Source: Miscanthus floridulus | Lineage: Eukaryota > Streptophyta > Magnoliopsida > Poales > Poaceae | Direction of reading: 5' to 3' | Assembly: GCF_019320115.1 (NCBI RefSeq) | Contig: NC_089583.1 | Span: forward strand, 82,539,928-82,603,927 | DNA: 64,000 nt | Shown: positions 1-64,000 of the stretch, one piece after another | Position numbering within the stretch: position 1 is the first letter of the stretch | How the letters are laid out: the number at the start of each line of letters is the position of its first letter | The notes under the pieces: model-generated | Seen by the model: the letters and a program-made list of their open reading frames with translations, nothing else | Told to the model about the DNA's origin: nothing | Database searches by the model: none | Translations under genes and position numbers: made by a program

Positions 1-2142
1 TGCCAGGCGACCGACAGAGGAACCTGAGCTCATTCTACCATGGAGCCTCCAGTGTAGGAGCCTCCAGCGGAGGGGGCGAGGAGGAGCAGGGGATGTCTTT
101 GATGAGGCGGAGGAGCATGAGGACCATGACCAGGAGGAATAGGAGGACCATGCTCATGGTCCAGCAGCAGCAGTAGGAGGAGGAGGAGGAGGAGGTGGAG
201 CAGGTGCAGCAGGAGGCGGGCAAGGAGGAGGAGACGCCGGTCCAGGAGGAGGCGGACGAGGACAAGGATGAGGATGGGGGTGGGATGGGAGCTACCGCTT
301 TCTTTAGTTCATCAGGTGTCTACTTGCGAGGACCCTCCACCCTCCCTTATCGACCGCATACTCGTCTACGCCCAGTGATTCACCTAGAGGGGCAAAGGTA
401 AGTGCCTTTGCATGTTATCACTTTTACTTCATATGCTATGTTTGATATCGAAATAGAGACTAATATGTTTTCTTAATCACTTCTGCAGGGGGTGGGAGAT
501 TGTGTCGGGGAACACTACCTCCCGCCATGTCAATGGCATCCTAGGTCTCCTGTGCAGGACCCACTTCCCTGGCATGGTCATGCATGCCGGGAACCTCAAG
601 CCCGCCTTCATGTTTGCCCACTACGAGTCCACCCCCCATGTGGAAGCAGGCACCGTGGCTGCGCTCAGTCATTCAGGAGTTCTGGGTAAGTCTTCCTCGC
701 ACTACATGGCTCAATACAACACATTCATTGGACTCTACTTGAAATAACTAATGCATACATCATGTCTGTATATGCAGGAGTACTTCAAACTTGACGATGG
801 ATTCGAGGGCACGACGGAGGCAGTGGCTAAGCGAGCTTGTAGGAAATGCGTCATCGACGTCATCATGAGGCGCGACTCTAGGCCATCATAGATTACTATG
901 GGACAAAGCTTGGACAGAAGGTCACCAAGAAGGACATCCGAGAACAAGACTTCACGCTGACCAAACCCCAGTTCCTTGAGGTAGCTAAAGAACATTAAAA
1001 TTGGTTCCTTTTGAGATTAAGTACGAATCACTTGTTTTTCTAATATGCCAACTACTTGATGACGTGTAGGTGATTCCTTGGTGGTGCACTAGGTGCCCCG
1101 TGGCTTGGGCAAAGATGGTGGACAGGTGGTTAAGCGCAGAGTGGGCCGCTCAGCACGCGGCTGCCTGGCAGCGGTGTTTGTTCATGCTAGGTGTATCACA
1201 CCATCAAGGCAACCGCAACCTCTTCGGATACGCCCGAGCATGGGTACGTGGTCATGTTTCTATTCTTCTTGCTTTCGTTGAACTCGGCAAAGAGTTCTAA
1301 TCATCTTGTTTTCATTCTTGCAGTCGGCAGCACATCAAGGCCAAGAGTGCTCCAACTTTGCTGCATTTGCCATGGCACACAATGGCAAGGCATCGTCCGA
1401 CGTCTCCTTCAACCTGGACGACCCGGCCGAGGCGTACACAAACTCAAGCGCCTACGAGAAAATCATAGAGTACACAGTGGTGGCAAGGTTGATCCATGGG
1501 CCAGAGTACGATCCACGGACTGACAACATTGATGCAAACACCGTCATGAGGATTGGACAAGGCAAGAAGCATGGCTGCTACTAGATTGGCGACAGCGTGA
1601 TTGACATGGCCTCTACTCCCACTCTCTCCCAGATTTGAGCACAGAGCACGATCGCCTCCTCACTCCCGGCGATACGCTCATGGCCGGGCACTGCACAGCA
1701 CCGGGTCGACACACTCCAGGTTATTCATGTTTTACTCGTCATACATTGATCTTTACACAACTCTATTTCATTTGCATTATTGTAACATTAGCTTTGCAAC
1801 AATTTGTAGGCCCAGGTGGAAGAAGCAAACAGGAGGGCACAGGAGCTGGAGCTAGGGTTGGCGCCCGAGCGGGCCACGCGGGAGGCCAACAAACTCGCCC
1901 AGGAGAAAAGGTTGGCGGACATTATCGCCTGGATGCAAACTACGACGGGTGCTGCTATGCCTCCTGGGTTAATGGGTCCACCTCAGCCTCCTCACTCTGC
2001 TACTCCAGTGAGTAATGTCACACATGCAAGGAATTGCTACAATCGCTATTCAACTAATCTTGTCTCATGCAATCTCTTCTCCTGTGTGCAGCCTCAGTCG
2101 GCGGGTTCGAACAACCCACCTCAGGGCACTCCGAACGAGTAG
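1..2142 (+). pseudogene. CACTA second gene (plant transposase, Transposase_24/En-Spm-like), 5' end missing
   Basis: This is a spliced CACTA-encoded accessory transposase whose start is off the window. Approximate exons by splice signals and homology to the gene at 44590-46560: up to 397, 489-685, 778-980, 1070-1241, 1324-1722, 1810-2010 and 2091-2142. The first exon encodes a Glu-rich stretch ending in a 'YLRGPSTLP' motif. The second contains 'RHVNGILGLL'. The third to fifth contain 'EYFKLDDGFEG', 'MVDRWLSAEW' and 'NFAAFAMAHNGKASSDVSF'. A helical Glu/Arg/Ala-rich segment near 1816-1950 looks like a coiled coil. Exon 2 needs a frame change near its end and a stop interrupts the third exon (near 889), so this copy is probably non-functional. 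Identification rests on family pattern, not a search. Confidence 0.7.
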
Positions 2143-2514
2143 ATGTTTCCTTCCCCGTCGTTAGCAGGATGGCCACATCAAGGGCCGCTTCAGTGAGTAG
2201 CGCTTGTAGTTTCATGTCTTGTTCTCTTCGCAATGGATTTCTGTCCGAGACAATGTTGTTGTCATGCATGTGTTATTGTGACATGTGGTGATGGATTTGA
2301 ACTACTTGTTGAATGATGTGGAATCTTGTCGAATAATGGATGGAATTACTGTGACATGTGGTGAACGGATGTGATTCATGTGGTATGTGTGATGGATTGT
2401 GACATATAAGGTGCTGGATGTGGTATATATGTGATGGATGTGATATATATATGTCATATGTTGTGTTTGCAGTGATCAAAAGCAAAAAACAAAAAAAAAA
2501 CAAAAAATTTTGGT

Positions 2515-3184
2515 CACTTTGCCGAATGTAACACTCGGCAAAGAGCCTTTGCCGAGTGCCTTTTGCCCTGGCACTCGGCAAAGCTGCCAAAAAATGCACT
2601 ACCAGGTCTCTTTGCCGAGTGCCAGTACCCTGGCACTCGGCAAAGCTGTGTACACTACCATGTGTTTCACAGCTTTGCCGAGTGCCAGGGCTCTGGCACT
2701 CGGCAAAGAATTTTCCAAAAAAATATTTTTTCTTTGCCGAGTGCTGTCTCAGCTAGGCACTCGGCAAAGATTTTTTTTTAAAAAACATTTTTTTCTTTGC
2801 CGAGTACCGATCAGGAAGGCACTCGGCAAAGGATTTTTCAAAAAAAATATTTTTTTCTTTGCCAAGTGCCAGGTCAGGAAGGCACTCGGCAAAGGATTTT
2901 TCAAAAAAAAGGAAAAGCTTTGCCGAGTGCCTTCCTGACCCGGCACTCGGCAAAGACGCCGTCAATGGCTGACGACCAATTTTCTTTGCCGAGTGCCGTC
3001 TTGGCACTCGGCAAAGCCTTTGCCGAGTGCCTGACAAACGGCACTCGGCAAAGAACCCTTCACCGGATGCGGCTTTGTCGTTTGCTCTTTGCCGAGTGTG
3101 GCACTCGGCAAAGCCTTTGCCGAGTGCAATAGGGCCTTTGCCGAGTGCCCCAGGCACTCGGCAAAGAGCGCGTCTCCAGTAGTG
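2515..3184. repeat. CACTA subterminal repeat array and terminal inverted repeat
   Basis: About twenty copies of CTTTGCCGAGTGCC occur here in both orientations, many as closely spaced inverted pairs that can form short hairpins, with A/T-rich spacers between. The final copy abuts the terminus CAGTAGTG at 3177-3184. Such arrays are binding sites for the element's own DNA-binding protein in the characterised En/Spm system (family knowledge). The next three bases, TGT, are the expected position of the 3-bp target duplication; the partner is out of the window. Confidence 0.9.
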
Positions 3185-3730
3185 TGTGAAGTTGTTTGAA
3201 ACCTGTTTGACACAAAACAACTCCAAACAGATCCTATAGGTGTTGCATAAGCTATGTCAAATGGGCCCCAATGCAAATTTCACTCCACTGTTTCCAATGC
3301 CACATCATCTTAAGGCCATTGAATCAAATAGAGTCTCTCGGTGCATAGCTTCATTTAATAGGCTACACATAGCATTAAATTATGATGCACAGATTTGGGC
3401 ACTCACATGAAATATAATGAAACTCTCTAGCCCTGAATGCTAATTTCAACATTTCATAGTTTTGGAAACAATATACAGCTAGTTTCATCCTAATAAAACA
3501 TGTCTCTTCTTCTTCTACATAAATTTCTTGTCATGTCATCATTTTAGCTTATAGAACTTCTCATTTAATGAGTTTGAAACCTCTATGAAAACCTCCACTG
3601 AGAATGATATAACACTACAACTAGAGTTAGGCTTGCCATGTTTGTAATTCGAGCGGATCTCCAAGCAAGCATAAGTTTCAATACACATGAGTAGCCAAGT
3701 TTCTTAAAGCTTAAGTTTTTCAAAAACACC
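3185..3730. other. Unannotated flank of the CACTA element
   Basis: This holds no convincing ORF, splice pattern or repeat boundary. Composition is ordinary intergenic grass DNA. Confidence 0.5.
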
Positions 3731-6245
3731 AAGGGCCTGTTTCGTACAGGCGTAGAGCTTTGGCTACAGCCAAAATTGCTCCAGTTGTGTCTTCTCTAAT
3801 GAAGCAACTATTTTTATTCTGGTTTCTCTGGCTAGAGAAACTAGTCAATCAACCGGTACTCTCGCATGGGCTAGAATTAGAAAAGACATACTATTTAATG
3901 CATTTGCCTAAGAAAAAGTTACATATATTAAATTGTATGTTTTTCTTGGTTTATTTTTCTACAAAATAGACATAATAGATGATTCGTAGACTATATCTAA
4001 TTATCATAAGCTTATTATTTTTTTCAAGGGACTGACTTATATATTTTTCATCCATATTAATATTTTTAATTTGCACGGCACCTATGTATATTTTAATACG
4101 CAGTTAGTTTGACACCTCACCATTAACTATTGTTGCCCTTGTTGCATCACATATTCTATGAAGTCATGAATCTAATTTTTTATTTTTCAAATTCGATTTT
4201 TATTGACTGATACAAAAAAAAATTTCCTCAAGTTGAAACACTTGTGCTTATTGTATCTTTTACTAACTCTCATTTTGCACTGTTTTAATATAAGGATTTT
4301 AGGTCGTAGAGTACATTCTTAAATACTACAAAAGCATACCCAATCATTTGAAACTTGCATCATATCACCTAAGATAAGTGATAAAGCTTGAAATGAGATC
4401 TCGGATGCGGTTATCAGTGCTAACATCAAGAGAATTTTAAATCTTAAACCTTATAATGATCGAATTTTTACTGTAAAGCAATGTTAAAGGTCCAAAAAAA
4501 TATAGCCACAAGTAGTCTCGCAAAATTCTAAAGATGATTGAATTTTCCTGTCAAGGAATTACATATGCAGTTATGATTATACTATCAATATAAACGTGTC
4601 AAACATTTAGTTAAAATATATAAATATATCTAAAGCAACAACCTATATAAATTATGTCATGGTTACTAATATGGTTTTTAAAATTTTGTTAGTATCATTA
4701 GTATATGAGTTGTTAAGGAAACAATTTTTTTATGAAACATAACATATATATTTATTGCTCATATATGCCGACACAACATGTATGCTTAATTAGTCAAATC
4801 TTTAATATATTAACAATGATAGAAGTGGGTAATGAACTAATATACCTGCTCTATGGTTATTTAAACAAATTTTAATAGGGGATATTGATTATCTTTTATA
4901 TGTATATTTGAGGGAAATTTTATTTAATTTTAATAATAAGATGAAAATTGGGTTACATAAGTTATCTATTGTAATAGGAATACATGTGTAATTAGATGCA
5001 AATTTAGGTCTGTTTTAGATCATGTTTCTTAATCGTTTATGTGGGTAGTTTAAATATAGAGTCATGAGTTATTTTACGTTGTTTTACGCAACAGCGGAGG
5101 CGGGTAATTATTTAGAAATTAGAATATATCAAATACTTATTATTATAAATGGTGATTAGATTATACCCAATTGATGGTAAAATGTTTTAGATTTTTGTAC
5201 GAATTTCTAGATTTTTTTTTCCTATTGTGTCTCGAGAGGATTAAAGTGAAAGCTCCATTAAGGACCTCTAGTTAGCATTTCTAATATTTATCTTTTTTTT
5301 GTAGCGTGATGTGTACTTGTTGAAATCTAATCGTCTTAAGATATATAAAATCTTGTTGCATCCCTTCCTGTGACTTTACAAATTATAGTTTAGCTTTCGA
5401 CTTTTAATCAAGTTGTGCAATTTTTTCCACATATTAAGTAGAAACTCTAATGCTTTTCAAAAAATAATTTTTATTAAAAAGATTTTAGGTCATAGTAGTT
5501 TTATTTTTTCGCATGTTAATTAAGTTGAAACTCAGATTACAACTTAGCACCGAGCTTGTAGAATTTATTATACCACGAAATTATATGTCTGCAGTATTGT
5601 TTTATATATCATAGAGGGCTGAAAATTATATTACCAATATTGATATGACATAATGTTTCAGTTAAAATATATACAATTATTTAAATAACAACTTATGAAA
5701 TTAATTATTATAGAGTATTAATATAATTTAAAGTGAATTATTGGTGTTATGTTATGGCTATGTGATTTGTTAATTAAACATTTTCCATGATTATAAGCTA
5801 TTACAATAAATAATTACCCTCATATATATATGTTTACTTGGCATAGATGGTCAAACATAGGGTTAAGGTTATTTAATTTCACAATTGTATAATTTAAAGT
5901 GAATTGTCGATGTTATATTATTGCTATGTGGTTCGTTAATTAAACATTTTCCATGCTTATAAGCTATTAAAATAAATAATTATCCTAATGTATATATATG
6001 TTTACTTCATATAGATGGTCAAACATAGCATTATTTCACAGTTGTGGAAGCTTATAATTTAAAAATATATATGTCTAGTACTTTATGGATATTTTTTGTA
6101 ATAGCACATATTAGCATTTACATATAGATTTGAGCGAGGTGGGGTAATTTAGATGGAATATGAGAGGGTTATTAGGAATTATGTTTCATAATGGCAAAGT
6201 GGGATAATTTAGATACAAATTTAGGGGGTATTTTGAAATACTTTT
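3731..6245. repeat. AT-rich degenerate repeat region, interrupted by the LTR element at 6246
   Basis: This very AT-rich stretch has no coding signal. Modules resembling 'gggtaatttagataCAAATTTAGG' recur near 4990, 6145 and 6200, and again beyond the LTR element at 18970-19060. The same sequence therefore continues at 18965 and the retroelement split it. A phrase near 5150-5290 (ending 'acctctagttag') has a diverged partner at 19085-19145. It could be an old non-autonomous element or diverged satellite-like DNA; termini were not found. Confidence 0.5.
5725..6056. repeat. Imperfect tandem duplication, about 166-bp unit, two copies
   Basis: Unit one starts at 5725 and unit two at 5891, both with 'aatttaaagtgaatt'. 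Both contain 'gttaattaaacattttcc', 'ataagctatta', a TA-dinucleotide tract and 'atagatggtcaaacata' in the same order. Divergence is visible but modest. Confidence 0.8.
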
Positions 6246-9200
6246 TGTCGGTGCAGAAAGTGACTAACTGGTGAATATTTGTAGTTTTGCTGCACGTTGT
6301 GATCGGAGGTGGCTTAGCACTCAATGACACATGATTTATACTAGTTCGGGCAACGTGCCCTACGTCTAGTCGGGGTCGGTCGGTGACTTTATTCTTGAGC
6401 CCAGGTGCTCGAAGTTTGTAGTGGGGTTACAAATGAGAAGGAGAAAGATGGGGTGTACAAGAGGTTCGGTCGGCTCCGACCGGAAGGGCCGAGAGTGATA
6501 GGAACTTTGCTATGAGCTAGGTGTTCAAGCGTGTGCTTGCGGTCGGAACTTGGTGGTTCTGAGGTTGTGAGCTATCGACCTAAGGAACTCTGGCCTACTA
6601 GAATCGGTCTTGGATCATCTGGTCCCCTCTGTTGGAGGGAGTCCATCCCCTTTTATAGATGAAGGGGATGGCTTTACAGGTGAGAGGGAGAGGGTACGAA
6701 TGTTTTTAAGCCTTGTTGCCCACGCATACGAGGATCAGACAGTGGTAGGCCTCCACAATGCTGTTGATGTCACTGTAGAATGTAAGGTGCACGTGGGAGA
6801 TGGTGCTGTCTTCTTTAGGAAGGGTTGACGTCAATACCTGCAAAAAACTATTTGATGCCTAGACGTATGTGAGGAGCCTTGCTATGTTCACCCGGTATGG
6901 TAAATCCTGGTGCCCATACCGCTATCGATGTCTAGGGACACGCGGGGGTTTTTTACCGTATGGAAGTTTTAGCGGCCCCTACAATACTATAGTGGGAGAC
7001 GTCGGCGCCTACAACACTATTTGTGTCAGGGTGGCTGTAGAGTGCTGTTTCGTGCAGGGTATGGTCCTTGGTATAGTGGTTTTGACTTGTGAGTCTTGCC
7101 TTGCCTTTCTCCATAGGCCTTCTGGTTCCTTCTGAGCGGGCGTCCCCGGTCGGATGGCTCCAGTCAGCTCTGAGTGCGCCGGTTGGAGAAGAGCAGTGAG
7201 CAAGGTTCCTACGAGCCCCGGTCGGAGGGACGCGGGGTCAGAGTCAGAAGTAGGGCTCAGGTGAAAGCTCTAGTTTGGTTTTGGTAAATTGATGAAACCT
7301 TAAGTGCTAACCTAGTTTATCAAGTGATCATGAGATAGGTAGCACACTCCAAGTGGTGAAGCAAATGAAGATCATAACATGATGATGATGATCAAGTGCT
7401 TGGACTTGAAAAGAAGAAAGAGAAAAATAAAAAGCTCAAGGCAAAGGTATAAACCATAGGAGCTATTTTGTTTTGGTGATCCAGACACTTAGAGAGTGTG
7501 ATCACATTTAGGATTGATAGCCATACTATTAAGAGGGGTGAATTTCATATCGGAATGCGGTTATCAAAGTACCACTAGATGCTCTAACTCATTGCATATG
7601 CATTTAGGATCTAGTGGAGTGCTAACACCCTTGAAAATGTTTGTGAAAATATGCTAATACATATGCACAAGGTGATACACTCGGTGGTTGGCATATTTGA
7701 TCAAGGGTGGTGAAGTTTGGGAGCAAGGGTAAGAAACTCCACCGGCGGAGTGTCCACCCATAGAGTGCGGATAGTCCAACGGTGCCACCGGCGCCCTAGA
7801 CACAAAAGAAGGAGATCACTGGGAGTGACCGGACACTGGCCACGGTTGGACCAACGTGTCCTGGTCAGATGTATCAGTGAAGACGCTGGTGTCGGTCAAA
7901 CGACCGAATGCTGGGTCGCTCTACGACCGGACGCTGGCCGGGTGCATTCGGTCAGTGCTGACGTATGCTAACATGAGGCGCACAGAGAAGACATTGAATG
8001 ATCGGACACTGGGTGAGTCCGATCAGGCATGACCGGACGCGCCCGGTCGTGAAATGTCGTGTTTGGAACCTTACTGGAAACAACCGGACGCTGAGATCCA
8101 GCGTCTGATCACTTTCTAACTGATGTGTCCAGTCAACTCAAGTGATCATTGAGATCAGGACATGTGGCTATCGTCGGGCGACCAGACGCTGAGGTCCAGC
8201 ATCTGGTCAACATGACCGGAGCGTCCGGTCAGCCCATGTTGTGCACAGTGAAGGGGTACAATGGCTCTATTTCATGGGGGCTTCTATTTAAGCCCCATAG
8301 CTCGCTCAAGCTCACTCTCTTGGCCATTTGCATTGATATAGCAACCTTGTGAGCTTAGCCAAAGCCCTCCCACTCATCTCCATCATTGATTCATCATCTT
8401 TGTGAGATTGGGAGAGAATCCAAGTGCATTGCTTGAGTGATTGCATCTAGAGGCACTTGGTGTTCGTGTTTTGCTGCGGAATTCACTTGTTACTCTTGGT
8501 GGTTGCCGCCACCTAGATGGCTTGGAGCAGCGAGGATCATCGAGCAGAGGTTGGAGATTGTCTCTGGCTCCGATCATGGTGATTGTGAGGGGTTCTTGAC
8601 CTTTCCTCGGTGGAGAGCCAAAAGGTACTCTAGTGGATTGCTCGTGGCTTGTGTGATCCTCATCTTGTGTTGGTTGTGCGGCACCCTATTGAGGGTTTGG
8701 CATGTGAAGCCAATTAGCGCGTGAACCTCCAAGTGAGTGAATCACCACAACGAGGACTAGCTTGCCGGCAAGCAAGTGAACCTCGGTAAAAAATCATTGC
8801 GTTCATCATTGATTCTGAAGTGATTGGTCTTCATTGTTATTCATCCTTGTGATTGATTGGTTCCTTCATCTACGCGGTGGTATAATCTTCTTGATCACTC
8901 TCTTTACATTACCGCAAACTAGTTGTCAAGTTCTTTAGTGTAGCTAGTTGTGAGAGCTTGCATGCTTGGTTGGTGTGGCTCTTTAATTAGCCATTAAGAG
9001 CACACTAACTAGAGTAGTGTCATAGCTATTGTGTGAATAGATACTATCTAAACTAGAATTGTGGTAGGTGGCTTGCATTTTGAGTAGGCTAGCGCAACAC
9101 TTGCTTCGCCTCATAATTGTCTAACCATTTTGTTAAGTGTTGTTGTAGAAATTTTTATTAGGCTATTCACCCCCCTCTAGCCATTAGGATCTTTCATCGG

Positions 9201-9428
9201 GGCAGGCCTTCCGATCGGAGAGGCCATCCAGAGGCAGCTGAAGCCCGAATTGAGTGCTCCGGTTGGAGAGGTGGGCCGAAGTAGCTGATGAGCAGGCGTT
9301 GCTCTTCTTGGGCCTGGCCTTCCGGTCGGTTGCTGGACCGTTCCTTTGCCCTATTGTTTTTAGACTCTTGGGCCGAGCCTTGGCACAGAAGCCGGTCCTC
9401 GAGGGACCCTGGGTTTATGAACCCGACA
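6246..9428 (-). repeat. 3' LTR (left copy) of the Tat-like element, split by a solo LTR
   Basis: This copy starts at 6246 with TGTCGG and ends at 9428 with GACA. Removing the insertion 7262-9196 and one target-duplication copy leaves about 1243 bp, matching the right LTR at 17727-18959 closely. A minus-strand TATA box (CTATAAAA) lies at 6651-6658. A polypurine tract next to its inner edge is not clear. Confidence 0.88.
7262..9196 (+). mobile_element. Solo LTR, Copia SIRE/Maximus-like
   Basis: This 1935-bp insertion begins TGAAAGCTCT and ends GGATCTTTCA. It sits exactly where the partner LTR reads continuously (gggctcggggcagg). Five-base flanks are TCAGG (7257-7261) and TCGGG (9197-9201), a target duplication with one change. 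The plus-strand 'ctatttaagcccc' near 8285 is a likely TATA region. The 3' sequence 'ttcacccccctctagcc' before the end is typical of grass SIRE-type Copia LTRs (family knowledge). No internal domain remains, so LTR-LTR recombination removed it. Confidence 0.82.
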
Positions 9429-10002
9429 GGAGCCCTCGAGACCACGGGTGATTCAGGTAGAATCGTCTGGGAGATTTTTGTCTTGTTGGTGGGTGTGTGT
9501 GAGTGCACCCGCGGGTGTAGCCCCCGAGCCCCCGGGCGGTTTAGGCAGAACTGTCTAGGGGGTGTTCTGTGCTATTAGGGGAAGTTTTCTATTTTGTCGG
9601 TGGGTGCGCGCAAGCGCACCTGCGGGTGTAGCCCTTGAGCCCCTGGGCAGGTTCGGGTGGATCCGTCTAGGAGGTGTTTGTTTTAGCGTGCGTGTGTGCG
9701 TGTTTTTGTTTGAGACAGAATTTAACCAAGGCGTCGTTGTGCAACCGAGGCATTTTTCAACTTACTGATCCCAGCATTGATGCGCGCCTTGGATCGAGTG
9801 AGGAAGTTAGTTCGGTAGTCAGAGAGCTCACTGATCCTGGCATTGGTGTGCTCTGCTGGTTTTGGAATGGTTAGTTTAGGGGATGGATGTGACCGTACCC
9901 GTGGGTCCTGGTGTCGTGGATCCCTAGCCTTGGCGTAGCTTGGACAGCCGAGGTAGTTCGTTCAGTTAGTTTTCACGTGAGTTCAGAGTCGTGGTCCCTT
10001 AT

Positions 10003-10258
10003 GCGTGAGTTTAGAGTCACGGTCCAAAGCCGTAGCCAGATGTCGTAGATTCTGTCGATGCGAGTTCAGGGTCGTGGTCCCTGGATTTCTTTGGAGTGTA
10101 GTCGGAAATGAAGTCGTTACATGAGTTCGGAGTCATGGTCCCAAGCCATAGCCGGATGTCATAGATTCTGTCGACGTGAGTCTGGGGTCGTGGTCCCTGG
10201 ATTTCTTTGGAGTGCAGTCGGAAATGAAGCCGTTACGTGAGTTCAGAGTCACAGTCCC
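10003..10258. repeat. Tandem repeat, about 117-bp unit, two-plus copies
   Basis: Within the Tat-like internal region, the phrases 'gagttYRgagtcRYggtcc', 'gtagattctgtcgaYg' and 'ccctggatttctttggagtg' recur in order with a spacing of about 117 bp. A third partial copy starts near 10235. Confidence 0.75.
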
Positions 10259-10864
10259 AAGGTTTTTTGGCATTTGAGCCCCCGAGCCTTGTCGAGCCAT
10301 CGTGGGGGTTCCTCACAACCAGAGGGGCTGAGTTTCGTCGCTTGTCCCGATCGCTCGGGCTCAAAGATTAGCTTGGTGAGCTCGCTAACGGGTGTGATCG
10401 AGTGGAATCCGAGTCCGTCGTTCATGATGGGGTCAACATAGCCCTCTTGTGACATTCCACTACTCCTTTACCTACAGCCCGACAGATGCCTAGGTCATTC
10501 TGGAGACTAACCCGGGTGGTCTAATGGCCTCCTCTTGATGGAGATTCTATGGGCTTAGCGAGAGGTTCAGGATCGAACGAGAAGGTTGAGATGACCCAAT
10601 TTGCCAGACCAGGCGAAGGCCGCACGGTGCTCATCTATGATTTTCTCCCCTGGCTCTATTGTTTGCTCATGTCAAATGAGGCAATCACCGCTTTGTGATG
10701 CAACATGGAGCGTTCTGGTGCATTTTGCTGCACGTGCGATGCTTAGTTCCCGAGCCCCTGGGCGATTCTAGGCCTGAATCGTCCAGGAGGCGTAGGCGTA
10801 TGGAATGAAGTGCACGTATGGATGTATGAAATGATTTATAAGGAAATAGAGGGGTTCGGTACTG

Positions 10865-11045
10865 CTCACCTTGATGGCTAATGCGACGGGGTTCAGAGGG
10901 CTTTAGTTAGAAGTGTCCAACCGAGATCTTGATGGCCTGGGTGATGGGGTTTTGGAAAGCTTTGGTCGGAAATGCCCTGACCGGAACCTTGATGACCTGA
11001 GTGATGGGGTTCAGAGAGCTTCAGTCAGAAACGTCCGACCGGGAC
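10865..11045. repeat. Short tandem repeat, about 60-bp unit, three copies
   Basis: Copies of 'cttgatggcctgRgtgatggggtt...ggtcRgaaatgYcc' follow each other near 10870, 10920 and 10983, each with small differences. This lies upstream of the plus-strand antisense ORF at 11506. Confidence 0.7.
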
Positions 11046-11505
11046 CTGTGTTCATCATTCGTGACGGAGTCGGCATGGCCTACAGGGGGCGCCCCTTCTC
11101 TTCCTTTCCTATCATTCGGTGTCTATCCTTACCTATCATTTGGGTTCTTCTAGGTCCAGCCTGGGGAAGTGGGGAGTTGCCTGTGTGCGGTGGTGCTTCG
11201 GTTCCTATACCCATCAGTGTGGTAGTGGTGGGCCATGGCCAGGCCACTGTCCCTTCTGATCAGGAGCCATTCCATTGGGTTGAGCATGTCTCATCGGTTA
11301 GGGCACGCCCTATCTGCATTAAATGAAAAAGAGAGAAATTCTCGCCCCATCATTCTGGCTTCCCCGATCGGCGCATCCTTTCATAACTGCTACTCCCTTT
11401 TCCTTAAGTAGGAGAGGGGAGAGGGTTTTTGTTCCGTTCTTTTGCCTGTTCTTCATCTACCGCCGCCTTCTCTCTTCCTTTTTGTAGTGAGCATTTCTGA
11501 GAGCC

Positions 11506-14500
11506 ATGGAGGTTTCTAGGAAGGGGAGAGAGCGGGGGAGTAGAGAGGAAGTCACCAAAATGTCAGACTGGAGGTCGTCCACCGTGAGGGCATTGGTGCA
11601 GAAAGCTTTCATCATGAAGGGGTTTCTGCTGCCGCAAGAAGTGGCGCACTAGAGGGTCCCTGGGAAGGAGGAGTTTCCGCAACCTCATCTAGACGAGGTG
11701 GTTTCTTTCCTTACCTTCCATGAGCGTGGATTAGGATACCCTGCGCACTGGTTCCTGCATGGGCTCCTCAACGAGGGGGGTCTAGAGCTACAACACCTCA
11801 ATCCAATAGGGTGCTGCACATCACTAGTTTCGTCACCGTCTACGAGGCTTTCCTTGGGATGGAGCTGCACGTGGATCTCTTTTGGCTCTTCTTCTCTGGG
11901 AGGGCTATGACAGCGAGGAATTCGGCCGAGACCGCACCGGTGGGAGGGTTCGCCCTGCAGAAGAAGCCAAGCATGGGAGGTGTGTATCCCATGTACTCCC
12001 CATGCGACTCCAACCGGGGATGGCATGGGGAGTGGTTTTACATCTGGAATCTGGTGGAGGCGCCATTTCTAGCAGTTCACTTGTGGGAGCCGGCGAAGCA
12101 GAAAAGTTGGTCGTGGGGTTGCGCCTGCATGGAGAGGCACAAGGTGGATGTCATCAAGGAGGAGCTACGGAAGCTCATAAGGCTCAGGCCTCAATAGGGT
12201 GCGAGTGATCCACACCCTCTTTCGCCGCCGGGTTGCGCCGTTGGCCGAGAGGATGCGACCAATGTGGATGTACGGTGGCCGGTCGAACCCGGACCATGTG
12301 TCGTCGGAGGACCTACTGGACGACGAGGTCTGGAGTCGCCTTGGTCGGGTGCTGTAGCTGAGGCCTAGGGATACGGTTGTGGGGAAACCCATATTGTTTA
12401 ATGCCTCGATTGTGTCTAACCTGGTATGATCCTTTATTTTGTTCATGTTTCTTCCTCTGCTTTTGCTGTTTCTTGATAACGGGGCATCCGTTCCATAGGG
12501 GCTTGAAAGGTACAAGTCTCGACTACACCTTCCTAGGGGACCAGAGGGAAGGGCTCGGTAAGCTGCCCAGAAGGAGGCGGCAGATGCCCGGAAGAAGAGA
12601 ACCAGAGAGGTTCGGCAGAAGGAAGAGAAGAAGAAGGAGGTCGCTCGACGCGTGAGGGCCGGGGAACGTAGGAGCGATGTCAAGTTGGAACTCGCGTTGG
12701 ATGATCCTATGGACTTGGACGACATGGTATTCTCTGATGAGGAGGAGAGTCAGGAGGTTGCCATGACCTTGGCGGAGTGTCGTGACCCTACGGCGGCATC
12801 CGCTAGCGGGGAGCAGGACGCCGCACGGTGTGTGGAGGTTCTTGTGTCAAGAAGCGCGCTGTGAGTGCGGACATCATCGGCGAACGGGCGGCGAAGCGGA
12901 CACAGTCACCGCGCCCCTCTGGTGGCATCACCAGTTCCATCGTTGCCTATGGTGAACGCGACCGAGCGAGCTAGGCAGTCCGAGGAGCGAACTGGCACTC
13001 GTGTGCTGGTGGGACTGGTACCAACGCCTAGCTTGTAGCTAGAGGAGGCCCTGCCTATCATGGGTGCGGTCAAGCAGACTAGTGCCCGGTCGACGCGTGA
13101 CTTGCGGTTGGAGGATGCTCTGTCCGCTGCTTCGATCGGGGAGTCTTCGAGCCGGCGGTCGTAGTGACCCATAGGCCGGGTAGGAGCTGGTCGGGATGAC
13201 TCCACCCCCATCCAAAGTGAGAGGGCATGGGTCATAGTCTAGGAGCAGCCCTCATCCTATAGGTTCGTTGCTATCAGGGCCTGCCTTCAGGGTCATGCCG
13301 CTCACCTCCCAGTATGTTTCCCTTTGCTGCCCTTCGATCTTTTGCCGGTTGAGTCCTTTTGGAGTGTGACCCATCTGTAATTTCTGTCAATGGCCAGGGG
13401 ATGCCGAGGTTGAGCACTGCTCTGACCCCCATTCAGGAGACTTGGAGGCCTACCCTGTAGCGTTCCCTCCCGGGGGTGGTGCCCCCCGGGGTGGCTGCTG
13501 ATAAGGCGGCAGCGGCGGTGTTGGTAGCGATCTCAATGCTGATGGCAGGGGTTGCATCTGAGGTAACCCTCACAGCCCTTCCTCCACTAGTCATGGTGGA
13601 AGAGACAAGGGAGGGCGAGCTCCCTATCTCACTGGGTGGAGGGCCACACATCTTATCCTTACCGCCGGAGCCAAAGGCGCCGGAGGGAAGGGCGACCGGG
13701 ACAGAGTTCGGACGCCCGGTGATGTTCCACGTGGATGAGGTGGTGGAGATCCCATCCGATGATGAGGTGGACATCACGGCGGAGCCGCTGGTGTCGCCAC
13801 AAGAGCTGGTGGTAGCGTCGCGGGAGCTAGTAGCAGTCACCGCGGGAGCTGGCGGTGGTCCAGTTGGAGGCTGGGCCCTCCGGCGGTTCGCCAGAGGGTG
13901 ACCTAGAGTGGCACTACCCTATGGACCCATCGAAGGTGAGGATCGTCCTCCAGGATTCCTAGGAGCATTAGCTTTGGGACATTTTTGGGGGGCAAGGGCC
14001 TGCCGCGGTGTCCGAGCTCACCAAGCTATCCGCGAAGCTTGAAAGCGCCCGGAACTAGGCTCAGTTCACTCGGCAGTTGGTTGAGGGCGACCTGCAGCTC
14101 GCTGTGGAGGTGAGTTTCTGGTACTTGTCCTCAACCTTTGAATCTTTCGTTGGTTGTCTTTAGCATGCTCAGTTTTTCGTAGGATATAAGGAAGATATCG
14201 TCCCGCAAGTCTTCCTTCCTTTGGGTAGAACACGCCTAGATGGCTAAGCTCGAGCGTCAGGTAGAGTCTGCTCGTCATGAGTCCTAAGACCGGACGACCA
14301 AGGTGGCCACGGCATGGGCGGAGGGATAGCGTGCAGCGGAGCGAGCGACTACCGCCGAGCAAGGGCTCGAGGCGACGAAAGCCCACCAGGCGGAGACTGA
14401 GGCAGAGCTACGGGCATCCCTGGCGAGCACCGAGATGGTGCTTCAAGAGGCCTTGGCATCCCTTGAGCCAGAGCAAAGTGCTCTGGTGTCGGAGCGGGTC

Positions 14501-15360
14501 GCCTTGGAGTCAGGCAAGGAAGGCCCTGGAGGCAGAGCAGAGGGCCCAGTCGGAGGCGGACCAGGAGGTGCTCGCGTTTCGATGCCGAGGTGATGGAGGC
14601 GGAGGTGGTGAACACCCGACGGTGCGCACAGGTGACTCGACAGGCGGAGGAGTTCTCCACCCACTAGAATTCTCATGCTGGTACATTCCCTTTCTTTTTT
14701 TGTTGCAGTTGGTTTCTTTCTTCAGCCTGTTCCTAAGGTTGTCGCCCCTCTCTCAGAGCTGGATGGAAAGGTAAAGATGCTGGAGTAGGACCTGGAGATG
14801 ACCAAGGCGACCCTCAGCTGGAATGCAGAGGAGCTGGCCAAGTCCCATGAAGAGCGACGTGCTCTTGAGGGAGACCTTGACCAGATCCGCAACGTTGCCT
14901 AGCTCATCATCTCGAAAGTCTTCAGGTCGGTGCCAAGCACTAACGCACCTACTGTCTAGCTGGCGGAGGTCCCAGACATGGTCAAGGACCTTATCAGGAG
15001 TGGGCTATTTTACGGGGCGTCGGGGGTGCTGACCTCGGTGGCGACGTACCACCCGAATCTAGAATTCGCCACTATCTGTGGTGAGTATGCTGAAGGCCTG
15101 AGCATGGAGGACATCCAGTTAATCAGGGAGAGCCTGCTGCCGCACACGCGGTCGGTGTCGGAGCAAGTCTCCGCCAAGTGGGTGATGGATGTTCGCCGTG
15201 AGAACATGGCCCGAAGCACGCGTGGGGAGGATGCCTCCAAACCTGCAGATAGCACGGAGCCTGGTTTGGGGGGGGGGGAAACGTTGCCTTGGCCCCGATC
15301 GAGCCGGACGTCGTGCTGCCGGGGAGTGAGCAGCCTGTGCCTTCGTCGATCACGCCGTTA
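11506..15360 (+). pseudogene. Antisense ORF of the Tat-like element ('putative gypsy type transposon', Transposase_28-like), broken
   Basis: The best start is the ATG at 11506 (MEVSRKGRERG). The N-terminal globular part is spread over several frames: 'PQEVAH' then stop, 'VVSFLTFHERGLGYPAHWFL' (11698-11760), 'LHITSFVTVYEAFLGMELHV' (11811-11870) and 'WHGEWFYIWNLVEAPFLAVH' (12020-12080). This pattern fits the plant-specific Transposase_28 family, whose function is unknown. Further down is a Glu/Ala/Arg-rich coiled-coil-like region (about 14250-14900) and a C-terminal block 'DMVKDLIRSGLFYGASGV' (14978-15030). Introns probably lie near 12420-12500, 14110-14240 and 14670-14710. Frameshifts and stops make it a pseudogene. 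It runs opposite to the element's gag. Confidence 0.72.
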
Positions 15361-15959
15361 GCTGATGCCATTGGGCCAGTTTAATACCTTGATAAATATA
15401 AGTAATTAGTAAATGTAAGAAGTTTAAGTTCATGGGGGGAACCCCTGTGTAAAATGCTCGTGTGTGTTTTAATGACTGCAATCGGTTTTTGTTTTTGTGA
15501 TGGAGTTGCTTCGTTCGAGGAAGCTTGTTCCTTTTCGTTCCTTAGTTTTCCCTTAGCATAATTTTGTTTTAAATTTCTTTCTTTCTCGTACCTGCCTGTT
15601 TGTTCTAAAGGCTACAACTTTGTGAGCCCGAGGTGTGGGCCGCGAGGCTCAGCCGGTCGTAACCGTAGGAAAAGGCGGGGTGCGATCAGTCGTAATGTTC
15701 TAAAGCAAAGCTACATAAGGTAAATCAAAGGAACGAACTGCCCTTTTGTTTGGGTAGGACAGGAGTTTCTCCATATGAAATTAAAAGAGTACTTAAAGTA
15801 AAAACAAAAACAGAGGGGTAGTAGAGCCCCCTAGTGGAGCCCCCGAGCGCCTCGAGCCAAAAAGTGTTCGGGTCGGGGTGCTTTTATAGGAGCGTTCGCT
15901 AAGTAAAGGTAAGACTAAAACTTAGGAAAAGAAGAAAATGACATAGCTGTTCCAAGGTG

Positions 15960-17212
15960 CTCAGAGAGAGCGTCGTTGTTGTTGTCCTTCAGTTGGTAGG
16001 CGTCTGGTCAGATCACTTCATCCTTCAGTCGTCTGGATCCTTGCCCGCTGTGCCCCCTTCTTCGGTTGCTGCTTCCTCGCCTTTTTCTTCCTTTGGGCTG
16101 CCAGCTTACCTTAGCAGGCGCTTGAGGAGTTGGCAGTCATTGTAGAGGTGTTTGACGGGGTAGTCATGGTTGGTGCACGAGCTCTCAATGAGATCATGGA
16201 AGTGGCCCGGAGGGTCTTGCTGGGGCTACGTGCCCAGCATGATCGGCCGCGGCGTCTGACGCGAAGTTAGCCGGTTGGCGGTGATCCTTTCTGTTCTTTT
16301 TCCCCTCTGTGTGGAGGGGCCCTCGTCTTGATCCTAGCGCTTGGCCTTACCTTTGTCGCGGCCTCCGTTGAAGCGCGGTGGGAACGACGCTTGCTGGAAC
16401 ATTTGGACAAAGGTCTGTGGTCCTAGGCGGTCAGGGCTGGGACTCCGGTCGACGCTGTGCGTGTCTAGGTTCGGCCTGAGCCACACGTAGATAGGCAGTC
16501 GGCACGAGGCGGTCATCAAGTCAAGGTGAGGTGGCATTGTGGCTTTCTGCGCCGCACTCTGTGGTTGTTGTGGTGATAGGGTGTAGTGCCCCATCTGCTA
16601 TGTCCCTATTCCCCGGATGGGGAGCGAGGTCATGAGTCGGCGTCGCGATATGGAGCACTCCGTTTGTTGAATGGCGGTGGTCTCTAGCAGTGCCCGGAGG
16701 TTCTGGTGGATCGCCCGTTCGCGAGGGTCGTTTGGCTCGGGCAGGTCGCGTAGGAGCATTGCCGTGGCGGCAACGTTTTGACTGGCCCGAGCGAACTGTG
16801 GGGGATTAGTCCCTCGAACCGAGATGTTGCGTTGGGGCTGACGGGCGTGACCCCAAGCGCTGTTCGCCAGTCTACGCGCACGGGGCGCAGTGTGGTGCGC
16901 CGAGCACGCTAGTGCAGTCGATGGCTCATGTAGCCATTGTTGTCGCAGTTCCTCTCCGTGCTCACGTGTGAGCTCAGGGGTCTCCGCATGAGGGCCTGGA
17001 GGGGCGTGACTCCGTGAGAACTCCGTTTCCATTGGTGGGTGTCCTAGAGGGTCTGCCATGGCGCACTCCCGGAACAGACGGTGGCTAGGTGCCATGTCAC
17101 CGATGCTGGAGCCGTCACTCTCGCCATCGTCATCCATGAGGTCGAAGAAACAGGTGGGAGCATAGCTCGCCAATCCCACGAATTCAGATGCGAGAGGGGG
17201 TAGCGTGAGCAT
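15960..17212 (-). pseudogene. gag remnant of the Tat-like element
   Basis: The minus-strand frame 17212-16334 is open except for one TAG at 16598-16600. It encodes a hydrophilic protein with an acidic segment 'FDLMDDDGESDGSS' and Arg/Gln-rich stretches. Further on, in shifted frames (about 16100-16200), is 'SCTNHDYPVKHLYNDCQLLK', which resembles the C-terminal gag motif of Tat/Ogre-type elements (CxNH...PVKHxxxDC). The sequence then loses coding character before 15400, so the central gag and all of pol are missing. It could only move with enzymes supplied by another element. Confidence 0.65.
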
Positions 17213-17708
17213 CCTTCGGAGCCCCTAGGCATATGCGTCCGTAGAAGACGTGAGGCCTAGGGGAACTGGTCGTATGGTGGTTGTGTTAGGGACAACAGGG
17301 TTCCACCGGGTAATCGACGGAAGATAGAGAATAGTGAGTACATAACAGAGTGCATATTACTTACAGCGGGGTTTGAGCAGAGAGTTTGCTCGGAATGAAG
17401 TGCAGATGTCGCATCATCGAAGTTCGCACGTCCTGGAGTTGATGGAGGACGTCCCTCCGATAGGTGCTAGGTCACGAGCCTCCTCATGGAGGTGTAGTAC
17501 GCCGAGTCGGTCGGCGACGAAGTTTAGGCTTCTGAAGAGGAAGGCCTAGGATGGCTCGAAGACTGGTGGAACCCGCATCCCGGCGGGCAAGAGTGCGGGG
17601 AAGTCCAACGAGCCTGAGCGAATCGTATCGCCCGATCCCGCCACGACGGGGGTGGCAGAAGTATGGGCCATCTGATGACCAAAAAGGTGTTGAACGTACA
17701 TCGTATTC

Positions 17709-17726
17709 CCCACGGACGGCGTCAAC
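17709..17726 (-). promoter_or_regulatory. Primer binding site of the Tat-like element
   Basis: Read on the minus strand, the bases directly inside the right LTR are GTTGACGCCGTCCGTGGG. This is close to the TGGCGCCGTCTGTGGGGA type used by grass Tat-lineage elements (family knowledge), with one G-to-A change. It sets the element's orientation. Confidence 0.72.
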
Positions 17727-18959
17727 TGTCGGTGCAGAAAGTGACCAACTAGTGAATATTTGTAGTTTTATTATACGTTGTGATCGGAGGTGGCCTAGCA
17801 CTCAATGACACTGGATTTATACTGGTTCAGGCAACGTGCCCTATGTCCAGTCGGGGTCAGTCGGTGACTTTATTCCTGAGCCCAGGTGCTCAAAGTTTGC
17901 AGTGGGGTTACAAACGAGGAGAAAGATGGGGTGTACAGGTCCGGTCGGCTCCGACCGGAAGGGCCGAGGGTGACAGGAACTTTGCTATGAGCTAGGTGTT
18001 CAAGCATGTGCTTACGGTCGGAACTTGGTGGTTCTGAGGTTGTGAGCTATCGACCTAAGGAACTCTGGCCTACTGGAATCGGTCTTCGATCATCTGGTCC
18101 CCTCTGTTGGAGGGAGTCCATCCCCTTTTATAGATGAAGGGGATGGCTTTGCAGGTGAGAGGGAGAGGGTACGGATGTTTTTAAGCCTTGTTGCCCACGC
18201 TAACGAGGATCGGACAGTGGTAGGCCCCCACAACGCTGTTGATGTCAATGTAGAATGTTAGGTGCACGTGGGAGATGGCGCTGTGTTCTTCAGGAAGGGT
18301 TGACGCTAGTACCTGCAAAAAATTGTTTGATGCCTAGAGGTATGTGAGGAGTCTCGCTATGTTCACCCGGTATGGTAAATTCTGGTGCCCATACCGCTAT
18401 CGATGTCCAGGGACACGCGGGAGTTTTTACCGTATGGGAGTTTTAGCGGCCCCTACAATACTGTAGTGGAAGACGTCGGTGCCTACAATACTGTTTGTGT
18501 CAGGGTGGCCGCAGAGTGCTGTTCCGTGCAGGGTATGGTTCTTGGTATAGTGGTTTTGACTTGTGAGCCTTGCCTTGCCTTTCTTCGCACGCCTTCTAGT
18601 TCCTTCCGAGCGGGCGTCCCCAGTCGGATGGCTCCAGTCGGCTCTGAGTGCGTCGGTGGGAGAAGAGCGGTGAGTAGGGTTCCTACGAGCCCCGGTCGGA
18701 GGGACGCGGGGTCGGAGTCGGAAGTAGGGCTCGGGGCAGGCCTTCCGATCAGAGAGGCCGTCCAGAGACGGTTGAAGCCCGAATTGAGTGCTCCGGTTGG
18801 AGAGGTGGGCCGAAATAGCTGATGAGCGGGCGTTACTCTTCTTGGGTCTGGCCTTTCGGTTGGTTGCTGGACCGTTCCTTTACCCCGTTTTTAGACTCTT
18901 GGGCCGAGCCTTGGCGCAGAAGCCGGTCTCCGAGGGACCCTGGGTTTATGAACCCGACA
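17727..18959 (-). repeat. 5' LTR (right copy) of the Tat-like element
   Basis: This 1233-bp LTR runs from TGTCGGTGCAG to AACCCGACA and is followed by the target duplication CTTTT. It is uninterrupted. Its outer 63 bases (18897-18959) are also present at 55874-55935 as part of the downstream segmental duplication. Confidence 0.9.
18126..18133 (-). promoter_or_regulatory. TATA box of the Tat-like element 5' LTR
   Basis: The minus strand reads CTATAAAAGGGGATGG, a strong plant TATA context. The same sequence is conserved in the left LTR at 6651-6658. Transcription would run leftwards into the primer site and gag. Confidence 0.65.
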
Positions 18960-18964
18960 CTTTT

Positions 18965-19402
18965 TATAATGACAAGTGTGGTAATTTATATATATAAATT
19001 TAGGGGGTTATTTTGAATTATCTTTCGTAACTGGCAGAGGTGGGTAATTTTTTTATAAAATTACAATAGATTCAATGACTATTATCAGAGATGATGATTA
19101 GAGTCTGTCAAATTAAAGGCTCTGTTGGGGGCCTCTAATTAGTAATAGTAAGATAAGATAAGGTTTTTTATACTTTTGGATTTCATTTTATAGATTATGG
19201 CTAGCGTTTATCAAGATCGCCAAAATATGGGACGTTGTTCGAAAAAATATAGCACAGCACGAGAAACGGAGAAAGCTAGCTGGTCGCCTGGGCTCCAGCC
19301 TCCAGGCATCCGAGATATAGGTTGCAGCGGACAGCGGTAACTCGGCAAACTGGGGCCTCGACAGAACCACCTTGTAACCCAGGCAAATGGGATTCGAGGT
19401 CA
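18965..19402. other. AT-rich 3' flank of the P450, continuation of the 3731-6245 region
   Basis: This resumes the AT-rich repeat split by the retroelement and reaches the P450 3' end. On the P450 strand it would hold the 3' UTR and poly(A) signal; no single signal stands out. Confidence 0.45.
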
Positions 19403-21046
19403 TCAAGCAGTGTACAGGCGGGCCGGGAGCTTGGGCTCGACGACGGCCTGGAGCGGGAACTTGCGCGGCGTGGATAGGCCGAAGACTTCCTCCATGCTCA
19501 GCTCTTCCTTCGTCATGCCATCCGGTAGCCTCCACGCAAACCCGTGCAGCAGGTTGACGAGGATCACCTGGATCACCTTCAGCCCGAGGCTGTAACCGGG
19601 GCACATCCGTCGGCCGGAACCGAATGGGAGCAGCTCGAAGTCCTGGCCCTTGACGTCGATTTTGCTCCCGACGAACCGCTCCGGCCGGAACTCCTCGGGC
19701 GCCTCCCACAAGCGCGGGTCGCGGCTGATGGTCCACGCGTTGATGAGCACGCGCGTGCCCGCGGGGATGTCGTATCCGCCCACGGACGTGTCCTCGCGAG
19801 ACAAGCGCGGCGACAGCAGGGGGACGACCATATGCAAGCGCATGGTCTCCTTGACGATGGCGTCCATGTACGGGAGGTGAGGGATGTCCTTCTCCGTGAC
19901 CCAGCGGTCGCGGCCGATGACGCTGTCCAGCTCCTCGGTGGCCTTGGCGAAGACGTCGGGATTCTTCAGGAGCTCTGAGATGGCCCACTCGACGATTACC
20001 GCGGCGCTCTCTGTGCCCCCGGCGACGAGATCCTGTGCCATCGAATCCAAGCATGTAGGAATGCTGAGCACTTTTGTTACGGATCAGCAATTCAGCATTA
20101 GGATTTTTCGGGTACAGAGACAATAAACCTGAGTGAAGGCTTTAACGCTGTCTCGAGTGAGCTTGACGTCGAGGCTGGGATCGTCGGCGAGCTGAAGCAG
20201 CCTGTCGACCATGTCCTGCGGCACGAAGGCGTCTCCCTCGCGCAGACGCCGCCCGTTGTGCTCCACCACCACGTTCTCCATGAATTGGTTGAACATCCTG
20301 CCCACCCTCTTCATCCTCCTGACGTAGCCCTGCAGGTCCAGCCAGGACAGCCAAGGGATCCAGTCCCCGATGTTGAGCACGCCGTTGAGCAAGAACAGCT
20401 CGTCAAGCATCCACCTGAACTCCTTCCACGTTGTCACGGAGCCCCCGCCACTGGCGACCACCTCCTTGTCCACGCACTTCCTGCCCAGAACCATGCGGGT
20501 GATGATGTTCAGGCTCATCGTGGACAGGCACTCCTTGAGCGGAACGACCTGCCCCGCCGTCCCGTGCAGGGCGCGCAGCAGCGCGTGCACCTCCTCCCGG
20601 CGAACGTGCTCGAAGGACTCTAGCCGCCTCGCGCTGAAGAGCTCGTCCGCGCAGATCTTGCGCGCCTGCCGCCAGTAGGCGCCGTAGGGGCTCCAGGCGA
20701 TGTTAGAGTAGTTGTAGGTCGTGTACTTGCCCGCCGCCATTTTCGGCCGGTCGATGAACACCGAGTCGTGGGTCTTGAGGAAGAACTTGGCCATGTCGAC
20801 GGACGACGCGATGACGACGGGGAAGGAGCCGAACTGCACGCGCATCAGCGGGCCGTGGCGCTTGGACAGCGCGTCGAGGGAGCGGTGCGGGAGCGCGCCG
20901 AGGAGGTTGAAGTTGCCGATGATCGGCCACGGCTTGGGGCCCGGCAGGCTGTTGCACGGCCGGCGCCTGCGTGCGTGGACAACTCCGAGGTACAGGACGG
21001 TGGTGAGCACTACGGCGAAAACGGCCGCCCCTGCTGATAGCTCCAT
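19403..21046 (-). CDS. Cytochrome P450, CYP71 clan, CYP92-like, two exons
   Basis: Exon 1 is 21046-20129 (306 codons) and exon 2 is 20032-19403. The 96-bp intron is phase 0 with GT/AG ends, giving 515 residues, normal for A-type plant P450s. The start is the ATG encoding MELSAGAAV; upstream codons in frame lack an ATG. A hydrophobic N-terminal anchor (residues 6-23) predicts ER membrane attachment. Visible motifs: proline hinge LPGPKPWPIIGN (34-45), C-helix WRQARK (125-130), I-helix AGGTES (310-315), ExxR as ETMR (368-371), FRPERF (421-426) and haem loop FGSGRRMCPG with ligand Cys450. The hydrophobic stretch after the haem Cys (YSLGLKVIQ) resembles CYP92 proteins. Some grass CYP92C members make the homoterpenes DMNT/TMTT, but the substrate cannot be read here. 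No frameshift or stop is present, so it is likely functional. A broken second copy lies at 56377-58012. Confidence 0.92.
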
Positions 21047-21564
21047 GTGGAGACTGGAGAGGATAGATGTTGTGACGGCCTGAGGTGATAACTTCAGCAC
21101 CGTGCTTCAAAGATGAGACCACCGTGCTTATTGGTATTAGATTGTTGGGGAGGAGGGCAGCTGGAGAGGAAAATGAGGACAGCTTTGTTGGAGTTTGGAA
21201 TGCCACTATGCCAGCTTTTAGTTCTTGACGACTTCAGCTGACACGAATATTTTACGATAACGCAGAGTTGACTCGATTTTCTTAAGTTCCTGTACATTGA
21301 ATTCAGTGCTAGTATCTTCTTGTTGGATTAGGTGTCGAAGATTATTTAAGGGTGTCCTCAACAACTTGCACGAATCGCTAGCTCACATGGCCTGGTGGAG
21401 AACTTCTCACAGCTAGACTAAAGAGTGGACAACTTTTCGTGCGACAATCGTCGTCTCGCCTCGTCGGTCCGCCCCCAGCAATCCCCGCCTGCTTTCACCT
21501 CGCTTCCCCTGTGCGATAGCTGGCCCAGAAAAGGAAACCGCCATCCCGTTGCTCCACCGCGATC
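21047..21564. promoter_or_regulatory. P450 upstream region
   Basis: This 0.5-kb stretch separates the P450 start from the Mutator-like terminus and should hold its promoter, transcribed leftwards. AT-rich candidates on the minus strand are near 21245-21255 (TAAAATATT) and 21338-21346 (TTAAATAA); neither is decisive. The same sequence precedes the second copy at 58013-58529. The transposon terminus only about 520 bp upstream could influence expression (inference). Confidence 0.4.
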
Positions 21565-21823
21565 GGGATTTTTAACTTTTTGCCATCCTTACGGATGACA
21601 TTCCTTCGTTTGCCAGCTTTGTGCGCGTCCCTACGCATTTGCCATCGCAAACAGTAACCCTCCTACGTTTTTACCATTTCTGCTGAGGTGGCAAGTCAGA
21701 TGGGCACGCTAGCGTGGCAGGGAGCCTAGGAGCCCTAACTTGGCACGCGAAATGACCACGCTGCCCTCACCTCCTTCTTTTGTCTCCAGCCGGCCCAGCC
21801 CCGAGTCAAACCTAGCCCACTCC
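21565..21823 (+). repeat. MULE left terminal inverted repeat
   Basis: This pairs with the reverse complement of 25031-25267, with visible substitutions and small indels but the same order throughout. The outer end reads GGGATTTTTAACTTTTTGCC. Confidence 0.8.
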
Positions 21824-21906
21824 AGCAGCCGCATCCATTCTTCCCCCTCTCACCCATTCTCTTCCCTGGCGACGGCGATGGCTGATCCTCCTCCCCCATG
21901 CACCCC

Positions 21907-22451
21907 ATGGCTCGGAGGACAGAGCCCTCATTGTCAAGGAGCATGGCGTCGTGGGCTATCGAGGAGGAAGACACCGGGAAGGAGACTGGGCTCCCACTGA
22001 TCATGTGTCCCACATGCAAGAGAGAGGGTAATCGAGCTCACAGTGAGGACAACGGATAACGGCAACCAGGGGCGCGTGTTCTTCAAGTGTCCCAGAAATG
22101 TGCCCGGGGTAAGGGTTTTTCTTGGTTTTGGTTTTGGTTTTGGGTTTGGTTGAAGAACCCTAACTGTTGGGCATTTTGCAGATGCCTGGTAGATGTAGGT
22201 TCTATGAATTCCAGAAAGCGTACTTGAAGAAGCTGGTGGAGTTGAAGTTTGTTGTCATTGATCTTGAAGTTGTCCTGGGTGTAGAAGAAGTAGAAGAAGC
22301 TAGGGGATTTGGTGAAGAAGAAGCACAGTCAAAGTGTGTTGTGAAGAACAACATGGAAGCCAAGATGGATGCCCTTATTTCTTTGCTTAAGATGTTGATT
22401 TTAGTGTTATTTGTTGTATGCATTGTTGCCATAATGTATATGTTCAAGTGA
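21907..22451 (+). pseudogene. GRF-type zinc finger protein with C-terminal membrane segment, inside the MULE, copy 1
   Basis: Exon 1 runs from the ATG at 21907 (MARRTEPSLSRSM) to 22108. A GTAAGG...TTTTGCAG intron follows, then exon 2 (22182-22451). The zinc-binding pattern is CPTC (exon 1), FKCP (exon 1 end) and CRFYEF (exon 2), as in plant GRF fingers. Exon 2 continues with a Glu-rich helix, then a hydrophobic segment of about 20 residues (ILVLFVVCIVAIMYMF) at the C-terminus, predicting a tail-anchored protein. A frame change is needed near 22027 between CPTCKRE and VIELTV; both duplicate copies share it, so it predates the duplication or marks an unrecognised splice. GRF fingers bind nucleic acid in characterised proteins; this one's role is unknown. 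Confidence 0.65.
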
Positions 22452-22899
22452 ATGGTTGTTCTCAGTAGTAGGAAAATATATGATGAACATGTTAATGCAA
22501 TGGAAATGCTATCTTATTGTGTTGCCTATTGTATGTTGCATCAAATGGTTCTTTTGTCATGATAACAGCAAAAAATTCCATGACAGCCAACAAGAAGGTG
22601 AAATTGACAGAAATTTGCATACCAAGCTAATCCATTATTAGGTTCAGCAGTTGCCATACACAACTGGTCCATACATAACATGTTCATACTGGCAGTGATA
22701 GCCATAAATTACAGGTCCATACTGACACATGAGAGCCATACATAACAGGTCCGTACTGGCAATGACAACCATACATAACTGGTCCATCCCATACATAACA
22801 TGTCCATGACAGCCATACATAATTGGTCATAGGAGATCCTGTCTCCAAAATACATATAAAAGAACAACCATTCAAACAGTGGTTATGGCTTAGTTGCCA

Positions 22900-24660
22900 A
22901 CCTTTGTTGGTGTTGCCTTCTTCACCTTAGTAGCTAGTTGTTTCTTCCTTGGGGTCATTTTTTGGCTGGTTGCACTACTGTAGCTTCATCTCCTGGTACT
23001 ATCTCCAGTGGCATTGGTTCATTCAAGTCCAGCCTCCTACAAGAGAATAACTAGTTAGTTGCTTGTGCATCTCATAGTACATTAGTGGCTGGTTGATGTA
23101 AATGGAAGTAACAAACCTTTTGCTGCCTGGTGCTTGATCCACCTGCACTGTTGATCCTTGCACAGCTTGGCCTGCAGCTCCTTCTTCATGTGCTTGCTTA
23201 GCTGCTGCCTCCCTTGCTGCCGCTGCTCTGGTCCTTGGTGTCCTTGGTGTTGTTGCAGGTTCCTTTGTTGCTACCTCTCCCTCCTTAGTTGTTTCTTTGT
23301 CAGCAGTTTTCTTCTTCTTCCTTGTAGTCTTTGTTGTTGCTGCCTTAGTAGTGGGAGCTAATGTTTCCTCTCCCTCCTTTGCTGGTTCACCCTCACTAGG
23401 TTTCTACTTCTTCCTTCCAGACTGAGTGGTTGTCTTCTTGGTCCTCTTCCTATACATGATGTGTTAGTAACTTAGATTAGTGTAACAATAACTGATGAAA
23501 TTGCAAAAGAAACATACCTTTTTTGGTGCCTATTAGTGGACACCTCCAGTTGGTGGCTCTATAGCCAAGCTCACCACAACTCTTACATGTCACTTGCCTT
23601 GTTGCTTTCCCTGTCCTCTCCAAATAGCTGAGAATCCTATTCTTCCTTTGTCTCCTAGGTCCTTTCTTTTTCTTGGCCACTGGTGGAAACACTTTGAAGC
23701 CCTTGTCAACTGTAGGCCATTATTGCTTGTCAGTTATGCTGGGTATCACACCTACATAAGCTGCCTAAAACTTCTTCACTGAGTAGTACCCATTGACATA
23801 CTTTTCCATGTCTGGATGCCTTTCAGTGGTGATAACAGCAAGGGCATGTGGGCAGGGCTTGCCACTGACCTGCCACTCCCTACATGTACACTCCTATAGA
23901 TCTAGGTAGATAACATGCCTTTTGATCTCCTCACCCATGTACATCATAGTCACTTCAGCTTCTTGGGGGTTCCCTTTAGTCACCTGGAGATGATCTAGTC
24001 CCTTGCTGGCAGCATTTAGCTGGTGAATGACAGCAGGAAGGATGCCACCAGTCAAAGCTAGTGAGATCTTCCTTCTTTTCTCAAACAAGACCATTGTCTT
24101 GATCCTAATTGCATCTGCAAGGGAGTCCAATGGCAGGTCTTTGAGCTCTTTGATCAAGCATTCTAGCACTCAACAAGATTATTGTTTATGTAGTCACACT
24201 TAATGTCTGTTGAGAATTTGCTTCTAGCCCAGAGTAACTTGTGATGCTCATTTAGCCAAGGTAAGATGTCTGTTGATCCTGCAACAACCTTGGCCATGAG
24301 ACTCTCATACCTTTCTGTGTAAGCTCTAGCTATTGGTCACATGTACTGACCCAATAATGAACCACTACCCTATCCTTGAGAAAACCTTTTTCTTCATGTT
24401 GTCCATCAAATGCTTAAAGCATTCCCTCTGCTCTGCTCTTAGGAATACCTGTTTAACTGCAACCTCTAGACCCTTGCAGGCATCTGTGCACTTAGCAACG
24501 CTAATGTGGATTCAATCCAAACATCATGCTCTTGGTCATCCATTTCGACAGATCCATAATCAACATTGGCTGTGTAAGCAACACTAACGTGGATTCTAAA
24601 CGCATTGTCAGTATCAATCCTAACAATAACCATAAACAAATAAACAAACATGTGGAGTTA
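22900..24660 (-). pseudogene. MULE transposase, C-terminal half, decayed, copy 1
   Basis: Reading leftwards: 'GLEVAVKQVFLRAEQREC' and 'FKHLMDN' (about 24480-24390) fit the conserved MULE region after the catalytic core. Next come 'SLMAKVVAGSTDILPWLNEH' (about 24300-24250), an ORF of 91 codons (24169-23894) and a SWIM zinc finger CTCREWQVSGKPCPH (about 23890-23850). A zinc knuckle CKSCGELGYRATNWRC (about 23590-23540) follows, in which the usual His is Tyr. The Lys/Ala-rich tail ends with LDLNEP (about 23022) and a basic C-terminus at about 22900. Stops, frameshifts (one base missing near 24485 compared with copy 2) and absence of the N-terminal catalytic part make it non-functional. Confidence 0.72.
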
Positions 24661-25030
24661 GGAGACATCGAACTCCAAAACACTATGGGATCCCGAAAAC
24701 TAGACCAAACACTATAGCACATCGAACTTACCAAGGAGGGTAGTTAGTCCACTTCATCTTAACGCATACGATCAATAATAAGGGCTACCGCAATGTCACT
24801 AGAATCAAATGGACCACCAATCAAATCGAAACCGAATCAAATCAAAACCCTAGATTGGGGAACGCAACTGGGGAAATAGGGTTTAGGGGAGTGCGGGTAG
24901 TTCCTAGTATGGCATCGTGCGTCTAAGGAAGAGGAAGGAGAGTCAATGTCACTGCTGCGTCCACCACAGCTGTCGCCACCGCATCCGCCACACCCACCGT
25001 CGCCGACGCCAGGAGTGGGGAAGATGGGGG

Positions 25031-25267
25031 AGTGGACTAGGATTGACTCAGGACTAGGCCGGCTGGAGACAAAAGAAGAAGGCAAGGGCAGCGTGATCAT
25101 TTCGCGTGCCAAGTTAGGGCTCCCATGCTTCCTGCCATGCTGGCGTGTCCATCTCAGCAAAAATAATAAAAACATAGAAAGATTACTATTTACAATGGCA
25201 AATACGTAGGTACACATACAAAACTGACAAACTAGTAGTGCCATTCCTAAGGATGGAAAAAAGTCCC
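25031..25267 (-). repeat. MULE right terminal inverted repeat
   Basis: This is the inverse of 21565-21823. The outer end, read inwards on the minus strand, is GGGGACTTTTTTCCATCC. Confidence 0.8.
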
Positions 25268-25499
25268 CACGATTCATACATGAGACCCGCTCCTACGACC
25301 CATCTCCTCCAATCACTCTCTATCCCCTCCTAGGATCCCTCTCCAATCACGCAGGGCCGCTGCCGTGCACGCCGCTACACATCCCCGCACCCTGCGGCCG
25401 CACATGCCGCCGCTCCCCGTGTCCCTACCACAACACCATCCCCATTGCTCCTCGCCCAGGTCCAAATCCCACGGCTTGCCTTGCCACGGATCCCGGTGG

Positions 25500-25770
25500 A
25501 ACTAAGCGGCAGCAGCGGAGGATGCACGTGGTGCATGCTTGGTGGCCTCCATCTCGCTACGCTTCTCGATGTCAACAATGAAGCGGAAGTGGTGCTTAGG
25601 GTTCTTGACAATGCTGCAGAAGCAGTGCCAGCAATGGAGCCTCCTTGCAGGAGTTCTTGGCCTGCAAGTCCCCGAACCACATCTCCAGGTGGCTCTCCAT
25701 CCTCCTCTCTGTCCCGTAGGTTCTCTGGGTCCTCCCTCCGCTCTGCCTCGGGTTAGCCGATCAAGCACCA
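25500..25770 (-). pseudogene. Fragment of an autoinhibited P-type Ca2+-ATPase (ACA) N-terminus, copy 1
   Basis: The minus strand encodes 'SIVKNPKHHFRFIVDIEKRS', which matches the calmodulin-binding autoinhibitory pattern of plant type IIB Ca2+-ATPases (VKN-basic-FRF-hydrophobic-D-EKR; family knowledge). The preceding 'GDLQAKNSCKEA' in another frame fits the residues before it (PAKNxSxEA). Only part of a first exon is present and a frame change is required, so this is a truncated pseudogene or captured fragment. It lies directly outside the MULE end. The call is from motif similarity only. Confidence 0.5.
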
Positions 25771-26408
25771 ATCAGGCGTGCTCGTGTGGTGTACTACTAA
25801 CTTGTAGCCGAGCCTTTTTCAACATCATTGTATGTATTAGGCATTTTATATTCAGATCTATTTATGTGTGAACAAATGATTGCTGTGGAGTCTAGAAAAT
25901 TAAACAACAATTATTTCTTGGATCTGCTTTGGTTAAACACTATGAACATCTAATTTTTTTTGTAGATTGACATAATGAATTTGATGTTGATAAAAAATCA
26001 TTGATAAAAATGTACTGTACATTTTTAAAATATTTGCTAATTATTTCAGAGTTAGACATTCTTGTTTCTAGTTATGTACTATGCAATGATTCAACGGTCC
26101 GTCTCATCCATATTATATTCCTACTGCGTAGAACCAAAGAGAGTGGTTTCAGTAGACATTCTTTACTGGACTACACTAGTTCTCTACATTTTTTCTTTTA
26201 GTATTGTAAAGTATTTTTAGTGGCTTTTACGCCTACAATTTCCTTTCTTTTTTGTGAACTGCCTGTAGTTTCCTTTCATGCTTGTCATGTTCTTAAGGTA
26301 ATTATAAATTGAATCACTGATGTTGTTATTAGGCATCCCAATGCAATATTGCTCATTGAATTATCAAAGAAAAAAATTATTGTGAGGGAGTTATCATATG
26401 ATTTTAAG

Positions 26409-27647
26409 TAGCCTGTTTGATGTGCAAGGTCGGACTATTGTTAATGGGCGTGTTGAACAGGAAGCAATTAAAACTGGTGAAGATGTTGAGATCTCGGGTT
26501 TGACACAGGTTAGATCTTAATTTTTTAATGCCTGAGATCAAATTTATGATACTATTAAATTGATGCATGTTTATCCTACTTTCTAATGTTTGAAGTATGA
26601 GATCTTAATTTCTTTAATTGAATGAGTTGTTGGTCTATCAAATTTAGTATGCTAGTAGTTAACAGGGATCAAGATGTCTTAAATTGTAGAGCTGCCTAGG
26701 TCACTGTTTTGGTTAATGTTCATGGCCCTCATGGTGCAAGTGCAAGACATGGAGCTCCAACTTAGTATACAACCCACTTTTTCTTGACTGTTTAGTTTTT
26801 GGGTGATTTATTTGTAAATGTTAGACAATAACTATGCTCAAGACTAGTGCTATTATTAGTACCAACTTAGTATACAACCCACATTTTCCTTGACTATTTA
26901 ATTTTTGAGTGATTTATTTGTAAATGAAACCCATAGCTAAGCACAAGAGCAGAAAGTTCTTCTACTTTTCTATTTTTCATTTTTGTGATTTAGTACCCAC
27001 TGCAACGACATGTTGTGATGGAATTTATTCTTGGTCGCACAGTGGTCTCTCAAGACTACAGTTACAATGGTGTTGAGATGTTCAAAAAGATGCTAGACCA
27101 TGGAGGTCCCTGAAGACTATAGTTACCTGCAAAAGAGATGTTCAGAAAGATAATAGACCATGGAGAGATAATGATGGTGAAAGGAGATTGTGCCAAGTTT
27201 TTTGTTGATCCAGAGTATCATACAAGCAACTTGTGTGTAGGCTGGTAACACCATTGGTCTTCTTCTTCATGGCCTTAAGCGTGGTGATGTCGAGCGTGGC
27301 CAAGTTAGCATTCCTGACTTTTTTTTGATAAACAACATTCCTAACTTCAAAGTGCTCTGAGAAGTTTTAGAAATATCCATTTATCTGGAAACTGCCTTGC
27401 ATCATGGTATATGGTTGCGTGATCACCAAAAGATCTGTACAATTCTTTTATTCATGATCTTTAGTCTTTGTTACACAATTTCTAGGTCTCTAATATCGAG
27501 ATTGAACAATCTCTAATGTTGATGCGCTGTCATTTTGTACTGTTTTAGGTGGTGTGCAAACCTGGTAGTCTGAAGACATACAAAAAAGTTTGAGGCAGAA
27601 ATATATGTCCTGAGAAAAGGATGAAGGTGGCCGGCACACTTCCATGT
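26409..27647 (+). pseudogene. Mitochondrial-type elongation factor Tu pseudogene, several exons
   Basis: Four pieces appear in correct order. 26409-26508 encodes 'NGRVEQEAIKTGEDVEISGL', ending at CAG|GT. About 27050-27104 encodes the KTTVT / VEMFKKMLDHG segment with a one-base frameshift. About 27239-27305 encodes 'AGNTIGLLLHGLKRGDVERG'. 27549-27647 encodes 'VVCKPGSLKTYKK' then, after a frameshift, 'EAEIYVLRKDEGGRHTS'. These are the domain 2-3 regions of organellar EF-Tu, which delivers aminoacyl-tRNA to the ribosome. The GTPase domain is absent. The pieces keep AG...GT boundaries, so this derives from genomic DNA and is not a processed cDNA. Frameshifts rule out function. Confidence 0.72.
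27050..27165 (+). repeat. Tandem duplication of an EF-Tu pseudo-exon
   Basis: The segment near 27050-27104 (ctcaagactacagttac...gaccatgg) is repeated directly at about 27110-27165 (ctgaagactatagttac...gaccatgg). Several substitutions and a short deletion separate the copies, so the duplication is not recent. Confidence 0.75.
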
Positions 27648-27649
27648 AT

Positions 27650-28390
27650 GTTGTAGTTTATAGATGGAATTTTAGAAAAGTAAAAAACGTCTTGTAGTTT
27701 GGAATGGAAGTCATTGCTTATCACCTGTAACATATAGTTTTTCTTGATTGATGGAGCACACATGTAGCACCAATAACATATGGAAAATTGTTTGATGATG
27801 TGAAAATTTCTAAACTGATTTGTGTTAGTTGATGCATATATTATTCAAAAGAGGACATTGTGACTTCATTTATTGTAATCTTCTATATTTGTTCACATAA
27901 AAAATATGAACTATTATATTATATTCTAATTGTTCGTGCTTTGTGAGAACTCATGTAATATTGATGATTAGCTACGGCGTTGTGAATATCATTTTCAAAA
28001 TATTGTTTCTTAATAGTATATCACACATTTAAAATTGAATTATTATGACATTGTTTTTCCCCGTCACCCGCCAGGATCTTATGTCGTCATAACTGTCACG
28101 GGCGGTCCTCACCGTCATCGCCCTCGCCTTTGACATCCTTCATCTTCCTCACCAGCTGATCCATCCACTGCCGGCCGTCGCACGCTCACATTGTGTGAGG
28201 TGCGCTGCAGGAACCGCCACACCAACAGGGAGGGCGCTACTAGACACCTAGCTCGGCATTGGTTTGGCTCGATCAGGAGGCGCCGTGAGTGCTGGTGCAT
28301 GTCTTGATCCTGTTCATCCCGTTTCTCAGGTCTTTTCCTAATGCGGTTGTTTAACCAAATCAAATGTTCTAATTAGATTGTTTTTGGAAT
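27650..28390. other. No gene recognised
   Basis: The left half is AT-rich without coding signal. 28060-28330 is GC-richer and may hold unrecognised exon remnants of the downstream translocator fragment, but no motif supports this. Confidence 0.4.
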
Positions 28391-28394
28391 TGTG

Positions 28395-28740
28395 AGTTGA
28401 CAAGGTTCTGAAAGCCATACCCTTCCCTTATGCCATCACCACCTTCAGGTTTGCATCCCGATCACTCATGTGGCTGCTCAATCTGCATCTCAAACCGAGA
28501 CTCCCTCAAACAGGTACTGTGTATAAACAAAAGGGAAGATTACTCACCTTTGTTGTGACCTGTAGCTATAAAGATATTAGATATTAGTACAAGATAACTA
28601 GACGCTCCAATTGACTAAATTGCACCGATGTAAAACTAGTTCACTCATATAACTGATGCGATGAATTGTTATTTATTTGCTAATGCAGTATGCAAAGCTC
28701 CTGCCTTTGGCTTTGATCCACATGCTTGGAAATGAAAACA
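28395..28740 (+). pseudogene. Plastid phosphate translocator fragment (TPT/PPT family)
   Basis: Two pieces are seen: 'DKVLKAIPFPYAITTFRFAS' from about 28397, and 'YAKLLPLALIHMLGN' from about 28689. Both match conserved positions in plastidic phosphate translocators (NKxVLKxFPYP...TxxQFA, and LLPLAxxHxxGN; family knowledge), inner-envelope antiporters of phosphate and phosphorylated sugars or PEP. Between them is non-coding DNA like an intron. The N- and C-terminal parts are missing, so this is a fragment. Confidence 0.5.
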
Positions 28741-30578
28741 ACAAGAAAATTCTCGCTCATAAAGATGCTTTTTGCTCTTATAATGTTCCCTAACTGTAGA
28801 TTCACAACAGTTCAGCATGATATATGTTGTGCACACTGCACCCTAGCACGACCGATTCTTCCTCATCTGCAAGGACCAATTCCGGTTGGAGGCCCGCTGA
28901 CCAATTCCTTGGCCCTAGGACATCACCTCCCTAGAAAGCTGAACCCTCTTCAAGTATTATCCCCTCCCTTCAATGTTTGTTCCCATGTAAACTTAGATCG
29001 GTGAATTATTTTTGGTAATATCAAGAGTCTTTCCACAATTTCATGGGATATATCAGGTTCAATTTTGTTTCTGTCAATTTTTGTCATGCCATGGCAACAC
29101 CTGCGAACATGCCTCAATGTTGTAATTCTTCTGATGCTCTGACAGTTCACCAAATTCACCATTAATCCTCAATTAACCTGTTGTTCAGCTGCATCTCGAA
29201 TTGGATAAATTTGGCTGTGTTCAATTGCAATATGGCTCAGTTGTGCCATTGGATAATAAATAAATAAATAGGAAGCTATTTTGGTGAGCATAATCTTTTT
29301 TATGATTTCACTAAATTCTGGTAGTTGTGCAGAAGTGTGTTGCCATGATATATATTAGAATAGTAGCTTAATTAGATGATTTCATATGTATGTCAATACG
29401 TGTCCTCTGAAAATTATATGTGTGGTTAACCCCATGACCAAGCTAGATGAAATTTCAACTTATTTTTCTCATACTGACCAAAATATCATATATTCATACA
29501 TGTGAGATCGAGCCTGGCCGTAAAGTTTAATTTTTCTGGTGTTCATTGTCAGTATCCACAAAGTCAAAGTGTCAGACTGTCTCTAAATAAATTTTACATA
29601 ATTGCTAAATTTACTGATCTGTTGTGGTCACTGACCGGGAATATGGCGTGGCCCTATAGGGTGAGGCTCAGATTCATGGATTTCCTTGGCCGGTTTGGCC
29701 AAGGTTTATTCTTACTGCAAAAGCCATGTGATTGTCTTTCCCTACCTTGCAAGCTTCGTAAGTATCATACTTCAACAAAAGTTACTATGTGGACTTAATA
29801 AATAGGTTTGTCGGTCTAAAAAAATAAGTTTGTCTTTGGCCAAACTCTTTACCAATCATGTGTTTATTTCCGTATAACTTGGATGGCTTGCTGGTGCCAG
29901 GTATTTAGCTAAAATACTTAAGAGAGATCAAATTTGCCATTGGATCATATGCATGGGATGTCTGCTTCATATGCAAGAAGCGTCGCCTCTACAATTTTTG
30001 TTTTTAAGACTTAAATGGCCTAATAACAACAATCCTCCAATAATATGGCAATGCTAATCAGAGGGTGTGCTGAGGTAAGTTCATTTTATACAGTTTTGTA
30101 ATTGTAATAAATTCAAAGCTTATTTGTTTATGGTAAGCTACATGGCGATATAGGCACAAACAACTTTTGAAGTTCTTCACAGAGCCACTGCGGGCCTGGC
30201 AAGTCCTAGTACAATGGACTAAAGAAGGGTCATGATACCTCGATTATCTTCTCTTGTCATTGTTACAGCTGCAGACACATCATTGGTGATCTCTTTCCCC
30301 TGCTATTGCTTCTGTGTGCTGTCACATGCTCTGCTCAAAATGTTCTTGAAGGTATTGTTAGATTCCATGCTTTTGCACTTGTATGCTATCGTTTAAGTCC
30401 CCTAATGAATACTGGTTGCAGAATGAACAAAATATTTTTCTTGCAGTCTTATTAGAGGGTGGAGGTATGCATAGTGCACGATAGTTTAGGGTACCTGAGG
30501 CATTACACTATGTTGCCAGTTGTCTTTTCAATTGTTGATGTCATATTTCCATCCATCACAGCTTATTCTCTTTGGAGC
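28741..30578. other. Intergenic region without a recognised gene
   Basis: Short ORFs exist (for example 28726-29004 and 29502-29798), but none has a family motif, codon pattern or splice context I can support. More exon debris of captured genes is possible. It ends at the target duplication of the Gypsy element. Confidence 0.4.
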
Positions 30579-30583
30579 GTCAG

Positions 30584-33500
30584 TGTCGCACCCAATTTTG
30601 CAAAGCAAAACCAAGTACTCATATATGTGCGCCCAGGATGTCCAAACACACATATGTCACAAATTGCAGTAGTATCAAAGTAAAGTACTTATTACATCGC
30701 ATATCTCATCATAAAGTTAAATAAAAAGTTTGCTCGAAAGCAATATTATTACAAACACAGCGGAAAAACTAGCCCAACTGCCACAGGGACTCCAACTGGT
30801 GAACGTCTTCCTAGTAGTCCTGGACATCCTCCGGAAACTCTTCATATCCATTATCTGTTACCCATCCGGGATTTTCATTTGATGTAAAGCAAGTGTAAGC
30901 TCACCATGCTTAGCAAGTATAACAAAGGGATCTATGAGGCTCAAATAGGCTTGACACTGTTTGACTGCGGTTTGCAATTTTAGTTGATCAATTTTTAGCA
31001 ACCTGAATTACTACTTTAATGAACAGTCCCAATTCCCAAGTGGTATTAAAGTATCATCCAGCTTTGTCTCAATTCCCAACCATCCATCATCCATAGTAAC
31101 CACTAATCTCGAAGGATCTAGACCGCTCGTATCCGTGAGCACGGCTGTTATAACAGGTTAATTATTTCTGCAGAAATTGTACATCTTTACCCACCGAGCC
31201 GTGATTCCCAATGCCGGGGTTCGCGAGACCCACTACACCTCTTCCTAGGAAGTGTGGCAGAGTTTCACTATGAAACCCTTAGCTAGTTGCACTAACAAAT
31301 CATAGCTACAAAGGAATGGCACACTGTGGGCATCGCAGCACGGTGCACACCCTAACAGAAAAAGGAAGATACCCTCTTACCTCTTACTAGAGCTACAGAC
31401 GAGCTAGTACAAACTAGATAATAGGTTAAAGTCAGAGCCATTTGACACTCAGGGTTGTACGGTCCCTCCTGGTTGCCGCTTCAGGATAAAGTCCTTATGG
31501 AGAGGCACTAGAGTACTCAACCCCGTACTCCAGCCCCCTATCTGTTGCTAAAAAGCTCCATTTTATCACATTGCATATAGTCTTTAAATATGTTTAACAA
31601 TTACTTCATGTTAAGCGCTGCAGGCATCTATCCCAAAATGCCTACCCAATAAACCCAGGTATCAAGGATATGTGGTACAATGAATCATCTAGGTAGAGTC
31701 CTCAAAGGCAATTCAAATTAAACTCATGCATGAATGTAAGTGGTAGTAGTTCATAGGTAACAAGGGGCCTTTGGTACACTTGCCTTCCTCAAAGTCATCC
31801 TGGGAGTACTGCTGATCCTGCTGGGGGTCCTCAGTCACCTTGAATGGCTCACCCTCTAATCGTGATCCAATCATCAATCAAGCATCATTCCAATCATTAC
31901 ATGCATACAAGATAGAACTCTATTAGAACAGTACACCAAATAGTGAAAACATATGTTGAAAAGCTTACAGATCTGTTCTACGCATTTCTACGAACACATG
32001 AGCAAAAGAATCACTCAAATCGGACTTAAAACGTGAAAGTTATGCATGAAATAAGATGTAATGGCAATTCTGTAAATAAACTAACCTATTTTCGGATTAA
32101 AATAATTAAAAAACTAAATTTAAATGAAATTTGGACCGGGCTTACTATTTCTGGAAACTTCAGGGACTTGAATGAATAAAAGCAGGACTAAATAAAAATT
32201 AGTTTGAACTGGACTGGACCGTGGGTTGATTTCTAGGAAAAAGCGGGGGCTTCTCTGCAAAACGCGCTCGGTTGACTGGGGTTTGACCCGATGGCTGACT
32301 GGCTGCTGACTCATCAACACGCGGTGGCTATTCATTGGGCGTGGTGCACCACGCGGGCGTGGGCGCGCTGACGTGGGCGCTGACGCGGCCACGGTGGACT
32401 GAGTCCACGGTCCGCGGTGGACCGAACCGGTACCAGCTTATCTGGACCGTTCCTTGATGATCGGACGGCGCAGGGTGAGATCCGGATGGTGGCTCGCCGG
32501 GGAAGAAAGAAAGGCTGGCGGCGCCATGGCCGGTGCGCCAGGGACCTTGGGCTATGGCTTCCTAGGGCGCCAAAACGAAATCTGAGGGCACGGGAAGGTG
32601 GAGGGGCTCACCATGAGTCGCCTAGAGGGGAACGCGGCGTCCGGGAAGGCTCCGAGGCTAGTCGTCGACGGCGGCCGCGAGCTGGAGAGAGAAGAGGCGC
32701 GCGGGTGAGGGTGTAGCCGGGCAAAACAACGCCAAAATGCAAAATGGGATGTACCTATGGGCGCGGGAAGATCCGGTGATGCTTTGGGTGGCCTTGGCGT
32801 CGGCGTTCGCTGCTCGGAAGGGGGAGGCTCTCACCGGCGGCAGTGGCTCTCGGTAGCGGGCAAAGGTGGGGAGAGAAGGCGGGGTTGGCTCGGGGTTTTA
32901 TAGGCCGGGTGCTGTGTGGAATAAGGAAGGAGAGCAAGTGGATTCGGTCACCTACCATGCGGGGGCGACGGCGGTGGCCTTCCCTGCATGGCCGCGCCAT
33001 CGGCGGCTGAAGAAAGGAAAACGCCGGGGGAAGAAAGAAAGCTCGGGGAAGAAGAAAGGAAAGAAGGAAAGGGCGCTGACCGGTGGGGCCGGAGCGCAGC
33101 GAGAGAGAAAGAAAGAAGGCAATGCGCTCGCGGGTGAAGCCAAGCAAGCCGCAGCGGCGTGCCGTCGCGCGAAGCGGGCCACAGCGAAGCAGCAGCTGGG
33201 CCACCGAGTTGGTGCGCGCGCGCGGGTGGCCAGCTGGGCCACATGGGGTGCGGGCCAGCGTGCAGTGCGGGCCGGCGTGACAGGCCGCCGAGACAGGCCA
33301 GCGGGAGGAGGAGGGGGAAGAGGGCCGGGCTAGCTGGGCCAGAAAGTGTCTTTCTCCCCTTTTTTTTCAAATCAAATGTTTATCAAATTCTATTTTCTCC
33401 ATTTTCATTTTTAAACCAAATTCAAATAAGTTTTGAATACAAATTTCAATTCATCTAGCCCTACACTCAATCAAAACCCATATGACTCGGCATGAATGCA

Positions 33501-33636
33501 ACAAACAAGTTTCTAAACTTATAGTTTATTTTATTTATTCAATATTTATTATTTGGCCTAAGTTAAAAATACCTAGAAAATGTAATAAATGCTAAGAATT
33601 AATTGCTAATTTGTGGTAAAAATTTTAGGTGTTACA
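30584..33636 (-). repeat. 3' LTR (left copy) of the chromodomain Gypsy element
   Basis: It runs from TGTCGCACCC to TGTTACA. The outer two-thirds is AT-balanced; 32220-33330 is strongly GC-rich with purine runs (gaaagaaagaa), and several long but non-conserved ORFs there are compositional shadows. A TATA box (CTATAAAA, minus strand) lies at 32896-32903. Confidence 0.93.
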
Positions 33637-33655
33637 AACCTACCCCCCTTAGAAT
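33637..33655 (-). promoter_or_regulatory. Polypurine tract of the Gypsy element
   Basis: On the minus strand the bases just upstream of the 3' LTR read CTAAGGGGGGTAGGTT, a polypurine run in the expected position for plus-strand priming of reverse transcription. Confidence 0.78.
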
Positions 33656-33660
33656 GAATC

Positions 33661-36600
33661 TCATCCTCGAGATTTGGATGGTTCAAAGAGATTGGGATAG
33701 TCAGTTCTCAGATCTTCCTCTCTTTCCCACGTTGCCTCATCCACTGAGTGTCTGTTCCACTGAACCTTGCACATTCTTATTATTTTGCTCCTTGTGATTC
33801 TCTCCGCTATTTCCAGGATTCTCACTGGATACTCTTTGTATGATAGATCCCCTCAGATATCCAGTTCTTCCAAGGGTAGTTGTTCCTCAGGTACTCTCAA
33901 ACATTTCTTAAGTTGTGACACATGGAAAACATCATGAACACCTAAGAGCTGCTCTGGTAACTCTAACTGGTAAGCAACTTCTCCTCTCCTGTTGATGATC
34001 TTGAATGGTCCCACATACCTGGGTGACAACTTTCCCTTAGTATGGAATCTCTTTACTCCTTTCATAGGTGAAACTTTGAGATAGACAAAATCACCAATTT
34101 CAAATGCCAAATCTCTTCTCCTTGTGTCCGCATAGCTTTTCTGTCGGGACTGTGCAACCTTTAGGTTTTGCCTAATTGTTTGCACTTGTTTTTCTGCCAG
34201 TTGCAAAACATTTGGTCCAAAGACTTGGCTTTCCCCCGTTTGATTCCAAAACAATGGTGTTCTGCACTTTCTGCCATACAATGCCTCAAACGGTGCCATT
34301 TTAAGACTCTTTTGGTAGCTATTATTGTAGGAGAATTCGGCATAAGGTAAACTCTTATCCCAACTTGTCCCATACTATAGAGCACAAGCTCTTAGCATAT
34401 TCTCTAAGATCTAATTTGTCCTTTCGGTCTGTCCATCTGTTTGAGGATGGTAAGCTAAGCTGAAGTTCAACTTCGTATCCATTGACTCATGCAATTTCTG
34501 CCAAAAATGTGATGTGAACTATGTACCCCTATCCGAAACAATCTTCTTTGGTACACCATGTAAACATACAATCCTTTCCATATACAACTCTGCTAACTTT
34601 GCACTCGAATAAGTTACCTTGACCGGAATGAAATGGGCCACTTTTGTCAGTCGGTCAACAATCACCTAGATAGAGTCAAATCCTCTGTGTGTACGGGGTA
34701 ATCCAACTATAAAGTCCATTCCAACTTCTTCCCATTTCCACTCGGGTATCCTCATAGGCTGTAGTAAACCTGCTGGCCTCTGATGTTCTGCTTTCACTCT
34801 TTGGCACGTGTCACATATAGCCACATGTTCTACTACGTCTCTCTTCAGTCCATACCACCAGTACCTCTCTTTAAGATCAAGATACATTTTAGTACTTCCT
34901 GGGTGTATGGAATAGGCTGAGTCATGAGCTTCCCTCAAGATAGACTCCCTAATAGATTTTACTTCTGGCACACAAATCCTTTTACCGAACCATACTGTCC
35001 CTTGATCATCCATATGGAATCCTAGGGCTTTATCAATCACTATACGCTCTGCAATATCCTTGATCCTCTCATCACCCATCTATCCTTTATGAATCTCTTG
35101 TTCCAGAGTGGATTCTACCTCTAACTCCATGGTGTTGGCCACAATACCCAAATTCAAGTATTTGAACTCCTCACACAACTCTTTAGGTAGTTGAGTTGTA
35201 TAGGCCATGTTCACATAACTCCTTCTACTCAAGGCATCTGCTACAACGTTAGCCTTTCCCGGGTGATAGTGAATATCCAAATCATAATCCTTGATTAACT
35301 CAAGCCATCTTTGTTGCCTCAGATTTAGATCTGACTATGTGAATATATACTTTAGACTCTTATGGTCCGTATAAATCTCACACTTATGGCCAATCAGGTA
35401 GTGCCTCCATATCTTAAGAGCATGCACCACAGCTGCCAATTCCAGATCATGAGTCGGATAATTTAGCTCATGTTTTCTTAGTTGTCTAGATGCGTAGGCA
35501 ACAACTCTGCCTTCTTGCATAAGAACACCTCCTAGACCTTGCCGTGAGGCATCACAGTAGATAGAGAAACTTTTGGTGAGATTAGGTAAGATGAGCACTA
35601 GAGCAGAAGTCAGTCTCTTCTTCAACTCCTCAAAACTGTCCTGGCATTGTTTAGTCCATACAAATTTGGCATTCTTCTCCAACAACGCAGTCATGGGCTT
35701 GGCTAACTTAGAGAATCCCTCAATGAACCTCCTATAATACCCAGCCATACCTAGAAAACTCCAAATCTCACTAACATCCTTAGGTGGCTTCCAACTCAAC
35801 ACATCTCTAACCTTCTTGGGATCTACTGCTACTCCTCCATTAGAGATTATGTGACCAAGGAAAGATACTTCTTTTAACCAGAACTCACATTTGCTGAACT
35901 TGGCATAAAGTTGATGTTCTCTAAGCTTTTGCAACACCAATCTCAAATGCCCTTCATGTTCTTCTTCATTCTTAGAATACACTAGTATGTCATCAATGAA
36001 CACGACGACAAACTTATCAAGGTACTCCATGAATACTTTGTTCATCAAATACATGAAGTAGGCAGGTGCATTAGTCAGACCAAAAGACATGACTGTGAAC
36101 TCATACAGTCCATAGCGGGTCACAAAGGTGGTCTTGGGGATGTCAGTACACCTTATCCTCAACTGATGGTATCTAGATCGAAGATCAATCTTGGAAAACA
36201 CACAAGCCCCTTTCAATTGGTCAAATAGGTCATCAATTCTAGGCAATGGGTACTTGTTCTTAATTGTGACCTCATTAAGTGACCTGTAGTCTATGCACAT
36301 CCTTTGTGTACCATCCTTCTTTTCTACAAACAGTACTGGTGCACCCCATGGTGATGAACTAGGTAGAACATAACCCTTATCTAGCAATTCCCTTAGTTGT
36401 TTCTTAAGTTCTGCTAATTCATTCACTCCCATTCTATAGGGTCTCTTAGCTATGGGTGTAGTTCCAGGTAAAAGTTCAATTATAAACTCGATGTCTCGGT
36501 CAGGTGGCATACCTGGCAATTCCTCGGGAAAGACATCCGGGTACTCATTTGTTATCCTTATATCTTCTAAGGTTGTGCCCTCCAACTGATTAACCCGACA

Positions 36601-37059
36601 GATTTCTATGGCAGACTGAGTTGCCACAAACACCACTTCTTCTCCAGTTGAAGTGATAAGATTCACCGAGCTATTACCACAATTAATAACTGCTTTCTGC
36701 AACCTTAGCCAATCCATACCCAAGATGACATCAATACCGGTGGAATTTATGACTACAAGATTTGCTTGAAATTCTACCCCCCTTATGCTGAGACTAGCAG
36801 CTAAGCATATCCACTCTGCTTTCATTACCCCACCAGGTGAGCTTACTAACATGTGTTTCTTCATAACACTTACTAGAATACCATGCTTCTTTATGAATGT
36901 ATATGTTATGAAGGAATGCGAAGCACCAGAATCAAAAAGTACTATAGCTGAGTTTGAGTTGACTGGAAATGTACCGATCACCACATCCGGTGCCTCCTGA
37001 GCTGTTTCAGCAGTAACATGGTTCACCTTTCCCCGAACGTAGTTCTGCTGTGAGTTAGT
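33661..37059 (-). pseudogene. Gypsy pol (protease, RT, RNase H, integrase, chromodomain), interrupted
   Basis: A single minus-strand frame runs to the TGA at 33661-33663. In order: aspartic protease DSGAS (about 36920-36933), RT finger '[14 protein letters not shown]', RT catalytic FIDD (about 35990-36001) and RNase H '[11 protein letters not shown]' (about 35560). Integrase follows with its zinc part (H...H, CDTC; about 34950-34810) and catalytic regions 'VGMDFIVGLPR' and 'SDRG'. A C-terminal chromodomain (about 33670-33840) has 'CKVQWNRHS', 'ATWEREEDL'. In-frame stops lie at 35335, 35080, 34666, 34519, 34411, 34375 (all TAG) and 33853 (TGA), with no frameshift across the block. The chromodomain marks it as a chromovirus; such domains can steer integration to marked chromatin (family knowledge). 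Confidence 0.93.
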
Positions 37060-38072
37060 CTTCTTGGGGCATCTATTAGAGTAATGTCCCAGCTCTCCAC
37101 AATTGAAGCACTTGTTGTCATTAACTGCATTTGGCGCTTTTGGTGCGCCATTCCTCTACGAAGCATTGGGGGCATTATTCCTCACTGGTACATTGTTGGG
37201 TTGCTGCTGGCGCTGAGCTGGTGCCTTGTACTGCTGTTGCTGCTGCTGTGCACGCTGCTGCTGCTGGTTGTGGTTGAGACCTGTCTGACCTTGATAGCGC
37301 TGCTGAGGTTGAGTTTGTTGAGGGTTGGTACGGAAGCGAGAGTTGCTCCCAGATTGCTGTCCTTGAAATTTCTCTTCTTGTCCTCCATCTGGCGGCGCTT
37401 GTTCTCAATCACTAAAGCTTTGTCCACCAGCTGCTGGAAGTTAGCAAAGGTATGGGACAACAGCTGGTACTGGAGACCATCATTCAAGCCCTCCATAAAT
37501 AGCTCCTGCCTCTTTCCATCCTCGTCTACCTCAGTAGGTGCATACCGCGACAATTGTATATACTTGTCACGATATTCAGCAACAGTCATGCCCCCCTGCT
37601 TGAGAGCCAAGAACTCCTTCTTCTTCAGCTTCATCAGTCCTGCAGGCACGTGATGAGTGCGAAAGGCACTGTGGAACTCAGCCCAAGTGATGGGATTAGC
37701 TTCGGTGCGGCCGAAGCGGAATGAGTCCCACCAATCCTGTGCAGCTCCCTGCAACTATCCAGAAGCATATAAAACTTTCTCCCTATCATCACATTGGGCA
37801 ATCTCCAGTTGCCTCTCTATGGCACGTAGCCAGTCATCAGCTTGGAGTGGATCGACAGAGTGCTTGAATACAGGTGGGTGTCCTTTCAGAAACTCTCCCC
37901 TCTTATCCCTGACATGAGGGGGGGCATTTCCATTCCCTTGCCCCATGTTCTGCATGTTCTGGGCCATCTGCTGAAGCAACTGGGTCTGCATCATCATTAG
38001 CTGCTCCATGGAGACTGGGGGTGGTGGTGGCGGTTCCTCGCCTCCCTAGTTGTTTCTCTTGGTGTTCACCAT
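37060..38072 (-). pseudogene. Gypsy gag with CCHC zinc knuckle, interrupted
   Basis: The start is the ATG at 38072 (MVNTKRNN), with TAG codons at 38046-38048 and 37755-37757. The capsid-like retrotransposon gag region includes 'DPLQADDWLRAIERQ' and 'WDSFRFG...TWAEFHSAFR'. A Gln-rich linker follows. The zinc knuckle [14 protein letters not shown] (37069-37110) sits in the pol frame, and one TAG lies at 37156-37158. The frame change between capsid and knuckle fits a one-base deletion near 37366-37374. Gag would form the virus-like particle. Confidence 0.9.
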
Positions 38073-38819
38073 CTGTAGAGGCATCATATAAGTCTCACAT
38101 GTCTAAGCATATAACTCTTACAAGATACTGGTGTAACAAGAGTAGGTGTAGACAAGAGATATATGTAGGGTATGCAAGAAGATATTTGTTCTGAATTTTT
38201 TTTTCCAGCGAGTTGGATAGCAGCAGTGCTGTAAAACGAGCATATCTCAGTCTCTGTTTATCATATGATTGCGTAGCATACCTTTCTGGAAAGCTTATGA
38301 AATTCTCTACAACTTTCGTTTAGAACACTTTTTCAGATTCCAACATTTACTTAGTCAAAGTCAGACGATAAGAAGTACTGTTCCGGAATCCTGACAGCAC
38401 AGAAACCTCGACTTACAACAGTTGTATCTCACAATTTATAATAGCTATTGAGGTGATTCCAGAGCCAGAAGAAAGATGTTGAAGTCTACTTATCTCCATA
38501 AAAATTTCATGACCTTTGAGTATCTAGATTATGAGATATGAACTGATAAAGACAGACTGTTCCGAAAGATACAGAATGGACAGCATGATAAAACGAAACC
38601 CAACTATTTATTCATAATATTCCTAAACCTTAACCTTAACTAAATGATCGTGGACATGCCCACAAGTCATCACAATCATATCAAAGATCAAAATCAAACA
38701 TTATTCATAATGATAAACATCCAACCATGCAACTAACACTTGTCCAACCATTAAAAGAAAGAAACTAAATACTCTCTCGCGTAGCTACGCGTGCTTATTA
38801 CATATTTTTTAAGACTCTC
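38073..38819 (-). other. Spacer between the accessory ORF and gag
   Basis: About 750 bp without an ORF. Downstream translation of gag would need a separate transcript, splicing or reinitiation; no internal promoter stands out. Confidence 0.5.
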
Positions 38820-39875
38820 CTATGGGTACGGGTCGATGGTGGTGCTGGTGCTGGGGTCTCGAGACTCTCCTCTGGTCCTCGGGGGTGACTGAGCGGGTAC
38901 TCCTGAATCTTCCACATCTGGACCTCCTAGCTGTTGCTTTAGTGTAGCGTTCTCACGAGCTAGCTGCATGTAGGCCCTCCCCATGACATCGAGCTCATCT
39001 AGGGCCTGATCCAAGTCAGTGTGGGTCTCAGCCAAGCACAACAGGGTGGGCCTCAGCCTTAGGTTCGCCTCTCCAAGTGGTGTAGCGATGTTGCACGTAG
39101 ACTGTCCGCTCCGACGGCGGGGAAGATAGCGGTCATCCTCCCAGGTGATGTCGTCGAAGTGACGGTCGCGGTTGACCATCAACGCCTATCGAGCTGCATC
39201 CCTGATGATGGCCGCATGTGTGAGCCGTGCAGTGGTGGCGCGGTGGATGTAGCGCACCCGAGTCCCCTCTCGGATGTACACTTCTGTCTCCCAGAAGCCG
39301 GTGTAGTCGGGGTGGGTCCAATGCTCCGTCCTATACTAAACAGTGCCTCCAGGGTGGTAGCGATGCACAAGTGCGAGAAGCCTAGGGTGGTAGTAGCCAT
39401 CACCCTCCAAGTCGTAGTGGATCTCCGCAGTCCATCCCTGAGCCAACGGTGCATTGTGATCATCATCATTGTCATCATCCCCATCGTCTCCACCGTCTCC
39501 ATCATCTCCACCGTCTCCACCGTCTCCACCATTACCATCATCACCTCCATCAGAATCATCAGAACCATCTCCATCGTCGGGGTCACTAGCTCCCTCCTGG
39601 CCACCTTGTTCATGCTCCTCCATAGGATCCTCCTCAGAATCCTCGATCTCGATGGGCTCCTCGAACATAGGCACCTCTTCTGTTTCTTCATCCATTGGAT
39701 CCTCCAGCAAGTCCTCTAGAGGTTCCCCCATGGGCACCTCCACAGGTGGTTCCTCCTCCTGGTTCCTCAGCGCTTCCACCAGATGTGCTGGGACACGCTT
39801 GCCCAAAGTGAACCTGGTTCTCCTGGTGGGCATCGGAATGGTCCTCTTGCGCGCGGTCAGCTTGGTACGGACCAT
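38820..39875 (-). pseudogene. Accessory ORF before gag with histone H3-like N-terminus and acidic domain
   Basis: The frame opens with ATG at 39875 and reads to 38820 (about 351 codons), interrupted only by two TAGs (39336-39338 and 39186-39188) with no frameshift. Residues 1-10 are MVRTKLTARK; the H3 tail is (M)ARTKQTARK, so R2, T3, K4, T6, A7, R8 and K9 align. Residues 11-35 are basic. Residues 40-150 are Glu/Pro- then Asp/Gly-rich and strongly acidic. After the first stop come a Trp/Tyr-rich part ('HWTHPDYTGFWETEVY') and a helical part ('LDQALDELDVMGRAYMQLAR'). It lies between the primer site and gag, where most chromoviruses have no gene. Function is unknown; chromatin contact is inference. 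Confidence 0.68.
39460..39560. repeat. Microsatellite-like Asp/Gly coding tract
   Basis: Repeats of 'ccaccgtctcc' and 'catcatc' encode the Asp/Gly-rich run of the accessory ORF on the minus strand. Replication slippage could change its length between copies. Confidence 0.7.
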
Positions 39876-40042
39876 CTATAAGAATGAAAAGGTTGAGTAT
39901 TAGAACAAAATAATTTTTGGCAATAGATAAAGAACAGAATATAAGCAAAAATTTTATAGCAAATTAAAGTAATAAAATAAAGATAATGTGATCCTAGAAA
40001 CATCCATTTCTAACTAGGTTGTTCGTCCTACAGTCGGTTATA

Positions 40043-40054
40043 GCTCTGATACCA
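40043..40054 (-). promoter_or_regulatory. Primer binding site, initiator tRNA-Met type
   Basis: The minus strand reads TGGTATCAGAGC three bases inside the 5' LTR. This is the standard site complementary to the 3' end of plant initiator tRNA-Met. Confidence 0.93.
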
Positions 40055-40057
40055 ATT

Positions 40058-43000
40058 TGTCGCACCCAATTTTGCAAAGCAAAACCAAGTACTCATATAT
40101 GTGCGCCTAGGATGCCCAAACACACATATGTCACAAATTGCAGTAGTATCAAAGTAAAGTACTTATTACATCGCATATCTCATCATAAAGTTAAATACAA
40201 AGTTTGCTCGAAGGCAATATTATTACAAACACAGCGAAAAAACTAGCCCAACTGCCATAGGGACTCCAACTGGTGAACGTCTTCCTAGTAGTCCTGGACA
40301 TCCTCCGGAAACTCTTCATATCCATTATCTGTTACCCATCCGGGATTTTCATTTGATGTAAAGCAAGTGTAAGCTCACCATGCTTAGCAAGTATAACAAA
40401 GGGATCTATGAGGCTCAAATAGGCTTGACACTATTTGACTACGGTTTGCAATTTTAGTTGATCAATTTTTAGCAACCTGAATTACTACTTTAATGAACAG
40501 TCCTAATTCCCAAGTGGTATTAAAGTATCATCCAGCTTTGTCTCAATTCCCAACCATCCATCATCCACAGTAACCACTAATCTCGATGGATCCAGACCGC
40601 TCGTATCCGTGAGCACGGCTATTATAACAGGTTAATTATTTCTGCAGAAATTATACATCTTTACCCACCGAGCCGTGATTCCCAATGCCGGGGTTCGCGA
40701 GACCCACTACACCTCTTCCTAGGAAGTGTGGTAGAGTTTCACTATGAAACCCTTAGCTAGTTGCACTAACAAATCATAGATACAAAGGAATGGCACACGT
40801 GGGCATCGCAGCACGGTGCACACCCTAACAGAAAAAGGAAGATACCCTCTTACCCCTTACTAGAGCTACAGACGAGCTAGTACAAACTAGATAATAGGTT
40901 AAAGTCAGAGCCATTTGACACTCGAGGTTGTACGGTCCCTCCTAGGTTGCCGCTTCAGGATAAAGTCCTTATGGAGAGGCACTAGAGTACTCAACCCCGT
41001 ACTCCAGCCCCCTATCTGTTGCTAAAAAGCTCCATTTTATCACATTGCATATAGTCTTTAAATATGTTTAACAATTACTTCATGTTAAGCGCTGCAGCAT
41101 CTATCCCAAAATGCCTACCCAATAAACCCAGGTATCAAGGATATGTGGTACAATGAATCATCTAGGTAGAGTCCTTAAAGGCAATTCAAATTAAACTCAT
41201 GCATGAATGTAAGTGGTAGTAGTTCATAGGTAACAAGGAGCCTTTGGTACACTTGCCTTCCTCAAAGTCATCCTAGGAGTACTGCTGATCTTGCTGGGGG
41301 TCCTCAGTCACCTCGAATGGCTCACCCTCTAATCGTGATCCAATCATCAATCAAGCATCATTCCAATCATTACATGCATACAAGATAGAACTCTATTAGA
41401 ACAGTACACCAAACAGTGAAAACATATGTTGAAAAGCTTACAGATCTGTTCTACGCATTTCTATGAACACATGAGCGAAAGAATCACTCAAATCGGACTT
41501 AAAACGTGAAAGTTATGCATGAAATAAGATGTAATGGCAATTCTGTAAATAAACTAACCTATTTTCGGATTAAAATAATTAAAAAACTAAATTTAAATGA
41601 AATCTGGACCGGGCTTACTATTTCTGGAAACTTCAGGGACTTGAATGAATAAAAGCAGGACTAAATAAAAATTAGTTTGAACTGGACTGGACCGCGGGTT
41701 GATTTCTGGAAAAAGCGGGGGCTTTTCTGCAAAACGCGCTTGGTTGACTGGGGTTTGACCCGACGGCTGACCGGCTGCTGACTCATCGACACACGGTGGC
41801 TGTTCATTGGGCGCGGTGCACCACGCGGGCATGGGCGCACTGACGTGGGCGCTGACGCGGCCACGGTGGACTGAGTCCACGGTCCGCGGTGGACCGAACC
41901 GGTACCAGCTAATCTGGACCGTTCCTTGATGATCGGACGGCGCAGGGTGAGATCCAGACGGTGGCTCGCCGGGGAAGAAAGAAAGGCCGGCGGCGCCATG
42001 GCCGGTGCGCCGGGACCTTGGGCTATGGCTTCCTAGGGCGCCAAAATGAAATCTGAGGGCACGGGAAGGTGGAGGGGCTCACCGTGAGTCGCCTGGAGGG
42101 GAACGCGGCGTCCGGGAAGGCTCCGAGGCTGGTCGTCGATGGCGGCCGTGAGCTGGAGAGAGAAGAGGCACGCGGGTGAGGGTGTAGCCGGGCAAAACAA
42201 CGCCAAAATGCGAAAGTGGGATGTACCTACGGGCGTGGGAAGATCCGGTGATGCTTCGGGTGGCCTTGGCGTCGGCGTTCGCGCTCGGAAGGGGGAGGCT
42301 CTCACCGGCGGCGGTGGCTCTCGGTAGCGGGCAAAGGTGGGGAGAGAAGGCGGGGTCGGCTCGGGGTTTTATAGGCCGGGTGGTGCGTGGAATAAGGAAG
42401 GGGAGCAAGTGGATTCGGTCACCTACCATGCGGGGGCGACGGCGGTGGCCTTCCCTACATGGCCGCGCCATCAACGGCCGAAGAAAGGAAAACGCCGGGG
42501 GAAGAAAGAAAGCTCGGGGAAGAAGAAAGGAAAGAAGGAAAGGGCGCTGACCGGTGGGGCCGGAGCGCAGCGAGAGAGAAAGAAAGAAGGCAATGCGCTC
42601 GCGGGTGAAGCCAAGCAGGCCGTAGCGGCGTGCCGTCGCGCGAAGCAGCAGCTGGGCCACCGAGTTGGTGCGCGCGCACGGGTGGCCAGCTGGGCCACGT
42701 GGGGTGCGGGCCAGCGTGCGGTGCGGGCCGGCGTGATATGCCGCCGAGACAGGCCAGCGGGAGGAGGAGGGGGAAGAGGGCCGGGCTAGCTGGGCCAGAA
42801 AGTGTCTTTCTCCCCTTTTTTTCAAATCAAATGTTTATCAAATTCTATTTTCTCCATTTTCATTTTTAAACCAAGTTCAAATAAGTTTTGAATACAAATT
42901 TCAATTCATCTAGCCCTACACTCAATCAAAACCCATATGACTCGGCATGAATGCAACAAACAAGTTTCTAAACTTATAGTTTATTTTATTTATTCAATAT

Positions 43001-43091
43001 TTATTATTTGGCCTAAGTTAAAAATACCTAGAAAATGTAATAAATGCTAAGAATTAATTGCTAATTTGTGGTAAAAATTTTGGGTGTTACA
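40058..43091 (-). repeat. 5' LTR (right copy) of the chromodomain Gypsy element
   Basis: This is collinear with 30584-33636, with scattered substitutions and a few indels (for example the purine-rich segment near 42640 is shorter). It ends TGTTACA at 43091. It is the promoter-bearing LTR for leftward transcription. Confidence 0.93.
42367..42374 (-). promoter_or_regulatory. TATA box in the 5' LTR
   Basis: The minus strand reads GGCCTATAAAACCCCG. It is conserved in both LTRs (32896-32903 in the other) and lies in the GC-rich part, as expected for a core promoter. Confidence 0.7.
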
Positions 43092-43096
43092 GTTAG

Positions 43097-43512
43097 TGCG
43101 TGAGTGAAAATGAAATTAGCAAGTTATGGATAAATGTTGCAATTAGCAAGTTATTTAAACTACTAATGTATACCAAATAATCATTTGTCATACTTTCGTG
43201 CGATCCATGTGTTTTTATTATAAGGATTTAGCTGTCGAACCTAAACCAAAGAGATGTGGTAGTGTGCCAGAGAGGAGTTCACTAGGAACCGTGCGAGCAT
43301 AGCCATGTACTCGCTAGCGACGAGTTTTTTTCTACCACCTCCACGTAGACTTTATATCTCCTCCACGTAGACTTTCTAGCTAGCTCCAGTCCCTTGTTGG
43401 GGACGCCATAAGGTAACTGGTACTTCGCACCATTCTCATTGGACAGAGGTAGCCCAAAGTTAGCTAAGCTGCCACTAAAATATACTACTTGCATCTGTAC
43501 AGCTCGGGTCTA
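43097..43512. other. Host spacer between the Gypsy element and the CACTA terminus
   Basis: This 0.4-kb stretch continues the sequence interrupted at 30583. A minus-strand ORF (43494-43282) is open for 70 codons but has no recognised motif. 'ctccacgtagacttt' occurs twice in tandem near 43340-43375. Confidence 0.45.
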
Positions 43513-43532
43513 TACTACCAGAAACAGTGACT

Positions 43533-44012
43533 TTGCCATGTGCCATAGGCACTTGGCAAAGCCCACAAAAGACTCAGCAAAGGCTTTGCTAAGTGTAACA
43601 CTCGACAAACAGCACACAACATCTATAGTGCCGGCAAATGTCTCTTTGCCGAGTGTTTTCTATCGGGCACTCGGCAAATACTTTGCCGAGAGCTAAAACC
43701 GACGCTCGGCGAAAAAAATACGAGACGACGTGGAGACGGTCATGGCGTGTTTGCCAAGTGTCCTAGACTTGACACTCGACAAACCTGCCATCTTTACCGA
43801 GTGTCAAATCCCAGGCCCTCGACAAACCAGCCTTCTTTGTCGAGTGTCAGATACTAGACACTCGGCAAAGACTGGCCCAGAACGTACAAATGTTAGCGCT
43901 TTGCCGAGTGTCACAGCGCATACACTCGGCAATGTGTCCTCTTTGCCGAGTGTTTTTACCTTGGCACTCGGCAAAAGGCCTCTTTGCCGAGTGTAACACT
44001 CAGCAAAGCGAC
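43533..44012. repeat. CACTA subterminal repeat array (second element)
   Basis: About fifteen TTTGCCGAGTGT / ACACTCGGCAAA copies occur in both orientations, more diverged than those at 2515-3184. This suggests an older or different subfamily. Confidence 0.88.
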
Positions 44013-44589
44013 CATAAATTTTTAGTTTTTATGGTTCGGTCACGTATAACGTACCCCACTCAAATAAACATTACAGGCATCACACATAGTTCATAATAAG
44101 CATCATAGACAGTTCATATAGATATATCGATAACACATAAATGCAAATAAACTTCAGAATCACTAGTAGGTTCATTCACAACCACAAATAGTCACAAGTA
44201 GTCATAGGTTATCAACAAATGAATGCAAATAAAATCACAAGTAGTCACTTAGGCCACGAGTTCCACGGTGACCATGCTGGGTCACGAGGCTCATTCGATG
44301 CCACCGATTGATTCTGCACAAAGGAGAAGAGATTGCATATGTGAGACAAGATTGAACAACATGTATGGTCTCTCTGCTACCTAACTAGTATAACCCTTGC
44401 AACTATCAGCAATATCTTCTTAGTTGCATTGTGCTCTAGTATGATTACTTAAGTACTAGTTGGTAACAAACATATAGCATTAGTCACTAAGTTTCTAGTG
44501 TCTGGGCATCTTTGTAAGATTGATTCTGCATAAACTAGAAACGGTGATTATAAGGTTGTAAAGTGACTCACAGTGCCTGAAACAGTATT

Positions 44590-46560
44590 TGGAGCAGGTT
44601 GAGGAGGAGGGACTGGCATCGGTGGTGGAGGTTGACCAATTGCAGCGTAAACACCCCTCATATATTCAAACATCTACAGCTGCTCTGCCTCCATCCACTG
44701 CCGCTCTGCCTCCACCCTCTGCCGCTCTGGCTCCATCTTCGCCTCTAGCTCCTCCTGACGCCTCGTTTCTTGTTCTAACTGAGCCTACAATATTTCATGC
44801 CAATGTTACAATGCAATGCAAAAGTATGTAAAAATCAATGAACGAGGAATAAAACAGAAATAACATGGAGTACGTTCATCTAGAACCGTGTAGAGTCCGA
44901 CCGTGGGCGTATCGCCAGGCTAGAACTCGTGCTCCATGCTCGAATCTGGGAGAGAGTTGGAGTACTAGCCGTGTCGATTGTGTTGTCGCCAATCTAGAAC
45001 CGGCCATGCTTCTTGCCTCCTCCTGCTCTCATGACCACTTCTCCATCAAGGTCATGGGCGCTCGAATCATACTCTAGGCCATGGACCACCCTTGCCATTG
45101 ATGGGTATCCATCGAGGCAGCTGTGGACAGACTCATTGTTGTACGCCGAGGGCGGGTCCTCCAGGTTGTAGGCGACGTCGGTCGTCGCCTTGCCCTTGTG
45201 GGCCAAAGCAAATACCATGAACTAGGAGCAAGGCTCACCACCATGTGTCGCCGACTGCAAAAAAAACAATATGAATAGAAATTATGTAGAGTTGAGTGTT
45301 AGAATAAAGAAATGAATTCACGTACCCATCTAGCAGCGTATTCTGAGAGGTTGAGGTTGCCTTGATGGTGTGGTGCACCCGGCATCAACAAACACCGCTC
45401 TCGACAAGCGTTGTAATTCTCCTCCCACATGGGGTCACACCACCTGTCCACCATCCGGGCCCAGCATTACAGATCATAGGCGCACCACCATGGAGGCACC
45501 TACGTCATCAAGTATATGACAAATAAGAAGATGAAATTAAGCGTAATTAATCTCAGAAAAATAAGTATTAATGTTCTATATTTACCTTCAGGTATTGTTC
45601 CTGGGCTAGGCTCATCGTTCTTGCCGCACTTTTAGAGAGCCTCACTCTAAGAATTTTCGCGTGGTATTGGATCATGACCTGGATGCACGCCTCATAGTGC
45701 ATGTCATTGATGAGTTTCTTGGCAGCTTTGTCAGCCACAACATCCACCTTGGCCTCGTATCCCTCCTCGCATCTAAAGAAATTCTGCATATAGACACGAT
45801 GTATCCAGTCATTATTTCAAGAATGTCCAATCAATGTGATGTATTGAGCAATGTAGTGCGAGAAAGACTTACCCAAAGCTCGGCCTTGACACGCTGTGCC
45901 TTGTCGGTGAATACCCTACCATCCTGATCAGGGGTGTCAGGGACGGTGGCATAGTGGGCCCATGTGTAGGCTAGCTCGGTAGTTCCACCAAACTGCACTA
46001 GGCCAGGGAACTTTTCCTTGATCAAAAGACCAAGGATGCCGTTCACATGGCGTGCGTGATCACCCCCACCAACCTTCCTCTAACCCCTACTCCCAAGTGA
46101 TTAAGATAAATTATTAGCCTCTATTGTAATTTTGAACATATCAAATGAAAAATTTGTGATAACATCTAAAGTTACTTACTTGTCTCCATCGGGTCGAATC
46201 AGCGGGCGTCTCTCAAGAGGTATCGGTCACCTCGAGAGGGTCGAGGGACCTCATAACCACACACGCAATGAAGTAGAGGAAGAGGTACCCCCTGTCTCCT
46301 CCACCCCTGCCTCCTCCTCTACCTGTACCTCCTCCTCCACCTGTACCTCCTCCTCCTCAGAGGATGAGTGAGCGGAAGGTAACTCAGACGGCGATGAAGG
46401 TACAGGCGATAGTGGCCTCATCTTGCCTCCACCCTCCCTTGACCCTTGGGTCTACCCTGAGGTCTCTTCCTAGACCCCTCAGCTACATTGGACCCTTTAC
46501 ACATCGCTGTCGCTTTTGAGTTAAAGCGACGTTATCCTCTTCATACCACCCACCATTGTT
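44590..46560 (-). pseudogene. CACTA second gene (Transposase_24/En-Spm-like), spliced
   Basis: Read leftwards: a Glu/Val-rich segment and 'LRVWL' (about 46360-46200), then 'HVNGILGLLIKEKFPGLVQF' (46060-46000) followed by 'ELAYTWAHYATVPDTPDQDG'. Next are 'NFFRCEEGYEAKVDVVADKA' (45789-45730), 'VDRWCDPMWEENYNACRERC' (about 45460-45400), 'FALAHKGKATTDVAYNLEDP' (45215-45155) and a C-terminal helical region to about 44600. Exons correspond one to one with the gene at 1-2142. Several stops and an altered start make it probably dead. The product in En/Spm binds the subterminal repeats and assists transposition (family knowledge). Confidence 0.72.
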
Positions 46561-46699
46561 CAATTACCTGCAATTAAAAAGAGTAAACCAATTAGCACAG
46601 ATAATACATCAAAATAGATGCAAAATAACTAAACATACTTAGAAAATAACATGGTATGACAAATAATAAATCAATTAGCACGGATCATACATGTATTAG

Positions 46700-49600
46700 A
46701 AATAATCATCATGATCGGGATTAGTTGGATCATAAGTCTGATCATCACTATCACACATGTCGATATAATCATCCTCATGCTCCGAAGGAGGAATGTCATC
46801 ATCACCGTCATTGCTTAGATGTAATGCTGAAGTAATTATAAGTCCTTCACATTCTAAACCTCATCTCCGGCGTCCTCGTCAGCACCACTTTTATTGTCTA
46901 CTTCCATACCCTGAGCTTTGGTTAAGTCTATCTCAAAACTCCCTCGATCCCATCTTCTTGAAAAAACTCTCTGTCATATGTGTTGGGGTCTATGTTGTAA
47001 TCTTGATTGTTTGGAATAGATTGTTTACAGTGTGGCGATACCTTATACACAACATCCCAACCCCTAAGACGGTCTATAGTTTGGCATGGGTACAAGAGAT
47101 AATAAACTTGCATGGCCTATTGAGCCACAATATAGACATCGTCTCCTGGTAAGATGGATGATTGTCGAATTTCGACTAGCCCAAGATTTGGGGTCCACCT
47201 CACTACTTCAGGATCAAACCAATGGCATTTGAATATAACGGGATTAAGAGGTTTGCAACTATGAAACATCAGTTCGTATATTTCTTCAATTCTTCCATAA
47301 AACTCAACCCATCTAAGCCTTGCGTAAAAACTCTGATATTTGTGGTTCTTCGATTAGGCCGACTCTGCTCATGGCTTGTTGTGTGAAAGCAATATCTATT
47401 CACGTCATAACCGGTTAAATGACCTGACCCTATAGGCACAACCATCGACAACCTATCTCAACTCTGCACTCATAGACACATCGGTTTGTCCCTACAAGTT
47501 CAAGCAGGATAGTTCGTTATATTAGTCGCACGTATGAACAACTTGTAATGTCAAACTAATTATGAGCCAAAATTGGACAGTACCTTCTATTTGAACCAAG
47601 AAATGAAATCAGGCATCCATTTCCCGCACCCTCTCTAAGAAGGGTCCAAAGTTTCCTGCGGGGTAGGTTCCCTTGATTCATGTCAGAATTGTTCATGAAA
47701 TTCCCTATACCAACGAGAAACAAGGGAGTTGGACACAGAATTGTGACTACTTGAGAAAAAGTTTGCTAAGAACTTACATCATGTACAGCCCCACTTCGGA
47801 TAGGTTGGTCAACACATATAGCATAATAGTGCGCCACTCTTCATGTTTAAGGTCTTGTTAGTCGCACCACTTGCACTTCCTAGTTGCCCTGGGAAAATGC
47901 TAAGGTTCGATTCATCTTCATCAACATTGTAACGAGGGGGTGGATTATGCATGCTAGGAAGGTTGTCAACATAGTATTTTATTGTGAAGTTTGACACCTC
48001 CTCCAGAATGTATGCCTTTACTATGGATGCTTCAATTTTGCATTATTTTTACATTTAGTTGAAGAACCTTTTGAAATCTCTCAATTGAATAACACCAACC
48101 CTGCATAGGCCCCCCATTTGTGCCTCATATAGGAGGTGCAAAATCAAATGCTGCATCGGATTGAAGAATGCAGGTGGAAAGATCTTCTCCAACCTGTAGA
48201 GCAACATAGGCGCCATTCTTTCCATGTCTGCAACCATGGTACGAGATAACTCCTTAGCACAAAGCTGGTGGAAGAAAATTGGTAAACTATGCATTCATTA
48301 TCCAGACATGCTCAAGGACAGCCTCGAACCATCACCAGTAGTAGCCGCTCAAGCCATATGTGGTAGTCAAGACTCTTGAGCCATTAATTCACAAAGTAGC
48401 TAAGTTCACTCCCCTCTTCAGATTTGCTGCATACCCATCAGGGAACATTAACGTTTGGAATTATTCTAGTACTTCCCTCCTTTGGGTCCTCGTCAGAACA
48501 AAATCAGCCTTAGGCTTTCTCCATGACTTCCCGCCTCCGGGAGTGCCATGTCTAGCTTGATCTATGCATAACCTTGCTTGATCCACTCTAGCCTTAACAT
48601 TATCCTTTGTCTTATCAGGAATGTCTATGATCGTACCAAAAATTGCCTGATGACATTGTTTAGTGTGCATTACGTCAATGTTATGTGGAAGTAGAAGGTC
48701 ATCAAAATAGGGGAGGTTTCACAAGCATGATTTATGAGTCCATGCATGTTGCTCACCATATCCCAGAAAATGATCTCCTTGGTCATTGACCTTAGAGAGT
48801 CTAACTAAGCACGGACCGCGGCACCATTCATCATCTGGGGTGCAGGGCCTTGAACTACTACATCTTTCATAAAGTACTTGATGTCTCATCTGAATGGATG
48901 ATCAAGAGGGAGGAATTGTTGAATGAAGAATACTTGCCACCTTCGTCAACCAAATAAACATCAGAGATGCCTTGCATACTAGGCATGATAACTTCCCATG
49001 AACACACCAACCGCAGAATATCCCATATGCCAGAAAGTCATGCAGGGAGTACTGGTACCAAACATGCATTTTGAAGTTTGTCTTTGTAGCTCAGTCGTAT
49101 GTCCATACCCTTCCTCCAAACATGAACAATCATCAATCAGAGCTCCATGTACACACTCATATATTCCCGGGTGTTCAGGAATTATCAACGATAAGAATAT
49201 GTTATGTCATTGAAAGAGAACGCCAGGGGGGAGATTCAGAGGGATAACAAACATGGGCAAACAAGTGTATGAGGTAGCTGCCATTCCATAAGGGATTGAA
49301 CCCATCTGTTGCCAGCGCAACATGTACATTATGAGCCTCTAGCTTTCTCATGATGAATCATATAAAACCTTGTCCATGCTTCACCATCGGATGATGCACC
49401 AGCTTCTCAAGATTGTATCAACATCCATATTTGTGCCATGTCATCTGTTTCGCGGATTCCTTAGTCATATAAAGCCATTGGATCCTCGGTATGAATGGAA
49501 GGTACCGTAGGATCTTCATGGGGACGATGAGCTACCTCTTCTGACCATCATCGGAGTCTACCTCTAGGAACCTAGATGATTTACACTAACACACAGTACT

Positions 49601-50263
49601 TTGCTTCCGCATGTTCTTCCTAAAAAGATGCATCCCTTGGACAAGCATGTATCTACTCATATGGCATCTTAAGTGCACGAAGGAGTTTCTGTGCCTCATA
49701 CACGCTCTTTGGCAGGATGTGGACATCCGGGAGTAGGCTACCAACAACTGTCAGCATAACATCGAGGCTTCTCGACTCAAGCTAAATTGCAACTTTACAG
49801 CCATTGGCATGTAATGGCATCTAGTTGAGAAACTTGGCATGCCCATGAAGGGGTTGTTATGCCGTAGACAAAATATCATAATACGCCTTTGTGAGGGGCT
49901 CTGGCTCTCCTCCCTATGTCCTTCATCAAAGTGTGCTTATGATAGTCATTTAACATGTCTCCTACCTCGACATCTAAACATAATCCTTGATGTTTTGTCT
50001 CACAAACCTCATATCTACATGATCGGATTCACCATGGTAGATCCACTAGGTATAGTCTACAGTAAATTCATTCTTACAAAGATGTTAACCTATGACCCCT
50101 TTGTTTGTCGACGCGTTTGCACAATGCTGCAAGGACACACAAGTGGCATGCACTCCTTTAACCCTTGCAAATGCTAGTTCCAAGAAAGCATCTGTCTTCT
50201 CAATCCATTCTCGGTCAACGAACCCTAACTAGAGCGGCCCATGTACCACTCACGGTCATCCAT
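46700..50263 (-). pseudogene. TNP2-type CACTA transposase with DUF4218 and DUF4216 regions
   Basis: The gene starts at the ATG at 50263 with MDDREWYMGRSS, the usual N-terminal transposase-associated motif, immediately followed by a TAG. Leftwards lie the TNP2 core ('MAATSYTCLPMFVIPLNLPP' about 49270-49210, 'SLIIPEHPG' about 49190, 'LLLPHNIDVMHTKQC' about 48700-48650) and a DUF4218 block ('LEKIFPPAFFNPMQHLILHL' about 48200-48140). A DUF4216-like block follows ('NPVIFKCHWFDPEVVRWTPN' about 47240-47190, 'SPHCKQSIPNNQDYNID' about 47030-46980). This is the catalytic transposase order for plant CACTA elements. Many stops and frameshifts show it is inactive. Confidence 0.8.
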
Positions 50264-50354
50264 CCTATAATATATCAGCAAGTAATATAAAAATCAATTG
50301 CATATACAGGTTCCTATGTGGCAGTCTAATAGGTGAAGATAGGTCCTAATCCCA

Positions 50355-50554
50355 CCCGAGGATGTATAGATGGGGTTAGTTTCCATGCTCTACTCCTATC
50401 CAAGATAGAATTTTTGAAATACCTCCCTGCTGTTCTCCAAATACACGTCCTGGCAGGGAGATTGTGTATCCAGAGAACAATAGGGAGATGCTACCAAAAC
50501 TCTATCTCAGATCGGAGTATAGCATGGAAACTAACCCCATCTACACATCCTCAG
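50355..50554. repeat. 200-bp foldback (near-palindrome) in the CACTA 5' region
   Basis: The left arm begins 'gaggatgtatagatggggtt' and the right arm ends 'aaccccatctacacatcctc'. The arms, each about 95 bp, are about 80% complementary by eye, with a short loop near 50448-50460. It has no coding capacity. It may be a hairpin MITE or part of the CACTA 5' structure; no clear target duplication was seen. Confidence 0.8.
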
Positions 50555-50762
50555 GCTGTCAAAAAATGTGGACAATTCGAAACAGATATGATTATAGATA
50601 TGTAAAGATCTGCATATTTTCAACCATATCTCTTTTGAACGAGAGACTCCTAGCTAGGTTATGTGATATACGGACATCATACGAAGAGGGGTGTAGGATG
50701 CCTCAACTTGCTATCCTACAAAGTGATGAGTCGAGGATGGTGGGGAATGATCTTTGCAATAG

Positions 50763-51235
50763 TGTCAATAGAATATAATCGGTAGTCCTCCGAGGGGTAT
50801 CCCACGAAGGTAGATTGATCGACCGGGGAGCGTGAGATCAAGAACAAGAAGACAATAGAGACACACGAGTTAGACAGGTTCAGGCCATCAGTATGACGTA
50901 ATACCCTACTCTTGTGGTCTGTTGGTTTGTATTAGCTATCGTATGATATTACGTAAGTTTGGAGGGGGTCCCTACCCGCCTTATATAGTCTAGGGAGCAG
51001 GGTTACAAGTCAGTTAGATCTGAGAGATTACCAAAAAGTAATAACTGATTATAGGAATCTTGGGATCATACATATCCTAATAGATCTCGTAGTATCTTTA
51101 GGATATCTTCTAGATGTCTTGCGGAAGGCACCGACCAGAGTTGTGCCCCGCAAGGCTTCGTCCTGTGGGCTGGGCCGCCCCTGAGGGCGCAGCCCATATG
51201 GTCTGCCATGGGTATCCAGAGTCATACCCCCCACA
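50763..51235 (+). mobile_element. Solo LTR inserted in the CACTA element
   Basis: This 473-bp insertion starts TGTCAATAG and ends CCCCCACA, with a perfect 5-bp target duplication AATAG (50758-50762 and 51236-51240). A TATA box TTATATAG lies at 50981-50988 on the plus strand. No internal domain remains. The superfamily is uncertain. Confidence 0.82.
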
Positions 51236-51530
51236 AATAGCCTCTTTTGCAACAAAGGAAAATAATAGTGTCAATTATAAATTTCGGTAGCACCTCCCCT
51301 GCATGGTGAGGTAACCAAAACCTACAACAAACCAACAACACGATGGCCGATAACTACATACACACTAAACCAATGGCACGATGGCCGACAACCACATACA
51401 CAGGTTATACCTTGCAAAACCATGGTAGGTCCAAGGTGTGGGATAGCGGGAGGGCAAGGCACAGGAGCGGCGGCCCGTAACCTATTATAAGATAAAACAG
51501 TCCATGTCACTTGTATGCTGAAATTAAATC

Positions 51531-52099
51531 AATCTTGGAAGTGCATATCCAGTACATTAGAAAAACACATTAATACACCATGACCTTAGGCAATTGTAGT
51601 ATAGCGCAATGTAAGCGTGGAGAGAAATGATGATCACTGCTGCAGTCAAAACAAACATGCCCATGATGGTATGGTAGTAAAAGAAAAAAGTTCGATGTCT
51701 TGATGTATTTGTTCAACCTAATGAAAGTTGCCCAATTAAAATAACTGAAACCACTAATTAGAATTAGGGCCTAGAACCAGTGTTAATTGTAAGAAGAGAA
51801 AGGTAACTTTCCCATACGTAGAGCCTTACTTCTTGTTCACAATAAACGCTTTGAGGCTTAAAACATTCAGCCATTCAAAAAAACTAGGATCATTATGATA
51901 TTGATTAAGTTTAGGCAGTAGGTATTAAAGCTAGCATGGATGTCAGGGAACATATATAAGTTATTGAATTGCCTGCTAGTTCACTTCACCTGTGTAGTGT
52001 TTAGTATAGTCCAATTGCCATTCGCAACCTCCTAACCCTTTTTGTAGGAATATCAGTTTGGTTTCCTTTAGAAAATACCTATCACGTAGGGGGCAGGGG
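51531..52099. other. Junction region between the CACTA element and the Tat-like fragment
   Basis: AT-rich, no ORF or repeat of note. Neither the right CACTA terminus nor the left limit of the next element can be placed here. Confidence 0.4.
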
Positions 52100-52512
52100 T
52101 GGCACAGGGGGAAGGGGCGGCATAGGGGGCAGGGCACCGACCACCGAGGTTAGGGAAGTCCCACGGCTAGTCCCCGAGTGCCTTGTACCCATAGTGCAAT
52201 GCCGTCTTGAGCTTGTCTGAGTAGGTGCGAACGAAGCCGAGCAGTCGAACTGATGGTCCGACCACCATGATGAGTTGCCGAGCAGTTGTAAGCAGTTGCC
52301 GAGCAGCGTGTACTATCACTAGGCAGCACAAACCATAGCCGAGCAGCATAACCAAAGCATGGCTTGCCATAAGGGTGTAAGGAGCTCAAGTTCAGAATCG
52401 AAAATTTCTTCATAGTGGAACAAGTGTGCCCACTTAGAGTCCGACCACGAGAAAAGGAGATAGTCTTCTTCAACTTCAAGAGGCATGGAGTCTTCCGGAA
52501 TAAAGCAAGCAC

Positions 52513-52797
52513 ATTCACCACGAGGTGAAATGTGCCCACTTAGTCCCCGAGCCTAACAGTAGATGACGTAGTCATGTGATGCTAGGGTCCAAAGTAGAAG
52601 AATAGTAAAAGACCAGCTGAGCAGGCAGCCAGTCCTCAAGCATAGCCCTAAAATGAGAGAGAACATTCACCGCAAGGTGAAGTGTGCCCACTTCGTCCCC
52701 AAGCCTGACAGTAGGTGATGCAGTCATGTGGTGCTAGGGTCAGAAGTAGAAAAATAATAAAAAGACCAGCCGAGCAGGCAGCTAGTCCTCGAGCCAT
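52513..52797. repeat. Tandem repeat, about 152-bp unit, two copies
   Basis: Units starting 'attcaccRcRaggtgaaRtg' at 52513 and 52665 share 'gtgcccactt', 'gtgctagggtc' and 'agcaggcagcYagtcctc' in order, with about 10-15% visible difference. Confidence 0.82.
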
Positions 52798-53198
52798 TTA
52801 CGGAGATATCTGAAAAACTCGACCGTGGAGAAAAACTAGAGTAATGGCTGTACAGTAACTGTTATAGAGCCTCAATAAATGGCGAAGAAGTCAGCGATTA
52901 TTCAGTGAGTAATAACCAACGTCGGCGATAAATGAGCGACATGGGCTACGGTTGTGTGAAAGCCTAGGCTATGACCCATTAAGCCGTGTCAGAGAATTTG
53001 GAAGGGCGCAAATCACGGGAACGGTTTCCCAAAAACCCTCGAATGCAAAAGGGTGGGGAAAGTGCTTTATAACTGCACCATCGCATTCCATGTTCATACC
53101 TTTACCACTTTGCCATCCCATCTTCATCCTCAGACCTCACATTTCTAGATTTGAATCCACACACGCTCCCGACACCAGTCCCCATCCAAATCTGAGAG

Positions 53199-55740
53199 AT
53201 GGCGCCGAAGAGGAGAACTGTGAACCCAAAAAAGGCGAGCCCAAAGAAAGCAGGAGCAGGAGCCAGTCGTGATGAAGAGTGGGTGCCGTTGCGCACTGGG
53301 GAAGCAGAGCTTGAGAGATTGGTGGAGGTGGGCATGCTTCCTAACCGTGTCACCACCAGATGCTGGCTAGCCAGTGGTGAGCCCTTCCTGATGCCCAACA
53401 CTGATGAAGCTGTAGTCTTTGAAGATTATTTCTGGCATGGGTTGGGGTTCCCTATTCATCCTTGCTTGCGGGATCTGCTAGAGTTTTGGGCGATTAGCCT
53501 GTGCAATCTCCACCCCAACATCATATTACACATCTCGATCTTTATCCAATTCTATGAGACATTTCTGGGGGTTCTGCCGCACTTCAACCTCTTCAGACAC
53601 CTATTCTGGTTCAAGAAGAAAGGCAGCGGTGGTTCTAAAGTGGTTGGCGGTGTATATCTGTAGCTCTGGGATGGAATGGCCAGCGAGTACATTAATGTAC
53701 CACTGAACACTTCTCTAAAGGGGTGGAACAACAAGTGGTTCTACATGAAGCAGAGTCACCCTGCAATCCGCTGCGACGTTCACCATATCCTAGAGAACCA
53801 AAAGAGCTAGTCGGAGAAACCAAATAGTGCTGACATGGAACAAGTGAGGGAGCTCCTCGACCTGATTAAAGGCATGGAGATTAGCGGTGAATTAGTGGTA
53901 GCAAGCTTCATAGTGCACCGTGTCTAGCCCTGCAAGGAGAGGGCCCACCTGGGCTTTAACTACAAAGGTGATGACGATGGGACCCGGGAGAGGACAGAGC
54001 AGCTGACGAAGAAAAATGTCCTAGAGCGGGCCGCAGAGCTATTCGCTCCTAATGCCGCGTTTAGCTAGCCAAGGCAAATGAGGGCCTTCAATTGTACAAA
54101 TCTACCTCCTCAGGTAACCATCTTGATTGATTTTGCCCAATACTTTTAATCCTGAAGCATTGCCGAGCAGTGGACTAATTCACTTATGCGAAGATCCACT
54201 CGCAGGATAGGGCGGTGTACTTTTCAGGTGTACTGAGGGGCAATTGGCCGCCAACGGTAGATGCACGACCACTGGCTCAACCTGAAGAAAGTGCCATTAG
54301 TGTTTCTTAAGAATTTAGGGGTATGGATGGTGGTCGGACGGAGAGTCCTCCCCTGGTGTCGGAGAAAGCTCAGGGGAAGAGGGTGGCGACAGATGAGCCA
54401 GACTAGAAGAGGAGGAAAACAGCGGCTACTGCTCCCCTCAAACCAGGCAACATCTCACTTGGCGATGATTAGACCACTCGAACATGAGGGACCAAGGTGT
54501 TCGAGTGGTTTGATGATGATGAAGCTCCGATGGCTCCTCCATCGAGCACAAAGGAGCCTTCGCGCAACACGCACATAAAAGATCAATCAAGGAGAGGCAA
54601 AGAAGTCCCCAAGCAACAGACGACGGAAGTCCCTGTGGGCCAAGCGACGGGAGTCCCGAGCAATAGGCGGAGGTAAACCTAGAGCGGCAGGCAGAAAGGG
54701 TCCCAGAACAGCAGGCAAAACAGAGGTCGACTGTAGAGGAGGCAGGACCTCCCCCAGAGCACGAGAGTCGACCCCATGGCTATGTCAGGAGGCTTAGGCA
54801 GGCCCCTCTGGTTCAAGAATTTGAACCAGCAGACCAAACCGTAAGTACCCTTGTCTTGGAGTTACTTTGTGGTAGTTTCTTAACTTTTCTCATGACTAAC
54901 GAGCCGATCTAACGCAGTGCATGGCGTACGGAGGATCTGATCCCACCAGTCTAGACTATCGAACAGCCGAGGGCTGAACCCAGGGTGGAAACAACGCCGA
55001 TGGCTCCCATCCTGGAGCCCTTGAGTGCTTAGTGGCCAGAGGTGGGTCAGCCATTGCCACTGGCGGACTTGGCGGTGATGAAGAATTGGTGCCAGCAGCA
55101 GACGAGTCGGCGACAATACCCAAGGCAAAGGCGGGGACTGACACGTCTTTGGGGGTAGAAGCTAGAGTTGCCGGTGGTGCACTGGAGTCTGGGATAGCAA
55201 ATCTGGTGGTGGCTAAGGGGCAAACAGTGCCCTCTGAGGCATCGTTGGAGATGGTCGAACCCGCTGTCTGGCCACGGAGCCCCCCGATGGTGCCTCAGGC
55301 TACAATGGAAGAGGACGAGGTGGAAGAGATCGATCGTGCTAAACCTTGACTCCAATCCATTCGAATCCTCCACAAGCATGGTGACGAGCTAGTGGTTATC
55401 GAGGAGGAAAACACCACTAGGGAGATGAAGAGTCTGAAATCCACCATCGCCGGAGTGATGAAACAAATCGAGGTCAGTACTGCGTCTGGAATGCTCATCA
55501 ATGATGTCAGAGATCAGAGCTCATCATTAGCATTGTACATTTGTAGGGGATAACTCAGACTACCGAGCAGCGGCACCAGCTAATAAAGAGGATGGAGCCC
55601 CTCGCTGAGGAGAATGAAAAACTCAGGGAGGCAATGAACCTCTTGGAGAGAAACATCTAGAGGGCCCGATGCGAGCGAGACCTTGCAAAGTTCATCACGC
55701 AAGACATGGAATATCAGAGGGGGTCCTATCCGAATAGCTG
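53199..55740 (+). pseudogene. 'Putative gypsy type transposon' ORF (Transposase_28-like), second family, broken
   Basis: The start is the ATG at 53199 (MAPKRRTVNPKKASPKKAG), a lysine-rich N-terminus that could act as a nuclear signal. The Transposase_28-like core follows: 'FHGLGFPIHP'-type segment near 53440, 'FIQFYETFLGVLPHFNLFRH' at 53541-53600 and 'WNNKWFYMKQSHPA' near 53725. A stop at 53661 ends the first ORF, and the frame resumes as 'MASEYINVPLNTSLKGW'. A spliced tail near 54790-55740 includes an acidic segment and a heptad-like coiled coil ('EQLKGASEQLEKKSEQL' up to 55855). It is unlikely to be functional. Confidence 0.65.
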
Positions 55741-56376
55741 GTGTCTACATTCGAGCAGCTACAGAGCAAGTTCGAGCATCTAGCCACTATCTCTGAACAG
55801 CTGAAGGGTGCCTCCGAGCAATTGGAAAAGAAATCTGAACAGCTCAGAAGTGTATCCAAACAGAAAGCATGTATCTTGGGCCGAGCCTTGGGCAGAAGCC
55901 GGTCTCCGAGGGACCCTGGGTTTATGAACCCGACACTTTTTATAATGACAAGTGTGGTAATTTATATATATAAATTTAGGGGTTATTTTGAATTATCTAT
56001 CGTAATGGCAGAGGTGGGTAATTTTTTTATAAAATTACAATAGATTCAATGACTATTATCAGAGATGATGATTAGAGTCTGTCAAATTAAAGGCTCTGTT
56101 GGGGGCCTCTAATTAGTAATAGTAAGATAAGATAAGGTTTTTTATACTTTTGGATTTCATTTTATAGATTATGGCTAGCGTTTATCAAGATCGCCAAAAT
56201 ATGGGACGTTGTTCGAAAAAATATAGCACAGCACGAGAAACGGAGAAAGCTAGCTGGTCGCCTGGGCTCCAGCCTCCAGGCATCCGAGATATAGGTTGCA
56301 GCGGACAGCGGTAACTCGGCAAACTGGGGCCTCGACAGAACCACCTTGTAACCCAGGCAAATGGGATTCGAGGTCA

Positions 56377-58012
56377 TCAAGCAGTGTACAGGCGGGCCGG
56401 GAGCTTGGGCTCGACGACGGCCTGGAGCGGGAACTTGCGCGGCGTGGATAGGCCGAAGACTTCCTCCATGCTCAGCTCTTCCTTCGTCATGCCATCCGGT
56501 AGCCTCCACGCAAACCCGTGCAGCAGGTTGACGAGGATCACCTGGATCACCTTCAGCCCGAGGCTGTAACCGGGGCACATCCGTCGGCCGGAACCGAATG
56601 GGAGCAGCTCGAAGTCCTGGCCCTTGACGTCGATTTGCTCCCGACGAACCGCTCCGGCCGGAACTCCTCGGGCGCCTCCCCAAGCGCGGGTCGCGGCTGA
56701 TGGTCCACGCGTTGATGAGCACGCGCGTGCCCGCGGGGATGTCGTATCCGCCCACGGACGTGTCCTCGCGAGAGACAAGCGCGGCGACAGCAGGGGGACG
56801 ACCATATGCAAGCGCATGGTCTCTTGACGATGTGCGTCATGTACGGGAGGTGAGGGATGGACTTCTCCGTGACACAGCGTCGCGGCCGATGACGCTGTCC
56901 AGCTCCTACGGTGGCCTTGGCGAAGACGTCGGATTCTTCAGGAGCTCTGAGATGGCCCACTCGACGATTACCGCGGGCGCTCTCGTGCCCCCGGGACGAG
57001 ATCCTGTGCCATCGAATCCAAGCATGTAGGAATGCTGAGCACTTTTGTTACGGATCAGCAATTCAGCATTAGGATTTTTCGGGTACAGAGACAATAAACC
57101 TGAGTGAAGGCTTTAACGCTGTCTCGAGTGAGCTTGACGTCGAGGCTGGGATCGTCGGCGAGCTGAAGCAGCCTGTCGACCATGTCCTGCGGCACGAAGG
57201 CGTCTCCCTCGCGCAGACGCCGCCCGTTGTGCTCCACCACCACGTTCTCCATGAATTGGTTGAACATCCTGCCCACCCTCTTCATCCTCCTGACGTAGCC
57301 CTGCAGGTCCAGCCAGGACAGCCAAGGGATCCAGTCCCCGATGTTGAGCACGCCGTTGAGCAAGAACAGCTCGTCAAGCATCCACCTGAACTCCTTCCAC
57401 GTTGTCACGGAGCCCCCGCCACTGGCGACCACCTCCTTGTCCACGCACTTCCTGCCCAGAACCATGCGGGTGATGATGTTCAGGCTCATCGTGGACAGGC
57501 ACTCCTTGAGCGGAACGACCTGCCCCGCCGTCCCGTGCAGGGCGCGCAGCAGCGCGTGCACCTCCTCCCGGCGAACGTGCTCGAAGGACTCTAGCCGCCT
57601 CGCGCTGAAGAGCTCGTCCGCGCAGATCTTGCGCGCCTGCCGCCAGTAGGCGCCGTAGGGGCTCCAGGCGATGTTAGAGTAGTTGTAGGTCGTGTACTTG
57701 CCCGCCGCCATTTTCGGCCGGTCGATGAACACCGAGTCGTGGGTCTTGAGGAAGAACTTGGCCATGTCGACGGACGACGCGATGACGACGGGGAAGGAGC
57801 CGAACTGCACGCGCATCAGCGGGCCGTGGCGCTTGGACAGCGCGTCGAGGGAGTGGTGCGAGCGCGCCGAGGAGGTTGAAGTTGCCGATGATCGGCCACG
57901 GCTTGGGGCCCGGCAGGCTGTTGCACGGCCGCGCTGCGTGCGTGGACAACTCCGAGGTACAGGACGGTGAGTGCACTACGGCGAAAACGGCCGCCCCTGC
58001 TGATAGCTCCAT
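56377..58012 (-). pseudogene. Cytochrome P450 copy 2 (CYP92-like), frameshifted
   Basis: This is collinear with 19403-21046. The same start (58012), intron (about 57099-57004) and stop (56377-56379) are present. Exon 1 codons for residues about 70-306 are identical in reading to copy 1. Small indels occur near 57855, 57930 and 57968 in exon 1, and near 56636, 56680, 56775, 56822, 56833, 56878, 56907, 56931, 56976 and 56995 in exon 2. They break the frame before and after the I-helix and around the ExxR region, though the haem-binding part is open again. As written it cannot make the enzyme. Indels without matching substitutions, in two GC-rich patches, make sequence or consensus error a serious alternative. 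Confidence 0.85.
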
Positions 58013-58871
58013 GTGGAGACTGGAGAGGATAGATGTTGTGACGGCCTGAGGTGATAACTTCAGCACCGTGCTTCAAAGATGAGACCACCGTGCTTATTGG
58101 TATTAGATTGTTGGGGAGGAGGGCAGCTGGAGAGGAAAATGAGGACAGCTTTGTTGGAGTTTGGAATGCCACTATGCCAGCTTTTAGTTCTTGACGACTT
58201 CAGCTGACACGAATATTTTACGATAACGCAGAGTTGACTCGATTTTCTTAAGTTCCTGTACATTGAATTCAGTGCTAGTATCTTCTTGTTGGATTAGGTG
58301 TCGAAGATTATTTAAGGGTGTCCTCAACAACTTGCACGAATCGCTAGCTCACATGGCCTGGTGGAGAACTTCTCACAGCTAGACTAAAGAGTGGACAACT
58401 TTTCGTGCGACAATCGTCGTCTCGCCTCGTCGGTCCGCCCCCAGCAATCCCCGCCTGCTTTCACCCTCGCTTCCCCTGTGCGATAGCTGGCCCAGAAAAG
58501 GAAACCGCCATCCCGTTTCCACCGCGATCGGGATTTTTAACTTTTTGCCATCCTTACGGATGACATTCCTTCGTTTGCCAGCTTTGTGCGCGTCCCTACG
58601 CATTTGCCATCGCAAACAGTAACCCTCCTACGTTTTTACCATTTCTGCTGAGGTGGCAAGTCAGATGGGCACGCTAGCGTGGCAGGGAGCCTAGGAGCCC
58701 TAACTTGGCACGCGAAATGACCACGCTGCCCTCACCTCCTTCTTTTGTCTCCAGCCGGCCCAGCCCCGAGTCAAACCTAGCCCACTCCAGCAGCCGCATC
58801 CATTCTTCCCCCTCTCACCCATTCTCTTCCCTGGCGACGGCGATGGCTGATCCTCCTCCCCCATGCACCCC

Positions 58872-59416
58872 ATGGCTCGGAGGACAGAGCCCTCATTGTC
58901 AAGGAGCATGGCGTCGTGGGCTATCGAGGAGGAAGACACCGGGAAGGAGACTGGGCTCCCACTGATCATGTGTCCCACATGCAAGAGAGAGGGTAATCGA
59001 GCTCACAGTGAGGACAACGGATAACGGCAACCAGGGGCGCGTGTTCTTCAAGTGTCCCAGAAATGTGCCCGGGGTAAGGGTTTTTCTTGGTTTTGGTTTT
59101 GGTTTTGGGTTTGGTTGAAGAACCCTAACTGTTGGGCATTTTGCAGATGCCTGGTAGATGTAGGTTCTATGAATTCCAGAAAGCGTACTTGAAGAAGCTG
59201 GTGGAGTTGAAGTTTGTTGTCATTGATCTTGAAGTTGTCCTGGGTGTAGAAGAAGTAGAAGAAGCTAGGGGATTTGGTGAAGAAGAAACACAGTCAAAGT
59301 GTGTTGTGAAGAACAACATGGAAGCCAAGATGGATGCCCTTATTTCTTTGCTTAAGATGTTGATTTTAGTGTTATTTGTTGTATGCATTGTTGCCATAAT
59401 GTATATGTTCAAGTGA
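58872..59416 (+). pseudogene. GRF zinc finger/TM gene, copy 2
   Basis: Identical layout to 21907-22451: ATG at 58872, intron ending just before 59147, stop at 59414-59416. It shares the frame change after CPTCKRE. One replacement is seen in exon 2 (Glu-Ala-Gln becomes Glu-Thr-Gln near 59288). Confidence 0.65.
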
Positions 59417-59864
59417 ATGGTTGTTCTCAGTAGTAGGAAAATATATGATGAACATGTTAATGCAATGGAAATGCTATCTTATTGTGTTGCCTATTGTATG
59501 TTGCATCAAATGGTTCTTTTGTCATGATAACAGCAAAAAATTCCATGACAGCCAACAAGAAGGTGAAATTGACAGAAATTTGCATACCAAGCTAATCCAT
59601 TATTAGGTTCAGCAGTTGCCATACACAACTGGTCCATACATAACATGTTCATACTGGCAGTGATAGCCATAAATTACAGGTCCATACTGACACATGAGAG
59701 CCATACATAACAGGTCCGTACTGGCAATGACAACCATACATAACTGGTCCATCCCATACATAACATGTCCATGACAGCCATACATAATTGGTCATAGGAG
59801 ATCCTGTCTCCAAAATACATATAAAAGAACAACCATTCAAACAGTGGTTATGGCTTAGTTGCCA

Positions 59865-61640
59865 ACCTTTGTTGGTGTTGCCTTCTTCACCTTAGTAGCT
59901 AGTTGTTTCTTCCTTGGGGTCATTTTTTGGCTGGTTGCACTACTGTAGCTTCATCTCCTGGTACTATCTCCAGTGGCATTGGTTCATTCAAGTCCAGCCT
60001 CCTACAAGAGAATAACTAGTTAGTTGCTTGTGCATCTCATAGTACATTAGTGGCTGGTTGATGTAAATGGAAGTAACAAACCTTTTGCTGCCTGGTGCTT
60101 GATCCACCTGCACTGTTGATCCTTGCACAGCTTGGCCTGCAGCTCCTTCTTCATGTGCTTGCTTAGCTGCTGCCTCCCTTGCTGCCGCTGCTCTGGTCCT
60201 TGGTGTCCTTGGTGTTGTTGCAGGTTCCTTTGTTGCTACCTCTCCCTCCTTAGTTGTTTCTTTGTCAGCAGTTTTCTTCTTCTTCCTTGTAGTCTTTGTT
60301 GTTGCTGCCTTAGTAGTGGGAGCTAATGTTTCCTCTCCCTCCTTTGCTGGTTCACCCTCACTAGGTTTCTACTTCTTCCTTCCAGACTGAGTGGTTGTCT
60401 TCTTGGTCCTCTTCCTATACATGATGTGTTAGTAACTTAGATTAGTGTAACAATAACTGATGAAATTGCAAAAGAAACATACCTTTTTTTGGTGCCTATT
60501 AGTGGACACCTCCAGTTGGTGGCTCTATAGCCAAGCTCACCACAACTCTTACATGTCACTTGCCCTTGTTGCTTTCCCTGTCCTCTCCAAATAGCTGAGA
60601 ATCCTATTCTTCCTTTGTCTCCTAGTCCTTTTCTTTTTCTTGGCCACTGGTGGAAACACTTTGAAGCCCTTGTCAACTGTAGGCCATTATTGCTTGTCAG
60701 TTATGCTGGGTATCACACCTACATAAGCTGCCTAAAACTTCTTCACTGAGTAGTACCCATTGACATACTTTTCCATGTCTGGATGCCTTTCAGTGGTGAT
60801 AACAGCAAGGGCATGTGGGCAGGGCTTGCCACTGACCTGCCACTCCCTACATGTACACTCCTATAGATCTAGGTAGATAACATGCCTTTTGATCTCCTCA
60901 CCCATGTACATCATAGTCACTTCAGCTCTTGGGGGTTCCCTTTAGTCACCTGGAGATGATCTAGTCCCTTGCTGGCAGCATTTAGCTGGTGAATGACAGC
61001 AGGAAGGATGCCACCAGTCAAAGCTAGTGAGATCTTCCTTCTTTTCTCAAACAAGACCAATGTCTTGATCCTAATTGCATCTGCAAGGGAGTCCAATGGC
61101 AGGTCTTTGAGCTCTTTGATCAAGCATTCTAGCACTCAACAAGATTATTGTTTATGTAGTCACACTTAATGTCTGTTGAGAATTTGCTTCTAGCCCAGAG
61201 TAACTTGTGATGCTCATTTAGCCAAGGTAAGATGTCTGTTGATCCTGCAACAACCTTGGCCATGAGACTCTCATACCTTTCTGTGTAAGCTCTAGCTATT
61301 GGTCACATGTACTGACCCAATAATGAACCACTACCCTATCCTTGAGAAAACCTTTTTCTTCATGTTGTCCATCAAATGCTTAAAGCATTCCCTCTGCTCT
61401 GCTCTTAGGAATACCTGTTTAACTGCAACCTCTAGACCCTTGCAGGCATCTGTTGCACTTAGCAACGCTAATGTGGATTCAATCCAAACATCATGCTCTT
61501 GGTCATCCATTTCGACAGATCCATAATCAACATTGGCTGTGTAAGCAACACTAACGTGGATTCTAAACGCAATTGTCAGTATCAATCCTAATAATAACCA
61601 TAAACAATAAACAAACATGTGGAGTTAGGAGACATCGAAC
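59865..61640 (-). pseudogene. MULE transposase remnant, copy 2
   Basis: Collinear with 22900-24660 and with the same SWIM finger, zinc knuckle and LDLNEP tail. Unlike copy 1, the region 61618-61331 stays open through 'SATDACKGLEVAVKQVFLRA', because one base missing in copy 1 is present here. Conversely, a base is missing near 60928 that copy 1 has. Both are otherwise equally decayed. Confidence 0.7.
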
Positions 61641-62469
61641 TCCAAAACACTATGGGATCCCGAAAACTAGACCAAACACTATAGCACATCAAACTTACCA
61701 AGGAGGGTAGTTAGTCCACTGCATCTTAATGCATACGATCAATAATAAGGGCTACCGCAATGTCACTAGAATCAAATGGACCACCAATCAAATCGAAACC
61801 GAATCAAATCAAAACCCTAGATTGGGGAACGCAACTGGGGAAATAGGGTTTTATGGGAGTGCGGGTAGTTCCTAGTATGGCATCGTGCGTCTAAGGAAGA
61901 GGAAGGAGAGTCGATGTCACTGCTGCGTCCCACCACAGCTGTCGCCACCGCATCCGCCACACCCACCGTCGCCGACGCCAGGAGTGGGGAAGATGGGGGA
62001 GTGGACTAGGATTGACTCAGGACTAGGCCGGCTGGAGACAAAAGAAGAAGGCAAGGGCAGCGTGATCATTTCGCGTGCCAAGTTAGGGTTCCCATGCTTC
62101 CTGCCATGCTGGCGTGTCCATCTCAGCAAAAATAATAAAAACATAGAAAGATTACTATTTACAATGGCAAATACGTAGGTACACATACAAAACTGACAAA
62201 CTAGTAGTGCCATTCCTAAGGATGGAAAAAAGTCCCCACGATTCATACATGAGACCCGCTCCTACGACCCATCTCCTCCAATCACTCTCTATCCCCTCCT
62301 AGGATCCCCTCTCCAATCACGCAGGGCCGCTGCCGTGCACGCCGCTACACATCCCCGCACCCTGCGGCCGCACATGCCGCCGCTCCCCGTGTCCCTACCA
62401 CAACACCATCCCCATTGCTCCTCGCCCAGGTCCAAATCCCACGGCTTGCCTTGCCACGGATCCCGGTGG

Positions 62470-62740
62470 AACTAAGCGGCAGCAGCGGAGGATGCACGTG
62501 GTGCATGCTTGGTGGCCTCCATCTCGCTACGCTTCTCGATGTCAACGATGAAGCGGAAGTGGTGCTTAGGGTTCTTGACAATGCTGCAGAAGCAGTGCCA
62601 GCAATGGAGCCTCCTTGCAGGAGTTCTTGGCCTGCAAGCCCCCGAACCACATCTCCAGGTGGCTCTCCATCCTCCTCTCTGTCCCGTAGGTTCTCTGGGT
62701 CCTCCCTCCGCTCTGCCTCGGGTTAGCCGATCAAGCACCA
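62470..62740 (-). pseudogene. Ca2+-ATPase (ACA) N-terminal fragment, copy 2
   Basis: Same as 25500-25770, including 'VKNPKHHFRF' and 'DIEKRSEMEATK', with two single-base differences. Confidence 0.5.
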
Positions 62741-63378
62741 ATCAGGCGCGCTCGTGTGGTGTACTACTAACTTGTAGCCGAGCCTTTTTCAACATCATTG
62801 TATGTATTAGGCATTTTATATTCAGATCTATTTATGTGTGAACAAATGATTGCTGTGGAGTCTAGAAAATTAAACAACAATTATTTCTTGGATCTGCTTT
62901 GGTGAAACACTATGAACAACTAATTTTTTTTGTAGATTGACATAATGAATTTGATGTTGATAAAAAATCATTGATAAAAATGTACTGTACATTTTTAAAA
63001 TATTTGCTAATTATTTCAGAGTTAGACATTCTTGTTTCTAGTTATGTACTATGCAATGATTCAACGGTCCGTCTCATCCATATTATATTCCTACTGCGTA
63101 GAACCAAAGAGAGTGGTTTCAGTAGACATTCTTTACTGGACTACACTAGTTCTCTACATTTTTTCTTTTAGTATTGTAAAGTATTTTTAGTGGCTTTTAC
63201 GCCTACAATTTCCTTTCTTTTTTGTGAACTGCCTGTAGTTTCCTTTCATGCTTGTCATGTTCTTAAGGTAATTATAAATTGAATCACTGATGTTGTTATT
63301 AGGCATCCCAATGCAATATTGCTCATTGAATTATCAAAGAAAAAAATTATTGTGAGGGAGTTATCATATGATTTTAAG

Positions 63379-63478
63379 TAGCCTGTTTGATGTGCAAGGT
63401 CGGACTATTGTTAATGGGCGTGTTGAACAGGAAGCAATTAAAACTGGTGAAGATGTTGAGATCTCGGGTTTGACACAG
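63379..63478 (+). pseudogene. Mitochondrial EF-Tu pseudo-exon, copy 2 (rest beyond window)
   Basis: Identical reading to 26409-26508 and ending at the same CAG|GT. Further exons would follow beyond 64000 if the duplication continues. Confidence 0.68.
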
Positions 63479-64000
63479 GTTAGATCTTAATTTTTTAATG
63501 CCTGAGATCAAATTTATGATACTATTAAATTGATGCATGTTTATCCTACTTTCTAATGTTTGAAGTATGAGATCTTAATTTCTTTAATTGAATGAGTTGT
63601 TGGTCTATCAAATTTAGTATGCTAGTAGTTAACAGGGATCAAGATGTCTTAAATTGTAGAGCTGCCTAGGTCACTGTTTTGGTTAATGTTCATGGCCCTC
63701 ATGGTGCAAGTGCAAGACATGGAGCTCCAACTTAGTATACAACCCACTTTTTCTTGACTGTTTAGTTTTTGGGTGATTTATTTGTAAATGTTAGACAATA
63801 ACTATGCTCAAGACTAGTGCTATTATTAGTACCAACTTAGTATACAACCCACATTTTCCTTGACTATTTAATTTTTGAGTGATTTATTTGTAAATGAAAC
63901 CCATAGCTAAGCACAAGAGCAGAAAGTTCTTCTACTTTTCTATTTTTCATTTTTGTGATTTAGTACCCACTGCAACGACATGTTGTGATGGAATTTATTC

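Follow-up and report, generated by a model that had tools for sequence, protein, structure and literature searches.

Why does the accessory protein of a grass retrotransposon begin like the tail of histone H3? The question arises from a 64,000-nucleotide stretch of contig NC_089583.1 of Miscanthus floridulus (hereafter, the window), for which a sequence-only reading had reported that the pre-gag open reading frame (ORF) of a chromodomain Gypsy element starts with MVRTKLTARKR, placing equivalents of the modifiable H3 lysines K4 and K9, with their immediate contexts, in register with H3. Conceivably, such a start is a coincidence in a brief basic stretch, a relic of a captured exon, a nuclear import signal or a genuine mimic of the H3 tail.

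Results

The accessory ORF of the window copy

The reported start is confirmed: the accessory ORF opens with MVRTKLTARKRTIPMPTRRTRFTLGKR at position 39875, that is, with MVRTKLTARKR over 39875..39846 of the minus strand. Its ATG lies 182 nt past the end of the 5' LTR, and the frame is a separate sense ORF between the primer binding site (PBS) and the gag capsid segment (Table 1). Pfam domains on the minus strand of the window follow the order gag, protease (PR), reverse transcriptase (RT), RNase H and integrase, with a C-terminal chromodomain that scores 0.3 bits under the Pfam cut-off and still aligns with those of families C and D introduced below. We take the PBS to be of the initiator-Met tRNA type. 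From the chromodomain, the LTRs of about 3 kb and the 5' ORF, we infer that this Ty3/gypsy element is of the Tekay type. By position, strand and the available text of published descriptions, the ORF is the 5' extra ORF (aORF or ORF0) of grass Tekay elements (PMC11728184, PMC3485330), and the earlier view that no such system had been described was too strong.

Table 1. Features of the element in the window (positions count from the first letter of the window)
Feature	Position	Strand	Details
5' LTR	40058..43091	-	96.9% identity to 3' LTR (72 mismatches / 3,055 columns)
Primer binding site	40043..40054	-	TGGTATCAGAGC
T-rich stretch ending in TAG	39876..39900	-	abuts the ATG; candidate 3' splice acceptor (putative)
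Accessory ORF (5' aORF/ORF0)	39336..39875	-	179 aa to first in-frame stop; middle acidic, low-complexity
H3-tail-like N-terminus	39810..39875	-	Met + H3 positions 1-21; K4-equivalent codon 39861-39863, K9-equivalent 39846-39848
Remainder of accessory frame after first stop	38816..39335	-	interrupted by second stop; frame end ~38,816
gag capsid segment	37182..37754	-	Pfam Retrotrans_gag, E 1.2e-17
Zinc knuckle, protease, reverse transcriptase, RNase H	35335..37155	-	Pfam
Integrase pieces	33853..35079	-	Pfam: H2C2 zinc binding 34666-35079; C-terminal SH3-like 33853-34374
Chromodomain	33661..33852	-	Pfam Chromo, E 2.1e-5; 24.8 bits vs cut-off 25.1
3' LTR	30584..33636	-	LTR pair alignment

The window copy is a weak and broken example of a strong pattern. 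Its frame carries two in-frame stops, and copies elsewhere in the genome are open for about 353 codons. It is identical to H3 at 7 of residues 1-10 and at 9 of the first 20, with Ala-bearing copies of its family reaching 8/10. Pfam assigned no family to the ORF, a histone fold included, protein database searches with it as the query matched no named histone, and scanning just the window for the pattern, with at most three mismatches allowed, gave two matches, a number reached in 10 of 100 shuffles and thus no better than shuffled sequence.

A second copy of the ORF, 36,972 bp away (L002), is 100% identical. The window also holds two near-identical minus-strand gene copies (19403-21106 and 56162-57975) about 36.7 kb apart, both presumably encoding cytochrome P450. 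Together, the paired genes and the identical ORF suggest either that some 37 kb were duplicated in tandem or that the assembly holds a duplicate.

The H3-like start recurs in diverged families

Across the genome, the pattern ARTKxTARK occurs at 2,535 sites, 2,509 of which (99%) have an ATG directly in front, and the reversed pattern at none; the host-H3 stretch GKAPRKQLAT is found at 35 sites. Besides the window's own family (A), at least three further families (B, C and D), diverged in gag-pol, have accessory proteins starting with MARTK(Q/L/R)TARKS(T/A)GGRAP..LA. The first 30 ARTKxTARK loci (L009-L038, all on contig C1) comprise 13 of family B (MARTKQTARKSTGGRAPRRPLALRE), 8 of family C (MARTKQTARKSTGGRAPSRQLAPR) and 9 of family D (MARTK[LR]TARKSAGGRAP..RLAPRE), and no host H3 gene is among them. 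In six 10-kb loci of families B, C and D compared with the window element, the tail lies upstream of a gag capsid segment of 35-39% identity (seen in five of the six). PR-RT-RNase H is 56-59% identical in the four loci holding most of it and 38% in a fifth, which contains just a short end of the protease. Three loci of families C and D extend further, matching the integrase pieces at 50-70% and the chromodomain at 46-56%, and a PBS was found in four of the six.

In aligned copies, 17 of the first 20 H3 residues are matched in families B and C, 14 in D and 9-10 in A. Families B-D thus carry an N-terminal H3 tail and family A a partial one; similarity to H3 ends near residue 21, and near residue 11 in family A. 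Searched against PDB, a family C ORF matched true histone H3 at E 3e-5 over query residues 1-24, and a database of 5.8 billion proteins returned histone H3 entries at E 1.8e-3. Pfam found no histone match, and hence no histone fold, either for the window ORF or for a single ORF taken from each of families A-D. Judged by these alignments and counts, the H3-like motif of the group is real rather than fortuitous. ARTKLTARK and ARTKQTARKSTGGR are candidate N-terminal peptides of the tails, and their R14 form distinguishes them from H3. Relatives in protein databases provide more tails, for example P0110 from the grass Aristida adscensionis.

The window's family has alanine, not valine, after the start Met

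Relatives of the window ORF start with MARTKLTARKRTIVMPT or similar. Family A forms two subfamilies in this genome, ARTKLTARKRTIP and ARTKQTPRKRTIL, which differ at positions 6, 8 and 14. We read 60 nt from each of 40 copies, hand-picked across 150 scored places out of 3,821 candidates. In protein numbering, Met1, Ala2, Thr4, Lys5, Thr7 and Lys10 are invariant, so that the K4 and K9 equivalents are both present in 40/40; Arg3 is found in 35 copies and Arg9 in 36. At position 6, 18 copies have Leu, 21 Gln and one Lys; at position 8, 17 have Ala, 19 Pro and four another residue, which amounts to loss of the A7 alanine in 23/40. At the S10 position, all 40 copies have Arg.

Among the copies read, Val2 is confined to the window copy and L002, and the 40 other sampled copies all have Ala. 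The former argument that removal of Met before Val would expose VRTK, close to the free end of H3, was therefore built on a private substitution, and should give way to the family's own terminus, which is exactly ARTK.

The tail is conserved beyond the rest of the protein

Between families, we compared one copy of each over codons 2-22 (the tail) and over the remaining protein. Amino-acid identity is 90% in the tail versus 45% in the rest for B-C, 76 versus 37% for B-D, 76 versus 51% for C-D, and 62 versus 22-32% (gaps allowed) for A with the other families; two copies from within family D show no contrast (90 versus 87%). In five of the six family pairs, with one copy each, no other 21-column window of the alignment is as identical as the tail, with 19 identities versus at most 18 in the best other window for B-C, 16 versus 12 for B-D, 10 versus 6 for A-B, 10 versus 8 for A-C and 9 versus 8 for A-D. 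The exception is C-D, where the tail scores 16 and 24 windows score better, the C-terminal helix being more conserved between these two families. Synonymous sites of the tail differ considerably between families (pS 0.39-0.83), and nonsynonymous differences (codons 2-22) amount to pN 0.07-0.17 among B, C and D and 0.31-0.39 for A versus the others; for B-C, pS is 0.56 and pN 0.07. Because synonymous sites have diverged and the first residues have been kept, the constraint acts on the peptide and not on the nucleotides.

Copies within families retain the tail as well. From family B, 30 copies were found through the non-tail part of the protein (the best-ranked of 133 scored, from 12,187 candidates): in 29, the tail is in frame and both K4 and K9 are present, with a stop codon inside the tail of two, and the remaining copy is out of frame. 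Both lysines are kept in 20/20 family C copies hand-picked from 142 scored (13,603 candidates).

Database searches yielded 110 non-histone proteins (13 of 123 were dropped), and we counted a protein as tailed if it had five or more matches out of 9, a rule that slightly favours K4 and K9. Among the 41 tailed relatives (37 distinct tails), which include P0111 and P0120, perhaps not retrotransposon proteins, the K9 position is Lys in 41 and the K4 position in 39 (Arg in two), versus a single Lys each at K14 and K18. Relatives, like copies, are not independent samples, and a Fisher value on these counts should not be taken for a probability. The other 69 counted proteins, which include some weak non-relatives and many fragments, have no visible tail. 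Six long relatives (P0040, P0041, P0046, P0054, P0063 and P0072) lack a tail and start in the databases at an internal Met (MPTLLWRV), which may reflect a gene-caller artefact, an upstream frame break or real loss. P0111, at its N-terminus, and P0116, near its C-terminus, carry H3-tail-like stretches on unrelated sequences and are perhaps separate H3-tail chimeras.

A putative intron ends at the start codon

The trinucleotide YAG directly precedes the ATG in 62/62 distinct tailed loci (51 CAG, 11 TAG; L004-L074). In nine loci of families B-D, the leader from PBS to ATG measures 752-790 nt and contains 18-34 upstream ATGs; in family A, it measures 178-179 nt with 1-3 upstream ATGs. The YAG at the ATG and the many upstream ATGs of the B-D leaders make it likely that a leader intron ends at the accessory start codon. 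Of the candidate splice donors, none is conserved.

Protein architecture beyond the tail

A structure predicted for relative P0053, one of the two tailed relatives with Arg at K4, comprises a disordered tail, a domain with the fold of a double-stranded RNA-binding domain (dsRBD) and a helix of 138 residues. No dsRBD family was found in a Pfam scan of families A-D; the corresponding stretch is missing from family D and not supported in family A. In this respect the accessory proteins of A-D differ from the plant RNA-silencing dsRBD proteins DCL4, DRB4, DRB7.2 and HYL1.

Discussion

Our comparisons indicate that the accessory N-terminus is an H3-tail mimic under selection, which bears out the claim that K4 and K9 with their contexts sit in register with H3 on this protein. 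The sequence-only reading had also named what would speak against it, namely intact family members lacking the motif, or free variation of residues 2-10 alongside conservation downstream; the opposite was found.

How might a transposon profit from an H3 tail? In real H3, K4 and K9 are the lysines that mark active and silenced chromatin. We envision that residues 1-21 of H3 were captured, probably a single time, to form the beginning of the 5' accessory protein in Tekay-type elements of grasses, and that selection on the peptide retained the tail as the remainder of the protein turned over. As a small residue follows the initiator Met, the latter would be removed, and the mature protein would expose a free Ala-Arg-Thr-Lys end. 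The stem that bears this end would be a long helix, probably a coiled coil, and itself end acidic; some families would have a dsRNA-binding-type domain as well. The K9 (and K4) equivalents may be modified as in real H3, or the tail may be read unmodified; either way it would engage host readers or writers of H3K9 or H3K4, so that H3K9- and RNA-directed silencing would be diverted away from the element or its RNA. Candidate partners are SUVH4-6, CMT3, ADCP1, SHH1 and LDL1-type demethylases. Such a bait with an anti-silencing outcome is, to our mind, the most likely reading of the tail, and we would put its chances as even. Because real H3 is very abundant, simple titration would be implausible unless it were local or multivalent.

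The substitutions tolerated in the tail may be informative about the partner. ADCP1 contacts R2, K4 and K9me2 but not A7, R8 or S10 (PMC6318295), and the positions changed in family A include A7 and S10; the pattern fits a partner that would read the tail end, R2, K4 and K9. ADCP1 is reported not to bind unmodified H3 (PMC6318295), so as a partner it would need the tail to be methylated first. In family A, loss of the A7 alanine (23/40) and Arg at S10 (40/40) may weaken recognition by K9 methyltransferases.

Next in rank comes tethering, a possible but unlikely alternative to the bait, whereby a K9-like lysine, once methylated by the host, would anchor the element's integration complex or protein-RNA complex to readers of H3K9me, thereby directing integration or nuclear retention to heterochromatin. 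The element encodes a chromodomain integrase, the helical stem could provide multivalency, and contacts of the ADCP1 type (R2, K4, K9me2; PMC6318295) suit a tether as well. Readers would, however, also be contested by real nucleosomes, the connection between accessory protein and integrase is putative, and type II chromodomains lack the methyl-lysine cage residues, according to the available text of PMC6317226. The same text lists extra ORFs and describes type II chromodomains as having no identified partner. A bolder proposal, which we hold to be improbable, is that the elements bring along a piece of the histone code, namely a methylatable H3 tail presented many times over on an oligomeric RNA-binding protein. 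This tail would supply the ligand that the type II chromodomain of the element's integrase lacks, or it would lure H3K9 readers and link dsRNA binding with suppressed RNA-directed silencing. If either were true, transposon-encoded H3-tail starts would far outnumber host H3 genes in the genome.

Might the tail merely carry charge? H3 tails are basic, and grass 5'aORF products are predicted to be nuclear in the available text of PMC11728184, so the peptide could be a nuclear localization signal or a basic nucleic-acid-binding segment whose likeness to a modifiable tail is incidental. A role in charge only would, however, let Lys and Arg exchange freely at every lysine, whereas K4 and K9 are Lys in 80/82 cells versus 2/82 for K14 and K18 (the rows are not independent and the inclusion rule slightly favours K4 and K9), and the tail sits at the extreme N-terminus in 2,509 of the 2,535 sites. 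Import alone fails to explain this pattern, and we consider it quite doubtful. That a captured H3 exon merely persists as a neutral relic is very improbable: copies within families are young, and the YAG at every start examined hints at a splice acceptor, so that youth or a nucleotide constraint (splice site or RNA element) might mimic selection, but the first residues are retained between families at a tail pS of 0.39-0.83 and divergence is greater downstream. Chance, to which the window copy by itself would lend some colour (9/20 against H3, no named histone, no excess over shuffles in the loose scan), is rejected for the group as hardly credible given the 14-17/20 matches of related families, the 2,509 start-positioned sites against no reversed ones and the E value of 3e-5 to true H3, and for family A would require that A be unrelated to B-D.

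A selected, start-positioned H3 tail bears on what the accessory ORF of grass Tekay elements does and on the partner of type II chromodomains. If the bait reading is correct, it would constitute a transposon counterpart of viral histone mimicry, aimed at the very pathway that silences transposons. More practically, in grasses, any antibody or annotation that relies on the H3 tail may catch transposon proteins. In their abstract, Steinbauerova et al. (2011) reportedly describe part of the chromovirus extra ORFs as similar in part to the histone H3 gene and suggest gene capture. The resemblance to H3 is thus probably in print already, and as the ORF itself is known, novelty is limited to its reading as a selected N-terminal H3-tail mimic with a tail-specific pattern; our literature searches found no paper on a conserved tail, on K4/K9 selection or on a mimicry function.

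Histone H3 itself is like the accessory proteins in up to 17 of its first 20 residues, in the Ala beside Met and in the register of K4 and K9, and unlike them in that they have K14 and K18 replaced and no histone fold. NS1 of influenza (at its C-terminus), the ARKT automethylation site of G9a and the SNAG domains that dock in LSD1 are viral and cellular histone mimics. The published ORF0 of Tekay/Del elements (Retrosat-2, RIRE3, RIRE8, Sorsat2, ZMsat2) shares the position between PBS and gag, the strand and the LTRs of about 3 kb, and ORF0/5'aORF products are described as fast-evolving and are modelled with a long helix besides disordered segments, as here (PMC3485330, PMC11728184). The 5'aORF is reported from grasses, and one without sequence similarity from sunflower (PMC11728184). 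These accounts differ from ours in that the H3 tail is undescribed in the available text of both papers; the word 'histone' is absent from that of PMC3485330, where ORF0 products are regarded as possible hydrolases. As in NS1, G9a and SNAG proteins, a short tail-like peptide is carried by a non-histone protein, which in those cases engages the H3 machinery; the accessory tail differs from theirs in being longer, exactly N-terminal and present at thousands of transposon sites, and in that its interaction with this machinery is putative.
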